Assembly: GCA_016789865.1 (NCBI GenBank)
Contig: JAEUPC010000219.1
Location: 1 to 47,591, forward strand
Length of the DNA: 47,591 nt
From: Rubrivivax sp.
Lineage (GTDB): Bacteria > Pseudomonadota > Gammaproteobacteria > Burkholderiales > Burkholderiaceae_C
Direction of reading: 5' to 3'
This document shows positions 1 through 47,591 of this stretch, piece after piece. The translations under genes were made by a program, and so were the position numbers. Each line of letters opens with the position of its first letter. The stretch's first letter is position 1. The notes under the pieces were generated by a model. That model made no database searches, had not been told where the DNA came from, and worked only from the letters and a program-made list of their open reading frames with translations.

Positions 1-1
1 G

Positions 2-490
2 CCGATGAGCGTGCGCATCTCGGCCAACGACTGGGTCGAAGGCGGCATCACCCCGAGCGACGCGGTGGCCATCGGCCGCGCCTTCAAGGCCGCCGGCGCC
101 GACCTCATCGACTGCTCCTCGGGCCAGGTCAGCAAGCAGGAGAAGATCACCTTCGGCCGCATGTTCCAGACGCCCTTCGCCGACCGCGTGCGGCAGGAGG
201 CGGGCATCGCGACGATGGCGGTGGGCGCCATCAGCGAGGCCGACCATGTCAACTCCATCATCGCTGCCGGCCGTGCCGACCTGTGCGCGGTGGCGCGCCC
301 GCACCTGGCCAACCCCGCCTGGACGCTCACCGAAGCGGCCAGGATCGGCTTCACCGAGGTGAACTGGCCCCGGCAGTACCGCAGCGCCAAGGCGCAGATG
401 GAGAGCAGTTTCGCGCGCGACAAGGCTGCCCAGGCCGCCACCGTGCAGGCCGCGGCGCTGAAGGCCGCCGGCCCGGTGCTCGCAGCGTGA
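2..490 (+). CDS. Bifunctional flavin monooxygenase/OYE-like reductase, C-terminal part (2-aminobenzoyl-CoA monooxygenase/reductase or salicylyl-CoA 5-hydroxylase type); 5' truncated
   Basis: Only the last 160 or so residues lie in the window; the frame is open at the left edge. The visible part is the C-terminal half of an Old Yellow Enzyme TIM barrel. It has DCSSGQVS, then the FMN-phosphate region around residues 70-100 (MAVGAISEADH and ADLCAVARPHLANP). In the family known from Azoarcus evansii, an N-terminal FAD hydroxylase domain is fused to such an OYE domain and acts on 2-aminobenzoyl-CoA or salicylyl-CoA. The downstream MarR regulator, crotonase, acyl-CoA dehydrogenase, CoA ligase and Rid protein support that assignment. 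The hydroxylase half and therefore the exact substrate cannot be seen. The tail after the barrel is Ala-rich. Confidence 0.8.
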   Translation, partial: PMSVRISANDWVEGGITPSDAVAIGRAFKAAGADLIDCSSGQVSKQEKITFGRMFQTPFADRVRQEAGIATMAVGAISEADHVNSIIAAGRADLCAVARPHLANPAWTLTEAARIGFTEVNWPRQYRSAKAQMESSFARDKAAQAATVQAAALKAAGPVLAA

Positions 491-593
491 GCGCCAAGGC
501 CATGCGGCTGGCCGCGTGCCGTGCCTTCTCCGCCGGTTTCCGGCACGGCATCGGCGCGGCCGCCGCGCGGCGCACCAGAGGGGGGCTGGCCCG

Positions 594-1184
594 GTGAGCA
601 GGAGCCGCGACTTCAAGCTCGTGCACGTGCTCGGAGAATCCGGCATCGGCCGAGAGGCCCGCGCGCAGGCCAGCGACCACGGCGCCGTGCGGCTGTGGCT
701 GCGCCTGCTGGCCTGCAGCACGCAGATCGAGCAGGAGGTGCGAAGCCGGCTGCGCCGGAACTTCGCCACCACGCTGCCGCGCTTCGACTACCTGGCCCAG
801 CTCGAGCGCCACCCGGATGGACTGCGCATGAATGCGCTGTCGCGCTACCTGATGGTGACTGGCGGCAACGTCACCGGCCTCACCGACCAGCTGGTGGCCG
901 AGGGCCATGTCGAGCGCGGCCCCGACCTGCTGGACCGGCGTTCGTCGATCGTGCGGCTCACCGCCAGCGGGCGGCGGCACTTCCTGCGCATGGCCGAAGA
1001 GCACGAGCGCTGGCTGATCGAGCTGCTCGAAGGCTTCGACCCGGCGTACAAGGACACGCTGTACGAACTGCTCGGCCGCCTGCGGGTGCACCTGGCCCGC
1101 GAGGAGGTCGACCGGCGCGACCATCCCGCCGCGGCGGGCCCGCGCAGCCGCAAGCCCCGCACTCCACAGAAGGAAGACGCATGA
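594..1184 (+). CDS. MarR-family transcriptional regulator
   Basis: This is a winged-helix regulator of 196 residues, likely the repressor of the aromatic-acid operon in which it sits. MarR signatures are the recognition-helix segment [19 protein letters not shown] followed by the wing [17 protein letters not shown], ending in helices that would form the dimer interface. I start at GTG 594, which follows a purine-rich AGAGGGGGG ribosome site. A longer in-frame reading from GTG 516 adds an Arg-rich leader unlike any MarR. The stop overlaps the ATG of the crotonase gene (ATGA), so the two are translationally coupled. In related pathways MarR proteins respond to the aryl-CoA thioester; that ligand is inference here. 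Confidence 0.85.
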
Positions 1185-2032
1185 GCGACACCCTCGACCC
1201 CGCCCTGGTGGCCGGCAACCGCCGCCAGCTTGCCGCCTACCCGGCGCGCCACTTCCTGTGGCAGGTGCATGGCAAGGTGGCCACCATCACGCTGAACCGC
1301 GCCGAGCGCAAGAACCCCATCACCTTCGACAGCTATGCCGAGCTGCGCGACCTGTTCCGCCAGCTCCGGTACGCCACCGACGTGCATGCGGTGGTCGTCA
1401 CCGGCGCGGGCGGCAACTTCTGCTCCGGCGGCGACGTGCACGAGATCATCGGCCCGCTGGTGCGCCTGGCCGCGCCCGAGCTGCTGATGTTCACGCGCAT
1501 GACCGGCGACCTCGTCAACGCCATGCGCGGCTGCCCGCAGCCCATCGTCGCTGCGGTCGACGGCGTGTGCGCCGGCGCCGGCGCCATCATCGCGGTGGCC
1601 TCCGACCTGCGCCTGGGTACCGCGCGCAGCAAGACGGCGTTCCTGTTCAACCGCGTGGGCCTGGCCGGCTGCGACATGGGGGCCTGCGCCATCCTGCCGC
1701 GCATCATCGGCCAGGGGCGCGCCGGCGAGCTGCTGTACACCGGCCGCGCGATGAGCGGCGAGGAGGGCGAGCGCTGGGGCTTCTTCAACCGCCTGGCCGC
1801 GCCCGAGGCCGTGCTGGCCGAGGCGCAGGCGCTGGCCGCGCAGATCACCGAGGGCCCCACCTTCGCCAACGGCATCACCAAGACCATGCTGCACCAGGAG
1901 TGGGCGATGACGCTGGAGCAGGCCATCGAAGCCGAAGCGCAGGCGCAGGCCCTGTGCATGCTCACCGGCGACTTCAAGCGTGCCTACCACGCCTTCGTGG
2001 CCAAGAGCAAGCCGGTGTTCGAGGGCAACTGA
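1181..2032 (+). CDS. Enoyl-CoA hydratase/isomerase family protein (crotonase)
   Basis: A crotonase-fold enzyme of 283 residues, expected to hydrate or isomerise a CoA-thioester intermediate of the ring-degradation pathway. The oxyanion-hole segments are visible as [12 protein letters not shown] (about residues 82-93) and [19 protein letters not shown] (about 126-144). At the position of the classical enoyl-CoA hydratase glutamates the protein reads [15 protein letters not shown], so the usual PE and GG pattern is altered. It may catalyse a specialised hydration or hydrolysis rather than the standard reaction. The start codon overlaps the MarR stop and the next gene starts 2 bases after its own stop, consistent with one operon. 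Confidence 0.85.
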
Positions 2033-2033
2033 C

Positions 2034-3239
<1,206 letters not shown>

Positions 3240-3260
3240 ACACAGAAGGAGCGTGCCGCC

Positions 3261-4871
3261 ATGCCCAGTGCCCACATCGACACCTTTTCCCGCGACCACC
3301 TGCCGCCCGCGGCGCTGCAGCCCGAGTTCCTGTTCGAGCTGCCCGAGCTGAAGTTCCCGGCGCAGCTGAACTGCGCCACCGAGCTGCTCGACCGGCAGGT
3401 CGCCGCGGGCCGCGGTGCACGCCTGTGCATCCGCGCACCGGGTGGTCTCGTCTGGACCTACCGCGACCTGCAGGACAAGGCCGACCGCATCGCCCACGTG
3501 CTGGTCAACGAGATGGGGCTGGTGCCCGGCAACCGCGTGCTGCTGCGCGCCCCGAACAATCCGATGCTGGCGGCCTGCTGGTTCGCGGTGATGAAGGCCG
3601 GTGCGGTGGCGGTGGCCACGATGCCGCTGCTGCGCGCCAAGGAGCTCAAGGCGATCATCGAGATCGGCCGCGTCACGCATGCGCTGTGCGACGCCAGTCT
3701 GGCCGACGAGTTGCAGGAAGCCGTGCTCGCCAGCCCCGGTCTCAGGCAGGTGCGCCACTTCAACTACGCGGGTCCCGACAGCCTGGAGCGCGCGATGCAG
3801 CGCCACGGTGAGCCGTTCACCAACGCCGACACGGCGGCCGACGACTGCTGCATCTTCGGCTTCACCTCCGGCACCACCGGCGTGCCGAAGGCGACCATGC
3901 ACTTCCACCGCGACGTGATGGCCTCGTGCCTGTGCTGGCCGCCGCATGTGCTGCGCGCCACCGCCGACGACGTGTTCATCGGCAGCCCGCCACTGGCCTT
4001 CACGTTCGGGCTCGGTGGGCTGGTGCTGTTTCCGATGTCGATCGGCGCTTCCACCGTGCTGCTGGACAAGGCCGGCCCGCCGCAGCTGCTGGAGGGCATC
4101 AAGGAATTCGGCGCCACGGTGCTGTTCACCGCGCCCACCTCGTACCGCACGCTGGCCGCGCGCGGCGTGGAGCTGCGCCGCACGCCGCTGCGCAAGTGCG
4201 TCTCGGCCGGCGAGGCGCTGCCGGCGTCCACGCGCGCGCTGTGGAAGGAGGCCACCGGCATCGAGATCATCGACGGCATCGGCGCCACCGAGTTGCTGCA
4301 CATCTTCATCTCGCACGACGAGGCGCACGCGCGCCCCGGCGCCACCGGCACCGTGGTGCCTGGCTACCATGCCGAGGTGGTGGGCGATGACGGCCAACCC
4401 TGCGCGCCGGGTGTGGTGGGCCGGCTGCGCGTCAAGGGCCCCACCGGCTGCCGCTACCTGGCCGACGAGCGCCAGAAGAACTACGTCAAGGACGGCTGGA
4501 ACTACACCGGCGATGCTTACCAGCGCGACGCCGACGGCTACTTCCACTACCACGCGCGCACCGACGACATGATCATCTCGGCCGGCTACAACATCGCCAG
4601 CCCCGAGGTGGAAGAAGCGCTGATGCAGCACGCCGCGGTGGCCGAGTGCGGCGTGATCGGCTGGCCCGACGCCGAGCGCGGCCAGATCGTCAAGGCCTAT
4701 GTCGTGCTGCGCACCGGCCATGCGCCGGGCGAGGCGATGGTGAAGACCTTGCAGGACTTCGTGAAGTCCGTGGTCGCGCCGTACAAGTACCCGCGCGCCA
4801 TCCAGTTCATCGACAAGCTGCCGCGCACCCAGACCGGGAAGCTGCAGCGCTTCAAGCTCAAGGACATCTGA
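3261..4871 (+). CDS. Benzoate-CoA ligase family protein (probable 2-aminobenzoate-CoA ligase)
   Basis: An AMP-forming acyl-CoA synthetase of 536 residues that activates the aromatic acid with ATP and CoA, the entry step of the pathway. The adenylate-forming P-loop TSGTTGVPKATMHFHRD is at about residues 195-212. The later motifs YTGDAYQRDADGYFHY and RTDDMIISAGYNI are present, and the C-terminal lysine motif PRTQTGKLQRFKL carries the adenylation lysine. The overall pattern, including GSPPLAFTFGLGGLVLFP, is that of the benzoate/2-aminobenzoate ligase group. A strong AAGGAG precedes the ATG. Substrate is inferred from the monooxygenase/reductase fusion upstream; benzoate or salicylate remain possible. 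Confidence 0.88.
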   Translation: MPSAHIDTFSRDHLPPAALQPEFLFELPELKFPAQLNCATELLDRQVAAGRGARLCIRAPGGLVWTYRDLQDKADRIAHVLVNEMGLVPGNRVLLRAPNNPMLAACWFAVMKAGAVAVATMPLLRAKELKAIIEIGRVTHALCDASLADELQEAVLASPGLRQVRHFNYAGPDSLERAMQRHGEPFTNADTAADDCCIFGFTSGTTGVPKATMHFHRDVMASCLCWPPHVLRATADDVFIGSPPLAFTFGLGGLVLFPMSIGASTVLLDKAGPPQLLEGIKEFGATVLFTAPTSYRTLAARGVELRRTPLRKCVSAGEALPASTRALWKEATGIEIIDGIGATELLHIFISHDEAHARPGATGTVVPGYHAEVVGDDGQPCAPGVVGRLRVKGPTGCRYLADERQKNYVKDGWNYTGDAYQRDADGYFHYHARTDDMIISAGYNIASPEVEEALMQHAAVAECGVIGWPDAERGQIVKAYVVLRTGHAPGEAMVKTLQDFVKSVVAPYKYPRAIQFIDKLPRTQTGKLQRFKLKDI

Positions 4872-4875
4872 CACC

Positions 4876-5274
4876 ATGCACCAAGCCCTGCTGCCCGAAG
4901 GATGGAAACGCCCCAAGGGCTACGCCAACGGCGTGCTCAGCGCCCGCGGACGCCAGGTTCACGTGGCCGGCATGGTCGGCTGGGACGCCAGCGAGCAGTT
5001 CACCAGCGACGACTTCGCCGAGCAGGCACGCCAGACGCTGCGCAACACGGTGCAGGTGCTGGCCGCCGGCGGCGCGCGGCCCGAGCACATCGTGCGCATG
5101 ACCTGGTACGTCACCGACAAGCGCGAGTACCTGCGCGCGCTGCCCGAGGTGGGCCGCGCCTTCCGCGAGATCATCGGCAGCTACACCATCGCGATGGCCG
5201 CGGTGCAGGTGGCCGCGCTGATGGAGGACCGCGCCAAGATCGAGATCGAAACCACCGCCGTCATCCCGGACTGA
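4876..5274 (+). CDS. Rid-family (RidA/YjgF-like) protein
   Basis: A small trimer-type Rid protein of 132 residues. It has the family features VHVAGMVGWDA, the long helix EQARQTLRNTVQVLAAGG, MTWYVTDKREYLRALPEVG, and the C-terminal strand KIEIETTAVI. The segment before that strand reads IAMAAVQVAALMEDRAKIEIE, where canonical RidA has a catalytic arginine (PARSCVEV in E. coli). That arginine is missing, so this belongs to a Rid subfamily of uncertain chemistry. It starts 4 bases after the CoA-ligase stop. The 2-aminobenzoyl-CoA pathway makes an enamine (2-amino-5-oxo-cyclohexene-carbonyl-CoA), so a deaminating or enamine-handling role is an attractive inference. Confidence 0.88.
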   Translation: MHQALLPEGWKRPKGYANGVLSARGRQVHVAGMVGWDASEQFTSDDFAEQARQTLRNTVQVLAAGGARPEHIVRMTWYVTDKREYLRALPEVGRAFREIIGSYTIAMAAVQVAALMEDRAKIEIETTAVIPD

Positions 5275-5286
5275 GGAGAGAGCCCC

Positions 5287-6468
5287 ATGGCATCGAGCCG
5301 CGCCAGCTTCGACTGGCAAGACCCCCTGCACCTGAACGACCAGCTCACCGACGACGAACGCGCGGTGCGCGACGCCGCGCAGGCCTACTGCCAGGACAAG
5401 CTGCTGCCGCGCGTGCAGCAGGCCTTCCGCAACGAGACCACCGACCCGGCCATCTTCGGCGAGATGGGCGAGCTCGGGCTGCTGGGCCCGACGATTCCCG
5501 AAGCCTACGGCGGCGCCGGGCTGAACTACGTGTGCTACGGCCTCATCGCGCGCGAGGTCGAGCGCGTGGACTCGGGCTACCGCTCGATGATGAGCGTGCA
5601 GAGCTCGCTGGTGATGCTGCCGATCTTCGAATTCGGCACCGAGGCCACCAAGCGAAAGTACCTGCCCAAGCTGGCCACGGGTGAATGGATCGGCTGCTTC
5701 GGCCTCACCGAGCCCAACCACGGCAGTGACCCCGGCAGCATGGTCACGCGCGCGAAGAAGGTGGACGGCGGCTATGCGCTCACGGGCAGCAAGATGTGGA
5801 TCAGCAACAGCCCGATCGCCGACGTGTTCGTGGTGTGGGCCAAGGACGAAGGCGGGCAGATTCGCGGCTTTGTGCTCGACAAGGGCGCCAAGGGCCTTTC
5901 CGCACCGCCCATCCACGGCAAGGTCGGCCTGCGCGCCAGCATCACCGGCGAGGTGGTGATGGACAACGTCTTCTGCCCCGAGGAGAACGCGTTCCCCGAG
6001 GTGCGCGGTCTGAAGGGCCCGTTCACCTGCCTGAACAGCGCCCGCTATGGCATCGCCTGGGGTGCCATCGGCGCGGCCGAGGACTGCTACCTGCGCGCCC
6101 GCCAGTACGTGCTCGACCGCAAGCAGTTCGGCAAGCCGTTGGCGGCCAACCAGCTGGTGCAGAAGAAGCTGGCCGACATGCTCAGCGAAATCACGCTCGG
6201 CCTGCAAGGCTGCCTGCGCCTGGGCCGCATGAAGGACGAGGGCACCGCGGCGGTGGAGATCACCAGCATCCTGAAGCGCAACAACTGCGGCAAGTCACTG
6301 GACATCGCCCGCACCGCGCGCGACATGCTCGGCGGCAACGGCATCTCCGACGAGTTCGGCATCGCGCGGCACCTGGTGAATCTGGAGGTGGTGAACACCT
6401 ACGAAGGCACGCACGACGTTCACGCGCTGATTCTCGGGCGGGCCATCACGGGGATCGCGGCGTTCTGA
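5287..6468 (+). CDS. gcdH: Glutaryl-CoA dehydrogenase
   Basis: This enzyme oxidises and decarboxylates glutaryl-CoA to crotonyl-CoA using FAD. The 393-residue sequence follows known GcdH closely: [99 protein letters not shown], and [20 protein letters not shown]. The last holds the catalytic Glu at about residue 373. The ATG follows a good GAGGAGAG site. It is the last gene of the aromatic-acid operon, which suggests the ring carbon passes through glutaryl-CoA. A role in lysine or tryptophan breakdown as well cannot be excluded. Confidence 0.95.
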
Positions 6469-6561
6469 AGCCCCCCGGCTTCGAAGCCGAGGGCTCGGTG
6501 GCAAGGTGCACCGGCGCCGGGCACCGCCGAGTTCTCTCGATGGCACCAGGAGCGCACCCGC

Positions 6562-7896
6562 ATGAGCCAGCCAAGCCCCCACCCCCGCCACCCCCCCACC
6601 GCTGCATTGCGAGACCTCGAGTCATCGCTCATCGACGGCCGGCAAAAGAGCATCCCCGGCCACTTGCCGCCGCTGGCGCTGGGCGAGGTGGCCGCCCAGG
6701 GCTGGAACATCCTCGCCGAGGACCTCACGCTGCCGGTGGCGCTGTTGCGTGAAAGCGCCTTGGCCCACAACGCCGCGTGGATGAAGGCCTTCCAGGCCCA
6801 CACCGGTGCCGTCATGGCCCCGCACGGCAAGACGACGATGAGCCCGCAGCTCTTCGCGCGCCAGCTCGACGACGGCGCCTGGGCCATGACGGTGGGCACG
6901 ATCCAGCAGTTGCAGGTGGCGCGCCACTACGGCTTTGCGCGCCTCGTGCTGGCCAACCAGCTGATCGGCAAGCAGGCCATCGCCTACGTGATGGAAGAGC
7001 TGGCGCGTGATCCGGGCTTCGAGTTCCACACGCTGGTCGACAGCGTGGCCCATGCGCAGATGCTGGCCACGGCGGCGGCGGCGCATGGCCTGGAGCAACT
7101 GACTCGCCCGCTGCGCCTGCTGCTGGAGTGCGGCTTCATGGGTGGCCGCACCGGTGTGCGCGATCTGCCCACGGCGCTGGCGGTGGCGCGTGCCGTGAAG
7201 GCCTCGCCGCACCTGGCGCTGGTGGGGGTCGAGGGCTTCGAGGGCTTGCTGTCGGGGCCGGATGCCGCCGCCAAGGTCGCCGAGTTCCTCGACTCCATGG
7301 TGCAGACCGCACGCGCCGTCGAGGCCGAGGGCCTGTTCGCTCCGGGCCGCGTGCTGCTCAGCGCCGGCGGCTCGGCCTTCTACGACCTCGCCGCGGCCAA
7401 GCTGGGCGGCGCCGGCCTGCGCGCCGAGACGACCGTGCTCACCCGCAGCGGTTGTTATCTGACGCACGACAGCGGCTCCTATGCCGAGCACTTCGGCCGC
7501 GTGCTCGAGCGCACGCCGCAACTGAAGGGCCTGGGCGACGGCATGCGCCCGGCCATCGAGGTCTGGGCCTATGTGCAGTCGCGCCCGGAGCCCACGCGCG
7601 CGCTGGTCACCATCGGCAAGCGCGACGTGGGTTACGACCAGCACCTGCCGCTGCCGCATTCCTGGTATCGGCCCGGCACCCAGCCGCGCCGGCCGCAGCC
7701 GCTGGCCGGCCACCGCTGCACGGGGCTCAACGACCAGCACGCCTATCTCGAGCTGCCGGCCGATTCGCCGCTGGCGGTGGGCGACATGGTGGGCCTGGGC
7801 ATCTCGCACCCTTGTCTGACCTTCGACAAGTGGCCGCTGGTGATGCGCGTGAACGACGACTACGACGTCATCGGCGCGATCCGCACCTTTTTCTGA
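6562..7896 (+). CDS. D-serine dehydratase-like PLP enzyme (DSD1/D-threo-3-hydroxyaspartate dehydratase family)
   Basis: A fold-type III (alanine-racemase-like) PLP enzyme of 444 residues that should dehydrate or deaminate a D-hydroxy-amino acid. Lys90 in VMAPHGKTTMSPQ is the expected PLP lysine. The C-terminal domain ends GISHPCLTFDKW, with His416 and Cys418 in the H-P-C arrangement that binds zinc in eukaryotic-type D-serine dehydratase. LLLECGFMGGRTGVR and the region near EGFEGLLSG complete the barrel. AGGAG lies 10-15 bases before the ATG. It lies directly upstream of a peptide transporter and two M81 peptidases, which hints at D-amino acids from peptides as substrates. The exact substrate is not readable from sequence. 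Confidence 0.82.
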   Translation: MSQPSPHPRHPPTAALRDLESSLIDGRQKSIPGHLPPLALGEVAAQGWNILAEDLTLPVALLRESALAHNAAWMKAFQAHTGAVMAPHGKTTMSPQLFARQLDDGAWAMTVGTIQQLQVARHYGFARLVLANQLIGKQAIAYVMEELARDPGFEFHTLVDSVAHAQMLATAAAAHGLEQLTRPLRLLLECGFMGGRTGVRDLPTALAVARAVKASPHLALVGVEGFEGLLSGPDAAAKVAEFLDSMVQTARAVEAEGLFAPGRVLLSAGGSAFYDLAAAKLGGAGLRAETTVLTRSGCYLTHDSGSYAEHFGRVLERTPQLKGLGDGMRPAIEVWAYVQSRPEPTRALVTIGKRDVGYDQHLPLPHSWYRPGTQPRRPQPLAGHRCTGLNDQHAYLELPADSPLAVGDMVGLGISHPCLTFDKWPLVMRVNDDYDVIGAIRTFF

Positions 7897-7977
7897 CCCC
7901 GGGTCTGACCCAGGGATAGTCCCGTCGCAAGCGGGTTGCCGCCGGTGTCACATTTGCCGCGGCAGCAAATGGTCCTC

Positions 7978-8013
7978 TCCTGGGTCCATTCCTGGGTCCG
8001 TTCCCGGGCTCGT
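7978..8013. repeat. Three imperfect tandem copies of a 12-bp unit upstream of the peptide-binding protein gene
   Basis: Three contiguous units TCCTGGGTCCAT, TCCTGGGTCCGT and TCCCGGGCTCGT lie in the 159-bp gap between the PLP enzyme and the ABC-transporter binding protein. The second differs from the first at one position and the third at three. No spacers. No role is evident; slippage or a binding site are both possible. Confidence 0.7.
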
Positions 8014-8055
8014 TCATGCTGTCAGCATTTGCCCGAGTCTGCCCGAGGAGCCACC

Positions 8056-9678
8056 ATGCGCACGAGTGCGAACTGCCGACGTTCCTGGATGGGTACCGTC
8101 TTCGCGGCCTTGGCCTCCCTCGGGGTTGCGCTGGGCGCGGCGCTGCCCGGCCCGGCCCAGGCGCAGGAGAAGGTGCTGCGCGCGGCGATGCACGCCGACG
8201 TGCGCACGCTCGATCCGTTCTGGACCACGCAGACCATCGCCGCCATCCACGGCCTGATGGTCTACGACACGCTGTTCTCCAGCGACATGGCGCTGAACCC
8301 GCAGCCGCAGATGGTCGACACCTGGACCGTCAGCGCCGACCGCAAGGTCTACACCTTCAAGCTGCGCGACGGGCTGAAGTTCCACGACGGCTCGCCGGTC
8401 ACCTCCAAGGACGTGGTGGCCTCGATGAACCGCTGGGGCAAGCGCGACGGCGCGGGCAAGCAGTTGATGGGCTACACCAAGTCGCTCACGGCCAAGGACG
8501 CCAAGACCTTCGAGTGGGCGCTGAACGAACCCTATGGCCTGCTGATCGACATCCTGGCCAAGACCGGCACCAGCATCCCCTTCGTGATGCGCGAGAAGGA
8601 AGCGCTGGTCGACCCCTTCCAGCAGATCCAGGAGGTGGTCGGCTCCGGCCCCTTCATGTTCAAGCGCGACGAGTGGGTGCCCGGCAGCAAGACCGTGTAC
8701 GTGAAGTTCAAGGATTACGTGCCGCGCAAGGAGCCGGCCTCGGGCCATGCCGGCGGCAAGGTGGCCAAGGTCGACCGGGTCGAGTTCATCTGGATGGCCG
8801 ACCCGCAGACCGCGCAGGCCGCACTCGTCGCCGGTGAGATCGACTACCTCGAGAACCCGGCCACCGACTTCCTGCCCATCCTCCGCTCGGCGCCCGGCGT
8901 GAAGCTGGAAACGCACCCGGCGATGGGCACGATGGGGATCCTGCAGCTCAACCACCTGCACCCGCCCTTCAACAACGTGAAGGCGCGCCAGGCGATGCTC
9001 TACCTCATCAACAACGCCGACTACCTGAACACCATCTCGGCCGACAAGAGCCTGCAGACGCTGTGTTATTCATTCTGGGGCTGCGGCGTGACCATGGAAA
9101 CCGACGCCGGCAGCGAACCCTACAAGGGCGCCAAGGACGTGGCCAAGGCTGAGGCCTTGTTCAAGGAGGCGGGCTACAAGGGCGAGCCGATCACCATCCT
9201 GCACGCCACCGACCACGCCTACATCAACCCGGCCAACCTGGTGATGATCCAGCAGCTGCGCCGTGCCGGCTTCCTGAAGCTGGACGTGCAGGCCATGGAC
9301 TGGGGCACAGTCGTTTCACGACGCGCCAAGAAGGAGCCCCCGGCCCAAGGCGGCTGGAACATCTTCATCACCGGCACGACAGTTCTCACCTCTTCGAGCC
9401 CGGTGACGCACACCTCCATTGGCATGGGTTGCGACAAGGCCTGGTTCGGCTGGCCGTGCGACCAGCGCTTCGAAGACCTGCGCCGCGAGTGGGCTTTCGC
9501 CACCGACACGGCCACGCGCAAGCGGCTGGCCGTGGAGCTTTCCAAGCGCGCCTACGAGCAGGTGCCCTACATCTCGTTCGCGCAGTGGCGCACGCCGGTG
9601 GCCTACCGCGCCGACCGGCTCTCCGGCGTGCAGACCATGCCCTCGGTGCCGCCGATGTGGAACATCGAGAAGAAGTAA
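8056..9678 (+). CDS. ABC transporter substrate-binding protein, peptide/nickel (SBP_bac_5) family
   Basis: A periplasmic binding protein of 540 residues that would deliver a peptide-like ligand to the permeases encoded next. The N-terminus has a positively charged start, a hydrophobic stretch (VFAALASLGVALGAAL) and an AQA cleavage site near residue 36. The mature part opens with VLRAAMHADVRTLDPFWTT, typical of DppA/OppA-type proteins, and contains LKFHDGSPVTSKDVVASMNRW and VVGSGPFMFKRDEWVPGS. ATG 8056 is chosen over an upstream in-frame ATG because it has a GAGGAG site and starts the signal peptide directly. It heads the transporter genes. Confidence 0.92.
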   Translation: MRTSANCRRSWMGTVFAALASLGVALGAALPGPAQAQEKVLRAAMHADVRTLDPFWTTQTIAAIHGLMVYDTLFSSDMALNPQPQMVDTWTVSADRKVYTFKLRDGLKFHDGSPVTSKDVVASMNRWGKRDGAGKQLMGYTKSLTAKDAKTFEWALNEPYGLLIDILAKTGTSIPFVMREKEALVDPFQQIQEVVGSGPFMFKRDEWVPGSKTVYVKFKDYVPRKEPASGHAGGKVAKVDRVEFIWMADPQTAQAALVAGEIDYLENPATDFLPILRSAPGVKLETHPAMGTMGILQLNHLHPPFNNVKARQAMLYLINNADYLNTISADKSLQTLCYSFWGCGVTMETDAGSEPYKGAKDVAKAEALFKEAGYKGEPITILHATDHAYINPANLVMIQQLRRAGFLKLDVQAMDWGTVVSRRAKKEPPAQGGWNIFITGTTVLTSSSPVTHTSIGMGCDKAWFGWPCDQRFEDLRREWAFATDTATRKRLAVELSKRAYEQVPYISFAQWRTPVAYRADRLSGVQTMPSVPPMWNIEKK

Positions 9679-9709
9679 ACCGCGAAGGCGGCCCCGGGAC
9701 CTCCCGCTC

Positions 9710-10651
9710 GTGACCGCCTACATCATCCGCCGCCTGCTGGCGACCATCCCGGTGATGGTCGTGGTGGCGCTGTTCGTCTTCATCCTGCTGCACCTGACGC
9801 CGGGCGACCCGGCGGCCATCATCGCCGGTGACGACGCCAGCCCTTTGGAGATCGACGGCATCCGCCGCAAGCTCGGGCTGGACCGCCCGATCTGGGAGCA
9901 GTTCGGCATCTACGTGATGAACCTGCTGCGCGGCGACCTGGGCACCTCGATCTTCTCCAACCTGCCCGTGCTCTCGCTGGTCAAGCAGCGCCTCGAGCCC
10001 ACGCTGGTGCTGGCGGTGTCCACGCTCGTGCTGGCGGTTGCCTTCGCGGTGCCGCTGGGCGTGCTGGCGGCATGGAAGGCACGCACCGCGATCGACCGCA
10101 TCGTGATGGGCTTGTCGGTGCTCGGCTTCGCGGTGCCCGTCTTCCTCGTCGGCTACCTGCTGATCTACCTCTTTGCCATCGAACTGCGCTGGCTGCCGGT
10201 GCAAGGCTACAAGCCGCTGGCGCAAGGCATCGGCGAGACCGCGCGCTCCATCGTGCTGCCGGCCTTCGCGCTGAGCATGGTCTACACGGCCCTGATCGCG
10301 CGCATCACGCGCGCCAGCCTGCTGGAGGTGCTGTCGGAAGACTACATCCGCACCGCCCACGCCAAGGGCGCAAGCGCCGTGAGCGTGCTGCTGCACCACG
10401 CGCTGAAAAACGCCGCGGTGCCCATCGTCACCGTCATCGGCATCGGGCTCACGCTGCTGATCTCCGGCGTGGTCATCACCGAGACCGTGTTCAACATCCC
10501 CGGGCTCGGGCGGCTCACGGTGGATGCGATCTTGAAGCGCGACTACCCGATCATCCAGGGGCTGATCATCCTCTTCGCCGGCGCCAAGGTGCTGGTGAAC
10601 CTGCTGATCGACATCAGCTACGTTTTCTTCGACCCGCGCATCCGCTACTGA
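9710..10651 (+). CDS. ABC transporter permease, DppB/OppB type
   Basis: An inner-membrane permease of 313 residues. The N-terminal membrane segment [19 protein letters not shown] is typical of Dpp[14 protein letters not shown] and [15 protein letters not shown] follow in the periplasmic loop, then five further hydrophobic segments. The cytoplasmic EAA loop reads [20 protein letters not shown], the contact site for the ATPases, and the C-terminus reads [12 protein letters not shown] start at GTG 9710 because the shared homology begins there. It pairs with the DppC-type protein encoded 38 bases downstream. Confidence 0.9.
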
Positions 10652-10689
10652 GCCGCTGCTGAGCGCTTGCCTTCAGAGCCCGCGAACCC

Positions 10690-11561
10690 ATGGCCGCCGT
10701 CGCCGCCCTCGAAGTTGCCGCCGCCGCGCCCGCCGCGCGGCGCCTGGACTGGGCGCGCCGCAACCCGACCATCGTCATCGGCAGCGCGATCCTCGCCGTC
10801 TTCGTCGTGCTGGCGCTGATCGCGCCGTGGATCGCCAACGATCCGCTGGGCTTCGACCCGTTGAACCGCCTGAAGCGCCCGTCGGCCGAATTCTGGTTCG
10901 GCACCGACCAGTTCGGCCGCGATGTCTACAGCCGCGTGGTCTACGGCACGCGCATCTCGCTCATCGTGGGCGTGAGCGTGGCGTTGATCGCCACCGCCAT
11001 CGGGCTGGTGATCGGCGTGTTGTGCGGCTACTACCGCAGGGTCGACGACACGGTGATGCGCGTGATGGACGGGCTGATGGCCATCCCGGCCATCCTGCTG
11101 GCGATTGCGCTGATCACGCTGATGAAGGCGAGCCTGGTCATCGTCATCATCGCCATCTCGATCCCGGAAATCCCCCGCGTCGTGCGCCTGGTGCGCAGCG
11201 TGGTGCTCACCGTGCGCGGCCTGCCCTACATCGAAGCGGCGGTGGCCAGTGGCACCCCCGCGCGCCTGATCATGGTGCGCCACATCCTGCCTTCCACCTG
11301 GGCGCCGCTGATCGTGCAGGCCACTTATGTGTGCGCCTCGGCCGTGCTGATCGAGGCGGGGCTTTCGTTCCTCGGTGCCGGCACGCCGCCGGAGATTCCG
11401 AGCTGGGGCAACATCATGTCGCTGGGGCGCATCTACTTCCAGATCTCGCCCTGGATCATCTTCTTCCCCGGCCTGTTCCTGGCGGTGGCGGTGCTGGCCA
11501 TCAACCTGGTGGGCGACGGGCTGCGCGACACGCTGGACCCGCGCATCGCGCGGCGCATGTG

Positions 11562-11562
<1 letters not shown>
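10690..11562 (+). CDS. ABC transporter permease, DppC/OppC type
   Basis: An inner-membrane permease of 290 residues forming a heterodimer with the preceding DppB-type protein. After a 20-residue Ala-rich cytoplasmic start comes a membrane anchor ([21 protein letters not shown]). The family-typical [20 protein letters not shown] follows. The EAA loop is [20 protein letters not shown], and the end is [16 protein letters not shown]. Its stop overlaps the start of the first ATPase gene (TGATG), indicating coupled translation. Confidence 0.9.
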
Positions 11563-12635
<1,073 letters not shown>

Positions 12636-12693
12636 CCGTGCCAGGCCGCTCCCAAACGCTCATGCCGAAGCGCGCAGCGAGAAGGGCCCTCCA

Positions 12694-13755
12694 GTGACCA
12701 GCCGCGCCGCCTCACCCGGCGACGGCGGGCCCATCCTGCGCGTGCGCGATCTGAAGAAGCACTTCCCCGTGCAGCGCGGCGTGCTCGCCCGCACCGTGGG
12801 CCAGGTGCGCGCGGTCGACGGTGTGTCGTTCGAAATCGAGCGCGGGCAGACGCTGTGCCTGGTGGGCGAGTCGGGCTGCGGCAAGACCACCGTGGCCAAG
12901 ACGGTGATGCGCCTGCTCGAGCCCACCTCGGGCACGGTGGAACTGGCCGGCGCGGACATCACCAAACTCCCGGAAGCGGAAATGCGGGCGCACCGGCGGC
13001 GCATGCAGATGGTGTTCCAGGACCCGTACTCGTCGCTCAACCCGCACCTGCCGGCAGCCGCCATCGTCGGCGAGCCGCTGACCAATTTCGGCCTCGCCAA
13101 GGGCCAAGCCCTGGCCGAGCGCACCGCAGCGCTTCTTGAACGCGTGGGCCTGCGTGCCGACGTGGCGAAGAAGTTCCCGCACGAGTTCTCCGGCGGCCAG
13201 CGCCAGCGCCTGGGCATCGCGCGCGCGCTGGCACTCGAGCCCAACCTCATCGTGGCCGACGAGCCGGTCTCGGCGCTGGACGTCTCGGTGCAGGCGCAGG
13301 TGCTGAACCTGCTGGTGGACCTGCAGGAGGAGCGCGGGCTCGCCTACCTCTTCGTCTCGCACGACCTCGGTGTGGTCGAGCACATCGGGCACCGCATCGC
13401 CGTGATGTACCTGGGCCGCATCGTCGAACTGGCCGGCAAGGCCGAGCTGTTCGACACCCCGCTGCACCCGTACACCGAGGCGCTGCTGGCTGCCGCGCCG
13501 CTACCCGAGCCGGGCCTGCGCCGCGAACGCCTCATCGTGCAAGGCGATGTGCCCAGCCCCATGACGCCGCCGCCCGGTTGCCACTTCCACACCCGCTGCC
13601 CGCACGCGCAGGAGCGCTGCCGCGTCGAGGCGCCGCCGTTGATGCAAGTCAAGCCCACGCATTGGGTGGCCTGCCACCTGCGGCCGCCAGGCGGGCCCCT
13701 CGATGCGCTGCCGGCCGCAGCGCCGACCCCAGCACTGATTGCCTCGCAGGTCTGA
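12694..13755 (+). CDS. ABC transporter ATP-binding protein, DppF/OppF type
   Basis: The second ATPase, 353 residues. Walker A is GESGCGKTT, the Q-loop [10 protein letters not shown], the signature FSGGQRQRL, and Walker [13 protein letters not shown]. The C-terminal region has [14 protein letters not shown], the cysteine motif of the oligopeptide ATPase pair. Insertion [18 protein letters not shown] before Walker A is typical of DppF. I start at GTG 12694, behind a GAGAAGG site; the nearby ATGs at 12632 and 12662 are out of frame. Its stop is 1 base before the first M81 peptidase gene. Confidence 0.92.
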
Positions 13756-13756
13756 C

Positions 13757-15334
13757 ATGCCGTCTCACCACCCCCGCATCGCCATTCTCGGTTTCGCCAT
13801 CGAGTGCAATCGCTTCTCGCCGGTGACCACCGCGCAGCACTTTGCCGCCAAGGTCGACATCCGCGGCGAAGAGATCATGCGCCAGGCCCGCGGTGGTGCC
13901 TGCAGCACGACGCAGGACCTGCCGGGCTTCGTCGAAACCATGGACGGCAGCGGCGCGTGGAGCGCGGTGCCGCTGCGCATCGCGCTGGCCCACCCGGGCG
14001 GGCCGGTCGATCAAGCCTTCTTCGACGCCTTCCTGGCCGAGATCGACGCCGGCTTGCAGGAAGCAGGCAAGGCGGGCGCGCTCGACGGCGTCTTCGTCGT
14101 CGGGCATGGCGCGGCGCTGGCCACCGGCTCGGACGACCCCGATGGCGACCTGCTGGAGTTGATTCGCCGGCGCGTCGGGCCGGCGGTGCCGGTGATCGGC
14201 GTGTTCGACCTGCACGCCAACGTGTCGCGCAAGATGGTGGACCACCTCGACGTCTTCGTCGGCTACCTCGAGAACCCGCACACCGATATCCGCCAGCGCG
14301 GCATCGAGGCGGCGCGGCACATGCGCGAGCTGCTCGCCGGCACGAAGACGGCGGTGGCCATGGTCAAGCTGCCGCTGACGCCGCCTTCGATCACGCTGCT
14401 CACCGCGCCAGGCCCCGACAGCCCCTATGGCGACATGATCCGCTACGGCCAGACGCGCGTCGGCGGCGACATCATGAACGTCTCCATCATGGCCGGCTTC
14501 ATCTTCAGCGACTGCGCGAAGAACGGCTACAGCGCCATCGTCACCGCGCGCCACGGCAACCGGCGCGCCGCGCACGCGCTGGCCAGCGAGCTGTGCGAGC
14601 GCACCTGGGCCATGCGCCAGCGCTTCAAGCGGGCGATGACGCCGCTGCCCGCGGCGGTGAAGCTGGCGCTCGAAGCCGGCGCCGATGCAAGCCGGCCCGC
14701 GGTGCTGCTGGCTGATGTGGCCGACAACCCCGGCGGCGGCGGCCGCGGCAACACCACCTACTTGCTGCGCGCGCTGGTCGAAGCCGGCGCCCGCGGCGTG
14801 GTGCTCGGTGTCTTCAACGATGCGGCGCTGGCGGCCCAGGCGCACCAGCGCGGCGCGGGCGCGCGTTTCACCGCGCGCTTCAACAGCGCCGAAGACAACA
14901 CCTTTTCGCTGCCCTTCGAAGCCGAGGCCAAGGTGGTGGCGCTGAGCGACGGCGCCATCATCGGCCGCCGCGGGGTGATGAAAGGCGGGGCCAGCAGGAT
15001 GGGCCCCAGCGCCTTGCTGCATCTGGGCGCGGATGCGGGTGGCGTCGATGTGGCCGTCATCTCCAACCGCCAGCAGTGCCTGGACCCGGCGCAGCTCGAA
15101 TGCCTCGGCGTGGACCTCGCCACCGTGCGCACGCTGGTGCTGAAGAGCCGCGGGCATTTCCGCGCCGGCTTCGACGAACATTTCCCGCCCGAGCGCATCT
15201 TCGAGGTCGACTGCCCGGGTCTCACCTCGCCGGCGCTGCACACCTTCGACTGGAAGCGGCTGCCGCGGCCGACCTACCCGCTGGACGAAGCCGCCGCCTG
15301 GGTGCCGCCACCCTTTGCCGAATCCGGCGCCTGA
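13757..15334 (+). CDS. M81 family metallopeptidase (MlrC/microcystinase C-like), copy 1
   Basis: A zinc peptidase-family protein of 525 residues, likely cytoplasmic (no signal peptide). It begins RIAILGFAIECNRFSP, the family start with the metal-site Glu. It then has VVGHGAALATGSDDPDGDLL, the DLHANVS segment (D-x-H), YLENPHTDIRQRG, and DVADNPGGGGRGNTTYLLRAL. MlrC cleaves the linear tetrapeptide product of microcystin; other M81 members have unknown substrates. It directly follows the peptide ABC transporter, so it probably acts on imported peptides. ATG 13757 is used; an in-frame TTG 18 bases upstream inside the ATPase gene is less likely. Confidence 0.88.
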   Translation: MPSHHPRIAILGFAIECNRFSPVTTAQHFAAKVDIRGEEIMRQARGGACSTTQDLPGFVETMDGSGAWSAVPLRIALAHPGGPVDQAFFDAFLAEIDAGLQEAGKAGALDGVFVVGHGAALATGSDDPDGDLLELIRRRVGPAVPVIGVFDLHANVSRKMVDHLDVFVGYLENPHTDIRQRGIEAARHMRELLAGTKTAVAMVKLPLTPPSITLLTAPGPDSPYGDMIRYGQTRVGGDIMNVSIMAGFIFSDCAKNGYSAIVTARHGNRRAAHALASELCERTWAMRQRFKRAMTPLPAAVKLALEAGADASRPAVLLADVADNPGGGGRGNTTYLLRALVEAGARGVVLGVFNDAALAAQAHQRGAGARFTARFNSAEDNTFSLPFEAEAKVVALSDGAIIGRRGVMKGGASRMGPSALLHLGADAGGVDVAVISNRQQCLDPAQLECLGVDLATVRTLVLKSRGHFRAGFDEHFPPERIFEVDCPGLTSPALHTFDWKRLPRPTYPLDEAAAWVPPPFAESGA

Positions 15335-15348
15335 AGGTCTCATCCGGT

Positions 15349-15453
15349 AGCTTGGCCGTCAGTTCGAATAACTCGGCCGTTAGCTCTCCCGTCAGCTCTC
15401 CCGTCAGCTCTCCCGTCAACTCGCCCGTCAAGTCGTCAATCAGGTCGTCCGTC
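15349..15453. repeat. Degenerate 12-bp tandem repeat between the two M81 genes
   Basis: The core is three perfect copies of AGCTCTCCCGTC at 15382-15417. They are flanked by decayed copies: AGCTTGGCCGTC at 15349, AACTCGGCCGTT at 15370, AACTCGCCCGTC at 15418, AAGTCGTCAATC at 15430 and AGGTCGTCCGTC at 15442. The array ends just before the ribosome site of the second M81 gene. Because 12 is a multiple of 3 it can be read through in frame, giving Ser-Ser-Pro-Val-like units on the + strand. There are no spacers, so it is not a CRISPR. Confidence 0.85.
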
Positions 15454-15466
15454 AGGAGCCCAAGGC

Positions 15467-16936
15467 ATGCGCATCTTCTCGGCCACCATCGCCACCGAAA
15501 CCAACACCTTCTCGCCGCTGCCTACCAGCATCGAGGCCTTCAAGGAGAGCGTGTTCCTGCGCCCGGGCGAGCACCCGAGCGACGCGCCGCGCATGTGCAC
15601 GGCGCCGCTCTTCGTCGCGCGCCAGCGCGCCGCGCGGGAGGCCTTCACGCTCGTCGAGGGCAGCTGCTTCGCCGCCAGCCCGGCGGGCACGGTGAACCGC
15701 GCCGACTACGAGTTCATGCGCGACGAGGTGCTGGGCCAGCTGCGCGCCGCGCTGCCGCTGGACGCGGTGCTGTTCGGCCTGCACGGCGCGATGGTGGCGC
15801 ATGGCTACGACGATGTCGAAGGCGACCTGCTAGAGCGCGCGCGCGCCATCGTCGGCCCGCGCTGCGTGATCGGCGTCGAGCACGACCCGCACTGCCACAT
15901 GACGCTGAAACGCATGCGTCATTGCGACATCATGATCTGCTACAAGGAGTTCCCGCACACCGACGTGGCCGATCGCGCCGAAGACCTGCTGACGCTCGTG
16001 CTGCGCACGCTGCGCGGCGAGATCAAACCGGTGATGTCGCTGTACGACTGCCGGCAGATCGGCAGCTACCCCACCACCTTGCCGCTGATGCGTGGCTTTG
16101 TCGACCGCATGATGGCGCTCGAAGGCAAGGACGGCATTCTCTCGGTCTCCGCGGTGCACTGCTTTCCGTACGCCGATGTGGAAGAGCTGGGCGGGCGCAT
16201 TCTCGTCGTGGCCGATGGCGACAAGGCCCGTGCCGACGCGCTGGCCATCCGGCTGGGCGAGGAGTTCGTCTCCATGCGCGGGCGCACGATGCCCGAGTTC
16301 CTGAGCGTGGCCGATGGCGTGAAGGCGGCGATGGCTTTCGATGGCGCGCCGGTGGTCATCGCCGACCCGGCGGACAACGCCGGCGGCGGTGCGCCTTCCG
16401 ACAACACGACCGTGCTCAGGCAGCTGATCGCCAGCGACGCCACCGGCGCTGCACTCGGCCCGCTGTGGGATCCGATCGCTGTGCGCCTGTGTTTCGATGC
16501 CGGCCTGGGCGCCCGCTTTCCCCTGCGCATGGGCGGCAAGACCAGCGTCACTTCCGGCGCGCCGGTGGATGCGCTGGTGGAGGTGAGTGCGCTGGCGCGT
16601 GACTGCTGGCAAAGCTTCGGGCCCACCCGCGTGCCGCTGGGCGACTGTGCGGCGGTGCGCATCGGCGGTGTGGAGGTGGTGCTGATCACCAAGCGCACGC
16701 AGGCGCTGGGGCTCGAGCTCTTCGCCAACCTCGGCATCGATCCGCTGGCGCGCAAGATCCTCGCCGTCAAGTCGACCAATCACTTCATGGCCGCCTTCGG
16801 GCCGATCGCCAAGAAGGTGATCTACGTCGAATCGGACGGGCCGCTGGCGCGCAACTACCTGAAGCTTCCGTACACGAAGATCCGGCGGCCGATCTGGCCG
16901 CTGGATGAGCAAACGCGCCCCGGGCTGATCTTCTGA
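15467..16936 (+). CDS. M81 family metallopeptidase (MlrC-like), copy 2
   Basis: A second M81 protein of 489 residues, clearly homologous to copy 1 but divergent. It starts RIFSATIATETNTFSP, then has GLHGAMVAHGYDDVEGDLL, GVEHDPHCHMTLKRM (the D-x-H motif as DPH), EFPHTDVADRAEDLL, and DPADNAGGGAPSDNTTVLRQL. The C-terminal half (IGGVEVVLITKRTQ, STNHFMAAFGPIAKKVIYVE) matches the family's second domain. AGGAG precedes the ATG. Two adjacent M81 paralogues suggest different peptide substrates or successive cleavages; they may also form a heteromer. Sequence alone cannot decide. Confidence 0.88.
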   Translation: MRIFSATIATETNTFSPLPTSIEAFKESVFLRPGEHPSDAPRMCTAPLFVARQRAAREAFTLVEGSCFAASPAGTVNRADYEFMRDEVLGQLRAALPLDAVLFGLHGAMVAHGYDDVEGDLLERARAIVGPRCVIGVEHDPHCHMTLKRMRHCDIMICYKEFPHTDVADRAEDLLTLVLRTLRGEIKPVMSLYDCRQIGSYPTTLPLMRGFVDRMMALEGKDGILSVSAVHCFPYADVEELGGRILVVADGDKARADALAIRLGEEFVSMRGRTMPEFLSVADGVKAAMAFDGAPVVIADPADNAGGGAPSDNTTVLRQLIASDATGAALGPLWDPIAVRLCFDAGLGARFPLRMGGKTSVTSGAPVDALVEVSALARDCWQSFGPTRVPLGDCAAVRIGGVEVVLITKRTQALGLELFANLGIDPLARKILAVKSTNHFMAAFGPIAKKVIYVESDGPLARNYLKLPYTKIRRPIWPLDEQTRPGLIF

Positions 16937-16969
16937 TCTCTGAAGGCTTCTGACGAGAAGGCACCGCCC

Positions 16970-18508
16970 ATGCCAGCCACTCCATCGAGCGCGCCCAACG
17001 CGCCCACCGCGCTGACTGCGCTGCCGGCCACCACCTTGCGCCGCATGATCGGCGCCAAGGAGATCTCGCCGGTGGAGCTGCTGGAGGCCTGCATCGCGCG
17101 CATCGAGGCGCTGAACCCGGCCGTCAACGCCATCGCCGCCAAGGCCTACGAACGCGCGCGCAGCGAGGCGCGGGCTGCTGAGCAGGCGGTGCTGCGTGGT
17201 GAGCGGCTGCCGCGTCTGCACGGGCTGCCGGTGGGCATCAAGGACTTGCAGGACACCGAGGGCCTGCTCACCACCTACGGCTCACCGCTGTACCGCAACC
17301 ATGTGCCGGCGCGCGACTCGGCGCAGGTGGCGCTGGTGCGCGCCGCCGGCGCCATCGTCGTGGCCAAGACCAACGTGCCGGAGTTCGGCGCCGGCGCCAA
17401 TTCGCGCAACCCGGTGTGGGGCGCCACCGGCAACCCCTTCGATCCCACGCTCACGGCCGGCGGCTCCTCGGGCGGCTCGGCCGCGGCGCTGGCCATCGAC
17501 ATGCTGCCGATCTGCACCGGCTCGGACACTGGCGGCTCGCTGCGCATCCCGGCGGCCATGTGCGGCGTGGTCGGCCTGCGGCCTTCGCCTGGTTTGATCC
17601 CGATGGATGGGCGCCCGCTCGGCTGGACGCCGATCTCGGTGCTCGGCCCGATGGGGCGCACGGTGGCCGATGCGCGGCTGCTGTTTGCCGCGCAGGTGGG
17701 CGTGGACAGCCGCGATCCGCTGTCGCGCCCGCTGGAGCCGCGGGCGGCGGCCGGTGGCCACCTCGCCGACCTCGCCGACCTCGCCGGTCTCGCCGACCTC
17801 GGCAGCCTGCGCGTCGCCTGGTCCACCGACCTCGGCCAATGCCCGGTGAGCAGCGAGATGCGCGCCGTGATGCGCGCGCGCATGGCGGCCATGCGGCACC
17901 TCTTTCGCAGCGCGGACGAAGTCGAATTCGACTTCGGCGAGGCCGACCGCTGCTTCGACATCGTGCGGGCGCAGAACTTTCTCGCCAGCCACCAGGAGCG
18001 CTACGACAAGCAGCGCGATCAACTCGGGCCCAACATCCGCGCCAACATCGAACTGGCCAGCGCCATGACGCTCGCCGATGCCACCTGGGCACATGCCGAG
18101 CAGACGCGCATGTTCCGCCGCTTTCAGGCGACCTTTCGCGACTTCGACCTCGTGCTGGCGCCGACCACCGCGGTCTCGCCCTTCCCATGGACGCAGCTGT
18201 ACCTCGAAGAGCTCGAGGGCCGCAAACTGCGCAACTACTACCACTGGCTGGCGCTGACCTACGTGCCCACGCTCGTGACCAACCCCGCGATCTCGCTGCC
18301 CTGCGGGGTCGATGCCCGCGGCTTGCCGTTTGGCTTGCAGATCATCGGCCGCTTCGGCGGCGACATCGAGCTGCTCGACGCGGCGCAGGCCATGGAGCAG
18401 GCCTTTGCAGGCATCGAGGGGCTGGCGCGGCCGCTGCCCGATGCGGCTGCGCTCGGCGTGGCGCGGCCTGAGCTGAAGTCGATCGTGACGGCGGCGCCCG
18501 CAGCGTGA
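16970..18508 (+). CDS. Amidase (amidase-signature family)
   Basis: A Ser-cisSer-Lys hydrolase of 512 residues, last gene of the transporter/peptidase operon. Lys91 is in GLPVGIKDLQDTEG, the cis-Ser (about 166) is in AGGSSGGSAAALA, and the nucleophile Ser190 is in GSDTGGSLRIPAA. AKTNVPEFGAGANSRNP is also diagnostic. Its most likely role is hydrolysing an amide or carbamoyl bond in the imported compound. Around residues 265-277 a 9-bp tandem repeat (CTCGCCGAC-type, 17762-17797) inserts Leu-Ala-Asp units into a surface loop of the protein. GAGAAGG precedes the ATG. Confidence 0.9.
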   Translation: MPATPSSAPNAPTALTALPATTLRRMIGAKEISPVELLEACIARIEALNPAVNAIAAKAYERARSEARAAEQAVLRGERLPRLHGLPVGIKDLQDTEGLLTTYGSPLYRNHVPARDSAQVALVRAAGAIVVAKTNVPEFGAGANSRNPVWGATGNPFDPTLTAGGSSGGSAAALAIDMLPICTGSDTGGSLRIPAAMCGVVGLRPSPGLIPMDGRPLGWTPISVLGPMGRTVADARLLFAAQVGVDSRDPLSRPLEPRAAAGGHLADLADLAGLADLGSLRVAWSTDLGQCPVSSEMRAVMRARMAAMRHLFRSADEVEFDFGEADRCFDIVRAQNFLASHQERYDKQRDQLGPNIRANIELASAMTLADATWAHAEQTRMFRRFQATFRDFDLVLAPTTAVSPFPWTQLYLEELEGRKLRNYYHWLALTYVPTLVTNPAISLPCGVDARGLPFGLQIIGRFGGDIELLDAAQAMEQAFAGIEGLARPLPDAAALGVARPELKSIVTAAPAA

Positions 18509-18517
18509 GCCTCACCA

Positions 18518-18532
18518 GGCGGGACAGCCGCC
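18518..18532. terminator. Possible hairpin between convergent genes
   Basis: A perfect 5-bp GGCGG/CCGCC stem with a 5-base loop lies in the 32-bp gap between the amidase stop and the stop of the convergent gene. There is no T-run, so terminator function is only suggested by position. Confidence 0.25.
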
Positions 18533-18540
18533 CGCGGGGA

Positions 18541-18936
18541 CTAGCCCTTCGTCAGCCGCCTCAGCGCCGGCTGCATCCGCTCCCCCACCTTCAGCCCGAG
18601 CGCCAGCGCCGCGGCATTGAGGTGCGAGAGCACGCCGCACTCCCACATGTCCTGCGCGTCGCCGATGCGCGCGCTGGTGTGCGAGACCGTGGCGCCGGCC
18701 ACGCCGCGCTTTTGCAGCATGGCCAGCGCGGCGACGCCGGCCTCGTCCTTGCCGACGCCGGCGTCGTTGAACACCACCAGCTTCAGCGGCACCTCGAGCG
18801 CAAACTCACCCGAACTGGCGCCGCCATGCGAGGCGCTGACGACGATGGTGCCGCTGTCGGACGGCGCCACCTTGGTGATGGAGTCCATCAGCAGCACCGC
18901 GCCGCCTGGACCCCGCTCGACTTCCATCTTCAGCAT
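18541..18936 (-). CDS. Conserved protein of unknown function, 131 residues
   Basis: I do not recognise a named domain, but the sequence has the look of a conserved family. It opens near MDSITKVAPSDSGTIVVSAS, then HGGASSGEFALEV, VVFNDAGVGKDEAGVAALAM, VSHTSARIGDAQDMWECGV. There is no signal peptide or membrane segment. Gly-rich SASHGG and NDAGVGKD motifs suggest a small ligand-binding or hydrolase-like fold. GGAGGA lies 10 bases before the ATG. It converges on the amidase gene and may serve the same pathway, though it is on the other strand. Confidence 0.7.
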   Translation of the reverse strand: MLKMEVERGPGGAVLLMDSITKVAPSDSGTIVVSASHGGASSGEFALEVPLKLVVFNDAGVGKDEAGVAALAMLQKRGVAGATVSHTSARIGDAQDMWECGVLSHLNAAALALGLKVGERMQPALRRLTKG

Positions 18937-19248
18937 GGGGCGATGTTCCTCCGCTCTGTGTCGTTCAGGCCGGGCGGGGGGGGCAATGACGCCATGGGGT
19001 TCACCCGCGGGTCAGATGTCGAGCCGTCATCTTAGGTTGAAGAGAATCGGCTTGTCGGCAAGCGAAGCCCCGGCGCCAGCATCATGGCGCCGGCCACTTC
19101 GGCCTGGTGCAATCGAGTGAGCGTTCCGAGAGCCAGCCCATGAGCGACCAACGACTTCACTACGCCATCGCGCACTACGCCTCGGCTCGTTGCGGCCGCT
19201 CACCCATGCTGCCGATGCGCGGCTGCTCGAGCCACCCAAAACCGCCGC
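18937..19248. other. Non-coding gap
   Basis: About 310 bases between the 5' end of the unknown gene and the 3' end of the LysR gene. It should hold the promoter of the minus-strand unknown gene near its right side. I see a G-run (GGGGGG near 18975) and no convincing gene, RNA or terminator. Confidence 0.5.
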
Positions 19249-20139
19249 TCAACTTTCGGTACGCGCCGCCTCTCCATGCACCCAGGCGAGGAAGGCCTCG
19301 ACCGGAGGGCGGCGTGCATGCCTGGCGGGATAAACCACGAAGTGCGCCTTCACACGAACGGCCTTGTCCATGCCGAAGACCGGCCTGAGCTTGCCGGTGG
19401 CCAGGTGCGGGCCGGCATTGATCGCACTCTCCAATGCAACGCCGAGGCCCTGCGTGGCCGCATCCAGCGACATCTGCGCGCGGTCGAATCGCAGGGCAAA
19501 CCGTTCCGGTGAGCGCTTGCCGGCGAACGCGCCCAGCCAGTCCGACCACTGGACCACGCTCACGTTGCTCTGGATCAGCGGCACTTCGAAGAGCTGATCG
19601 ATGCGCTTGAGCCGATGGTCGCGAATGAACGCCGGGCTGGCCAGCGGCACGATGCGCTCTTCGAACATGGGCTCGACCACCAGGTCACCCCACTGCGGAA
19701 TGCCGTAGCGGATGTCGACGTCTGCCTGCCCCAGCGCGAAGTCGCTCGGCGTGTGCGCCGCGGACAGGTTCAGGCTGATGTCCGGATAGGCTTGGGCAAA
19801 TCGGCGCAGGCGCGGCATGAGCCACAGGCTGGCGATGCTCGGCGCGCAGTGCAGGTACAGGCTGTTGCCCACACCCTTGCGGACGTCCTCGGTGGCCGCC
19901 GAGATGGCCGACAACGCACCGGCCACGCGCTCGAGGTAGCGCTCACCGGCGTCGCTCAGGCGCACCGCATGCGCGCTGCGCTCGAACAGCCGCACGCCCA
20001 GGTCGGCCTCGAGGCGGGCCACCTGGTGGCTGATGGCCGAAGCCGTGACGTGAAGCTCGGTCGCCGCCAGCGCGAAGCTGCGGCGCCTCGCCACGGCTTC
20101 GAAGGCCTGAAGGTTCACCAGCGGGGGAAGCGACGACAT
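19249..20139 (-). CDS. LysR-family transcriptional regulator (GcvA-like)
   Basis: A LysR regulator of 296 residues. The N-terminal helix-turn-helix reads SFALAATELHVTASAISHQV, followed by RLEADLGVRLFERSAHAVRL. The ligand-binding part starts LYLHCAPSIASLWLMPRLRRF and includes DVDIRYGIPQWGDLVVEPMF, as in GcvA-type members. It diverges from the SDR/TRAP/transketolase operon and very likely regulates it. ATG 20139 (MSSLPPLVNLQAFEAVAR) matches the family's usual start; a GTG at 20148 would add three residues. The start codon lies inside a perfect palindrome, suggesting autoregulation. Confidence 0.9.
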   Translation of the reverse strand: MSSLPPLVNLQAFEAVARRRSFALAATELHVTASAISHQVARLEADLGVRLFERSAHAVRLSDAGERYLERVAGALSAISAATEDVRKGVGNSLYLHCAPSIASLWLMPRLRRFAQAYPDISLNLSAAHTPSDFALGQADVDIRYGIPQWGDLVVEPMFEERIVPLASPAFIRDHRLKRIDQLFEVPLIQSNVSVVQWSDWLGAFAGKRSPERFALRFDRAQMSLDAATQGLGVALESAINAGPHLATGKLRPVFGMDKAVRVKAHFVVYPARHARRPPVEAFLAWVHGEAARTES

Positions 20140-20154
20140 AGGGTTCACCCTATG
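20137..20154. promoter_or_regulatory. Palindrome over the LysR start codon
   Basis: CATAGGGTTCACCCTATG is a perfect 8-bp inverted repeat with a 2-base centre. It covers the ATG of the LysR gene and lies 35 bases from the next palindrome. A candidate autoregulatory operator. Confidence 0.55.
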
Positions 20155-20159
20155 GTTGC

Positions 20160-20195
20160 ATGACGATCCGTCATCCTACCCTGACGATTCATCGT
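20160..20195. promoter_or_regulatory. Candidate LysR-type binding sites (T-N11-A palindrome and half site)
   Basis: TGACGATCCGTCA (20161-20173) is a near-perfect T-N11-A palindrome, the classic LysR box; its arms extend to ATGACG/CGTCAT. The half TGACGAT recurs at 20182, exactly 21 bases (two helical turns) downstream, inside a second palindrome ACGATTCATCGT (20184-20195). The spacing is what a LysR tetramer with recognition and activation sites would need. It lies 60-100 bases before the SDR start. Confidence 0.6.
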
Positions 20196-20256
20196 TTGCC
20201 TTCATCGCCAGGGCCGCCGAACATGACGCTATCAACTGCTCATGGAGATCGGACGA

Positions 20257-21006
20257 ATGTTGCTGAAGGACAAGGTTGCCATCATCACCGGCGGCGCCGG
20301 GCCCAACGGACTGGGCTATGCCACCGCCCGCCAGATGGCGGCCCAGGGCGCCAAGATCGTGATCCTGGACCTGGCGCGCGCCGAGCCGGCGGCTGCCGCC
20401 GCCCGCCTGGGCGAGGGCCATCTCGGCCTCGTCGCCGACGTGACCGACAAGGCCGCATGCGACGCCGCCATCGCCGAGGTGCTCTCTCGCTTCGGGCGCA
20501 TCGACATCCTGGTCAACAACGCCGGCATCACGCAGCCGGTGAAGACGCTGGAGATCACCGGCGCCGACTACGACCGCATCCTCGACGTGAGCCTGCGCGG
20601 CACGCTGTACATGTCGCAGGCCGCGCTGCCGGCGATGAAGCAGCGCAAGAGCGGCTCGATCGTGTGCATCTCGTCGGTCTCTGCCCAGCGCGGCGGCGGC
20701 ATCTTCGGTGGCCCGCACTATTCGGCGGCCAAGGCCGGCGTGCTCGGCCTGGCGCGCGCCATGGCGCGTGAGTTCGGCGCCGACGGCATCCGCGTCAACT
20801 GCATCACCCCCGGCCTGATCGAGACCGACATCACCGCCGGCAAGCTGTCCAAAGAGAAGAAGGCCGAGATCAACTCGACCATCCCGCTGGCACGCCTGGG
20901 CCGCGCCGACGACGTCGCCGGTGCCTGCGTGTTCCTCGCCAGCGAGCTGTCCGCCTACTGCACCGGCATCACGCTGGATGTCAACGGCGGCATGCTGATC
21001 CACTGA
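20257..21006 (+). CDS. SDR-family oxidoreductase
   Basis: A classical short-chain dehydrogenase of 249 residues using NAD(P). The cofactor motif is IITGGAGPNGLGYATARQ (TGGxGxxGxG-like), then ILVNNAG. The catalytic Ser (about 140, CISSVSA) and YSAAK (Tyr155, Lys159) are present. The catalytic Asn position in helix 4 reads DVSLRGT, so Ser replaces the usual Asn. The C-terminus GITLDVNGGMLIH is typical. I start at ATG 20257, ten bases after GGAG; an ATG at 20242 would add five residues. As first gene of an uptake/transketolase operon it probably oxidises an imported polyol or sugar acid to a ketose-type substrate. Confidence 0.88.
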   Translation: MLLKDKVAIITGGAGPNGLGYATARQMAAQGAKIVILDLARAEPAAAAARLGEGHLGLVADVTDKAACDAAIAEVLSRFGRIDILVNNAGITQPVKTLEITGADYDRILDVSLRGTLYMSQAALPAMKQRKSGSIVCISSVSAQRGGGIFGGPHYSAAKAGVLGLARAMAREFGADGIRVNCITPGLIETDITAGKLSKEKKAEINSTIPLARLGRADDVAGACVFLASELSAYCTGITLDVNGGMLIH

Positions 21007-21040
21007 CCCCACCGCTTCCACCCACTACGAAGACACTCAC

Positions 21041-22030
21041 ATGAACCGCAATACCTTCTTTCGCACGCTGCTCTCGTTGGCCGCCGGTCTGGCCTGCGTC
21101 GCCGGTGCCCAGGCCCAGGCCGTCAAGCTCACGCTGGGTCACGGCGCGGCCGTGGGCAACCCGCGCCACGAGGCGTCGGTCAAGTTCGCCGAAGTGGTCA
21201 AGGCCAAGTCAGGCGGCCGCATCGAGGTGCAAGTGGCGCCCTCGGCGCAACTCGGCGACGACGCGGCGATGGTGACCGCGCTGCGCACCGGCGCGCTGGA
21301 CATGAGCGCCAACTCGCAGGGCGCGGTGGCCAACGCCGTGCCCGAGTACGCCGCCTTCGGCATGCCTTTCATGTTCTCCAGCGCCGCTGCGGCCTTCAAG
21401 TTGCTCGACGGCCCGCTGGGCAAGGAACTCGCCGACAAGTCGGCCGAGAAGGGGCTGGTGCTGCTGGGCACCTGGGACAACGGCATCCGCCAGATGACCA
21501 ACAGCAAGCGCCCGATCACCAAGGTCGAGGACATGAAGGGCCTGAAGATGCGCGTGCCGCCCGACGCGACGCTGGTGGACATCATGAAGTCGCTCGGCGC
21601 CGAGTCGCAGCAGATCAAGTTCGCCGAGCTGTACGTGGCGATGCAGCAGGGCGTGGTGGACGGCCAGGAGAACCCGCTGGTGAACATCCACGCCAGCAAG
21701 CTCTACGAAGTGCAGAAGTACCTGGCGCTGACCAACCACCAGTTCCAGATGACGCCCTTCCTGATGAGCAAGCGGTCGTGGGACAAGCTTTCCGACGCCG
21801 ACAAGAAGGCCGTGCAGGAAGCCGCCGCCGAGGCCACCGCGCTGCAGCGGCGGCTGTCGCAGGAGGCCGATGACAAGCTGCTGGCCGAGTTGAAGGCCAA
21901 GGGCGTGCAGGTGACGACGCCCGACAAGGCCGCCTTCGCCAAGGCCACGGCCGATGTCGACGACAAGTGGATGGCCGGCCCGATCGGCACCTACGTCAAG
22001 AAGGTCGTCACCGCCGCGCGCACGCTGTGA
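21041..22030 (+). CDS. TRAP transporter substrate-binding protein (DctP family)
   Basis: A periplasmic binding protein of 329 residues. The signal peptide is MNRNTFFRTLLSLAAGLACV with cleavage after AQA near residue 27. Family motifs are VKLTLGHGAAVGNPRHEASV, SGGRIEVQVAPSAQLGDDAA, and the ligand-binding Arg region MKGLKMRVPPDATLVDIMKSLGA. QGVVDGQENPLVNIHASKLYE follows. The Arg in MRVPP normally holds a carboxylate, so the ligand is probably an organic or sugar acid. The two membrane subunits follow immediately. Confidence 0.92.
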   Translation: MNRNTFFRTLLSLAAGLACVAGAQAQAVKLTLGHGAAVGNPRHEASVKFAEVVKAKSGGRIEVQVAPSAQLGDDAAMVTALRTGALDMSANSQGAVANAVPEYAAFGMPFMFSSAAAAFKLLDGPLGKELADKSAEKGLVLLGTWDNGIRQMTNSKRPITKVEDMKGLKMRVPPDATLVDIMKSLGAESQQIKFAELYVAMQQGVVDGQENPLVNIHASKLYEVQKYLALTNHQFQMTPFLMSKRSWDKLSDADKKAVQEAAAEATALQRRLSQEADDKLLAELKAKGVQVTTPDKAAFAKATADVDDKWMAGPIGTYVKKVVTAARTL

Positions 22031-22083
22031 CGCTTCGGGGCGCGCCTGCCGCGCCTCTTCCCGCCAGCAACCAGGAGACAAGG

Positions 22084-22611
22084 ATGCAAGCTGCCGCGCC
22101 AGGGCTGATCGAACGCGCCGTCGCCGCCGTGTGCCGCGCGGTGCTGTGGCTGTCCACGAGCGTGATCTTCGTCATCCTCGTGGCCAACACGGTGCTGCGC
22201 TATGCCACCGGGTCCAGCCTGCAATGGGCCAACGAAGTGCCCGAGCTGCTGTTCCCATGGCTGGTGATGGCCGGCGTGGTGATCGCGGCCCAGCACGGGG
22301 CCCACATCGCCACCACGTTCCTGATGGAAGCGCTGCCGGCGGCCGGTCGGCGCCTCGTCGCGACCGGCGCCTGGCTGGTGGTGGCGGCTCTGTACGGCAC
22401 CCTGGCCGGGGCCACGTTTCGCATGCTCGAGATCGTGCATGACGAGAAGTCACCCATCCTGCAGCTGCCCGGCTCGATCACCTACGCCTGCGTGATGGTG
22501 GGCATGGCCCTGCTGGGCCTGCTGGCGCTGCAGTCGGCCTGGCGCGCCTGGGCCGTGCGGCCCGCGGCCGAGCCGGCGGGCGAGCCGGCCATCCCCAGCG
22601 CGCACTGGTGA
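22084..22611 (+). CDS. TRAP transporter small permease (DctQ family)
   Basis: A membrane protein of 175 residues with four hydrophobic segments, the small subunit of the TRAP importer. NTVLRYATGSSLQWANEVPELLF is the typical DctQ signature with the WANE motif between helices 1 and 2. The ATG at 22084 follows CAGGAGACAAGG. Longer readings run back into the DctP gene. An Ala/Glu-Pro-rich tail ends the protein. Confidence 0.9.
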   Translation: MQAAAPGLIERAVAAVCRAVLWLSTSVIFVILVANTVLRYATGSSLQWANEVPELLFPWLVMAGVVIAAQHGAHIATTFLMEALPAAGRRLVATGAWLVVAALYGTLAGATFRMLEIVHDEKSPILQLPGSITYACVMVGMALLGLLALQSAWRAWAVRPAAEPAGEPAIPSAHW

Positions 22612-22635
22612 GCCGCCAGCAACCGAGGAAACGTC

Positions 22636-23895
22636 ATGAGTGCATTGATCCTTGCCGTGTTCATGGTTGCCGCGGTGGCCGCCATGCCCATCGCCCATGC
22701 GTTGCTGGTGGCCGCGATGGCTGCCGCCGCCACATCCGACAAGGTGCCGCTGGACCTGCTGGTGCAGCAGATGGTGGCGCAGGTGCAGAGCTTCCCGCTC
22801 ATCGCCATTCCCTTCTTCATGCTCACCGGCACGTTGATGATGGGCGGCAAGCTCGGCGAAGCGCTGGTGGGTGTGCTGTCGGCGCTCATCGGGCGCTACC
22901 ACGGCGGCCCGGCCCAGGTGGGGGTGCTCTCCTCCACGCTGTTCGGCGGCGTGTCGGGCTCGGCCGTTGCCGACGCCTCGGCCATCGGCTCGCTGTTGAT
23001 TCCCTGGCACAAGCGCCTGGGCTATCCGGCGGCGTTCTCGGCCGCCACGCTGGCCGCGGCGGCCACGATCGACATCCTGATCCCGCCATCGATCCCGATG
23101 ATTCTTTTCGCGTTGACCTCCAACGCGTCGATTGCCTCGCTGTTCGTGGCCGGCGTGCTGCCGGGCATGCTGATGTGCGGCGGCTTCATGGCGGCCTGCT
23201 GGTGGGTGGGGCGGCGGCGCAACTTCCCGCGTGACACCTCGCGCTTCGATGCGGCGGCATTCCGCCGGCACCTGGCCTACGCCTCGCCCGCCGTGGTGTT
23301 GCCGGTGCTGATCATCGTCTTCCTGCGTTTCGGCATCGCCACGCCCACGGAAGTGGCGGTGCTGTCGACGCTGTACGCGGGCCTGGTCTCTGCCATCATC
23401 TACCGCGACCTGGGCTGGAAGCGGCTGCACCTGGCCATCGTGCATGCCGGGCTGGCCACGGGCGTGGTGCTGCTCGTGATCATGGCTTCGGCGGCGATCG
23501 GCTGGCTGCTCACCTTTGACCAGATGCCCCAGGGTGTTGCCGCCTGGGTGCAGCACAACGTCGAGGCCAAGTGGCTGGTGATCCTGCTGATGAACTTGAT
23601 GATGCTGTTCCTGGGCATGTTCATCGATCTGCCGGCCGCCGTGCTGCTGCTGACACCGGTGTTCGTGCCGCTGGCCACCTCGATCGGCATGGACATGACC
23701 CAGCTGGGCGTGATGATGGTCGTCAACCTCGCCATCGGCTTGTACACGCCGCCGGTCGGCACAACGCTGTTCATCACCAGTGCGCTGGCCAAGGTCAAGG
23801 TCGGACACACGGTGCGCGAGCTGGGCCCGTTCTACCTCGTCGCGTTCGGCGTGCTGGCGCTGGTGTCGTACGTGCCCGCAAGCATTCTCAAGTGA
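22636..23895 (+). CDS. TRAP transporter large permease (DctM family)
   Basis: The 12-helix transport subunit, 419 residues, using a sodium gradient in known family members. Diagnostic segments are SFPLIAIPFFMLTGTLMMGG, VLSSTLFGGVSGSAVADASA, the ATIDILIPPSIPMILFAL region, ILLMNLMMLFLGMFIDLPA and LAIGLYTPPVGTTLFITSA. The start has a CGAGGAAAC site. It sits in an operon with SDR and transketolases, so the cargo is presumably the substrate for those enzymes. Confidence 0.92.
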   Translation: MSALILAVFMVAAVAAMPIAHALLVAAMAAAATSDKVPLDLLVQQMVAQVQSFPLIAIPFFMLTGTLMMGGKLGEALVGVLSALIGRYHGGPAQVGVLSSTLFGGVSGSAVADASAIGSLLIPWHKRLGYPAAFSAATLAAAATIDILIPPSIPMILFALTSNASIASLFVAGVLPGMLMCGGFMAACWWVGRRRNFPRDTSRFDAAAFRRHLAYASPAVVLPVLIIVFLRFGIATPTEVAVLSTLYAGLVSAIIYRDLGWKRLHLAIVHAGLATGVVLLVIMASAAIGWLLTFDQMPQGVAAWVQHNVEAKWLVILLMNLMMLFLGMFIDLPAAVLLLTPVFVPLATSIGMDMTQLGVMMVVNLAIGLYTPPVGTTLFITSALAKVKVGHTVRELGPFYLVAFGVLALVSYVPASILK

Positions 23896-23917
23896 CAAAA
23901 CCGAAGGAAAAGACTCC

Positions 23918-24763
23918 ATGAGCCAATCGTTGACGGACCTGGCGCAGGCCGCGTGGCGCATCCGCCGCTACGCGGTGCGCATGGGCGAGGTGCAGGGGCA
24001 GGGCTACATCGGCCAGGCCCTGGGCTGGGCCGATGTGCTGGCCGTCGCCTACTGCCACGCGCTGGCGCTGCGGCCCGGCGAACCCGAGTGGGAGGGGCGT
24101 GACCGCTTCCTGCTCTCGCACGGCCACTACGCCATCGCGCACTACGCGGCGCTCATCGAGGCCGGCGTCATCCCCGAGAACGAGCTCGAGACCTACGGCA
24201 GCGACGACAGCCGCCTGCCGATGTCCGGCATGGCCAGCTACACGCCCGGCATGGAGATTTCGGGCGGCTCGCTGGGCCAGGGTCTGGTCATCGGCGTGGG
24301 CATGGCCCTGGGCCTGAAACACAAGAAGAACCCGGCCTTCGTCTACAACAGCATGAGCGACGGTGAACTGGACGAAGGCTCCACCTGGGAAGCGGCGATG
24401 GCTGCCGCCCACCACCGGCTGGACAACCTGATCTGCCTGGTCGACATCAACAACCAGCAGGCCGACGGCCCCTCGGGCAAGGTGCTGGGCTTCGAACCGC
24501 TGGCCGACAAGTGGGCCGCCTTCGGCTGGCACGTGCAGCGCGTGAACGGCAACGACCTCGCCGCCGTGCTGAACGCCTTCGACGCCGCGCGCAAGCTGAA
24601 GGACGCGACGCCGCGCGTCATCCTGTTCGACACGCTGATGGGCAAGGGCGTGCCCTTCCTGGAGCAGCGCGAGAAGAACCACTTCATCCGCGTCGACCCG
24701 CCCGAGTGGCAACAGGCGCTTCAGATCCTGGACCAGTCGCAACCCGAAGGAGTGCCGGCATGA
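23918..24763 (+). CDS. Transketolase-like protein, N-terminal (TPP-binding) subunit
   Basis: Half of a split transketolase, 281 residues. The TPP pyrophosphate site reads GDGELDEGSTWEAAMAAAHH followed by LVDINNQQADG, and SHGHYAIAHYAALIEAG matches the N-terminal domain. GGSLGQGLVIGVGMALG is also diagnostic. It ends DTLMGKGVPFLEQREKNHFI, as in single-gene transketolase N-domains. The stop overlaps the ATG of the C-terminal subunit (ATGA). Together they would transfer two-carbon ketol units. Expected catalysis requires both chains. Confidence 0.9.
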   Translation: MSQSLTDLAQAAWRIRRYAVRMGEVQGQGYIGQALGWADVLAVAYCHALALRPGEPEWEGRDRFLLSHGHYAIAHYAALIEAGVIPENELETYGSDDSRLPMSGMASYTPGMEISGGSLGQGLVIGVGMALGLKHKKNPAFVYNSMSDGELDEGSTWEAAMAAAHHRLDNLICLVDINNQQADGPSGKVLGFEPLADKWAAFGWHVQRVNGNDLAAVLNAFDAARKLKDATPRVILFDTLMGKGVPFLEQREKNHFIRVDPPEWQQALQILDQSQPEGVPA

Positions 24764-25779
24764 ACAGCCCTGTTGCCGAGAAGCTCGAGAAGAAGCCGCG
24801 TCTGACGACGTCGGCGATGATCGCGTCCATCGCCTCCGAGGGGCAGAAGGTCAAGGCGGCGCCGTTCGGCAAGGCGCTGGTCGACTACGCCCGCGACCAC
24901 CCCCAGGTCGTGGGCCTGACGGCCGACCTGGCCAAGTACACCGACCTGCACCTGTTCGCGCAGGCCTACCCCGAACGCTTCTACCAGATGGGCATGGCCG
25001 AGCAGCTGCTGATGGGCGCGGCCGGCGGCATGGCCAAGGAAGGCCTGGTGCCGTTTGCCACCACCTACGCGGTGTTCGGCACGCGCCGCGCGTACGACTT
25101 CATCCACCAGGTGATCGCCGAGGAGAACCTCAACGTCAAGATCTGCTGCGCGCTGCCCGGCCTGACCACAGGCTACGGCCCGAGCCACCAGGCCACCGAA
25201 GATCTGGCGATGATGCGCGGCATCCCCGGCCTGACCATCGTCGACCCGTGCGACGCCTTGGACCTCGAGCAGGCGGTGCCGCAGATCGCCGCCCACAAGG
25301 GACCCGTCTACATGCGGCTGCTGCGCGGCCAGGTGCCGTTGGTGCTGGACGAGATCGAGGGCTACCGCTTCGAGCTGGGCAAGGCCAAGATGCTGCGTGA
25401 AGGCGCCGACGTGCTGGTCATCTCCAGCGGCATCCTGACGATGCGTGCGCTGGAAGTGGCCCGGGATCTGGCCCGCGACGGTGTCGGTGTGGCCGTGCTG
25501 CACTGCCCGACCATCAAGCCGCTGGACGAAACCGCCATCGTCCAGGCCGTGCGCTACAAACACCGGCTGGTTGTCGTCGCCGAGAACCACTCGGTCATCG
25601 GCGGCCTGGGCGAAGCGGTGGCCAGTGCGCTGTTGCGCCACCGTGTGCAGCCGGCCGGCTTCCAGCTTGCCGGCCTGCCCGATGCGTTCCTCGATGCCGG
25701 GGCGCTGCCCACGCTGCACGACCGTTACGGCATCAGCAGCGACGCCCTGGCCGCGCGCATCAAGGGCTGGCTGGGCTGA
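24760..25779 (+). CDS. Transketolase-like protein, C-terminal subunit
   Basis: The partner of the preceding gene, 339 residues. It holds the pyrimidine-binding domain, with the TPP-activating Glu in YQMGMAEQLLMGAAGGMA, then FATTYAVFGTRRAYDFIHQV and GLTTGYGPSHQATEDLAMMR. The transketolase C-terminal domain follows, with EGADVLVISSGILTMRALEV and VVVAENHSVIGGLGEAV. About 40 residues precede the domain (LEKKPRLTTSAMIASIASEG), more than usual, and may dock the N-subunit. Its order and overlap with the N-subunit gene indicate one enzyme. Confidence 0.9.
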   Translation: MNSPVAEKLEKKPRLTTSAMIASIASEGQKVKAAPFGKALVDYARDHPQVVGLTADLAKYTDLHLFAQAYPERFYQMGMAEQLLMGAAGGMAKEGLVPFATTYAVFGTRRAYDFIHQVIAEENLNVKICCALPGLTTGYGPSHQATEDLAMMRGIPGLTIVDPCDALDLEQAVPQIAAHKGPVYMRLLRGQVPLVLDEIEGYRFELGKAKMLREGADVLVISSGILTMRALEVARDLARDGVGVAVLHCPTIKPLDETAIVQAVRYKHRLVVVAENHSVIGGLGEAVASALLRHRVQPAGFQLAGLPDAFLDAGALPTLHDRYGISSDALAARIKGWLG

Positions 25780-25780
25780 C

Positions 25781-27799
25781 ATGGACAGGCCGCGCACGCC
25801 GGCGCCGGCGGTTGATGCGCCGTTGGCCGGCCGGATGGCGCATGCCATCCGCTTCCTCGCCATCGACGCCATCGTGCGTGCCGGCGAAGGCCACCAGGGT
25901 GTGCCGCTGGGCATGGCCGAGATCGCCACGGCGCTGTACACCCGGCACCTGAAGTTCGACGCCGCCTGCCCCACCTGGCCCGACCGCGACCGCGTGGTGC
26001 TGAGCAACGGCCACGGCTCGATGCTGCTGTATGCGCTGCTGCACCTCACCGGGCATGCGGCGTTTCCGATCGAGGAGATCCGGCGCTTCCGCGAGTTCGG
26101 CTCGCCCTGCGAAGGGCACCCCGAGCGCGACGTGCCCGCCGGCATCGAGGTGACCACCGGACCGCTGGGCCAGGGCATCGCCAACGCCTTGGGGCTCGCG
26201 GTGGCCGAGGCGTACCTGAACGCGCGTTACGGCGACGACATCGTCCACCACCACACCTATGCCTTCGTGGGCGACGGCTGCCTGCAGGAAGGCGTGGGGC
26301 AGGAGATGCTGTCGCTGGCCGGGCACCTGCGCCTGGCGCGGCTGATCCTGCTGTGGGACGACAACCGCATCACCGACGACGGCAGCACCGAGCTTTCCAT
26401 CAGCGAAGACGTGGCCGAGCGCTGCCGCGTCGCCGGTTGGCACGTGGTGGAAGTGGACGGGCACGATCTGGAGGCCGTCTGCGGCGCCATCACGGCGGCC
26501 AAGGCCGACCCGCGGCCCTCGTTCATCGCCTGCCGCACCACCATCGCCAAGGGCCTGCCGCGGCTGCAGGGCCAGCGTGGCGGCCACAGCGCCCGCCTCT
26601 TTGCCGAAGATGCCGCGCAGGCCCGCGAAGCGCTGCAGTGGCCGCATGCGCCCTTCGAGGTGCCGCCCGAAGTGCTGGCGCCGTGGCGCGAGGCCGGTCG
26701 CCGCGCGCAGCCCGAGCACCAGGCTTGGCAGCGGCGCGTGGCCGCCCTGCCTGCTGCGCAGCGTGCGGAGTTCGAGCGCGTGCTGGCCGGCGAGCTGCCC
26801 GCCGGCTGGCGCGAGGCGTTGGCCGCGTACAAGCAGGCCGCACAGGCCGCGGCGCAGGCGGCCAGCGGCATCTTCCTTTCGGCCGAAGTCAACGAGGCCC
26901 TGGGCCCTCTGCTGCCCGAACGCATGGTGGCGTGCGCCGATCTGGAGGCGCCTACCAACCACAAGCGCGGCCTGGCCGCCTTCACCGCCACCGATCGGCA
27001 GGGCCGCTATGTGCACTGCGGCGTGCGCGAGCATGTGATGGGCGCCATGGCCAACGGCATGGCCGCGCACGGCGGCGTGTTGCCGCTGGCCGTCACCTAC
27101 CTGGCCTTTGCCGACTACGAGCGCCCGGCGATGCGCATGGCCGCCCTGATGGGCCTGCCGGTGAAGTTCGTCTTCAGCCACGACTCCATCGGCATCGGCC
27201 GCAACGGCCCCACGCATCAGCCGGTGGAGGGCTTGGCGGCACTGCGCGCCCTGCCCAACATGCGCGTGTTCCGCCCGGCCGACGCGGTGGAGGCCGCCGA
27301 ATGCTGGGAGCTGGCGCTGCAGCACCGCACCGGCCCTTGCAGCCTGGTGTTCGCGCGCCAGGCCTTGCCGCTGGTACGCCACGGCCATGTGGCCGAGTGC
27401 CTGAGCCGGCGGGGCGCCTACGTGGTGAAGGAGGCCGAAGGCGCCGCCCGCCAGGTCACGGTGCTGGCCACGGGTTCCGAAGTGGCGCTGGCGCTTCAGG
27501 CCCGCGGCCTGCTGCAGGCCCAGGGCGTGGCCACGGCGGTGGTGTCGATGCCCTGCTGCGAGCTCTTCGACGAGCAGGACGAGCCCTATCGGCAGCAGGT
27601 GCTGGGCCGGGGCACCGTGCGCGTGGCGGTGGAGGCCGCCGTGCGCTTCGGGTGGGACCGCTACCTGGGCGATCGCGGCGCCTTCGTCGGCATGCCAGGC
27701 TTCGGCGCCTCGGGGCCGGCCGAGCAGCTGTACGAGCACTTCGGCATCACCGCGCAGGCTGTGGCGGCGCAGGCGCTGCGGCTGTTGCATCGGGCCTGA
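25781..27799 (+). CDS. Transketolase, full-length
   Basis: A complete single-chain transketolase of 672 residues, starting 1 base after the split enzyme's stop. The TPP domain has RAGEGHQGVPLGMAEIATAL, SNGHGSMLLYALLHLTG, GPLGQGIANALGLAVAEAY and GDGCLQEGVGQEMLSLAGHL. The second domain has YVHCGVREHVMGAMANGMAA with the activating Glu and SHDSIGIGRNGPTHQPVEG. The C-terminal domain ends ASGPAEQLYEHFGITAQAV. It may act in the pentose-phosphate or Calvin-type pathway, or specifically with the TRAP-imported substrate. Three transketolase-type reading frames in a row are unusual. Confidence 0.93.
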   Translation: MDRPRTPAPAVDAPLAGRMAHAIRFLAIDAIVRAGEGHQGVPLGMAEIATALYTRHLKFDAACPTWPDRDRVVLSNGHGSMLLYALLHLTGHAAFPIEEIRRFREFGSPCEGHPERDVPAGIEVTTGPLGQGIANALGLAVAEAYLNARYGDDIVHHHTYAFVGDGCLQEGVGQEMLSLAGHLRLARLILLWDDNRITDDGSTELSISEDVAERCRVAGWHVVEVDGHDLEAVCGAITAAKADPRPSFIACRTTIAKGLPRLQGQRGGHSARLFAEDAAQAREALQWPHAPFEVPPEVLAPWREAGRRAQPEHQAWQRRVAALPAAQRAEFERVLAGELPAGWREALAAYKQAAQAAAQAASGIFLSAEVNEALGPLLPERMVACADLEAPTNHKRGLAAFTATDRQGRYVHCGVREHVMGAMANGMAAHGGVLPLAVTYLAFADYERPAMRMAALMGLPVKFVFSHDSIGIGRNGPTHQPVEGLAALRALPNMRVFRPADAVEAAECWELALQHRTGPCSLVFARQALPLVRHGHVAECLSRRGAYVVKEAEGAARQVTVLATGSEVALALQARGLLQAQGVATAVVSMPCCELFDEQDEPYRQQVLGRGTVRVAVEAAVRFGWDRYLGDRGAFVGMPGFGASGPAEQLYEHFGITAQAVAAQALRLLHRA

Positions 27800-27816
27800 G
27801 CGGGCCTGAGCGGGCC
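27791..27816. repeat. 10-bp tandem repeat at the 3' end of the transketolase gene
   Basis: CGGGCCTGAG occurs twice and partly a third time (27811). The first copy includes the transketolase stop codon. A short slippage-type array with no visible function. Confidence 0.6.
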
Positions 27817-27830
27817 CGGCGCGGCTCCGG

Positions 27831-28502
27831 CTATCGCTGATCCAGATCGAGTCGACCTCCGTCGATCGGCGCTGGTCCCGCGTTGGCGAGCTGCGTCAGG
27901 GCGCCGAGCTGCAGCGCGTGGTGGTGGGCGACGACGCGCTCACCCAGGCCATCATCAAGCTGCGCAAGGCGCTGGGCGACGACGCGCGGCGACCGGCCTA
28001 CATCGAAACCCTGGCCAAGCGCGGCTACCGTCTGACTGCGCCGGTGGTGGCCGAGCCGGCGGAGGCTCGGCCGGCGTCTTTGCTGCGGGCCAGTGCTCCC
28101 GCCACTGTCGTTGCGCCGGCCGCTGCTGCTGCTCCCGCTGCCGAGGTTGCGCTCGCTCTTGCCGCTGCGCGAGCGACCAGCGATGCGGCCGCCGGCGCCG
28201 CGGCGGCAGATGGCCCGGCTGGCGCGTTGCCTGCCGCTGAATCCCCCGCGGCCCGTCGCGCCGCCCACGCCCCAGCCCCGGCAGCGGCTTCGCCCGCAGC
28301 CCGTGCGCCAACGCGATTGAAGCCCTGGCGGCTGCCGGCGCTGACCGCCGGCTTGGCCGCCATCGCCATCGCCGCCGGCCTGGCCTTCGGGATCCACCGC
28401 AACTGGCCTTGGCCCATCGGCAGTGCCGAAGCCCCGCGCGCCATCACCGCTTAGAGCTTGCCGGTGATCGCGGTGCTGCCGCTGGTCAACGCCAGCGCCC
28501 GA
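27831..28502 (+). pseudogene. Remnant of a CadC-like winged-helix regulator
   Basis: The recognition half of an OmpR/CadC-type winged helix is intact: VVVGDDALTQAIIKLRKALG then ARRPAYIETLAKRGYRLTAP. The first half of the domain (normally about 50 residues ending in VWP) is missing. Upstream in the same frame only IQIESTSVDRRWSRVGELRQ-like sequence precedes it, and no good start codon is present. An Ala/Pro linker and a hydrophobic segment follow. A TAG at 28452 interrupts the frame. Right after it the same frame reads PVIAVLPLVNASA, the opening of the sensory domain in this family (compare VAVLPFIA in the intact homologue at 30779-32536). So it carries an internal deletion, a nonsense codon and a lost C-terminus. 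Confidence 0.6.
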
Positions 28503-28543
28503 GGGCGCGCACGAAAGAGTCCTGCGCTACAGTCGCCCGCACG

Positions 28544-28780
28544 GTGCGCACGATCGGTCGCCCCCCGACGCTCGTGTTGAGTGCGCAGCCCAGTGCCGAC
28601 GCGCTGTGGGCCGCAGCGGCGCATCAAGCGACGAGCATCGCGCTGGCGGCCGTCGCCTCAACCGGCATCCGCAAAGGTGTCTATCGCTTCGCGTCGCCGC
28701 GTGCGGCGCAGGAGCAGGCCGACTCGGCGTTGGCCAACGTGATGGCGGAGTGCGCCGGGAGCCTGCGGCGCCGCTCATGA
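28544..28780 (+). CDS. Small protein next to a nucleotidyltransferase remnant (possible antitoxin-type partner)
   Basis: A 78-residue frame from GTG 28544. Its end, GVYRFASPRAAQEQADSALA, resembles small proteins encoded just upstream of abortive-infection/antitoxin-type nucleotidyltransferases. It overlaps the remnant of such a gene by ATGA. The first 40 residues (VLSAQPSADALWAAAAHQAT) are Ala-rich and unrecognised. There is no clear ribosome site. It may be an intact partner of a dead gene or itself decayed. Confidence 0.4.
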   Translation: MRTIGRPPTLVLSAQPSADALWAAAAHQATSIALAAVASTGIRKGVYRFASPRAAQEQADSALANVMAECAGSLRRRS

Positions 28781-29023
28781 GCCAGGAGGAAACGAGATCG
28801 GGCGAGGCCGCGCGGCCTGCCACGCAGTGCCTGCGGCGAGTCGCTCGATACGCTGGCCGATCACATCGTCGCGATCGATCTCGATGGGGTCCGGCTGCGT
28901 ACGCTCGACCTGGAAGGGCTGTTGAAGACCAAACAGACGGCGCGAGAGAAGGACCGGGCCGATCGCCTTGTGCTCGAGCGCGCACTGCAGGTGTTGCGGC
29001 AACGGTCACCAAAGGGCCCATGA
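28777..29023 (+). pseudogene. Nucleotidyltransferase remnant (C-terminal piece)
   Basis: From 28841 the frame reads SLDTLADHIVAIDLDGVRLR then TLDLEGLLKTKQTAREKDRA and DRLVLERALQVLRQR to a TGA at 29021. This is the C-terminal end of the nucleotidyltransferase family that often follows YRF-containing small proteins. An ATG at 28777 that overlaps the upstream stop is in another frame (MSQEETRS). The catalytic N-terminal domain is therefore gone and the join is out of frame. About 180 residues of the normal protein are missing by comparison with the family. Confidence 0.5.
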
Positions 29024-29094
29024 GGCTGCGGGCTTGAAGCGTTCTTGATCGTGGGCACCCTCGGCTGGGTGCGGCGAGGCCCGGTCGATTGCAG

Positions 29095-29499
29095 CTACGA
29101 GGTTCTTTCGCCCGCAAAGCTGAGCTCGACGCGCGCGCCGTCGGGGTCGATGAGAAAGATCTGCCACGTGTCGCTGTCGGCCAGGCGCCGGCTTTCGAAG
29201 GGCTGGCCGGCGGCGCGCAGGCGTTGTTCGAACGCGGGCCGATCGTCGGCGTTCAGTGCGAAGTGGTCGATGGGGCCTGAATGGCCTGAGTCGACTGCAA
29301 TGCCTGGGCTGCCCTGCCCCGCCCCACCCTCGCTCGGCAGCACATGCACCACCGCCTCGTCGCCCAGGTAGAACCAGCGCCCGGGCAGGGCGATGGCCGG
29401 GCGCGGGCCGGGCCGCAGGCCGAGCAGGGTGCAATAGAAGTGCTCGGTGCGGTCGAAGTCGGCGCTGCGCACCGTGACATGGCCCAGTGAGAGGAGCAT
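29095..29499 (-). CDS. VOC-family (glyoxalase/bleomycin-resistance-like) protein
   Basis: A vicinal-oxygen-chelate protein of 134 residues with two beta-alpha-beta modules. It starts LSLGHVTVRSADFDRTEHFY with LLGLRPGPRPAIALPG. The second module has GPIDHFALNADDRPAFEQRL and ends FLIDPDGARVELSF. The metal-ligand positions are His in LGHV, His in IDHF and Glu in RVELS. A TTG at 29520 overlapping the upstream stop would add seven residues. It is co-transcribed with the Bug-type binding protein. Substrate unknown. Confidence 0.82.
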   Translation of the reverse strand: MLLSLGHVTVRSADFDRTEHFYCTLLGLRPGPRPAIALPGRWFYLGDEAVVHVLPSEGGAGQGSPGIAVDSGHSGPIDHFALNADDRPAFEQRLRAAGQPFESRRLADSDTWQIFLIDPDGARVELSFAGERTS

Positions 29500-29516
29500 G
29501 GAGCGGCCTGCGGTGC

Positions 29517-30524
29517 TCAAGGCTTCTGCGCCGTGGTGGTGGGCGGTGCCGGTGCGGCCGCCGCCGCATCGGCCTTCGGCGCCCAGCGCCTGGTCTCGTC
29601 TTGGATGATGCGGGTGAGCCCGGCGGCGTTCTGCTCACCCGGCATCGCGCCCAAGGTCGCCACGCGGTCCTTGATGGCCGGCGTGGCCATGGCCTTCTGC
29701 AACTCGGCCTCCAGCCGCCGCAGCACTGCCGGCGGCGTGGCCGCAGGTGCCAGCACGCCGAACCAGGCCAGCGACTCGAAGCCCGGCAGCCCGCTTTCGC
29801 CGACGGTGGGCAGCTCGGGCGCCGCGGCAGCGCGGGTGGGGGAGGTGACGGCCAGCGCGCGCACCTTGCCGTCCTTGATGAGCGGCAACGCCTGCGTGAT
29901 GTTGCCGAAGAACAGCTGCGTGCGCCCGGAGATCACGTCCGGCCACGGGCCGCCGGGGTTGGGCACGTGCACCATGTCGAGCCCGGCCATGCGGTTCATC
30001 AGCTCACCGGCGCGGTGCTGCGAAAGGCCGATGCCGCCCGACGAGTAGCTGAACTTGCCCGGCTGGCTGCGCACCAGCGCCACCAGTTCCTGCACGCTGC
30101 GCGCCGGCACGTCGTTGGACACCACCAGCACGTTGGGCGTGATGATCAGCTGCGCGATGGGCGCCAGGTCGCGCAGCGTCTCGTAGGGCGGCTTCATGCC
30201 GAAGGCGCCGGCGGAGAGCACGAGCGCGGCGTCGCCCGACATCACCAGCGTGTGGCCGTCGGGCGCCGACTTGGCCACGCGGTCCACGCCGATGGTGCCG
30301 CCGGCACCGGGTGCGTTCTCCACCACCACGTTGACCGCCATCGATTCGGTCAGCGCCGGGGCGAGCAGCCGGGCCAGGATGTCGGGGGCCGAGCCGGCGA
30401 CGAAAGGCACCACCAGGCGGATCGGCTTGCTCGGGTAGGCGGCCGGGGTCTGCGCCCAGCCCAGACCGGGGCTGGCCGACAAGGCCAGGGTGCAGGCGAG
30501 CATGAGGTGGGTTCTGTGGTTCAT
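29517..30524 (-). CDS. Bug-family (TctC-like) tripartite tricarboxylate transporter substrate-binding protein
   Basis: A periplasmic binding protein of 335 residues. The signal peptide MNHRTHLMLACTLALSASPG ends in WAQ near residue 25. Mature motifs are YPSKPIRLVVPFVAGSAPDI, VVENAPGAGGTIGVDRVAKS, PDGHTLVMSGDA, SYSSGGIGLSQHRAGELMNR and PTVGESGLPGFES. No TctA/TctB permease genes adjoin it, as is usual for the very numerous orphan Bug proteins of Burkholderiales. GAGGAG precedes the ATG at 30524. The Ala/Pro-rich C-terminus (DAAAAAPAPP) is an extension. Confidence 0.92.
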   Translation of the reverse strand: MNHRTHLMLACTLALSASPGLGWAQTPAAYPSKPIRLVVPFVAGSAPDILARLLAPALTESMAVNVVVENAPGAGGTIGVDRVAKSAPDGHTLVMSGDAALVLSAGAFGMKPPYETLRDLAPIAQLIITPNVLVVSNDVPARSVQELVALVRSQPGKFSYSSGGIGLSQHRAGELMNRMAGLDMVHVPNPGGPWPDVISGRTQLFFGNITQALPLIKDGKVRALAVTSPTRAAAAPELPTVGESGLPGFESLAWFGVLAPAATPPAVLRRLEAELQKAMATPAIKDRVATLGAMPGEQNAAGLTRIIQDETRRWAPKADAAAAAPAPPTTTAQKP

Positions 30525-30778
30525 GTCGATCTCCTCGTGGGGCGGTGTCGGCATCGTGGCCCGGGGCCGGCCGCGCGGGCTGAGGCGGGGCTCAAGGTCT
30601 TCTCGGGGATTTCTCAGGATCGTTGCAGCGCAGGCGGGGCACCGCAGCGGTGGCCCGGGTGTTGCAATTCGCCGCCGCCGGCGGCATCAAGCAGATCGAA
30701 ACGATCCTAAGCCGGTGCCGCCCCGGGCGAGCCAGGAGTGAATCAGCGGTGCTTGTGCGGCAAGATGCAGCCTCCGTG

Positions 30779-32536
30779 ATGCGCCTGCCTTCCGCACCCC
30801 CGCCCGATCGTTTTGCGCTCCTGCCCGATCGCTTCGCCGTGGGCCCCTGGCGGGTGGTGGTGTCGCTCGACGAAGTGGCCGGCCTCGGCCCGCACGCGGG
30901 GCAGGTGCACAAGCTCGAGCCGCGCGCGATGCGGCTGCTGGTGGTGCTGGCGCAGGCCCGCGGCGAGGTGGTGCTGGCCGACGAGTTGCTCAACGCCGTG
31001 TGGCCGGGCCTCATTGTCACGCCCAGTTCGCTGTACGACGCGGTGGCGCAGCTGCGCAAGGTGCTGGGGGCGGACCACATCGCCACCGTGCCGCGCAAGG
31101 GGTATCGGCTGGTGACGCCGGTGGTCACCGAGGCCGCATCCACGTCTGTGGCGCCGGCGGCGCCGATTGCATCGGGCACACCGCCTGCACCGAGCGCATC
31201 GGCGTCGCCCGAAGCAGCCATGCCTGCACGCGCACCTGCACTCGAGCCGGCGCCCGCGCCGGCACCTCACACCGCACTGACCGCCCCTCCAGCGCCGGCC
31301 ACCGAGCCCCGCCTGGGCCCGCGCTCGGTGGCCGTGCTGCCCTTCATCGCGCGCGGGCTGCCTGACTCGCTGTCGTTCCTGAGCGAAAGCCTCACCGGCG
31401 CGCTGATTTCCGAACTCTCGCGCCAGCCCGGGCTGGCGGTGGTGGCGCTGGGCACCATGCTCACCTTCGGCCAGCGCCATCCGCCGCCGCAGAGGCTGGC
31501 CGACGAGCTGGGCGTGCGCTACGTGGTCGACGGCCAGCTCGAACAACGCGGCGACACGCTGCACGTGGGCGTGCAGGTGGTCGACGCGCGGCGCGGCACG
31601 CAGACGTGGGCCGATGAGCTGACGCTGCCGGCCAACGCCTGGCATGCCACCGCCACCGTGGTGGTGGGCCGCCTGGCACGCGCGCTGCGCTTCGAGCTCA
31701 ATGACCTGGCCAGCCAGGAGCTGCCGGCCCCGGCCAGCGATGCCGAGGTGCAGGCGCGCGCTTTCGCCGCGCAGGCCTGGGTGCAACTGTTTGCCCGCGC
31801 GCAGACGCCCGAAACCAACCAGCGTGCCACGCGGCTGGCGCGCTCGGCCGTGGCGCTCGCGCCCGAGCTGAGCCAGGCCTGGATGTGCCTGGCCTACGCC
31901 GACTGGCGCGCCGGCCAGTACCGCTGGAGCGACGAGCCGCGCGACGAGCAGTTGGCGCGCGCACTGGCCGAGGCCGAGCGCGCCGTGGCGCTCGACCCGC
32001 GCGACCCGGACGCCCACTACGTGCTCTCGCTGGCGGCAAGATTTGCCCGCGGTGAGCGGGCACGCAGCAACGAGGCCTTGCGCAATTGCCTGCGGCTGTC
32101 GTCGTCGTACGCCCCTGCGTACGGCCTGCTGGCCCAGGCCGTGGAGCGGGCCGGGCGGCACGACGAGGCGCGGGCCTACTGCGACAAGGCCTTCGAGCTG
32201 AGCCCGTTGGAGCCCCTGCGCGTGATCTGGCACTTCGTGCGGGCCGAGGCCGCGCTGGCCACCGGTGACCCGCGCAGCGCCCTGGAAGAGGCGCAGCGGG
32301 GCATGGCGGTCAACCCCTCGTACGGCCAGCTGTACATGGCCGGTGCGATTGCCGCCTGGCGGCTGGGCGCGGTGCAGCAGGCGCACGAGTGGATCGCCAC
32401 GCTGCGCCAGCACCCCGCGTTCTGCAGCCTCGAGGCCACTCGGGTGACCATCGTGCAAACCTTCGACCCCGCCTGCATCGAGCAGATGAAGCAGCTGCTG
32501 GGCACGCTGCGCGAGGCGGGGTTGCCGCCGCAGTGA
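30779..32536 (+). CDS. Winged-helix (CadC-like) regulator with sensory domain and TPR repeats
   Basis: A 585-residue protein. The N-terminal OmpR-type winged helix (about 15-105) has LEPRAMRLLVVLAQARGEVV, LADELLNAVWPGLIVTPSSL and VLGADHIATVPRKGYRLVTP. A Pro/Ala linker of about 65 residues follows. Next comes the domain starting RSVAVLPFIARGLPDSLSFL with YVVDGQLEQRGDTLHVGVQV. TPR-like helices occur from about residue 330 (AVALAPELSQAWMCLAYADW, AVALDPRDPDAHYVLSLAAR). There is no membrane segment in the linker, so it is probably cytosolic. ATG 30779 is used; GTG at 30749 is possible. It diverges from the Bug/VOC genes. Confidence 0.82.
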   Translation: MRLPSAPPPDRFALLPDRFAVGPWRVVVSLDEVAGLGPHAGQVHKLEPRAMRLLVVLAQARGEVVLADELLNAVWPGLIVTPSSLYDAVAQLRKVLGADHIATVPRKGYRLVTPVVTEAASTSVAPAAPIASGTPPAPSASASPEAAMPARAPALEPAPAPAPHTALTAPPAPATEPRLGPRSVAVLPFIARGLPDSLSFLSESLTGALISELSRQPGLAVVALGTMLTFGQRHPPPQRLADELGVRYVVDGQLEQRGDTLHVGVQVVDARRGTQTWADELTLPANAWHATATVVVGRLARALRFELNDLASQELPAPASDAEVQARAFAAQAWVQLFARAQTPETNQRATRLARSAVALAPELSQAWMCLAYADWRAGQYRWSDEPRDEQLARALAEAERAVALDPRDPDAHYVLSLAARFARGERARSNEALRNCLRLSSSYAPAYGLLAQAVERAGRHDEARAYCDKAFELSPLEPLRVIWHFVRAEAALATGDPRSALEEAQRGMAVNPSYGQLYMAGAIAAWRLGAVQQAHEWIATLRQHPAFCSLEATRVTIVQTFDPACIEQMKQLLGTLREAGLPPQ

Positions 32537-32693
32537 GGCCGGGCGGGGTCGGCGGGGTCGGGCACTCTCGCCACGCGTGGCTGGCCAAGGCTCACCCCAC
32601 GTTGAGAAGTCCTTCGGGCGTTCTTCAGCCCGGCCTCGACACCTCGAGAGCGAGTGCACAGACGATGCGGGCTCCACGACACCGGAGCCCATC

Positions 32694-33149
32694 ATGTCCT
32701 TCCCATCGACCCACGCCGCCATCCGCTTGTCTCACCGCCTTTCGGCCATCGCCCTTGGCCTCGCCGCGGCCGCATGTGGCGGCGGCGGCAGTGAAGACGC
32801 GGGCGTGGCCCTGAGTGCGCCTTCGGCCCATGCGGCACCGGGGGCGTCGGCAGCATCAATGGCGGCACTGGCGCCTGCGGCCAACAGTGCCGTGGCGGCC
32901 GTGTCCGTCGCGTTCGAAGGCTGCGTGCTCGACCGCCACTACATCCCGACCACCGGCACACCGGTTCGCGCCTTGGCGGCCGACGGGCGGCTGCTCGGCA
33001 ACGCCATCAGCGATGACCTGGGCCGCTTCACGCTGCGGCTGCCGGCGGGCGGCGAAGTGACGCTGCAGGTCGACCGGCCGCAAGGCGAGTCGCTGGCGCA
33101 GCGGGTGGGTGCGGCTGCGTCGAAGGCGCAGGCCTGCCTGCTCGATTGA
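32694..33149 (+). CDS. Small lipoprotein with a carboxypeptidase-regulatory-like (beta-sandwich) domain
   Basis: A 151-residue exported protein. The N-terminus has a hydrophobic segment ending LGLAAAACGGGGSED, a probable lipobox with the Cys at about residue 26 and a Gly-rich tether. After an Ala-rich stretch comes a beta-sandwich-like part: VSVAFEGCVLDRHYIPTTG, VRALAADGRLLGNAISDD and LGRFTLRLPAGGEVTLQVDR. The phrase on added decoration resembles CarboxypepD_reg domains. GGAG lies before ATG 32694. Function unknown; likely membrane- or surface-anchored. Confidence 0.7.
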   Translation: MSFPSTHAAIRLSHRLSAIALGLAAAACGGGGSEDAGVALSAPSAHAAPGASAASMAALAPAANSAVAAVSVAFEGCVLDRHYIPTTGTPVRALAADGRLLGNAISDDLGRFTLRLPAGGEVTLQVDRPQGESLAQRVGAAASKAQACLLD

Positions 33150-33313
33150 TGCCGCATCGACGCCGCAAGGTCTCGTTGGCTCGCCGCCGGCGCCGGAAGC
33201 AGGCTGCGCGCTGGCGCTGGAGCTGGCCGAACCGATGCGCCTGTTCTGCGAAGGCCGGCCGGGCCTGGCCATCCATGCCGCGGGGTTGGCGGTGGAGGTC
33301 TGCGCTGCGGTGT

Positions 33314-33454
33314 GGTGAAGTGGCGGTGAGCGCCGAATGCGGCTGCGGGCTGCTGCGCATGCCGGTGCGTGACACCGGCCCAGGCATCGTCGGCAAGCCC
33401 TTCAGCCAGCGCCAACGTGCCGAAGGGCTGCGGCGCCATCTGCCGCCCGCCTGA
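33314..33454 (+). pseudogene. Possible histidine-kinase ATPase-domain scrap
   Basis: The frame reads GEVAVSAECGCGLLRMPVRD then TGPGIVGKPFSQRQ before a stop at 33452. VRDTGPGI is the G1 box of HATPase domains, and the strand before it is in the right place. The sequence before and after does not continue as a kinase. The rest of the 33150-33571 gap shows no gene. A short match, so treat as weak. Confidence 0.3.
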
Positions 33455-33571
33455 GCGGGCCCGGCTGCACCACTGCGGGTGAGGCCGGGGTCACCAGATA
33501 AAGCGGCACCTCGCAAGCACGTGATCCCAGCGCCAATGGCGCGCCATCCGAATCCGGCCTGACAATGGTCC

Positions 33572-35176
33572 ATGAACAAGACAAGGTCGCGCTGGCGTCT
33601 CGTCGTGCTGGGCGTGCTCGCCTTCATGACGCTCGCGGTGACGGCCGCCTGCACCGTTCTCGTGGCCGACGAACCGCGGCGCCCACCGCCGCCGGGCATC
33701 ACTGAACCGGTGCTGCTGGCGCTGGCGGTGCCGTTCGAGCACCGTTGGGCGCGTGACAGCAGCCACCCGCTGCTGGCCGCAGCGGCGATCGATATCGACG
33801 GCGACGGCCGCGACGAGGTCTTTCTCGGCGGCTCCGCGGGCCAGCCCGACGCGCTGCTGGTGTGGCACGAGGGCGCGCTGGTCGACCGTGCCGCCGCGCT
33901 GCAGCTGGGCGACACGCGGGCCACCTATGGTGCGCTGTCGCTGGACCTGGACGGCGACGGTCGCGTCGATCTGCTCACCGTCGGCGAGGCCGGCCTGACG
34001 TTGTGGTTGAACCGCGGCGCGCGCTTCGAGCCGCGCGCCATCGAGGTCAAACTGCCGCCCGACGCGGTGCCGCTGGCCGTGACGGCGGGCGACTTCGACC
34101 GCGACGGCCGCGTCGACCTGTACCTGAGCCTTTTCGTGGCGCCGGCGAAGTTCCGCTCGCCGGTGTTCAACGACCCGGCGCACGCCAAGACCAATGTGCT
34201 GTTGCGCAACCTGGGCGAACTCGCCTTCCAGGACGTGACCGACCGCGTCACGGCCGGGCTGCAGAACACCTTCACGTCGTCGTTCGTCGACCTCGACCGC
34301 GACGGCTGGCTCGATCTTGTGCTGGCGCAGAACACCGGCGAGGCCGAGATCCTGCACAACCGCGGCCAGGGCCGGTTCGAACGACTGCCGCTGCGCACCG
34401 GCTACGGCTTCTGGATGGGGCTGGCCTTCGGCGACCTGCACGGCAAGGGCCACCTGGACATCTTCGTCAGCAACGCCGGCAGCTCGATCCCCGGCTTCGT
34501 CGTGCGCGGCGATCGCCGCGATGACCAGCCTGCGGCGCTGCCGTGGCTGCTGCTGCGCAACGACGGCGGCATGCGCTTCACCGACATCGGCGAGGCCGCG
34601 GGCCTGGGCGGCTTCGGGTTCGCCTGGGGCGGCAGCTTCGAGGACATCAACCTCGACGGCGCGCTCGACCTGCTGGTGGCCGAGAACTACGTGCGCTGGC
34701 CGATCCACCGCCTGTTCAAGCTGCCGGGCAAGGTGCTGCTGGGTGGCGCGGGCGGCGCGGCCGGCGGCCCGCGCTTCTTTACCTCCGAGGCCGGCGCCAA
34801 CGCCAGCTACGGGCATGTGCCGCTGATCGCCGACCTCGACGGCGACGGCCGCAACGACCTGCTGTGGGCCAACATGGACGGCGCGGCGCGCGCCTACCTC
34901 AACCGCACGCCCGGGCGCTACTTGTCGGTGCGGTTGCCCGACACGCCCCGCAGCATCGGCGCGCGGGTGCGGCTGGAAGGGGTGCCCGGCGCCGCGGTGC
35001 GGTACGTCATCGCCGGCGAGGGGCTGACTTCCGATCGAACGGCGCAACACACTTTCGGCATGCCCGCGGGCAGCGCGGCGCCGACGGCGCTGAAGGTGGA
35101 GTGGCCCGATGGCCGCTTCACCACCATCGAGAACCCGCTGCTGCACACGCGGCTCGTGGTGGCTGCGCCGCCGTGA
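33572..35176 (+). CDS. FG-GAP/VCBS repeat protein with C-terminal ASPIC/UnbV domain
   Basis: A secreted beta-propeller-type protein of 534 residues. The N-terminal hydrophobic stretch LVVLGVLAFMTLAVTAAC may be a lipoprotein signal with Cys near residue 27. At least six calcium-binding-type loops are visible: DIDGDGRDE, DLDGDGRVD, DFDRDGRVD, DLDRDGWLD, DINLDGALD and DLDGDGRND. The C-terminal domain is ASPIC/UnbV-like: GRYLSVRLPDTPRSIGARVR, then GLTSDRTAQHTFGMP and LKVEWPDGRFTTIENP. Such proteins sit on the outer surface or in the periplasm; the ligand is not known. Confidence 0.85.
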   Translation: MNKTRSRWRLVVLGVLAFMTLAVTAACTVLVADEPRRPPPPGITEPVLLALAVPFEHRWARDSSHPLLAAAAIDIDGDGRDEVFLGGSAGQPDALLVWHEGALVDRAAALQLGDTRATYGALSLDLDGDGRVDLLTVGEAGLTLWLNRGARFEPRAIEVKLPPDAVPLAVTAGDFDRDGRVDLYLSLFVAPAKFRSPVFNDPAHAKTNVLLRNLGELAFQDVTDRVTAGLQNTFTSSFVDLDRDGWLDLVLAQNTGEAEILHNRGQGRFERLPLRTGYGFWMGLAFGDLHGKGHLDIFVSNAGSSIPGFVVRGDRRDDQPAALPWLLLRNDGGMRFTDIGEAAGLGGFGFAWGGSFEDINLDGALDLLVAENYVRWPIHRLFKLPGKVLLGGAGGAAGGPRFFTSEAGANASYGHVPLIADLDGDGRNDLLWANMDGAARAYLNRTPGRYLSVRLPDTPRSIGARVRLEGVPGAAVRYVIAGEGLTSDRTAQHTFGMPAGSAAPTALKVEWPDGRFTTIENPLLHTRLVVAAPP

Positions 35177-35314
35177 TGCGCCCCTGCGACCGCCGGGCGT
35201 GTGGCGGCGCCATGGCCGCGGCCAGATTTGCCCTTCGACCCGCGCCGCGCACTGCGTGACATGATGTCGGGCCGGGCGCCGGGCTGAGGCGCCGGCACAG
35301 ATCGGAGCGCTGCC

Positions 35315-36259
35315 ATGAATGAACGGCTCAGCGGTGCACTCGCGAAGGCCCCGTCGGCCATCAATTCCGCCGAAGCGCGGTGGGGCACGGCCCACGGCGC
35401 GCCAGGAGCGCGTGCGGTGCGCAAGGGGCTCGCCATGCTCGCCATGCTGGCCGCCGCCACGGGCGGCCCGGCCGCTGCCTATTCCGTCGAGGACTTGCAG
35501 CGCGACGCCCGCGCCCATCATGCCAAGATGATGGCCCGCCTGGGCGCGGTGCGTATCGTGCAAGTCGCCACCTTCGCAGCCCCAGGAGGCGCCGCGTCCG
35601 ACAGCCGCAGCGAGGTCTGGTTGAAGGGCGAGAAGTGGCGCGTCGAGGGTGCACTGAGCATGGGCGGGGGCAGCGCACCGATGCAATCGACCACGCTGTT
35701 CGACGGCAAGGAGTTGTGGACGCTGACGATGGGCATGAAGGTCAAGTTGCCGGCCGGGCAGGGCCAGGCACCGTGGACCTCGGCGTGGAGCAGCCTGCCC
35801 GAGGGTACCCGCCTGGTCGGCTCGGAAACTTTCTCGGGGCGCGCGTGCTGGATGCTTGAGTACCCGCAAGCGCCGGCCAACCCCGTGATTCGTGGTGCGG
35901 GCCGCACGCGGGTGTGCATCGACAAGGTGCAATTCATCCTGCTGATGAGCGAGTCGGTGCTGTCGGGCAAGACGATCCGCACCACGATGTCGGACTTCCG
36001 CACCGTCAAGGGCCTGGACTTCCCCCACGCGACGACCACCACGTCCAACGGCCAGACCACGATGAGCTCCAAGGTCACCCGGCTGGATGTTGGTGCCGAC
36101 ATGCCAGACCACCTGTTCGATGCTTCCAAGCTGGGCGGCAGCCCCGCCGGCGCCGCCGGCGGTGCGCCGGCCGGCCCGGGCATGGAAGCCTTGATGCGCC
36201 AGGCCGAGGAGATGCGCCGCCGCTTCGGCGGCCAAGCGGCGCCTCCCGCCGGCAAGTAG
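35315..36259 (+). CDS. Secreted protein of unknown function with LolA-like beta structure
   Basis: A 314-residue protein with no domain I can name firmly. After an export signal (GLAMLAMLAAATGGPAAA) come strands typical of outer-membrane-lipoprotein-sorting-like proteins: SRSEVWLKGEKWRVEGAL, STTLFDGKELWTLTMGMKVK, GSETFSGRACWMLEY and CIDKVQFILLMSES. A Gly/Ala-rich tail ends it. The ATG at 35315 leaves about 35 residues before the signal. A GTG at 35417, with AGGAG eight bases upstream, would put the signal peptide at the N-terminus and may be the true start. Confidence 0.65.
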   Translation: MNERLSGALAKAPSAINSAEARWGTAHGAPGARAVRKGLAMLAMLAAATGGPAAAYSVEDLQRDARAHHAKMMARLGAVRIVQVATFAAPGGAASDSRSEVWLKGEKWRVEGALSMGGGSAPMQSTTLFDGKELWTLTMGMKVKLPAGQGQAPWTSAWSSLPEGTRLVGSETFSGRACWMLEYPQAPANPVIRGAGRTRVCIDKVQFILLMSESVLSGKTIRTTMSDFRTVKGLDFPHATTTTSNGQTTMSSKVTRLDVGADMPDHLFDASKLGGSPAGAAGGAPAGPGMEALMRQAEEMRRRFGGQAAPPAGK

Positions 36260-36298
36260 CTCACACGACCCTCGCTCCTTCGCCAGGGGCGCTGATCG

Positions 36299-36329
36299 AG
36301 CCGCTGAACGCTGCGGTGCGCGAGCGGCT
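36299..36329. terminator. Possible hairpin between convergent genes
   Basis: AGCCGCT (36299-36305) and AGCGGCT (36323-36329) form a 7-bp stem with a 17-base loop, in the gap between two convergent genes. No T-run follows. Confidence 0.25.
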
Positions 36330-36353
36330 GGCGCGTGCCACCTCGCTGCTCGG

Positions 36354-37913
36354 TCAGTCCAGCTTCCAGGCGTGCACCGCGCTGACGGCGAGGTCGCCGG
36401 GGATCACGCCCAGGCCGATTCCGGCGCTGAGGCCGAAGCCCTGGAACACGAACTTGTCGTCGAACGAGATGTCCAGTCCCGCGCTCACCACCTTGCTCGG
36501 CGGCCCGCCGGAGACGGCGCCGCCGAAGCCCCAGCCGGTGAAGCTCGCCAGGTCGACCTTCGGGAAGAACTGCAGGCCGATCGGCGTCACGCCGATGGTC
36601 GCGTTGGACACGAGCTGCGGGCCCACCGCCAGGTAGCGGCCGCCGTTGCCGCGGAAGTCGGTCACCCACAGCAGCGACACGTCCACGCCGATCACCGCCG
36701 CGGCCGAGAAGGCCACCTGGTAGCCGAGGTAGAAGTGCGCGTCGTCCGCGGCGTGCGCCGGCCGGATGAACCAGTCCACCGCCGACGACGTGCGGCGCGG
36801 CAGGTTCGGCATCGCCCCCAGCGCCTGCAGCCGCCGGTCGAACTCGGCTCTCGGCAGCGTGCAGAAGGTCTCGGGCGTGAACAGCGCGGCGATGGCGCCG
36901 CGCTGGGATTGCAGCAGCGCTGTCACCCGCTGCAGCTCGGGCACGGCCCGCGTGTGCGCAGCCAGCGCCTGCGCCACCTGCTGCAACAGCGGCGAGGCCT
37001 GCGAGCCCTGCCGCAGCCGGTCGCGCTGCGCCTCGGTGCGTTCCTGCGTCGCCCGGGCCGCGTCGAAGAGGCCGGCGACCGCCTTGCCCGCGCCCACGGC
37101 GGCGACGGTGGCCTTGCAGATGTCGGCCCTGAGGTCGGCGCGCACGCAGCGGTTGGCGACAAAGTCCTCGGCCAGCCCGCCGTTGCACGACGGGACGCGC
37201 TCGACGAGCAGGCATGGGCGCTGGTCGAGCGCGCCGCAGGCGCCCCGTCGCTGGCAGGTGCCGGCGGCGTTGACGAGCCCGGCGTCGCACGAGCCGAAGA
37301 TGCGCCCGACCCCGGCCAGCACCGCGGCGGCACAGGCGTCGCCGGCCTTCACGTGCGCGGCGCTGCGGCCGTAGCCATCGGGGCACTTCCAGCAGGTACC
37401 GCCGTCGACCAGGTCGAAGAAGCTGCCCGGCGGGCAGGCCAGGCTGGCCGCGAACTGCGCCGCGGCGCGCTGCGGCGGTACGGTGCGCGCGCAGGCGCGC
37501 TCGGCAGTGACAGGGTGCGCAGTGCGCCGGTAACCGCCGGGGCAGCTCCAGCAGTCGCCGTTCGGGTCCCAGAACTGGCCCCGCGGGCAGTCGGTGCGCA
37601 GCAACCCGGTGCCCCGGCCATGCCGTGCGGCCCTGGAGAACGCCTCGTGCAGCGGGCGCTCGCAGGCGTCGCCGCTCTTGACGTGGAAGACCGTGCGCGC
37701 CGCCCCGTCGGGGCAGCGCCAGCAGGTGCCGCCGTCGATCGGGTCGAAGAACGCGCCGCCCGGGCACTGGCTCGGCTTGTTCGACACCAGCGTCGCCTTG
37801 GCGATGGTGCAACTGGCCTGTCCCTCGCCGCCGCATTCGGCCCCCAGCGCCGGGGCGGCGAGCAACGCCGCAAGAGCTGCGCCCAGGACGCGCCCGATCC
37901 ACCTGTTGTTCAT
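36354..37913 (-). CDS. Secreted cysteine-repeat protein of unknown function
   Basis: A 519-residue protein with a signal peptide (about 1-25, ending APALGA). Three repeats follow at about residues 50-84, 109-141 and 160-194. Each has four cysteines in the pattern C-x11/13-C-x2-C-x16-C, with shared sequence such as GGTCWRCPDG, GDCWSCPGGY and GGTCWKCPDG. A fourth Cys-rich stretch follows. The C-terminal half is Cys-poor, with coiled-coil-like helices (QDRLRQG-type) and then a beta-rich part (HFYLGYQVAFSAAAVIGVD, YLAVGPQLVSNATIGVTPI). GGAGG lies 8-12 bases before ATG 37913. I know no described function; a surface or periplasmic disulfide- or metal-binding protein is likely. Confidence 0.7.
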   Translation of the reverse strand: MNNRWIGRVLGAALAALLAAPALGAECGGEGQASCTIAKATLVSNKPSQCPGGAFFDPIDGGTCWRCPDGAARTVFHVKSGDACERPLHEAFSRAARHGRGTGLLRTDCPRGQFWDPNGDCWSCPGGYRRTAHPVTAERACARTVPPQRAAAQFAASLACPPGSFFDLVDGGTCWKCPDGYGRSAAHVKAGDACAAAVLAGVGRIFGSCDAGLVNAAGTCQRRGACGALDQRPCLLVERVPSCNGGLAEDFVANRCVRADLRADICKATVAAVGAGKAVAGLFDAARATQERTEAQRDRLRQGSQASPLLQQVAQALAAHTRAVPELQRVTALLQSQRGAIAALFTPETFCTLPRAEFDRRLQALGAMPNLPRRTSSAVDWFIRPAHAADDAHFYLGYQVAFSAAAVIGVDVSLLWVTDFRGNGGRYLAVGPQLVSNATIGVTPIGLQFFPKVDLASFTGWGFGGAVSGGPPSKVVSAGLDISFDDKFVFQGFGLSAGIGLGVIPGDLAVSAVHAWKLD

Positions 37914-38179
37914 GCGATATGCCTCCGCGGGCGCGTAGAGGGCGCCCAAACAGGGAAAGCAGGAATCCGCCTTCGAATCCCCAGCGAAGTGCGGCCTTGG
38001 CTGGACGTGCGCCGTGCGGCCCGAGCGGCCCGAGCGGCCCGGTGCAGAGCGAGCAAGTTGCCGGCGCCAACGTGTCCCGGCGGGCGATCGAGTTCTGTTT
38101 TCGCCACGCTGGAGTGTCGTCCCCATTCCCGTCCCTGCCAACCTGCATCGCGTGGGCGCGCAGCGGACGACAGCGACCG

Positions 38180-38309
38180 CACTCGGTGGCAACACCTGTG
38201 TCGGCGCCACCCTCATGGAGCCCAACAGGCGCGGCCGCGCCTTCAACGTGCGCCTGCACTGCCGTGCGCCGACATCGACGGATTCAGCTTGCATGCGGCC
38301 GTGCGCTGA
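38180..38309 (+). pseudogene. Possible IS91-like transposase scrap
   Basis: Within the 660-bp gap 37914-38571 two short transposase-like pieces adjoin in different frames. One reads GATLMEPNRRGRAFNVRLHC, resembling the conserved FN-V-x-LHC region. The other reads PCADIDGFSLHAAVR, resembling the GFSLHAAVRC motif of IS91-type proteins, and ends at a TGA. In an intact protein they are well apart, so an internal deletion is implied. The rest of the gap has a 9-bp tandem repeat (GGCCCGAGC, 38018-38041) and no gene I can see. Confidence 0.4.
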
Positions 38310-38571
38310 TGCTCAGTCGTCCGGGAAAGCCGAAAGGCAGACGCTGCGAAACCCACTCTCCAGGGCTGCAATCAGTCTTCAACAGACTGCAGCCGGACCG
38401 AGCAACCGCGTGGATCAGTGTTCGAGAGCTCGGCCAAGGGGTGCCCTGGGAGAAACAGGGCGTTCTGGAATCCCGTCCTCCAGGCCGTTGCTGCCCCGTT
38501 TGCCGCCGCCGCGGCAGCGCAGGCATCATCGGCGGCGCGCCGACTGCCCGGGGTGCCAAGGAGCGTTACCG

Positions 38572-39348
38572 ATGCCCGAGAACACCACGCCGCCTGCCGC
38601 GGCCACCGCCACCGCCAACGCCAACGCCGCGCTGGACCCGGTCGTCGAGCGGGTCTTGGCGGAATTTGTCGAAGCCGCTCGTGCCGCCTTCGGCGAGGCG
38701 CTGACCTCGGTGCTGCTGTTCGGCTCGGCCGCCGAAGGCCGGCTGCGCGCCACTTCGGACGTCAACCTGCTGCTGGTGCTGCAGAGCTTCGAGCCGGCCA
38801 GCGCCGATCGCCTGCGCGAGCCGCTGCGCCAGGCGATGGCGGCGATCGACCTGCACCCGATGTTCCTGCTCGAGTCGGAGCTCGCCCAGGCGATGCAGGC
38901 CTTCGCGCTGCGCTTTGCCGACATCGCCGCACGGCATCGTGTGCTGCACGGCACCGACCCGTTTGCCGCGCTGTCGCTGCCGCGCGACGCGCTGGTGCGG
39001 CGCTTGCAGCAGGTGCTGCTGAACCTGCAGATCCGGCTGCGTGAGCGCTACCTCGCGCTTTCGCTGCGCGAGGAGCAGCTCGCCCGCCACCTGGCCGATC
39101 TCGCCGGCCCGCTGCGCAGTGCGGCCGCGGCGCTGCGGCAACTGCAAGGCCTGTCTGCGGCCACGCCCAAGCATGCACTGGAGGCGGTGGCAGCCTCGCT
39201 GGCCGACCCGACGATGGCCGACACGTTGGCAGCCATGTCACGCGCCCGCGAAGGCGGTCTGCTCGTGCCGGGCAGCGCGGCGGCCGCGGCGCTGCGGCTC
39301 GCCCGGTTGATCGCTGCCATGCGCGAGCAGGCCGGAGCGCTGCGGTGA
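38572..39348 (+). CDS. Nucleotidyltransferase-like protein, first gene of the MNIO operon
   Basis: A 258-residue protein. The N-terminal part has a MNT/Pol-beta-type motif, SVLLFGSAAEGRLRATSDVN then LLLVLQSF. The GS and first acidic residue are present, but the DxD pair reads D-V-N, so the second metal ligand is absent. The rest is helical, with Arg/Leu-rich helices (RLQQVLLNLQIRLRERYLAL). AAGGAG precedes the ATG. Its stop overlaps the GTG start of the next gene (GTGA). It may act as a binding or regulatory protein for the operon rather than an active transferase. Confidence 0.72.
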   Translation: MPENTTPPAAATATANANAALDPVVERVLAEFVEAARAAFGEALTSVLLFGSAAEGRLRATSDVNLLLVLQSFEPASADRLREPLRQAMAAIDLHPMFLLESELAQAMQAFALRFADIAARHRVLHGTDPFAALSLPRDALVRRLQQVLLNLQIRLRERYLALSLREEQLARHLADLAGPLRSAAAALRQLQGLSAATPKHALEAVAASLADPTMADTLAAMSRAREGGLLVPGSAAAAALRLARLIAAMREQAGALR

Positions 39349-40214
39349 ACCTGAATCCGTTTCACCTCGGTGGCCCGGCGTTCCTCGTGTTCTATGCCTT
39401 GCTGCTGGCAGGGGCGGTGGTGGCGCTGCGCCGCGCGATGCGAGTCAGCGAAACCGCCGGTGTGCCGCCGCCACCCCGCTTCGACGACCCCTATCTGATC
39501 GCCTGGCTGCGCGGCGGCGACGCCGAAGCGGTGCGCGTGGCCACGGTGGCGCTGGTGGACCGCGGGCTGCTCAGGCTGGAAGGCGAGCGCCTGGTGCTGA
39601 AGGACCCGCTGGCGCTGGACATCGTGCGGCGCGACATCGAGCGCGCGGTGCTGGGCTGCTTCCGCCGGCCCGAAGAGGCCGAAGCGGCGGACAAGGATGC
39701 GGCCGTGCGCCGAGCCTGCAAGCACTACCGGCGCGTCCTCGAGCAGCATGGCCTGGTGGCGGGGCGGGCGGTCCTGGCTCGAAGGCTGCCGTTGGTGGGC
39801 CTGGTGGCCGCGGTGCTGCTGGGCTTTTCGCTGGCGCGCGCGGCGCAGGCGCTGGCGGCCGGGCGATCCAACCTCTCGCTGCTTGCCGTGCTGAGCATCG
39901 TCGCGGTCGTGGTGCTGCTGGCGCACTGGTTGCGCCGGCGCACCTTTGCCGGCGACGCCGTGCTGCGCGACCTGAAGACCTTGTTCAAGCGGCTGAAGGA
40001 CCGCGCCTCCAGCTTGCGCGCCGGCGCCGGCGGCAACGAGGTGGCGATGCTGGCGGCCGTGTTCGGCTTGTCGGCGCTGTCCGCCATCTCGTTCCCGTGG
40101 GTGCGCAAGCTCTATCCGCCTTCGTCGAAACAGTCGTCGAGCAGCTCGAGCTGCGGCTCCTCGTGCGGCTCGAGTTGCAGCGGCGGCTGCGGCGGGGGCT
40201 GCGGTGGCGAGTGA
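39345..40214 (+). CDS. Membrane protein (TIGR04222-like) with a periodic cysteine tail; candidate MNIO substrate
   Basis: A 289-residue protein with a membrane segment at about 8-28 and further hydrophobic segments near 147-167, 178-198 and 232-255. The middle, RFDDPYLIAWLRGGDAEAVR, VATVALVDRGLLRLEGERL and ACKHYRRVLEQHGL, resembles the TIGR04222 family. After PPSSK and a Ser run, the tail has Cys at about 270, 274, 278, 282 and 286, exactly four residues apart, in Gly/Ser only. It starts with GTG overlapping the previous stop and overlaps the DUF692 start by 11 bases. The tail is a plausible site of oxidative modification by the enzyme encoded next; no modification is shown by sequence. Confidence 0.8.
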   Translation: MNLNPFHLGGPAFLVFYALLLAGAVVALRRAMRVSETAGVPPPPRFDDPYLIAWLRGGDAEAVRVATVALVDRGLLRLEGERLVLKDPLALDIVRRDIERAVLGCFRRPEEAEAADKDAAVRRACKHYRRVLEQHGLVAGRAVLARRLPLVGLVAAVLLGFSLARAAQALAAGRSNLSLLAVLSIVAVVVLLAHWLRRRTFAGDAVLRDLKTLFKRLKDRASSLRAGAGGNEVAMLAAVFGLSALSAISFPWVRKLYPPSSKQSSSSSSCGSSCGSSCSGGCGGGCGGE

Positions 40215-41115
40215 CCTCCCAGTGTTGCCCGCGGCCGCGCCGGCAGACCGCGTGGGCCTGGCCTGGCGCGGCGAGCTGGCCGCGGGCATCTTCGCCCACC
40301 TGGAACGCATCGACATCGTCGAGCTGATCGCCGACGACCACTTCAAGGCCGAGCGCAAGCAGCTGCGAGCGCTAGACCTGCTGGCCTCGCAGGTGCCGCT
40401 GTCACTGCATGGCGTGGCGATGGGCCTGGCCGGCAGCGAGCCCACGCCGGCCTGGCGGCTGGACGCCATGGCTCGGCTGGTGGATGTGCTGCGGCCGCTG
40501 TACTGGTCGGAGCACCTGGCCTTCGTGCGCGCCGGCGGGCACGAAATCGGCCACCTCGCGGCGCCGCCGCGTACGCCGCGAAACGTGCAGGCGGCGCTAC
40601 GCCACATCGAAAGCGCGGCGTGTGTCGTGGGCAGCCTGCCGCTGCTGGAGAACATCGCCAGCCTGGTGCAGCCGCCGGGCTCACCACTCAGCGAGCCCGA
40701 GTGGACACGCGCCATCGTGCAAGGCAGCGGCGCGCCGATGCTGCTGGACCTGCACAACCTCTACGCCAACGCGCTCAATGCCGGGCAGGACCCGCTGGCG
40801 CTGCTGCACGCCATGCCGCTGGCGCAGGTGCGTGCGGTGCATCTGTCGGGTGGGCACTGGATCGCCGAGCCGGTGCTGCGCCCCGAGCAGGTGCCGCGCC
40901 AGCGCCTGCTGGACGACCACGTGCACGACGTGCCCGAGCCGGTCTTTGCACTGCTGGAGCAGCTCGCGGCGAATCCAGCGGTCGGGGCGCTGGACGTGAT
41001 CATCGAGCGCGACGGCGGCTACCCGCCCTTCGAGGCGCTGTTGGCGCAGATGGAGCGCGCCCGTGCCGCGCTCGCGCGTGGGCGGGCCGCCGCGATGCTG
41101 CAGGAGGCTGCATGA
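40204..41115 (+). CDS. DUF692/MNIO-family enzyme
   Basis: A 303-residue TIM-barrel protein of the family that includes MbnB, TglH and BufB. These use a multinuclear iron centre to modify peptide cysteines or other residues oxidatively. Candidate ligands in order: His69 (SLHG), Glu103-His104 (WSEHLAF), Glu149-Asn150 (PLLENI), Asp182, His184 and Asn185 (LLDLHNLYANA), His213 (VHLSGGHW), Asp238-His239 and His241 (DDHVHDVPEPVF), and Glu268 (VIIERDG). All blocks are intact. GTG start overlaps the membrane-protein gene, so the two are made together. Expected substrate is the cysteine tail of that protein. Confidence 0.88.
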   Translation: MASDLPVLPAAAPADRVGLAWRGELAAGIFAHLERIDIVELIADDHFKAERKQLRALDLLASQVPLSLHGVAMGLAGSEPTPAWRLDAMARLVDVLRPLYWSEHLAFVRAGGHEIGHLAAPPRTPRNVQAALRHIESAACVVGSLPLLENIASLVQPPGSPLSEPEWTRAIVQGSGAPMLLDLHNLYANALNAGQDPLALLHAMPLAQVRAVHLSGGHWIAEPVLRPEQVPRQRLLDDHVHDVPEPVFALLEQLAANPAVGALDVIIERDGGYPPFEALLAQMERARAALARGRAAAMLQEAA

Positions 41116-41138
41116 AGCGCAGCGCGATGACGCCATGA
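41112..41138 (+). other. Eight-codon open frame linking two genes
   Basis: ATG at 41112 overlaps the MNIO stop, and the frame MKRSAMTP ends in a TGA that overlaps the ATG of the next gene (41135). Such a chain of stop/start overlaps may pass ribosomes from one gene to the next. Whether it is translated cannot be seen. Confidence 0.4.
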
Positions 41139-41350
41139 ACCAGGCACCGCCGCTCGAGCGCTTCCTCGCGCAGCTGTACGCCGACCCGGCGGCGCTGGAG
41201 AGCTACCTCGCCGCGCCTGATGCATTCGTCGCCCAGGCCGGCCTCGATGCCGAAGAAGCCACCGCGTTGCGCGATGCGGACCTCGTGGGCTTGGTGATGG
41301 CCGCGCGCAGCTGCGCACGCAAGCGCGGCGGCCGCCACGAGCCAAGGTAA
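41135..41350 (+). CDS. Small helical protein, last gene of the MNIO operon
   Basis: A 71-residue protein beginning LERFLAQLYADPAALESYLA then PDAFVAQAGLDAEEATALRD and LVGLVMAARS, a helical pattern like LigA-type or Os1348-type small proteins. It ends basic (CARKRGGRHEPR) with one Cys. It is too short for the usual MNIO partner proteins. It may bind the substrate or the enzyme; it could also be a short precursor. Low purine content before the ATG suggests expression by coupling to the upstream frame. Confidence 0.65.
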   Translation: MNQAPPLERFLAQLYADPAALESYLAAPDAFVAQAGLDAEEATALRDADLVGLVMAARSCARKRGGRHEPR

Positions 41351-41453
41351 GCACGGCCTCGGGGCCTCGCACCCCCACCCTCCCCGCACGCGGGGCGAGG
41401 GAGCCCCCTGAGGCGTGCCGAGCCACGGCATGCGATGTGAGCCGTGGCGCGGC

Positions 41454-41880
41454 TCAGCTGCCCGGCCAGCTCACCGCCACGCAGGCTCCGGCGCCCGGCG
41501 TGCCGGTGATCGAGAGCTCGGCGCCGATCTCGCGCGCGCGCCGCGCCAGGTTCTTCAGCCCGCGGCCGCCGCCGGTGGCCGCCACCGCCTGCGGGTCGAA
41601 GCCTGCGCCGTCGTCGCGCACCTCGATGCGCACGCTACCGCCGGCACCCGCGGCACCTGTTGCGCCTGCGGCCGCTACCGCGCCCGCCGCGTCAGCATCG
41701 AGACGAGGTGGCCGCCGACGCCGTCGTGCATGTCGCGCATCAGCCGCTCGCGTTCGGCGGCGAGGGTCTCGCGGCGCTCCAGTTCGCGCACGCGCTCGAA
41801 CTGCGCCTGCAGCGCCGCGGTGCGCTCGCGCACCAGCGCTTCGAGGTCGATGTTCAGCAGCTCGGCGCTGCCCGGCCAGG
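41454..41880 (-). pseudogene. Sensor histidine kinase remnant (NarX/DesK type)
   Basis: Minus strand. One frame gives ALVRERTAALQAQFERVREL then RRETLAAERERLMRDMHDG, with MRDMHDGVGGHL, the dimerisation/phosphoacceptor region of HisKA_3 kinases. That frame stops at a TAG soon after. A different frame then gives SVRIEVRDDGAGFDPQAV, GGGRGLKNLARRAREIGAEL and ITGTPGAGACVAVSWPGS, the ATPase end. About 60 residues between are missing and the parts are out of frame. N-terminal sensor part and any partner regulator are gone. Confidence 0.65.
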
Positions 41881-43030
41881 CCTTCGTGTCCCTGGGCTAC
41901 GAGGCGCAGCGGCAGCACGACAGCGTGGCGGCGAACGCGCTGCGCTGGCGTGCGGCGTGGCTGGACCTCGGCGCGCGTTCCAGGACGCGCAGGCAGGGCT
42001 GAACTCGGCCTTCTTCTACGTGCGGCGCTTCAACGGGCCGGCCGGCGGGCGCTTCGTCGCCGTCACCTGCCGCATGGCCGGCGGTGGTGCGCGCGTGCCG
42101 CTGGCGCTCACCGAGGTGCGGCTGGCGTTCCAGCTCGAGGGCGTGCCGCCGCCGGTGCTGCTGCTCGCGCGCGGGCAGACGCCGCCGCGCGCCGCTGCGC
42201 GCATCCTCTAAAACGGCGGCGGCACGCTGCGCGGGCGCTGGGAGGTGGTGCAACCGGGCGAGCCCGAGCCCACCGAGGACGACCTGCTCACCGAAGCCAC
42301 GCTGCCGGCCGAACGCCGCGCCGCGCAGCGGCGCTGGACCGTGCTGGAGCGCTTCGACCACCTGCTGCCGCCCACCGGCGACGTGCTGCTGCCCGGCTCC
42401 GACCCGGCGCGCCTGCCGGTGCATGCCGACGGGTGCTGCTTGCTGCTGCTGCGCATCGAGGCCAGCGATGACCGCGAAGGCCGCAGCGACATCGGCGGCG
42501 GCCGCCAGGTGGCCGCCGGCGGCGTGGCCGGCTTCGCCCTGCCGGTGCTGCGTTATGCCGTTGGCGGCGGCGCTGCCGGCGCCGTCCCGGCGCCGCTGCT
42601 GCTGGCACCGGCGGCGCGGCCTGCCGCGGGCGAGCCGCTCGAATTCACCTGGCTCGACACGCCCGGCGCCGCGCTGCTGCGGCTGGAGGTGCAGCCGGCC
42701 GCCGGCGGCACCGAGGTCCTGAGCGCGCTGGTCAGGCCGGCCGTCGCGCGCTACCAGCCGCCGCCCTGGGTGGTGCAGGCGCACCGCGGCCAGCCGCTGC
42801 GCTGGCGTGTGGTGGCGCTGGCCGAGGGCGGCGCCGAGATCGCGGCGAGCGGCTGGAGGGCGCTGAGCTGGCCTTGGGCGGCCCGCCAGGCCTGGCTGCG
42901 GAAGACGGCGAAGAGCGCCGGCACCGTCTCGAAGCGCCCGGCGCCACGGGCGCTTACGATCGACCTCATGATCGAGCGAGCGCGCCAACGCACCCGCCCC
43001 GCTGCCGGCAGACGCAAAGGCCCCTTGTGA
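41876..43030 (+). pseudogene. Inactivated gene of unknown function (frameshift and nonsense codon)
   Basis: The + strand reads QAFVSLGYEAQRQHDSVAAN and ALRWRAAWLDLGA up to about 41975. It continues in another frame as FQDAQAGLNSAFFYVRRF, NGPAGGRFVAVTCRMAGG and LALTEVRLAFQLEGV. A TAA at 42209-42211 then interrupts a frame that otherwise goes on (NGGGTLRGRWEVVQPGEP, TEATLPAERRAAQRRWTVLE, LLPPTGDVLLPGSDPARLP) to 43030. The TAA probably replaces a tyrosine codon. I do not recognise the family. Its left edge abuts the kinase remnant on the other strand, so a deletion may have removed both starts. Confidence 0.6.
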
Positions 43031-43932
43031 ACGAGGCCGCGCAGCGCCGACGAGCCCTGGCGCTGCTGGCCGTGCTGGCCTTGGTCTGGGGCACGAACTG
43101 GCCTCTGTTTCCGCTGGTCATGCGCGAGATGTCGGTGTGGACGTTTCGCGCGGTGACGATGATGGTGACGGTGGCCGTGCTGATGAGCGTGGCGCGGCTG
43201 CGCGGGCAAAGCCTCGCGCTGCCGCGTGAATACTGGCCGGCCTTGGCCGCGGCGGCGCTGTGCAACCTGGCGGTGTGGAACATCGCCAGTGCCTACGCGG
43301 CCATCCTCATCCCTTCGGGGCAGGCGGCAATCCTCGGGTTCACGATGCCGCTGTGGGCCGCGCTTATCGCTTGGCTGATGTGGCGCGAGCCCTTGTCGGC
43401 GCGCATGTACCTGGCGCTGGCCATCGGTGCGGCCGGGGTCGGGCTGCTCATCTGGCGCGGCGCCGAGGCATACGCCCAGGCACCACTGGGGGCGACCTGT
43501 GGCCTGGTTGCGGCCATCGGCTGGGCCGCGGGCACCTTGGTGCTCAAGCGCACGCGGCTCAACGGCAGCGGCCTTCCCACCACGGTGCTGGCGGCCTGGC
43601 AGATGGCGATTGCCGCGGTGCCCATCGTGGCCGTGGCGGCGTGGCAGTTCTTCTCCGAGGGCGGCCGCGTGAACCTGCCCTCGGCGACCACGCTGTGGGT
43701 CACGGCCTACATCGCGCTCGTGCCGATGTGCCTGGGCAACGTGGTGTGGTTCTCCATCGTCGGGCTGCTGCCCGCGCATGTGGCGGGCCTGGGCTCGGTG
43801 GCCGTGCCGATGGTGGCCATGCTCAGCGGCGCGTTGGTGCATGGCGAGCCGCTGGGGCCGGTGCAGATCGTGGCCATGGCCTGCAGCATGGGGGCACTGG
43901 CTCTGGCCTTGCCGCGGCGCGGCGCAGGATGA
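43027..43932 (+). CDS. EamA/DMT-family transporter
   Basis: An inner-membrane protein of 301 residues with ten hydrophobic segments in two EamA halves. The first begins ALLAVLALVWGTNWPLFPLV and includes NIASAYAAILIPSGQAAILG. The second has GLVAAIGWAAGTLVLKRTRL and ALVPMCLGNVVWFSIVGLLP. The family exports small metabolites such as amino acids; the substrate is unknown. GTG at 43027 follows AAAGG and overlaps the stop of the upstream pseudogene. The 230 bases after it show no gene. Confidence 0.88.
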   Translation: MNEAAQRRRALALLAVLALVWGTNWPLFPLVMREMSVWTFRAVTMMVTVAVLMSVARLRGQSLALPREYWPALAAAALCNLAVWNIASAYAAILIPSGQAAILGFTMPLWAALIAWLMWREPLSARMYLALAIGAAGVGLLIWRGAEAYAQAPLGATCGLVAAIGWAAGTLVLKRTRLNGSGLPTTVLAAWQMAIAAVPIVAVAAWQFFSEGGRVNLPSATTLWVTAYIALVPMCLGNVVWFSIVGLLPAHVAGLGSVAVPMVAMLSGALVHGEPLGPVQIVAMACSMGALALALPRRGAG

Positions 43933-44162
43933 GGGTGGTCACCGATCACCCGCCAGGCAGCGGAGTGCCGTGCGGCGAAGGCGCCATGCGCAGCGACGGC
44001 GGTACGTGATGGTGCAGGGCCTCGGCGGCCTATCTGGTCGCCGTCCTGCACGAGAAGAAGGGCGGTACCAAGGGCGGCGCCGGTGGTGGCGCGGCGGATG
44101 GCGACGCTACAGCTTGACGCGGTAGGGCGGTCGGTCACGCGCCGGCCGCCCGATCGGCGACG

Positions 44163-45434
44163 TCATGGTGCTGCCGTGATGCGTGATGCCACCTTCTTGG
44201 TGGTCGACGACACGAAGCGCTCGAGCCGCTCGGCGAGGGTGAAGGCCGATGGCGTCAGTGCGGGGGCGATCTCGCGCGTGGCCTGGTCGATGGCCGTGGG
44301 CACGCGGTCTGCCATGTCCCGCGCCTGCTGAGCCAGGAAGCGCGGCTGCATGCCCAACTCCCTGGCCATCAGCGCCAGGTGCTCGGCGCCCATCTCGCCC
44401 GGCCTGACCTCGCCGCCGATCGCGAAGGCGAACTCGGGCGAGAGGCCGGGGTACAGGCGCGTGCACATCAGGTCGTAGAACGGCGTCAAGGTCACGCCTT
44501 GGCTCGGTAAGCTGTAGATTGACAGGTTCTTGGCGTGGCTGTCGTTGTTGCCGACGTACAGGTTGAAGAACACCCAGCGCACCAGGTGGCGCAGGTCGAC
44601 CGCGGGCTGCGCGCTGTAACGGCGGATCAGTTCGGCGCACGCTGCCAGGCCCGGCCCGCCTTCCTTCTCGTACTTGCGGTCCGACGCGGTGGCGGCCAGT
44701 TGGCACAGGTCGTACTGGACCAGCCGCGCCAGCGTGCCGTCAGGGCGAAGCTGGCGGTCGAAGCGGCGTACGACGCAGGCTTCGGTGTGAGGTTCGTAGA
44801 AGACCTCGGCCGTCGGCAGGCCGGCCAGCGCGGCGGCGCGCATCACGATGGCCTCGTTCGCGGCCGAGTGCCAGACCTTGGCCAGGCGGCGGATGTTGGG
44901 CTTGAGGATGTGCGTGGGCGGCGAAGTGCTCTTGGGCAGCCGCGGCACGCCGTCGTCGAAGATCGCCAGGCTGGTCTTGTCCTGGGCCCCGGCCAGCGAG
45001 ACGCGGGCACCTTGCTCGTGGATGTCGATGGCAGAGGCCGACCGCTTGGCCAGGATGGCGGCGACGGCTTCCCATGTCGTGGCCTCGTAGCGTGGCGGCT
45101 CCGGCTTCTGCCCGGGGGCCACCAGCACGAAGGCGCCTGCGGTGTCGCCCGCCACTTCCAGCAGCAACGAGAAGAGGGTGGACGCCTTGCGTTGCGCAGC
45201 CAGGTAGTCGCGCAGTTCGCCCTCGGGCAGCAGGTTCTCGAAGAAGGCCTGCACCTCGGGCGTGGCCCGCCGGCCGGGCTGCAGCGGGATGGCCGCCAGC
45301 GACATGCGCTGGCGCCCTACCGAAGGGGTCAGCCAGCCGGGCGCGTACTCGAAGGCCAGAGGCGCGCTGTCGTGCACGGCGCCGACGAGTTCGCTCCCGT
45401 AGTACACGTCCAGCCGTTCGGGCCTCGGCTGCAT
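44163..45434 (-). CDS. hipA: HipA-family kinase (toxin)
   Basis: A Ser/Thr kinase-type toxin of 423 residues. The N-terminal subdomain has FFENLLPEGELRDYLA. The nucleotide-binding loop reads ARVSLAGAQDKTSLAIFD, the lysine segment HILKPN. RRFDRQLR, the catalytic GNNDSHAKNLSIY and the metal-binding LTPFYDLMCTRLYP follow. In E. coli HipA phosphorylates glutamyl-tRNA synthetase and is inhibited by HipB. The antitoxin gene ends 10 bases upstream. All key residues are present, so it is probably active. Orthologues that target other proteins exist, so the target is inference. Confidence 0.93.
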   Translation of the reverse strand: MQPRPERLDVYYGSELVGAVHDSAPLAFEYAPGWLTPSVGRQRMSLAAIPLQPGRRATPEVQAFFENLLPEGELRDYLAAQRKASTLFSLLLEVAGDTAGAFVLVAPGQKPEPPRYEATTWEAVAAILAKRSASAIDIHEQGARVSLAGAQDKTSLAIFDDGVPRLPKSTSPPTHILKPNIRRLAKVWHSAANEAIVMRAAALAGLPTAEVFYEPHTEACVVRRFDRQLRPDGTLARLVQYDLCQLAATASDRKYEKEGGPGLAACAELIRRYSAQPAVDLRHLVRWVFFNLYVGNNDSHAKNLSIYSLPSQGVTLTPFYDLMCTRLYPGLSPEFAFAIGGEVRPGEMGAEHLALMARELGMQPRFLAQQARDMADRVPTAIDQATREIAPALTPSAFTLAERLERFVSSTTKKVASRITAAP

Positions 45435-45444
45435 TACGCGGCCC

Positions 45445-45729
45445 TCACGGCGCCGACGCCGACCGCGACGCCTTGGTACGCACCACCACCTCCAGGCCCA
45501 GCAGGTCCATCAGGTCCAGCACCTTCTGCAACTGCACCGTCGGCTTGCCGTTCTCCAGGTCCACGATGAAGCGGTTGCCGGTGTTGCCCAGGCCTGCCAG
45601 GTCGAGCTGTTTCAGGGCCAGGCGCTTGCGCTGCTCGCGGATGACGGCGCCCAGCTCGACGGAGGAGCGGACGGGCGTCTCTGCACGAGTGGAGTGACCG
45701 CTCGGTAAGTCCTGGGCCGGGGGCGGCAT
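45445..45729 (-). CDS. hipB: HipB-family antitoxin (XRE helix-turn-helix)
   Basis: A 94-residue DNA-binding protein just upstream of hipA. The helix-turn-helix is in ELGAVIREQRKRLALKQLDL, AGLGNTGNRFIVDLENGKPT, VQLQKVLDLMDLLGLEV, typical of HipB. It should neutralise HipA and repress the operon. The ATG at 45729 gives about 25 unstructured residues ahead of the domain; a later start is possible. Confidence 0.9.
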   Translation of the reverse strand: MPPPAQDLPSGHSTRAETPVRSSVELGAVIREQRKRLALKQLDLAGLGNTGNRFIVDLENGKPTVQLQKVLDLMDLLGLEVVVRTKASRSASAP

Positions 45730-45743
45730 GGTAGGCGCTCGAA

Positions 45744-45815
45744 GTTACCTTTCGGTCATTTTCGGTATCGACCGGCTGGAGGTCAAGCGGAAAGTGACTG
45801 AGCGGTAATCGATGG
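45744..45815. promoter_or_regulatory. Candidate hipBA operator/promoter region
   Basis: Upstream of hipB are TTCGGT at 45751 and 45761, exactly 10 bases apart. GTTACCTTTCGG (45744-45755) is imperfectly inverted as GCGGAAAGTGAC at about 45788. Repeats in this place are typical for autorepressed antitoxin operons. Confidence 0.4.
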
Positions 45816-45915
45816 CCAGTAGAAGAATAGGCGGCCAGTCGGTGCCTCAGCGCGAGTCGCTGCCGGGCAGGCTGTCGAGGTTTCGCTTGGGGGTGTCAAG
45901 AGACCCCCCGGACCC

Positions 45916-46818
45916 TCACTCGATGTTCTGCACCTGCTCGCGCATCTGCTCGATCAGCACCTTCATGTCCACCGCGATCGCGGTGAGCTCCATCGCTGCC
46001 GACTTGGAGCCGAGCGTGTTCGCTTCGCGGTGCAGTTCCTGCACGAGGAAGTCCAGCCGCTTGCCCAGTTCGCCGCCTTGCGCCAGCAGGCGGTCGATCT
46101 CGTCGAGATGCGAGTTCAGGCGCGTCAGTTCCTCGGCCACGTCGATGCGCAGGGCGTGCGCGGCGGCCTCGGCCAGGGCCCGCTCGTGCAGCGTGGATTC
46201 GGGGATCGAGGCCAGCGGCGGGCCGGACCCCTGCGCCGCGGCGAGCGCCTCGCGCCAGCGCTCCTGAAAGCGCTGCTGCTGGCGCTGCACCACGGCCGGC
46301 ACCAGCGGCGCGGCCTGGCGCGCCAGTTCGCGCAGGCGCGCCGTGCGCTCGGTCAGCGCCGCGGCCAGGCGGGCGCCTTCGCGCGCGCGCGCTTCGCGCA
46401 GCGCTTCGACGCAGCGGCGCGCCGCCTGCATCGCCGGCGCTTCGATGTCGCCGGCGGCCGCGGCGCCGCGGCACAGCGCCAGCACCTCGGCCACCGACAG
46501 CGCCCGCGCCTGCGGCAACCAGGCCTGCACGGTGTTCTGCAGCGCCGCCAGGCGGTTGAGCTGCTCGGCCGCCGGCTGCGGCATCGCGTCGTCGCTGCCG
46601 CGCGTGGTGCCGCCGCGCACCTCGACCTTGCCGCGCCGGCAGGCGGCGGCGAGGAGCTCGCGCAGCGCCGGCTCGAGCCCCCGCAATTCGTCGGTTAGGC
46701 GCAGGTTCAGGTCGAGGAAGCGACCATTCACCGAGCGCGCCTCGATGTTCACGCTGCCCTGGGCAGCACCCAGCTCGACGGCTGCGCTGGCGTAACCCGT
46801 CATGCTATAAACCGGCAT
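45916..46818 (-). CDS. yicC: YicC-family endoribonuclease
   Basis: A 300-residue protein of the YicC/YloC family; E. coli YicC takes part in small-RNA decay. It begins MPVYSMTGYASAAVELG, with VNIEARSVNGRFLDLNLRL. The C-terminal DUF1732 part has DVAEELTRLNSHLDEIDRLL, GELGKRLDFLVQELHREANT and LGSKSAAMELTAIAVDMKVL. Both ends match the family's usual length. It diverges from the kinase gene on the + strand. In other Burkholderiales it is near gmk, but that gene is not in the window. Confidence 0.95.
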   Translation of the reverse strand: MPVYSMTGYASAAVELGAAQGSVNIEARSVNGRFLDLNLRLTDELRGLEPALRELLAAACRRGKVEVRGGTTRGSDDAMPQPAAEQLNRLAALQNTVQAWLPQARALSVAEVLALCRGAAAAGDIEAPAMQAARRCVEALREARAREGARLAAALTERTARLRELARQAAPLVPAVVQRQQQRFQERWREALAAAQGSGPPLASIPESTLHERALAEAAAHALRIDVAEELTRLNSHLDEIDRLLAQGGELGKRLDFLVQELHREANTLGSKSAAMELTAIAVDMKVLIEQMREQVQNIE

Positions 46819-46949
46819 AGCGCCCGCGCCTTTCGAGGGGGTGGGGTGGCCTTGGGAGGCCGCGCCGCTTTCGGGCCTCCTTGCGAAGCCGGCAGCCGCG
46901 GACCAGGTTCGAACAACAGCCCTTCGCGGGCCCCACCTTTCGGACGATT

Positions 46950-47591
46950 ATGTCAAAGCCCAAGCCAGCACCGTTGCCCTCGGGCACAGTGGTCGGCGGC
47001 TACCAGATCGTCAAGAAACTCGCCGCCGGCGGCTTCGGCGTCGTCTACCTCGCCGAGGGTGACGACAAGCAGTACGTCGCTATCAAGGAGTACCTGCCGG
47101 CCTCGCTGGCCGAGCGCTCGGCCGGCGAGCTGACGCCGCGCGTCAAGCCCGACAAGCAGCCGCTGTACCGCCTGGGCCTGAAGAGCTTCTTCGAAGAAGG
47201 CCGCTCGCTCGCGCAGATCAGCCACCCGAGCGTCGTCTCGGTGCTGAACTTCTTCCGCGAGAACGAGACCGTGTACATGGTGAGGACCTCCCGGCAGGGC
47301 GACACGCTGCAGGACTGCATCGTCACGGCGCGCGACCTGAAGCGTGACAAGGTGTTGCGCGAGAGCTCGATCAGGAGCCTGTTCGACGAGATCCTGCGCG
47401 GGCTGCGCATCGTGCACCAGCACAAGATGCTGCACCTGGACATCAAGCCGGCCAACGTCTTCATCACCAACGAGAACAAGGCGGTGCTGCTGGACTTCGG
47501 CGCCGCGCGGGAGGTGCTGAGCAAGCAGGGCGACTTCATCCGGCCGATGTACACGCCCGGCTTCGCCGCACCCGAGATGTACCGCCGCGAC
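46950..47591 (+). CDS. Serine/threonine protein kinase, N-terminal part (cut by the window end)
   Basis: A Hanks-type kinase; the first 214 residues are visible with no stop. Gly-loop LAAGGFGVVYLAEG (about 25-37), Lys46 in VAIKEYLP, αC Glu near 83 in FFEEGRSLAQISHPSV, HLDIKPANVF with Asp164 (Leu replaces the Arg of HRD), DFGAAR with Asp182, and YTPGFAAPEMY. The activation segment is long enough to need no phosphorylation by Arg-pocket, as HLD kinases lack it. In related genomes a PP2C phosphatase gene follows; that lies outside. The 131-bp gap to yicC holds two divergent promoters. Confidence 0.9.
   Translation, partial: MSKPKPAPLPSGTVVGGYQIVKKLAAGGFGVVYLAEGDDKQYVAIKEYLPASLAERSAGELTPRVKPDKQPLYRLGLKSFFEEGRSLAQISHPSVVSVLNFFRENETVYMVRTSRQGDTLQDCIVTARDLKRDKVLRESSIRSLFDEILRGLRIVHQHKMLHLDIKPANVFITNENKAVLLDFGAAREVLSKQGDFIRPMYTPGFAAPEMYRRD

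Follow-up and report, generated by a model that had tools for sequence, protein, structure and literature searches.

A conserved gene cassette linking a cysteine-tailed TIGR04222 membrane protein, as candidate substrate, to an MNIO enzyme and two putative helper proteins

The locus and its cysteine tail

Why an MNIO (DUF692) enzyme should be encoded beside a membrane protein that ends in regularly spaced cysteines is the question raised by a locus of Rubrivivax sp. (assembly GCA_016789865.1, contig JAEUPC010000219.1), analysed here within a window of 47,591 nucleotides, that is, the whole stretch of DNA under study. Four genes on the forward strand make up the locus, encoding a nucleotidyltransferase-like protein of 258 aa (NT, 38572..39348), the membrane protein, or carrier, of 289 aa (39345..40214), the MNIO of 303 aa (40204..41115), and a small protein of 71 aa (SM, 41135..41350). 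The initial annotation had read all four as overlapping, which holds for the first three: the NT and carrier genes are joined by a GTGA overlap, and the carrier and MNIO genes share 11 bp (40204-40214). However, the ATG-TGA overlap assigned to MNIO and SM does not exist, as the MNIO stop (41113-41115) precedes the ATG of SM (41135), leaving a gap of 19 bp. This gap is bridged by an ORF of eight codons (41112..41138) with ATGA at each end, a possible translational relay; in addition, an in-frame GTG at 41063 would provide an alternative SM start, with a product of 95 aa. The source genome is 77% complete, and a search against 339 plasmid records gave less than 60% identity in every case.

Profile searches placed the carrier in NCBIfam TIGR04222 (90.3 bits against a cut-off of 43, E 1.4e-25). 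It has four hydrophobic segments, with peaks at residues 22, 161, 186, and 242, and its C-terminal tail is predicted to lie outside the membrane. This Ser/Gly/Cys tail (40137..40211), the proposed modified core, reads SSSSSSCGSSCGSSCSGGCGGGCGGE, in which a Ser run is followed by five Cys exactly four residues apart, as originally described. The periodicity proved to be conserved in other genomes too. All of the 52 aligned carriers, the one from the window included, match TIGR04222 and bear from three to eight Cys within their last 45 residues, with 171 of 232 neighbouring Cys pairs (74%) spaced 3-5 residues, against a mean of 34% and a highest value of 42% in 200 shuffles. Moreover, Gly directly follows 256 of the 284 tail Cys. 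Only two of these loci have a GC content below 0.50 (0.35 and 0.38), and since both keep the tail Cys, mostly with TGT codons, GC bias alone is not enough to explain them.

The MNIO matches PF05114 with 197.8 bits (cut-off 25, E 2.6e-58) and is the sole match to this family in the 77% complete genome. Eight residues (H69, H104, E149, D182, H213, D237, H239, and E268) are invariant in the 53 aligned sequences, including that of the window, and align with identical residues in 3BWW; presumably, the iron ligands are among them, and the candidate ligands appear intact, in agreement with the initial annotation. Its best NCBIfam match is NF050167 (BufB), at 165.2 bits, under the equivalog cut-off of 310 and thus outside that family, and no match to the DUF2063 partner (PF09836) was detected in the same 77% complete genome.

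Conservation of the cassette and exchange of its parts

Comparison with other genomes shows that this arrangement is a conserved cassette. A TIGR04222 protein lies beside the MNIO in 52 of 53 loci, confirming the linkage expected from the initial annotation; SM is present in 52 of 53, being missing from one, and NT in 43 of the 49 loci where it could be assessed, being missing from six. All four genes occur together in 41 of 54 loci, and the compact four-gene form spans eight named phyla. One sequenced strain that carries the complete set is Janthinobacterium fluminis hw3 (L021). Among non-core ORFs of at least 90 aa, in stretches of unequal length, no further neighbour family recurs in more than four of the 54 loci. 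A member of the commonest of these families (locus L029) carries TrkA_N and Ion_trans_2 domains.

The tail is also found on other carriers. Similar Cys-Gly tails were detected on a protein of 217 aa (genome G548) and another of 182 aa (G870), both of which match the carrier profile only weakly and in part, and, in Ramlibacter aurantiacus, on a double-glycine-leader precursor accompanied by a C39 exporter; in the three cases, an MNIO and an SM-type protein are encoded alongside. Furthermore, the modifying enzyme itself is exchanged. In genome G816, NT and TIGR04222 are followed by SbtM (TIGR04082, 494 bits, cut-off 350, the match covering model positions 195-516 only), with no PF05114 match in the genome sequence available and no separate Cys-rich precursor ORF seen beside SbtM. 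An enzyme 57% identical to it occupies the same place in G1356, from a different phylum, where the search for an MNIO was limited to 14 kb. Thus, an SbtM-type radical SAM enzyme takes the place of MNIO and SM in two genomes of two phyla, the two from which the swap is known. No SM was found in either of these stretches, so SM seems to be tied to the MNIO. Thiooxazole is the product of SbtM (PMC11002830).

These exchanges bear on whether the Cys tail of a TIGR04222/DUF2207-like family could act in its unmodified form, either by binding metal through periplasmic thiols or as a surface tail, with the MNIO modifying something else. Consistent with this, DUF2207_C matches 27 of the 52 carriers at E<=0.01, and the text of PMC12452194 describes the TIGR04222-MNIO association as loose, with one third of TIGR04222 genomes devoid of MNIO in its survey. 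In addition, two genomes of the bacterial family of the window (G230 and G015, each a single contig, 99-100% complete) encode longer TIGR04222 proteins with Cys tails, and a search of both whole genomes gave no PF05114 match. Around such long proteins of this family (8-12 kb stretches, seven genomes, ORFs of at least 90 aa), no neighbour family common to more than three was detected, nor were NT, MNIO, TPM, or LemA. Against an unmodified tail, similar tails lie beside MNIO on unlike carriers, one of them a double-glycine-leader precursor; the enzyme that occupies the MNIO place in two genomes, SbtM, is a peptide maturase; none of 66 Gly-rich TPM tails adjoining the NT family carries a Cys in its last 45 residues, no MNIO being found in the stretches examined; and other neighbour families hardly recur. 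On balance, we regard an unmodified tail as rather unlikely. The earlier proposal that the tail is an MNIO substrate held on a membrane anchor is, in contrast, partly supported by these comparisons, to which the conserved linkage, the carrier swaps, and the enzyme swap all contribute.

The SM and NT proteins

Both remaining proteins had been considered partners of no known type, which is only partly the case. SM resembles domains of the LigA/NHLP clan, which includes RiPP leader domains such as that of borosins, as well as dioxygenase caps. The SM of the window scores 20.7 bits against LigA (PF07746), below the gathering cut-off of 25.3; at E<=0.01, 30 of the 51 members match LigA, and other RiPP leader families are matched too (18 Frankia_peptide and 2 Nif11). 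The closest PDB profile matches include the SonA precursor, with 5.8e-6 for its LigA domain, and structures similar to the SonA leader domain serve as dioxygenase caps, either in cis or in trans (PMC8429565). Two other candidate relationships found little or no support: comparison with DUF2063 gave an hhalign probability of 0.2, with a profile of only four sequences, and no match was obtained with the 61-aa protein that follows the Tsukamurella MNIO.

The matches to leader families and to SonA could also mean that the modified peptide is SM itself, as a RiPP precursor of NHLP/LigA type, with TIGR04222 as its receptor, exporter, or immunity protein. This seems very improbable to us, given that no conserved Cys exists among SM members, in which only L11 and K63 are invariant, and that their C-terminal extension is variable and mostly basic. 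Moreover, MNIO and SM form a single ORF in 8 of 52 loci, which requires at least seven changes on an MNIO tree whose bootstraps had not settled; in some loci, SM precedes a second partner-like domain, and it was not found where SbtM replaces the MNIO. We propose instead that SM is a cap or partner of the MNIO. The similarity to the split borosins (SonM-SonA) would then reside in a small helical LigA-like domain that binds the modifying enzyme, with the difference that the SonA domain carries the core, whereas SM has no Cys core and faces a different enzyme.

In NT, similarity to ANT-type nucleotidyltransferases extends over roughly the first 60 residues: 38 of 42 members match Polbeta at E<=0.01, and the N-terminal part of NT matches ANT(3'')(9) in the PDB profile search (3.7e-7). 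Its motif G-S..S-D-V-N (G51-N65, 38722..38766) ends with Asn65, at what we take to be the position of the second catalytic Asp of the nucleotidyltransferase motif. This Asn is present in 44 of 44 sequences, in place of the second of the two Asp after G-S that characterise an active NTP_transf_2/Polbeta enzyme. The canonical site is lacking in the main clade, where NT is probably a pseudo-enzyme, judging from its sequence. Could it be an active nucleotidyltransferase with an unusual catalytic mode, for which the carrier, the tail, or SM would be the nucleotide acceptor? The ANT profile match would fit, as would a set of invariant residues (E103, D117, R121, N151, R155, R157, and R182) and the S-D-x-D kept in two Myxococcota cassettes (L234 and L235), whose NT may be active because the Asp-x-Asp is retained. 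The universal Asn in the main clade speaks against it, and so do several relatives from TPM/LemA neighbourhoods, in which no G-S..S-D motif could be recognised by pattern and by eye; we therefore consider such an activity unlikely.

Most of the wider NT relatives found adjoin TPM/LemA genes, and in 66 of 72 such places, the NT family is next to a membrane protein with a Gly-rich C-terminal tail. The TPM-LemA membrane operons of Acidobacteriota thus share with the cassette this pairing, but present no MNIO in the stretches examined and no Cys in the tail, both of which the cassette has. Recognition of Gly-rich tails by NT was contemplated and is weakened by loci L238 and L239, where NT adjoins TIGR04222-like proteins without any tail.

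A proposed route to a modified membrane-bound tail

The explanation that we favour, and that as a whole we consider probable, is that the cassette would make a membrane-anchored protein with a chemically modified Cys tail. We infer a mechanism in which the TIGR04222 protein would act as carrier and its Cys-Gly tail as core, while SM would hold and cap the MNIO as a stand-alone, sometimes fused, leader-like domain replacing the usual DUF2063 partner. The MNIO would oxidise the tail Cys, most likely to 5-thiooxazoles, with four H lost (about -4 Da) per Cys. NT, which in this clade lacks the canonical catalytic site, would serve the carrier rather than the enzyme, as an adaptor or chaperone. Timing is a problem for the model, since an MNIO acts in the cytosol whereas the predicted location of the tail is beyond the membrane; oxidation would have to precede the passage of the tail across it. 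Once outside, the mature tail may be a ligand for copper or another soft metal.

The TIGR04222-MNIO pair and the idea of the Cys tail as substrate are not new, both having been put forward by Antoine et al. 2025 (PMC12452194). As far as the text of that paper goes, its clusters share with ours the C-terminal Ser/Gly/Cys tail, the adjoining MNIO, and the predicted periplasmic location of the tail, although most of the TIGR04222 proteins it describes belong to Actinomycetota, whereas the cassette occurs in eight named phyla. Its main text makes no mention of nucleotidyl or LigA, and no enzyme swap was seen in it; the very small proteins following MNIO that it names adjamnio-V may or may not correspond to SM. 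No report of NT or of a LigA/NHLP-like SM used with an MNIO was found in a literature search that included the main text of PMC12452194. Bufferins, bearing thiooxazoles according to the same text, and captophorins, whose MNIOs produce 5-thiooxazole (PMC12668002), are likewise cases of MNIO linked to Cys-rich substrates, but these have Sec-signal peptides and a DUF2063 PME1 partner instead of a membrane carrier and a LigA-like SM. The SbtA/SbtM thio(seleno)oxazole RiPPs, in which Cys is also converted to thiooxazole, differ from the MNIO cassette by their radical SAM chemistry, and it is an SbtM-type enzyme that appears in two NT-TIGR04222 loci. What looks new here, from the comparison of genomes, are the helper proteins NT and SM and the swap of the modifying enzyme.

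On a broader claim, our opinion is evenly divided: that these loci represent a modular route to membrane-bound poly-thiooxazole proteins, in which a Cys-Gly tail on a membrane carrier, served by a pseudo-NTase, would be finished by either of two unrelated makers, the radical SAM enzyme SbtM or an MNIO whose leader-like LigA cap is either a separate protein or fused to it. The modification would then go with the tail rather than with its carrier, and a domain of leader type would have turned into a fixed component of the enzyme.

If true, MNIO chemistry would act on a membrane protein instead of a free peptide, two unstudied protein families, the SM cap and the pseudo-NTase, would be defined, and two unrelated enzyme families would converge on one product. 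The purpose of the TIGR04222 tails would also become directly testable through one mass shift.

Gene layout and conservation of the cassette

The nucleotidyltransferase-like (NT) gene (38572–39348), whose reading frame was confirmed in the sequence, is joined by a GTGA overlap to the gene for the TIGR04222 membrane protein (39345–40214; TIGR04222 E 1.4e-25), and the latter shares 11 bp with the gene for the MNIO enzyme (40204–41115; PF05114 E 2.6e-58). The gene for the 71-aa protein (SM), with a LigA match just below cut-off, starts at 41135. The initial annotation described four overlapping genes and a periodic Cys tail: the four reading frames and the tail are present, as are the GTGA and 11-bp overlaps, but the ATG/TGA overlap is not direct, as SM starts 19 bp past the MNIO stop, with an 8-codon ORF bearing ATGA at both ends spanning the gap. 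A single MNIO was found in this genome (77% complete). On the minus strand, positions 36357–38294 hold an ORF of 646 aa in which Cys-rich units (CP-G-FFD-DGGTCW-CPDG) are repeated; its sole domain match, Ephrin_rec_like, falls below cut-off.

Querying the genome collection with the window's MNIO yielded 54 loci, which sample near relatives only because the scan patterns require exact short peptides; NT, TIGR04222, and SM were detected there by iterated profiles, at 43, 52, and 52 loci, respectively (43/49, 52/53, and 52/53 when loci cut by contig ends are excluded). The proposed linkage of the Cys-tail protein with DUF692 was recovered in other genomes, at 52/53 assessable loci. All four genes were present at 41 of the 54 loci, in close succession in all except L016, the nearest relative of the window, where a Ser/Thr kinase-ATPase-TPR gene separates TIGR04222 and MNIO (L016:2480–5974). 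The 52 loci of the tree span eight named phyla, and no other neighbour family was found at more than 4/54 loci. A potassium-channel-like TrkA_N/Ion_trans_2 gene lies near the cassette at L029:2533–4227, its sequence cluster occurring in 4/54 loci, and the same domain pair is found in a gene of genome G816. NT was rare in the sampled Pseudomonadota, with E ≤ 1e-12 reached in 1/398 genomes, namely that of the window, and 369 genomes of the class gave two strong NT matches, the window's and that of G548.

Parts of this arrangement are already described. According to passages of a published survey (Antoine et al. 2025, PMC12452194), TIGR04222 genes are often upstream of MNIO genes, their Cys-rich tails are periplasmic by prediction, subsets of these proteins are likely MNIO substrates, and 'very small proteins' encoded after MNIO genes form the adjamnio-V group. 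The main text of that survey has no match for 'nucleotidyl' or 'LigA', and literature searches found neither the combination of LemA, TPM domain, and nucleotidyltransferase nor that of membrane protein and cysteine with an MNIO name.

The cysteine tail

The last 45 residues of 52 aligned carriers, window included, contain 3–8 Cys in 52/52 cases. The periodicity noted initially is kept among carriers, 171/232 neighbouring Cys pairs (74%) being 3–5 residues apart vs 34% in shuffles; Gly directly follows Cys in 256/284 instances, and 48/52 tails end in C-G(2-4)-C-G-x(0-6). Gly-rich tails devoid of Cys were seen in the control set, 66 TPM proteins that adjoin members of this NT family in stretches where MNIO is absent. 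From its four hydrophobic segments and its distribution of charges, the carrier is predicted to have its tail outside, as also argued in the published survey (PMC12452194), and a cytosolic MNIO would have to act on the tail before its exit.

The bacterial family of the window also includes long TIGR04222 proteins (about 490–565 aa; L002–L008) with a different N-terminal region and Cys tails. Of their seven genomes, two, both single-contig, have no MNIO, and the other five encode one elsewhere. The existence of MNIO-free genomes with Cys-tailed TIGR04222 proteins is evidence against the reading of the tail as substrate; the same survey gives one third of TIGR04222-bearing genomes as lacking MNIO genes (PMC12452194).

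The nucleotidyltransferase-like and small proteins

The window NT matched nucleotidyltransferase families weakly. Asn stood in place of the second catalytic Asp of the NTase motif in 44/44 NTs (43 loci and the window); E103, D117, R121, N151, R155, R157, and R182 are invariant in a 42-row alignment. In the phylum of L025 (Acidobacteria), 72 NT relatives were found in 70/297 genomes (L150 and L151 duplicating L125 and L123). Sixty-six of these adjoin a TPM protein with a Gly-rich tail (L124, L126–L148, L152–L193), 63 of them also LemA, assignments confirmed by Pfam in 3/3 TPM and 2/2 LemA proteins tested; several TPM-linked NTs have no recognisable motif. Five others adjoin TIGR04222, four with MNIO and one with SbtM, a radical SAM maturase, and one accompanies another carrier, MNIO, and SM. 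The phylum of L027 (Polyangiaceae, Myxococcota) presented 13 NT places in 12/164 genomes: six beside TIGR04222 (five with MNIO, one with an SbtM-like enzyme), one TPM-LemA, two beside TIGR04222-like proteins with neither tail nor MNIO in the stretch, and four others; L119, L120, L231, and L232 apparently repeat first-scan loci. In L234 and L235, both with MNIO, NT retains S-D-x-D, which counts against a simple pseudo-enzyme account. A 412-aa Myxococcota protein with an apparent signal peptide and a Cys/Gly tail (L241:245–1483, minus strand) adjoins a degenerate NT, and the short stretch available there contains no MNIO.

Among 51 SM members, matches at E ≤ 0.01 were to LigA (30), Frankia_peptide (18), and Nif11 (2). 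In the PDB, the SM profile best matched the LigA domain of SonA, a borosin precursor (5.8e-6), ahead of nitrile hydratase alpha and gallate dioxygenase. Passages of PMC8429565 describe the SonA domain as leader and main binding part, and dioxygenase active sites as capped, in cis or trans, by homologous structures. MNIO and SM form a single ORF, called by the absence of an in-frame stop, in 8/52 loci, L016 among them, a state requiring at least seven changes on the tree (17/53 inner branches weak); the ORF continues into a further protein in L068, and SM is shortened in L058. In G548 and G870, the SM domain precedes a second domain resembling a protein whose gene follows an MNIO gene in Streptomyces (hhalign probability 82, from a two-sequence profile). 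SM extensions are mostly basic. SM is read here as a partner of MNIO.

Exchange of carrier and enzyme

At the G548 locus, an NT with S-D-I-N is accompanied by a 217-aa carrier whose N-terminus differs but whose tail is of the same kind, by MNIO, and by a 176-aa protein containing an SM domain. G870 likewise encodes NT, a carrier of 182 aa bearing this type of tail, MNIO, and an SM-domain protein of 176 aa. Neither carrier has a Pfam match above cut-off; their weak, partial matches to the carrier profile (2.7e-4 and 1.5e-3) make remote kinship to the TIGR04222 carrier possible. In Ramlibacter aurantiacus, a RiPP-like cluster (L043:728–6873) comprises HlyD, a precursor of double-glycine type with CGG repeats at its end (Bacteriocin_IIc match below cut-off), an extended SM, an exporter of C39 type, and MNIO, with NT and TIGR04222 both absent from the 12.8-kb locus. 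Judging from these gene sets, the Cys tail seems to go with the enzyme, and NT with the membrane carrier.

In G816, NT, a Cys-tailed TIGR04222 protein, and an ion-channel gene are followed by a radical SAM/SPASM enzyme coupled by ATGA, which scores 494 bits against the SbtM model (cut-off 350); PF05114 was not found in this genome as available, and TIGR04082, the SbtM model, was matched at E ≤ 1e-60 in only 2/297 genomes of the G816 phylum sample. In G1356, from another phylum, NT and a Cys-tailed TIGR04222 protein are directly followed by an enzyme 57% identical to that of G816, with no MNIO or SM within 14 kb. At the 54 MNIO loci, no ORF of at least 150 aa was found to encode this enzyme. 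In these two NT-TIGR04222 loci (L209:3004–7471 and L244:4094–6758), the SbtM-type enzyme occupies the position expected for MNIO and SM. The publications concerned state that SbtM removes four H in converting Cys to thiooxazole (PMC11002830, citing Lewis 2021), that bufferins contain thiooxazoles (PMC12452194), and that 5-thiooxazole is the product of captophorin MNIOs (PMC12668002). On the simplest inference, the tail cysteines would be converted into a poly-thiooxazole.
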